Assembly (NCBI GenBank): GCA_013362835.1
Contig: JABFVJ010000345.1
Coordinates: forward strand, 1 to 7,246
From: Nonomuraea sp.
GTDB taxonomy: Bacteria > Actinomycetota > Actinomycetes > Streptosporangiales > Streptosporangiaceae
Reading direction: 5' to 3'
DNA: 7,246 bases
Shown here: positions 1-7,246 of the stretch, in pieces
Numbering within the stretch: position 1 is the first letter of the stretch
How the letters are laid out: every line of letters starts with the position of its first letter
Position numbers and translations under genes: made by a program
The notes under the pieces: model-generated
What the model saw: only the letters and a program-made list of their open reading frames with translations
Told to the model about the DNA's origin: nothing
Databases searched by the model: none

Positions 1-1
1 G

Positions 2-460
2 GTCGCGGCGGCCGGCTATTGGCTGATGAGCCGCTGGCCGCTCGACCTGGCCGGGGCGGGCCTCGCCGTGGACGCCGACCTGGTCGTCGCGGGCCTCGGG
101 CTCGGCCTGGTCATCGCCCCGGTCTCGTCGGCGGTGCTGCGCGTGAGCCCGGCCGCCCAGCACGGCGTGGCGTCGGCGGCGGTCGTGGTGGCCCGGATGA
201 TGGGCATGCTCATCGGCGTCGCGGGCGTGTCGGCATGGGGTTTCCACCGCTTCCAGGCGCTGACCGCGCACCTGGACACGCCGCTGCCGTTCGGCGTCGA
301 CCCGCGGACCTACCAGCGGCAGCTGGCCGACTACCTGGCCAAGGTCGACGCCGCCCTGCACGTCGAGTACACGGAGATGTTCCTGCTCACCGCGTTCGTG
401 TGCCTGGCGGGCGCGGCCGTGGCACTGCTCATGCCACGACGCGCACCCTCCGACGGCTGA
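2..460 (+). CDS. MFS transporter, C-terminal fragment (DHA2-like drug exporter)
   Basis: The reading frame is open from the left edge and ends with TGA at 458-460, so only about the last 152 residues are seen and the true start lies outside the window. The visible part has a hydrophobic helix ([20 protein letters not shown]), then a stretch with [15 protein letters not shown] typical of the late helices of 14-helix drug:proton antiporters. A polar loop of roughly 60 residues rich in D, Q and Y follows, then a last helix ([18 protein letters not shown]) and a short basic tail (PRRAPSDG). A long loop before the final helix is a habit of the EmrB/QacA (DHA2) branch. Family membership is fairly safe; the substrate cannot be inferred. 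The ATG at 26 is internal to the frame and is not the start. The gene is convergent with the AspRS gene, with no base between the two stop codons. Confidence 0.72.
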
Positions 461-1717
461 CTACGGCGACAGGCGGTGCAGGTCGCGGGGGAAGGCCGTG
501 GTCTGGCGGATGTTGGCGGCGCCGGTCAGCCGCGCCGTCCACCGCTCCAGGCCCAGCGCGAACCCGCCGTGCGGCGGCATCCCGTACTGGAACGCCTGCA
601 GATACCCCTCGTACGGCTCCACGTCCCCGTCCAGGGCCTGGACGTAGTCCTCGTACCGGTGCAGCCGCTGGCCGCCGGTCACCAGCTCCAGCCCCCTGAA
701 CAGCAGGTCGAAGCCGTTGGAGTAGCCCGGCCTGGCCGGGTCGGGATGGGTGTAGAAGGGCCGCTTCGACATCGGGTAGCCGGTGACGAACAGGAACTCC
801 GAGCCGTGCTCGCGCAGCGCCCAGTCCGACAGCCACCGTTCCTGGGCCGGTGACAGGTCGGGCTCGTCCTCGCCGGTCAGCCGCTGGGCCTCGGTGAAGT
901 GCACGGCCGGGATCTCGGCCGGCACGCCGGGCAGCACCGCGCCGAGCGCCTCGACGGCCGGGGCGGCGCGGCGGCGTACGGACTCGACCATGCCCGCCAC
1001 GGCCTCGCGCAGCACCGCCATCACGTCCCGGTGGTCGGCGACGAATCCGAGCTCGGCGTCGAGGCTGGTGTACTGGGCCAGGTGCCGTACGGTGTCGTGC
1101 GGCTCGGCGCGGAAGACCGGCCCGACCTCGTAGACCCGCTCGAACACCCCGACCATCGTCTGCTTGTAGAACTGCGGCGACTGGGCGAGGTAGGCCGGGC
1201 GGCCGAAGTAGTCGATGCCGAAGACGTTGGCGCCCGACTCGGTCGCCGAGGCGACGATCTTCGGTGTGTGGATCTCGGTGAACCCGAGCCCGTCGAGCGC
1301 CTCGCGGAACCCGGCCACGCTCGCCGCCGAGATCTCCAGCGGCGCCCGCAGCAGCGGATGGCGCAGCGCGACGGGCGCGTGGTCGAGGATCGTCGGCAGC
1401 GTCGCCGCGACGACCGGACGGTAGAGGTCGAACGGCGGCGCCTTGGCGGGCTCGGCCAGGACCTCGATCTCCGGCTCCGTCAGCTCGACCCCGCCCGGCG
1501 CCTGCCGGGACGGGGTCACGGTGCCGGTGACCCGGACGACGCTCTCCTCGCCGGGCAGCCCGGCGGCCGCGCCGACCACCTGGGCGAGCCCGGAGCGGTC
1601 GCGTACGACGAGGAAGGACACGGATTTCAGGTGCCGGCGGCGATGGACCCAACCGGCGATCGTCACTCGTCGGCCGGCGTGCTCAGCGAGCTCCGCCGAC
1701 AGGACACGAGAGATCAT
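461..1717 (-). CDS. aspS: Archaeal/AspRS2-type aspartyl-tRNA synthetase, predicted non-discriminating (Asp-tRNA(Asp)/Asp-tRNA(Asn))
   Basis: This class II synthetase of 418 residues ligates aspartate to tRNA in the cytoplasm. The length fits the compact archaeal/AspRS2 form; canonical bacterial AspRS is near 590 and carries an extra GAD domain absent here. Residues 1-95 form the OB-fold anticodon-binding domain. Motif 1 is near FTEIHTPKI (146-154), motif 2 runs from FRAEPHDTVRHL (202-213), and motif 3 is GGFALGLER (384-392) with its ATP-binding Arg. QSPQFYKQ (179-186) and the C-terminal FPRDLHRLSP are also typical. His25 (in AGWVH) and Pro74 (in QAPGG) fall where discriminating archaeal enzymes have Trp and Lys; His and Pro are linked with charging tRNA-Asn too. 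If so, Asp-tRNA(Asn) would be amidated by GatCAB. The start is ATG at 1717 with AGAGGAG seven bases upstream (1723-1729), inside the T-box switch. Whether a second, bacterial-type AspRS exists elsewhere cannot be seen. Confidence 0.93.
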   Translation of the reverse strand: MISRVLSAELAEHAGRRVTIAGWVHRRRHLKSVSFLVVRDRSGLAQVVGAAAGLPGEESVVRVTGTVTPSRQAPGGVELTEPEIEVLAEPAKAPPFDLYRPVVAATLPTILDHAPVALRHPLLRAPLEISAASVAGFREALDGLGFTEIHTPKIVASATESGANVFGIDYFGRPAYLAQSPQFYKQTMVGVFERVYEVGPVFRAEPHDTVRHLAQYTSLDAELGFVADHRDVMAVLREAVAGMVESVRRRAAPAVEALGAVLPGVPAEIPAVHFTEAQRLTGEDEPDLSPAQERWLSDWALREHGSEFLFVTGYPMSKRPFYTHPDPARPGYSNGFDLLFRGLELVTGGQRLHRYEDYVQALDGDVEPYEGYLQAFQYGMPPHGGFALGLERWTARLTGAANIRQTTAFPRDLHRLSP

Positions 1718-1970
1718 TACAGCTCCTCTGCAGGAAATGCATGACCCCTTGGGAGTGCGGGGGAGAAGGGAGCTCCCGGTGCCACCGCACTTTCACCGCC
1801 CGCGAGGGCGGCCTCCACGACCCGATGACGGGGGTCAGACCGGCGGGGCATTTCCTCCCCGCACTCGGGAGTGTCTTCAGCAGCGGGCACGGGGCCGCCT
1901 TCGCAGCTTCCGGCGGCTCTCTGGACCCGTGGGGACCGCTGGCTACTCGTCTCCGTCCACGCGTTGCCGT
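1718..1970 (-). promoter_or_regulatory. T-box riboswitch leader, Asp specifier, probably translational
   Basis: The leader of the AspRS gene shows the T-box elements in order. Stem I opens with GGAG (1951-1954) pairing CUCC (1868-1871). The specifier loop has GAGUAG (1943-1948) on its 5' side and GAA-GAC-A on its 3' side, with GAC (Asp) at 1873-1875. Above it AGCGG pairs CCGCU and CACGGG pairs CCCGUG. Distal AGAGAG and a UGCGAA loop close stem I. Hairpins follow at 1843-1862 (GCGGGG/CCCCGC), 1819-1836 and 1796-1811 (CCGCCC/GGGCGG, stem III). The antisequestrator is GUGCGG (1785-1790), bulge UGGCACC (1778-1784), GGGAG (1773-1777), loop, then CUCCC and CCGCAC (1755-1765). UGGC would pair a GCCA acceptor end, fitting the G discriminator of tRNA-Asp. 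No U-run terminator is seen. Instead AGCUCC (1769-1774) can pair the Shine-Dalgarno GGAGCU (1721-1726), so control is probably at translation. The 5' limit is approximate. Confidence 0.92.
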
Positions 1971-1972
1971 CG

Positions 1973-2000
1973 ATCATACGGCAACGCCGCTACTTGTCCT
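1973..2000 (-). promoter_or_regulatory. Candidate promoter for the T-box/AspRS transcript
   Basis: A good -10 hexamer, TATGAT, lies at 1973-1978 just before stem I of the T-box. It would place the transcript start near 1966. A weak -35 candidate (AGGACA, 1995-2000) lies 16 bases upstream, inside the last codons of der. The position suits a leader with its own promoter, but readthrough from cmk-der is also possible. Confidence 0.45.
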
Positions 2001-3381
2001 TCTTGGCCCGCTTCTCGCGAATCTTCATCGTGACCTCGATCGGCGACCCGGCGAACCCGAACTCCTCGCGGATGCGCCGCTCGATGAAGCGCCGGTAGGT
2101 GTCCTCCAGCCAGCCCGAGGTGAACAGCACGAACTTGGGCGGCTCCACGCTGGCCTGCGTGGCGAACAGGATCTTCGGCTGCTTGCCGCCCCGCACCGGC
2201 GGCGGCGTCTCGTGCACCAGCTCGGTGAGGAACGCGTTGAGCCGCGCCGTCGGCACCCGGGTGGACCACGAGTCGAGCGCCTTCTCCAGCGCGGGCACCA
2301 GCCGGTCCATGTGGCGGCCCGTCTTGGCGGAGATGTTGACCCGCAGCGCCCACGGCGTGCGGACGAGCTGCCGGTCGATCTCCCGCTCCAGGTAGTAGCG
2401 GCGGTCCTCGTCGACGAGGTCCCACTTGTTGAACGCCACCACCATGGCCCGCCCGGACTCGATGACCAGGCCGATGATCCGGAGGTCCTGCTCGGTGAGC
2501 GGCTCGCTGGCGTCGATCAGCACGATCGCCACCTCGGTGCGCTCCAGGGCGGCGCGGGTGCGCATGGCCGCGTAGAAGTCGGCGCCCTGCAGCTCGCGGT
2601 CGCGCCGACGGATGCCGGCCGTGTCGACGAAGCGCCAGGTGCGGCCGCCCAGCTCGATCAGCTCGTCGACCGGGTCGCGGGTGGTGCCGGCCATCGGGTC
2701 GACCAGCACCCGCTCCTCGCCCGCCAGCTTGTTGAGCAGCGAGGACTTGCCCACGTTGGGCTTGCCGAGCAGCGCCACGCGGGCCGGCCCGCGCTCGCCG
2801 CCGAACGTCACCTGCGGCGTCTCGGGCAGCGCGTCGAGCATCACGTCGAGCAGGTCGCCGCTGGAGCGGCCGTGCAGCGCGGAGACCGGGTAGGGCTCGC
2901 CGAGGCCGAGGGCCCACAGCGCGGCCGCCTCCAGCTCCAGCTGCTGGTTGTCGACCTTGTTGGCGGCCAGGATGACCGGCTTGCCCGACTGGCGCAGCAC
3001 CGAGCCCACGATCTCGTCGGCGTCGGTCGCGCCGACCGTGGCGTCGACGACGAACACGATCACGTCGGCCAGCTCGACCGCGACCTGGGCCTGCTCGGCG
3101 ATGCGCAGGTTCATGCCCGTGGCCTCGGGGTCCCAGCCGCCGGTGTCGACCACGGTGAAGCGGCGGCCGCGCCAGTTGGCGTCGTAGGTGACGCGGTCGC
3201 GGGTGACGCCGGGCACGTCTTCGACGACCGCCTCGCGGCGGCCGATGATGCGGTTGACCAGCGTGGACTTACCGACGTTGGGCCGGCCCACGATGGCGAC
3301 GACCGGCATCGGCGTGGCGTCGCCGTGCTCGGTGACTTCCAGCTCGTCGAGGTCAGCCTCGACCCAATCCCCCGTTGACAC
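1990..3381 (-). CDS. der: Ribosome-assembly GTPase Der (EngA), double Era-like GTPase
   Basis: Der is an essential GTPase that helps mature the 50S ribosomal subunit. This 463-residue protein has two tandem G domains and a C-terminal KH-like domain. G domain 1: GRPNVGKS at 32-39, DTGG at 79-82, NKVD at 141-144. G domain 2: GKPNVGKS at 206-213, DTAG at 253-256, NKWD at 318-321. The KH-like domain covers roughly 360-455, and a basic tail ([11 protein letters not shown]) ends the protein. Every nucleotide-binding motif is intact. The N-terminal extension of about 25 acidic residues before the first G domain is common in actinobacterial Der. The start is GTG at 3381, with AAGGA nine bases upstream; the ATG at 3389-3391 is out of frame. 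It lies 35 bp after cmk on the same strand, the usual cmk-der pairing, and is likely co-transcribed with it. Confidence 0.97.
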
Positions 3382-3416
3382 GATTTTTCATCCTTAATGA
3401 GTACCGCACCTGTTTC

Positions 3417-4073
3417 TCAGGTGCGCTCCTTGACCAGTCTCAGCACTTCCGCGATGACCTCTTCGAGGTTGAGCGCGGTGGTGTCGAGCTCGACGGCGCC
3501 AGCCGCCATCGAGAGTGGGTCCGTCTTACGTGTTGAGTCCAGGGTGTCACGCCGGGCCATCGCGGCCTGCTGCGCCTCCACCGTGGAGCCGGACAGCTCC
3601 GCGTTCCTGCGGCGGGCGCGGGCCTCGGCGCTCGCCGTCAGGTAGACCTTGACGGCGGCGTCGGGGCAGACGACGGTGCCGATGTCGCGGCCCTCTACCA
3701 CGATGTCGCCGGAACCGACGATCTCCCGCTGCAGCGCGACCAGTCGCGCCCGGACCTCGGGGACGGCGGCCACGGCCGAGACCGCGCCGGTCACCTCGGA
3801 CTCCCTGATCGGCCCGCCCACGTCGGCGCCGTCGACGGCGATCGCCGGGCCCTCGGGGTCGGTGCCGCAGGTGATCAGCGGCTCGCCGGAGCGGGCCGCG
3901 ACCGCGGCGGGATCGGCGAGGTCGACGCCCTGGTGGAGCATCCACCAGGTCATCGCCCGGTACATCGCCCCGGTGTCGAGGTAACGAAGGCCCAGCGCGC
4001 GGGCGACCCCGCGCGACACGCTCGACTTGCCCGACCCCGAAGGGCCGTCCATGGCGACGACCAGACCGGCCAC
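3417..4073 (-). CDS. cmk: (d)CMP kinase
   Basis: Cytidylate kinase phosphorylates CMP and dCMP with ATP, recycling nucleotides from RNA and lipid turnover. The 218-residue length is normal for the family. The P-loop is GPSGSGKS at 10-17, followed by YLDTGAMYR (31-39), the substrate-binding region. VEGRDIGTVVCPDA lies at 126-139, and the signature RRDTLDSTRKTDPL starts at 174, with the closing VELDTT at 194-199. The start is GTG at 4073, preceded by GAGGGAGAGG as ribosome-binding site; the in-frame ATG seven codons later would cut into the first beta strand and is less likely. It heads the cmk-der pair. The gene upstream on the same strand is a carotenoid oxygenase rather than the rluB/scpB genes I would expect beside cmk in many actinomycetes, so the local order differs from that pattern. 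Confidence 0.97.
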   Translation of the reverse strand: MAGLVVAMDGPSGSGKSSVSRGVARALGLRYLDTGAMYRAMTWWMLHQGVDLADPAAVAARSGEPLITCGTDPEGPAIAVDGADVGGPIRESEVTGAVSAVAAVPEVRARLVALQREIVGSGDIVVEGRDIGTVVCPDAAVKVYLTASAEARARRRNAELSGSTVEAQQAAMARRDTLDSTRKTDPLSMAAGAVELDTTALNLEEVIAEVLRLVKERT

Positions 4074-4082
4074 GGCCTCTCC

Positions 4083-4113
4083 CTCTTCACGTGTGTTTCC
4101 CCAACCTGAAGAG
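4083..4113. repeat. 7-bp inverted repeat between the oxygenase and cmk genes
   Basis: CTCTTCA (4083-4089) and TGAAGAG (4107-4113) are perfect inverted copies separated by 17 bases, filling most of the 54-bp gap upstream of cmk. No T-run follows on either strand and the loop is long, so it is not a convincing intrinsic terminator. It could be an operator, a weak transcript-end hairpin for the oxygenase mRNA, or chance. Confidence 0.35.
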
Positions 4114-4127
4114 GCTACCGCGTCCGG

Positions 4128-5486
4128 TCAGTCCGCGATCCAGCTGCCGTGGAAGCCGAGCGGCACCCTGGCCGGCAGGTGCACGGTCGCGACCGGGTCG
4201 CCGGTGAAGTCCTGGGCCGACAGGATCACCAGGTCGGCCGCTCCCCTGGCCGGGTCGTTGACGTAGGAGAGCACGTAGCCGTCGTCCTCGGCCTCGCCGG
4301 CCGGCACGAACACCGGCTCGCCCACGTACGCGCCGCGCCCGAACCGCCGCGTCTCCTGCGTGCCGCGCTCCAGGTCGTGCTTGATGAGCGAGTTGTCGAA
4401 CGCCTCGTCCGGCAGCTCCTCCAGCTCGGCGGCCGGATAGATCGCGTCGTGGAGGTCGTGGGCGGCGGCGGTGTAGCCGTAGCGGTAGGGGGTGCCGGTG
4501 CGGCGCTCGTCCATGCGCGGGAACTCCTGCGGACGGTCGTCGAGCCGGGTCGTGGTGACCCTGCCCGTGCCCGTGTGGACGCGCCACCGGTCGAGGGTGG
4601 GCGAGCCGCCCTGGTCGAGCCGGGCGTCCACGAAGCGCTTGGGGTAGCGGACGACGTCGACCACGACCTCGTCGCCGTCGTCGTAGGCGTTGAGCGTGTG
4701 GAAGACCCAGCACGGGTCGACCTCCACCCACCGTACGTCGCCGGTCTCGCGCGAGAGCAGGCCGAGGCGGGCGCCGTGGGCCTCGTCCCACGCGTACGGG
4801 AGCGGCGCGCCCTTCTCCACGTGGGCCATGCTGAACGTGACCGGCAGGTCGTAGATCACGACGTACCTGCTGGTGAGGGCGAAGTCGTGCAGCATGGGGC
4901 GGTCGGCGACCGGGATGTTCCTGACCTGCGACACGACGCCCTTGGGGTCGATGACGACGTGCTGGTGGTGGTCCCAGCCGGAGAAGTAGGCCATCGCGTG
5001 CAGCTCGCCGGTGACCGGGTCGAGGTGGGTGTGGGCGGCGTAGCCGCCGGGCAGGCCGCCGTCGAAGTCGCAGGGGCCGGCGGTGTCGAGCTCGTGACCC
5101 AGCTCGTACGGCAGCGCCCCCGCCTCGACGGTCGCGAACGTGCGCCCGGCCAGCCCGATCACGTGCGTGTTGGCGGCGAAGTCCATGCCCTGGTGCACCG
5201 GCCCCGGGTTCGGCGTCTCGCCGAGCCGCTTGGAGACCTCGCCGTTGCGGACCCAGCGGTTGCGGTACCACTCGGCCCGCCCGTCGCGCAGCCGCACGCC
5301 GTGCACCATGCCCTCGCCCAGGAACAGGTGGGACGCCGAGGGGTCGTCGAGGCTGAGCGGGTTGGGCCCGTTGCGCAGGTAGCGGCCGTCGAGCTCGGCC
5401 GGGACGCGGCCGGTGACCTCCAGGTCGAAGGCCGTGATCTCGGCCGTCACCGGCGTGAAGCCGCCGCGGAAGGGGGTGGTCGTCAT
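4128..5486 (-). CDS. Carotenoid oxygenase family protein (RPE65/lignostilbene dioxygenase family)
   Basis: Members of this family are Fe(II) enzymes that cut a conjugated C=C bond of carotenoids, apocarotenoids or stilbenes with O2 on a seven-bladed beta-propeller. The 452-residue protein has YLRNGPNP near its N-terminus (36-43), a family hallmark. The four iron-binding histidines are visible as H154 (AHTHLDP), H200 (MLHDFALT), H263 (FHTLNAYDDGDEVVVD) and H446 (GFHGSW, at the end). Glu321 in EFPRMDERR matches the usual second-shell position. All key residues are present, so it should be active. The substrate cannot be read from sequence, and no carotenoid biosynthesis gene lies in the window. 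The start is ATG at 5486 with AGAGGAAG upstream. It follows the TetR gene by 13 bp and is probably co-transcribed with it and controlled by that regulator. There is no signal peptide, so it is cytoplasmic. Confidence 0.93.
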   Translation of the reverse strand: MTTTPFRGGFTPVTAEITAFDLEVTGRVPAELDGRYLRNGPNPLSLDDPSASHLFLGEGMVHGVRLRDGRAEWYRNRWVRNGEVSKRLGETPNPGPVHQGMDFAANTHVIGLAGRTFATVEAGALPYELGHELDTAGPCDFDGGLPGGYAAHTHLDPVTGELHAMAYFSGWDHHQHVVIDPKGVVSQVRNIPVADRPMLHDFALTSRYVVIYDLPVTFSMAHVEKGAPLPYAWDEAHGARLGLLSRETGDVRWVEVDPCWVFHTLNAYDDGDEVVVDVVRYPKRFVDARLDQGGSPTLDRWRVHTGTGRVTTTRLDDRPQEFPRMDERRTGTPYRYGYTAAAHDLHDAIYPAAELEELPDEAFDNSLIKHDLERGTQETRRFGRGAYVGEPVFVPAGEAEDDGYVLSYVNDPARGAADLVILSAQDFTGDPVATVHLPARVPLGFHGSWIAD

Positions 5487-5499
5487 GGTGCGCTTCCTC

Positions 5500-6105
5500 T
5501 CAGGTCAGGAACGGCGTGAGCACGGAGGTGTAGAGCAGCCGGAAGCGCTCCGCGGCCTCGGCCCGATCGAAGAAACCCGAAATTTCCAGACTTACGGCGC
5601 CGTGGATGGCCATCCACAACACGTCGGCGATCTGCCCGGCTTCGGCCCCGCGCAGCCGTCCGCTTTCCAGGCAGGCGGCGACGGCGTCGACCAGGATGTC
5701 GAAGGTCCGCCTGCCGGCCGTCACCGCCTCGTCGCCGGGTTTGAACCCGTGTATCGCGTTCTGGAACATGACCCGGTAGTAGCCGGGCTCGTCCAGCGCG
5801 TACGCCCGGTAGGCCTCCAGGCCGGAGTGCAGCACCGCGAGCGGGTCCTCGGGGGCGGGCACGGCGAGCAGCCGCCGCTCCAGCCGGGCGAACCCCTCCA
5901 GCCACAGCGCCTCGCTCAGCCCGTCCTTGCCGCCGAAGAGCGTGTAGATCACCTTCGTGGAGCAGCCGACCTCGGCGGAGATGCGCCGTACGGTCAGCGC
6001 CGCGGGCCCCTCGGCGACGAGCAGCTGTTTGGCGGCGTCGAGCACGGCCTCCCTGACCACGCTCTGGCCTTCCTGCTGAGCTTGCCGGTACGCCGTGACC
6101 GCCAT
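5500..6105 (-). CDS. TetR/AcrR family transcriptional regulator
   Basis: This is a predicted dimeric repressor of 201 residues. The N-terminal DNA-binding domain has VLDAAKQLLVAEG (21-33) followed by the helix-turn-helix LTVRRISAEVGCSTKVIYTLFGGKDGL (about 37-63), a standard TetR pattern. The C-terminal half is helical and includes YRVMFQNAIHGF and VLWMAIHGAVSLEI, as in the TetR regulators whose C-terminal domain carries a WxxxHG-like motif; the ligand is unknown. The frame stays open back to an ATG at 6174. I prefer ATG at 6105 because the longer version would start upstream of the promoter -10 and palindromic sites at 6110-6151, and the extra residues look nothing like a TetR N-terminus. There is no strong Shine-Dalgarno before 6105. 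It leads a two-gene unit with the carotenoid oxygenase 13 bp downstream. Confidence 0.92.
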   Translation of the reverse strand: MAVTAYRQAQQEGQSVVREAVLDAAKQLLVAEGPAALTVRRISAEVGCSTKVIYTLFGGKDGLSEALWLEGFARLERRLLAVPAPEDPLAVLHSGLEAYRAYALDEPGYYRVMFQNAIHGFKPGDEAVTAGRRTFDILVDAVAACLESGRLRGAEAGQIADVLWMAIHGAVSLEISGFFDRAEAAERFRLLYTSVLTPFLT

Positions 6106-6109
6106 GTGA

Positions 6110-6142
6110 GTAACACCGTTTCTTCTCGGTAACGCTGTTACC
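6110..6142. promoter_or_regulatory. Two tandem putative TetR operators
   Basis: A perfect palindrome, GGTAAC-GCT-GTTACC, lies at 6128-6142. A related copy, GTAACACCGTT, lies at 6110-6120, exactly 19 bp away from the matching core GTAACGCTGTT (6129-6139). Both share AAC-NNN-GTT. They sit between the -10 box and the start of the TetR gene, where binding would block transcription. That points to autorepression, and perhaps an effect on the divergent glycosyltransferase genes. Assignment to this TetR protein is an inference from position. Confidence 0.68.
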
Positions 6143-6145
6143 ACC

Positions 6146-6174
6146 TTTCTACGCCTCCCCCCGGCCTCCGTCAA
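6146..6174 (-). promoter_or_regulatory. Promoter of the TetR-carotenoid oxygenase unit
   Basis: On the minus strand, TTGACG (6169-6174) and TAGAAA (6146-6151) are separated by exactly 17 bases, a good housekeeping-sigma match. The perfect palindrome at 6128-6142 begins three bases past the -10 and would cover the transcription start, so a bound repressor would exclude RNA polymerase. Confidence 0.6.
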
Positions 6175-6209
6175 TGACTAGGAGGGCCCCTGCGGGTAAG
6201 GAGTCCGGG

Positions 6210-7064
6210 GTGACGGAGACGAACCGAGCACGGGTCACCGTCGTGGTGGCCACCAGAGACCGGGTACGCACGCTCGCCCGGTCGCTCCCCCGGCATCCGC
6301 GGCCGGTGATCCTCGTCGACAACGGCTCCACCGACGGGACCGCGGGGTTCGTCCGCAGACACTTCCCCGACGTCCAGGTGGTCGAGGCCGGCGCGAACCT
6401 CGGCGCCCCCGCCCGCAACGTCGGCGTACGCCTGGCCGAGACCCCCTACGTGGCCTTCGCCGACGACGACTCCTGGTGGGCGCCCGGGGCGCTGGAACGG
6501 GCCGCCGACGTGCTGGACGCCCATCCCCGCCTCGCGGTCCTGGGCGCGCGCGTGCTGGTCGGCCCCGAGGAGCGGCTCGACCCGGTGTCGGTGGCGATGC
6601 GGGACTCCCCGCTCGGCGTCGAGGACGACCTGCCGGGGCCGAGCGTGCTCGGCTTCCTCGCGTGCGGGGCCGTCGTACGCCGGGAGGCGTTCCTGGAGGC
6701 GGGCGGGTTCGACGACGTGATCTTCTTCTTCGGCGAGGAGGAGCGCCTGGCCGTGGACCTGGCCGCGCGCGGCTGGGGGCTCGCCTACGTGGACGACGTC
6801 GTGGCGCACCACCATCCCTCCGCCGCCCGCGATCCGCGCGGCAGGCAGGCGCTGGCCGCGCGTAACGCGGTGCTGACCGCCGTCCTGCGCCGTCCGTGGC
6901 CCGTGGTGGCGCGGCGGTCCCTGGAGGCGCTGCTGGACGGGCCGGCGGGCCGTAAGGGGCTGCGTACCGCCGTACGGAGGCTGCCGCGGGCGCTCGCCGC
7001 CCGGCGCGGCCTGCCGGTCGCGGTCGAACGAGCCCGGCGCAGGCTGGAGCGGACCGGTGACTGA
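6210..7064 (+). CDS. Family 2 glycosyltransferase
   Basis: A GT-A fold glycosyltransferase of 284 residues that would move a sugar from a nucleotide sugar to an unidentified acceptor. The N-terminus has the first strand VTVVVATRDRV, then VILVDNGSTDGTAGFV, the nucleotide-binding hallmark, then NLGAPARNVGV and the metal-binding FADDDSWW. Later come EAGGFDD and FFGEEERLAVDLAARGWGLAYVDD with HHHPS, the acceptor-side region typical of the rhamnosyltransferase-like GT2 branch. A basic, Arg-rich C-terminus follows; no membrane helix is obvious, so it probably acts at the inner face of the membrane. The start is GTG at 6210 because AAGGAG (6198-6203) sits six bases before it; the in-frame ATG at 6174 has no such site and overlaps the TetR promoter -35. 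Its 3' end overlaps the next glycosyltransferase gene by 8 bp. Confidence 0.9.
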   Translation: MTETNRARVTVVVATRDRVRTLARSLPRHPRPVILVDNGSTDGTAGFVRRHFPDVQVVEAGANLGAPARNVGVRLAETPYVAFADDDSWWAPGALERAADVLDAHPRLAVLGARVLVGPEERLDPVSVAMRDSPLGVEDDLPGPSVLGFLACGAVVRREAFLEAGGFDDVIFFFGEEERLAVDLAARGWGLAYVDDVVAHHHPSAARDPRGRQALAARNAVLTAVLRRPWPVVARRSLEALLDGPAGRKGLRTAVRRLPRALAARRGLPVAVERARRRLERTGD

Positions 7065-7246
7065 CCCCCGCGTCGGCGCCGTGATGATCACCTGGAACCG
7101 GCGCGAGGAGGCGCTAACCTCGCTCGGCCGCCTCCTCAGGCTGCCCGAACGTCCGCGCGCGGTGCTCGTGGACAACGCCTCGACCGACGGCACCGCCGAG
7201 GCCGTGGCCCACGCCTTCCCCGAGGTGGACGTGGTGGCGCTGCCCG
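7057..7246 (+). CDS. Family 2 glycosyltransferase, N-terminal fragment
   Basis: A second glycosyltransferase begins at GTG 7057, inside the last codons of the previous one (8-bp overlap), with GGAG at 7046-7049 seven bases before it. The frame is open to the right edge, giving 63 codons. The visible part has VGAVMITWNRREEAL, then AVLVDNASTDGTAEAV and FPEVDVVALP, which align well with the start of the upstream protein (VILVDNGSTDGTAGFV, FPDVQVV). The two therefore look like paralogues from tandem duplication, and the overlap suggests coupled translation and perhaps successive sugar additions to the same product. The catalytic DXD region lies outside the window, so activity cannot be judged. 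Confidence 0.85.
   Translation, partial: MTDPRVGAVMITWNRREEALTSLGRLLRLPERPRAVLVDNASTDGTAEAVAHAFPEVDVVALP

Follow-up and report, generated by a model that had tools for sequence, protein, structure and literature searches.

The papers cited here by PMC number are represented by the portions of their text that were available. Translational T-boxes have been described for the ileS genes of actinobacteria (PMC1262725), and short forms of Stem I are already known among actinobacterial T-boxes (PMC7583486). An earlier note on the DNA studied here had stated that T-boxes of actinobacteria are described mainly for ileS; this fits the actinomycete literature (PMC1262725, PMC7583486), but other actinobacterial T-boxes exist, and 56 of 396 genomes sampled across the phylum carry T-boxes above the Rfam cut-off. 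These genomes often hold several each, and nearly all of them are 0.8-2.8 Mb in size.

T-boxes with an Asp specifier in TBDB belong mainly to Firmicutes and are mostly transcription attenuators, and the aspS T-box of C. acetobutylicum has an Asn specifier. Asp is listed among the TBDB specifier families, and the translational T-box model of that resource was run on Actinobacteria genomes (PMC7778990), so that single aspS2 entries may be listed there. The T-box of C. acetobutylicum is borne by one of three aspS genes (PMC2494555). In B. cereus, lysK combines a T-box with a second LysRS, a class I enzyme of archaeal origin, which occurs in four species and always alongside a LysRS without a T-box (PMC2916919). 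Extra AspRS genes have been noted in Actinomycetales, and the available portion of that text makes no mention of their control (PMC4206432).

The window analysed here is the whole stretch of 7,246 nucleotides from Nonomuraea sp. Its minus strand carries a leader that is best read, with a probability of about 0.85, as an Asp T-box with a full-length Stem I exerting translational control over a second, archaeal-type AspRS gene, aspS2. No printed description of an actinomycete aspS2 T-box was found in a full-text literature search, outside the scope of which lay the TBDB tables and Sherwood et al. 2015, reportedly a study of actinobacterial T-boxes.

The leader, its gene and related leaders

The covariance search proposed in the earlier note was carried out with cmscan on the window against 4227 Rfam families. 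RF00230 was matched at 1968-1754 on the minus strand over the complete model (1-219), with 62.3 bits and E 4.4e-12, though below its gathering score of 93 bits. The sole other match at E <= 1 was a trypanosome snoRNA model (E 0.068) away from the leader. RF00230 also gave matches at E <= 0.01 in all 12 related whole genomes, two in nine of them and one in three, and none of these 21 reached the gathering score. The aspS2 leader, identified by a Stem I model (R1), is among the matches in 11 of the 12 genomes; that of G007 (Yinghuangia) was not picked up by RF00230. The curated Rfam threshold overlooks all aspS2 leaders in the 12 genomes and at a set of nine loci. The features of the window leader and its gene are the following.

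2000-1995 and 1978-1973, minus: promoter-like site, AGGACA and TATGAT with a 16 nt spacer (consensus match only)
1868..1954, minus: Stem I of the full-length type, GGAG/CUCC base (Rfam match and covariation over 46 of 81 leaders)
1948-1943, minus: sequence motif GAGUAG in Stem I
1922-1917, minus: sequence motif AGAGAG, a bulge in Stem I
1905-1900, minus: sequence motif UGCGAA in the distal loop of Stem I
1873..1875, minus: specifier codon GAC (Asp), with GAA before (1878-1876) and A after (1872)
1843..1862, minus: Stem II, GCGGGG (1862-1857) with CCCCGC (1848-1843)
1819..1842, minus: Stem IIA/B region, CGG (1842-1840) with CCG (1831-1829), IIA taken from the Rfam match
1836-1832 and 1823-1819, minus: possible pseudoknot in Stem IIA/B, GACCC with GGGUC, a pairing read from the letters
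1795..1812, minus: Stem III hairpin (Rfam match and sequence)
1754..1791, minus: antisequestrator, AGUGCGG (1791-1785)/CCGCACU (1760-1754) and GGGAG (1777-1773)/CUCCC (1765-1761)
1778..1784, minus: T-box bulge UGGCACC, whose C could pair with the discriminator G73 of tRNA-Asp
461..1717, minus: aspS2, archaeal-type aspartyl-tRNA synthetase, 418 aa (HMM match and structure match)

The minus strand had been described beforehand as carrying an Asp T-box at 1718-1970, and each landmark listed for it was found at its expected place. The promoter-like site has 9 of 12 consensus matches, against a shuffle mean of 0.0, and four bases separate its end at 1973 from the start of the T-box match.

The target gene had been taken for a compact archaeal-type AspRS2, and this identification was upheld by a score of 525.8 bits against NF003483 (cut-off 353), a family that carries the name aspartate--tRNA(Asn) ligase. 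The protein stayed below the cut-off of TIGR00458 (aspS_nondisc, the non-discriminating AspRS), with 332 against 368.4 bits. Its nearest solved structure is T. thermophilus AspRS2 (1n9w), matched over the full length with 408 bits, and an identical protein is on record from a Nonomuraea MAG. Upstream of aspS2, the window contains der and cmk.

A single scan across species genomes of bacteria and archaea gave 413 relatives, and the best 80 of these were taken as related loci. They span Nonomuraea, Sphaerisporangium, Microbispora, Micromonospora, Kribbella, Amycolatopsis, Yinghuangia, Mangrovactinospora and Actinopolymorpha, together with one record labelled Streptomyces. In these best 80 and the window, hereafter the 81 leaders, GAAGAC stands at the specifier position without any variation, and the UGGNACC bulge is likewise present in all, with C in 80 and U in one (L041). 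UGGU replaces UGGC in two aspS2 leaders, L041 and L206, both of which retain GAC; the tRNA-Asp discriminator belonging to these two was not found.

Stem I could be aligned for covariation in 46 of the 81 leaders. Of the cells in this alignment, 92.4% are paired, and 15 of 19 pairs have changed on both sides. The covariation of 0.471 was reached by none of 500 shuffles (mean 0.191, sd 0.012), the pair types were equalled in one of the 500, and controls with slid partners gave 0.065-0.145. The alignment of homologous leaders that had been suggested as a check thus returned the conserved GAC, the conserved UGGN bulge and covariation in Stem I. Stem II and Stem IIA/B are absent from 14 of the 81 leaders, namely those of the Kribbella type and one from Nonomuraea, and both are present in the window. 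Some known T-boxes likewise do without Stem II and IIA/B. At the level of sequence, the element, its specifier and the identity of its target gene can be regarded as established.

Mode of control

No terminator-like site was found in positions 1650-2100 of the window, and the T run between T-box and start codon never exceeds three in the 81 leaders (best 80 of 413 relatives and the window). Translation control is therefore likely. In this mode, uncharged tRNA-Asp would base-pair at two sites: its anticodon GUC would read the specifier GAC, and the UGGC bulge would take up its GCCA end. The pairing would stabilise the antisequestrator and favour translation of aspS2; charged tRNA-Asp would not stabilise it, and the SD would remain hidden. 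What is said here of tRNA binding, of the sensing of charging and of the switch direction is transferred from the T-box family, and by this analogy the leader most likely raises AspRS2 when tRNA-Asp is uncharged. Two further features bear on the hiding of the SD.

1710..1748, minus: predicted hairpin hiding SD and start codon, GGGGUCAU (1748-1741) with AUGAUCUC (1717-1710), from the fold model
1728-1723, minus: SD GAGGAG of aspS2, within the predicted hairpin

Accessibility of the SD was calculated as means with the antisequestrator formed and blocked, leaving aside three of the 81 leaders that have no recognised SD. The values fall from 0.38 to 0.00 in Kribbella (12 leaders), from 0.54 to 0.31 in Micromonospora (21), from 0.39 to 0.11 in Actinopolymorpha (one) and from 0.23 to 0.02 in leaders with a short Stem I (19 of 20). 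In Kribbella and the short-stem leaders, an anti-SD sequence, CACCUCC, shares bases with the 3' strand of the antisequestrator; in the short-stem leaders, forming the antisequestrator does not make the start codon itself more accessible (0.60 formed, 0.67 blocked). No change was predicted in Amycolatopsis (0.81 formed, 0.80 blocked; four leaders), Yinghuangia (0.54 in both; one leader) or Mangrovactinospora (0.80 in both; one leader), and the small change in Sphaerisporangium (0.27 and 0.36; three leaders) runs in the wrong direction. The 35 Nonomuraea leaders, window included, show no predicted switch, with 0.26 formed and 0.27 blocked, and for that of N. soli (L033) the predicted change is opposite to the expected one (0.03 and 0.20). 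Sequestration of the SD is thus supported by the models for Kribbella and Nocardioides and in part for Micromonospora, and not for the lineage of the window itself.

In the window, the hairpin over SD and start codon is predicted both with and without the antisequestrator. Across the 35 Nonomuraea leaders, it consists of GGGRUCA with UGAUCUC and is compatible with the antisequestrator; at 1748-1710 of the window and the matching site of 33 Nonomuraea loci, the upstream GGGRUCA pairs with the start region AUGAUCUC. The opening codons ATG ATC TCT CGT are identical at the DNA level in all 34 Nonomuraea leaders listed, and such invariance would suit a paired role. The fold model shows no route by which tRNA could open the Nonomuraea hairpin and does not support the SD-hiding step in this lineage, where that step would be expected from the T-box scheme. 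An alternative Nonomuraea switch, pairing UGACCCC of Stem IIB with a downstream GGGGUCA, was dropped since leaders with GGGAUCA keep UGACCCC and no covariation is seen. When the antisequestrator is blocked in the fold model, GCAC of its 3' strand pairs with GUGU in codons 4-5; this pairing was left as weak, being broken in two of 34 leaders (L002 and L032).

These results lend some weight to a real Asp T-box that acts in Nonomuraea by transcription attenuation instead of translation, for the SD hairpin and the antisequestrator can form side by side, no SD switch is predicted in the 35 leaders, and a long conserved hairpin lies across the start codon. However, that hairpin takes in the start codon itself, terminator-like sites and longer T runs are missing as described above, and a mutually exclusive SD sequestrator is predicted in related leaders. 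Attenuation is accordingly considered unlikely, and translational control of aspS2 is kept as the preferred reading.

tRNA specificity

Genes for tRNA-Asp were recognised with a tRNA query search in 10 of the 12 related genomes. All have the anticodon GUC and the discriminator G, and this G73 complements the C of UGGC. In G007 and G008, tRNA-Asp was not seen, the scanned loci giving genes for tRNA-Glu, -Gln, -Gly, -Cys or -Val.

Run on 394 genomes of the class as well, the R1 model of Stem I matched in 30 of them. Fourteen aspS leaders and two other matches score at least 68 bits, and the remaining 14 lie at 40-52 bits. All of these weaker matches carry GAAG-AUC-A and UGGUACC before IleRS-like ORFs, one of which was verified by HMM. 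Leaders with AUC, UGGU and IleRS thus stand against leaders with GAC, UGGC and AspRS, so that codon, bulge base and enzyme vary together within the class. The agreement of specifier, acceptor-pairing base and enzyme claimed in the earlier note was borne out by GAC, by UGGC with G73 in all ten tRNA-Asp genes found, and by AspRS2 of NF003483. Its reading of the leader as an Asp T-box ahead of a gene for an archaeal-type AspRS gains from the concurrence of these data with the Rfam match, the conservation of GAC and UGGC and the covariation of Stem I.

The name of NF003483 would also suit a leader that senses tRNA-Asn, or both tRNA-Asn and tRNA-Asp, and no AsnRS scores above cut-off in any of the 12 related genomes. 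T-boxes with two codons reportedly exist in Clostridium and are said to be treated by Saad 2013. Against this, the 81 leaders (best 80 of 413 relatives and the window) and 20 short ones all have GAC as specifier, never AAC, and GAC pairs fully with GUC, unlike the Asn anticodon GUU. A role for tRNA-Asn is therefore very improbable, and tRNA-Asp is retained as the ligand of the proposed T-box.

Second copies, reduced forms and known systems

The second-copy status of the window aspS2, which the letters alone could not reveal to the earlier note, rests on the related genomes, in all 12 of which one bacterial-type AspRS above cut-off occurs beside AspRS2. Over the class, an NF003483 enzyme is above cut-off in 36 of 394 genomes, 22 with a bacterial AspRS as well and 14 without. 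A T-box precedes the archaeal-type AspRS in each of the 22, with a long Stem I and GAAGAC in 15 and a short Stem I in seven. The long ones include L207, which starts at a contig edge, and L247, with UGGCACA and an interrupted gene; GAAGAC and UGGCACC are both present in L209, L248 and L249. In contrast, neither a motif search nor Rfam at E <= 5 revealed a T-box before the archaeal-type AspRS of the 14 genomes without a bacterial AspRS above cut-off (L223, L225-L231 and L241-L246). This contrast of 22/22 with 0/14 is partly confounded by ancestry, which could account for much of it, since the eight sole-type proteins placed in a quick-method tree form one clade far from AspRS2 (support 98, or 100 without L221); it is not taken as proof of function.

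One leader, L221 from a Streptomyces genome (G553) with an additional bacterial AspRS, bears on this point. It has a T-box with GAAGAC and UGGCACC (R1 87.8 bits), and its AspRS shares 53-54% identity with two proteins of the sole type, against 41% with the window AspRS2. The enzyme groups with the archaeal-type subfamily that serves elsewhere in the class as the only AspRS and has no T-box there. As a single case judged by sequence comparison, L221 speaks for a link between the T-box and second-copy status.

At L247 (genome G412), about 3.3 kb interrupts aspS2 after some 100 codons, and the T-box ahead reads UGGCACA; the interruption suggests that AspRS2 may be lost.

A short hairpin, still presenting GAC, is all that is left of Stem I in 21 leaders. 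Seven are class leaders and 14 come from 20 leaders of the order of G665, the remaining six of which are long. AspRS2 is found in 68 of 235 genomes of that order, and UGGCACC or UGGCACA in all 52 leaders seen of the 68. When 20 short hairpins were aligned, UGAC was invariant, the 4-bp stem varied by compensatory changes and 95% of cells were paired. Covariation was 0.436 against 0.236 in shuffles, none of 500 reaching it; with only four pairs, changes on both sides were reached by 44 and pair types by 498 of the 500 shuffles. Rfam finds none of the seven short class leaders at E <= 5. Among individual cases, L292 has the short hairpin and a chance GAAGAC elsewhere, L208 reads GGAG-CAGACA-CUCC and keeps Stem II, and the protein encoded at the short-stem L218 matches that of Nocardioides mangrovicus at every residue.

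On the quick-method tree, the short Stem I requires two changes, each of which is forced by starred branches; the absence of Stem II requires five, three to four of them forced. Stem II and Stem IIA/B thus appear to have been lost in several separate changes. A full-length Stem I without Stem II and IIA/B is seen in Kribbella (e.g., L048, L053 and L062), L033 (Nonomuraea soli), L247 and L300. L269 and L232 lack Stem II as judged from spacing.

The two high-scoring R1 matches that are not aspS leaders (77.7 and 76.8 bits) come from genomes that lack AspRS2 and have the specifier GAA-UCC-A, a Ser codon. The corresponding pattern matched eight times over 246 Streptomyces genomes, comprising four leaders with UGGCACC before a SerRS ORF, one relic and three chance matches (L233, L234 and L238), which were dropped as Ser T-boxes.

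L236, L237, L239 and L240 (genomes G854, G811, G824 and G595): Ser T-box leaders with UCC and UGGCACC, immediately ahead of a second SerRS gene

Each of these four genomes has two SerRS above cut-off, and the lower-scoring one sits directly behind the T-box. The SerRS protein encoded at L236 also occurs unchanged in S. regalis, and the upper portion of Stem I is missing in L237. In alignments to each Ser leader, the best four Asp leaders score 78.6-120 and the best two of six Ile leaders tried 24-44. tRNA-Ser has the discriminator G73. The simplest reading of these sequences is a change of specifier from Asp to Ser, in which UGGC would serve both tRNAs. The relic lies in G140, a genome with one SerRS only, where at L186 1501-1780 the Stem I and the start of Stem II of a Ser T-box fuse into the final codons of a SerRS2-like gene. 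That the window leader might be such a relic, with landmarks kept and regulation lost, is brought to mind by L186 and by the interrupted gene of L247, but drift would break the specifier, bulge and paired columns that are kept across Nonomuraea and other families, which renders it highly unlikely.

A broader proposal can be put forward tentatively, and as a whole it stays short of an even chance. One actinomycete T-box lineage may act as an inducible guard of spare synthetases, under which the second AspRS would stay low until failure or inhibition of the housekeeping enzyme. This lineage would sit on two archaeal-type AspRS subfamilies where these are second copies, would have been retargeted from GAC to UCC and a second SerRS in Streptomyces, and would have had its Stem I collapse at least twice with Asp specificity kept; the Nonomuraea branch would add a hairpin concealing the SD along with the start codon. 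The proposal was rated higher because of L221.

The conserved Asp T-box on a second AspRS is real; the kind of T-box was already known, and the side findings widen it. If the readings above are true, T-box control in actinomycetes is not peculiar to ileS and extends to second-copy Asp and Ser synthetases, and spare synthetases would be inducible by uncharged tRNA. This would offer a direct way to ask whether the duplicates serve as starvation backup or help cells tolerate synthetase inhibitors. Natural material for testing the choice of tRNA by T-boxes would be available in the leaders that range from full-length to minimal Stem I at constant specificity, and in the apparent switch from Asp to Ser.

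Among known systems, as far as the available portions of the papers describe them, the actinobacterial ileS T-box occurs in the same class of genomes and has in common the lack of a terminator, the specifier loop and the UGGN bulge, as well as SD sequestration where this is predicted for the leaders studied here. Unlike that element, with AUC and UGGU, the window leader has GAC and UGGC and targets a second-copy AspRS2. With the Asp T-boxes of TBDB it shares the Asp specifier, and it differs in its actinomycete host and in that no terminator was found. T. thermophilus AspRS2 (1n9w, 3kfu), the nearest solved structure, is also a second, archaeal-type AspRS. The lysK T-box of B. cereus resembles the window locus in placing an archaeal-origin second synthetase under a T-box; it has a Lys specifier, acts by antitermination and belongs to Firmicutes, with four species, whereas the Asp form occurs in 22 of 394 genomes of the class.
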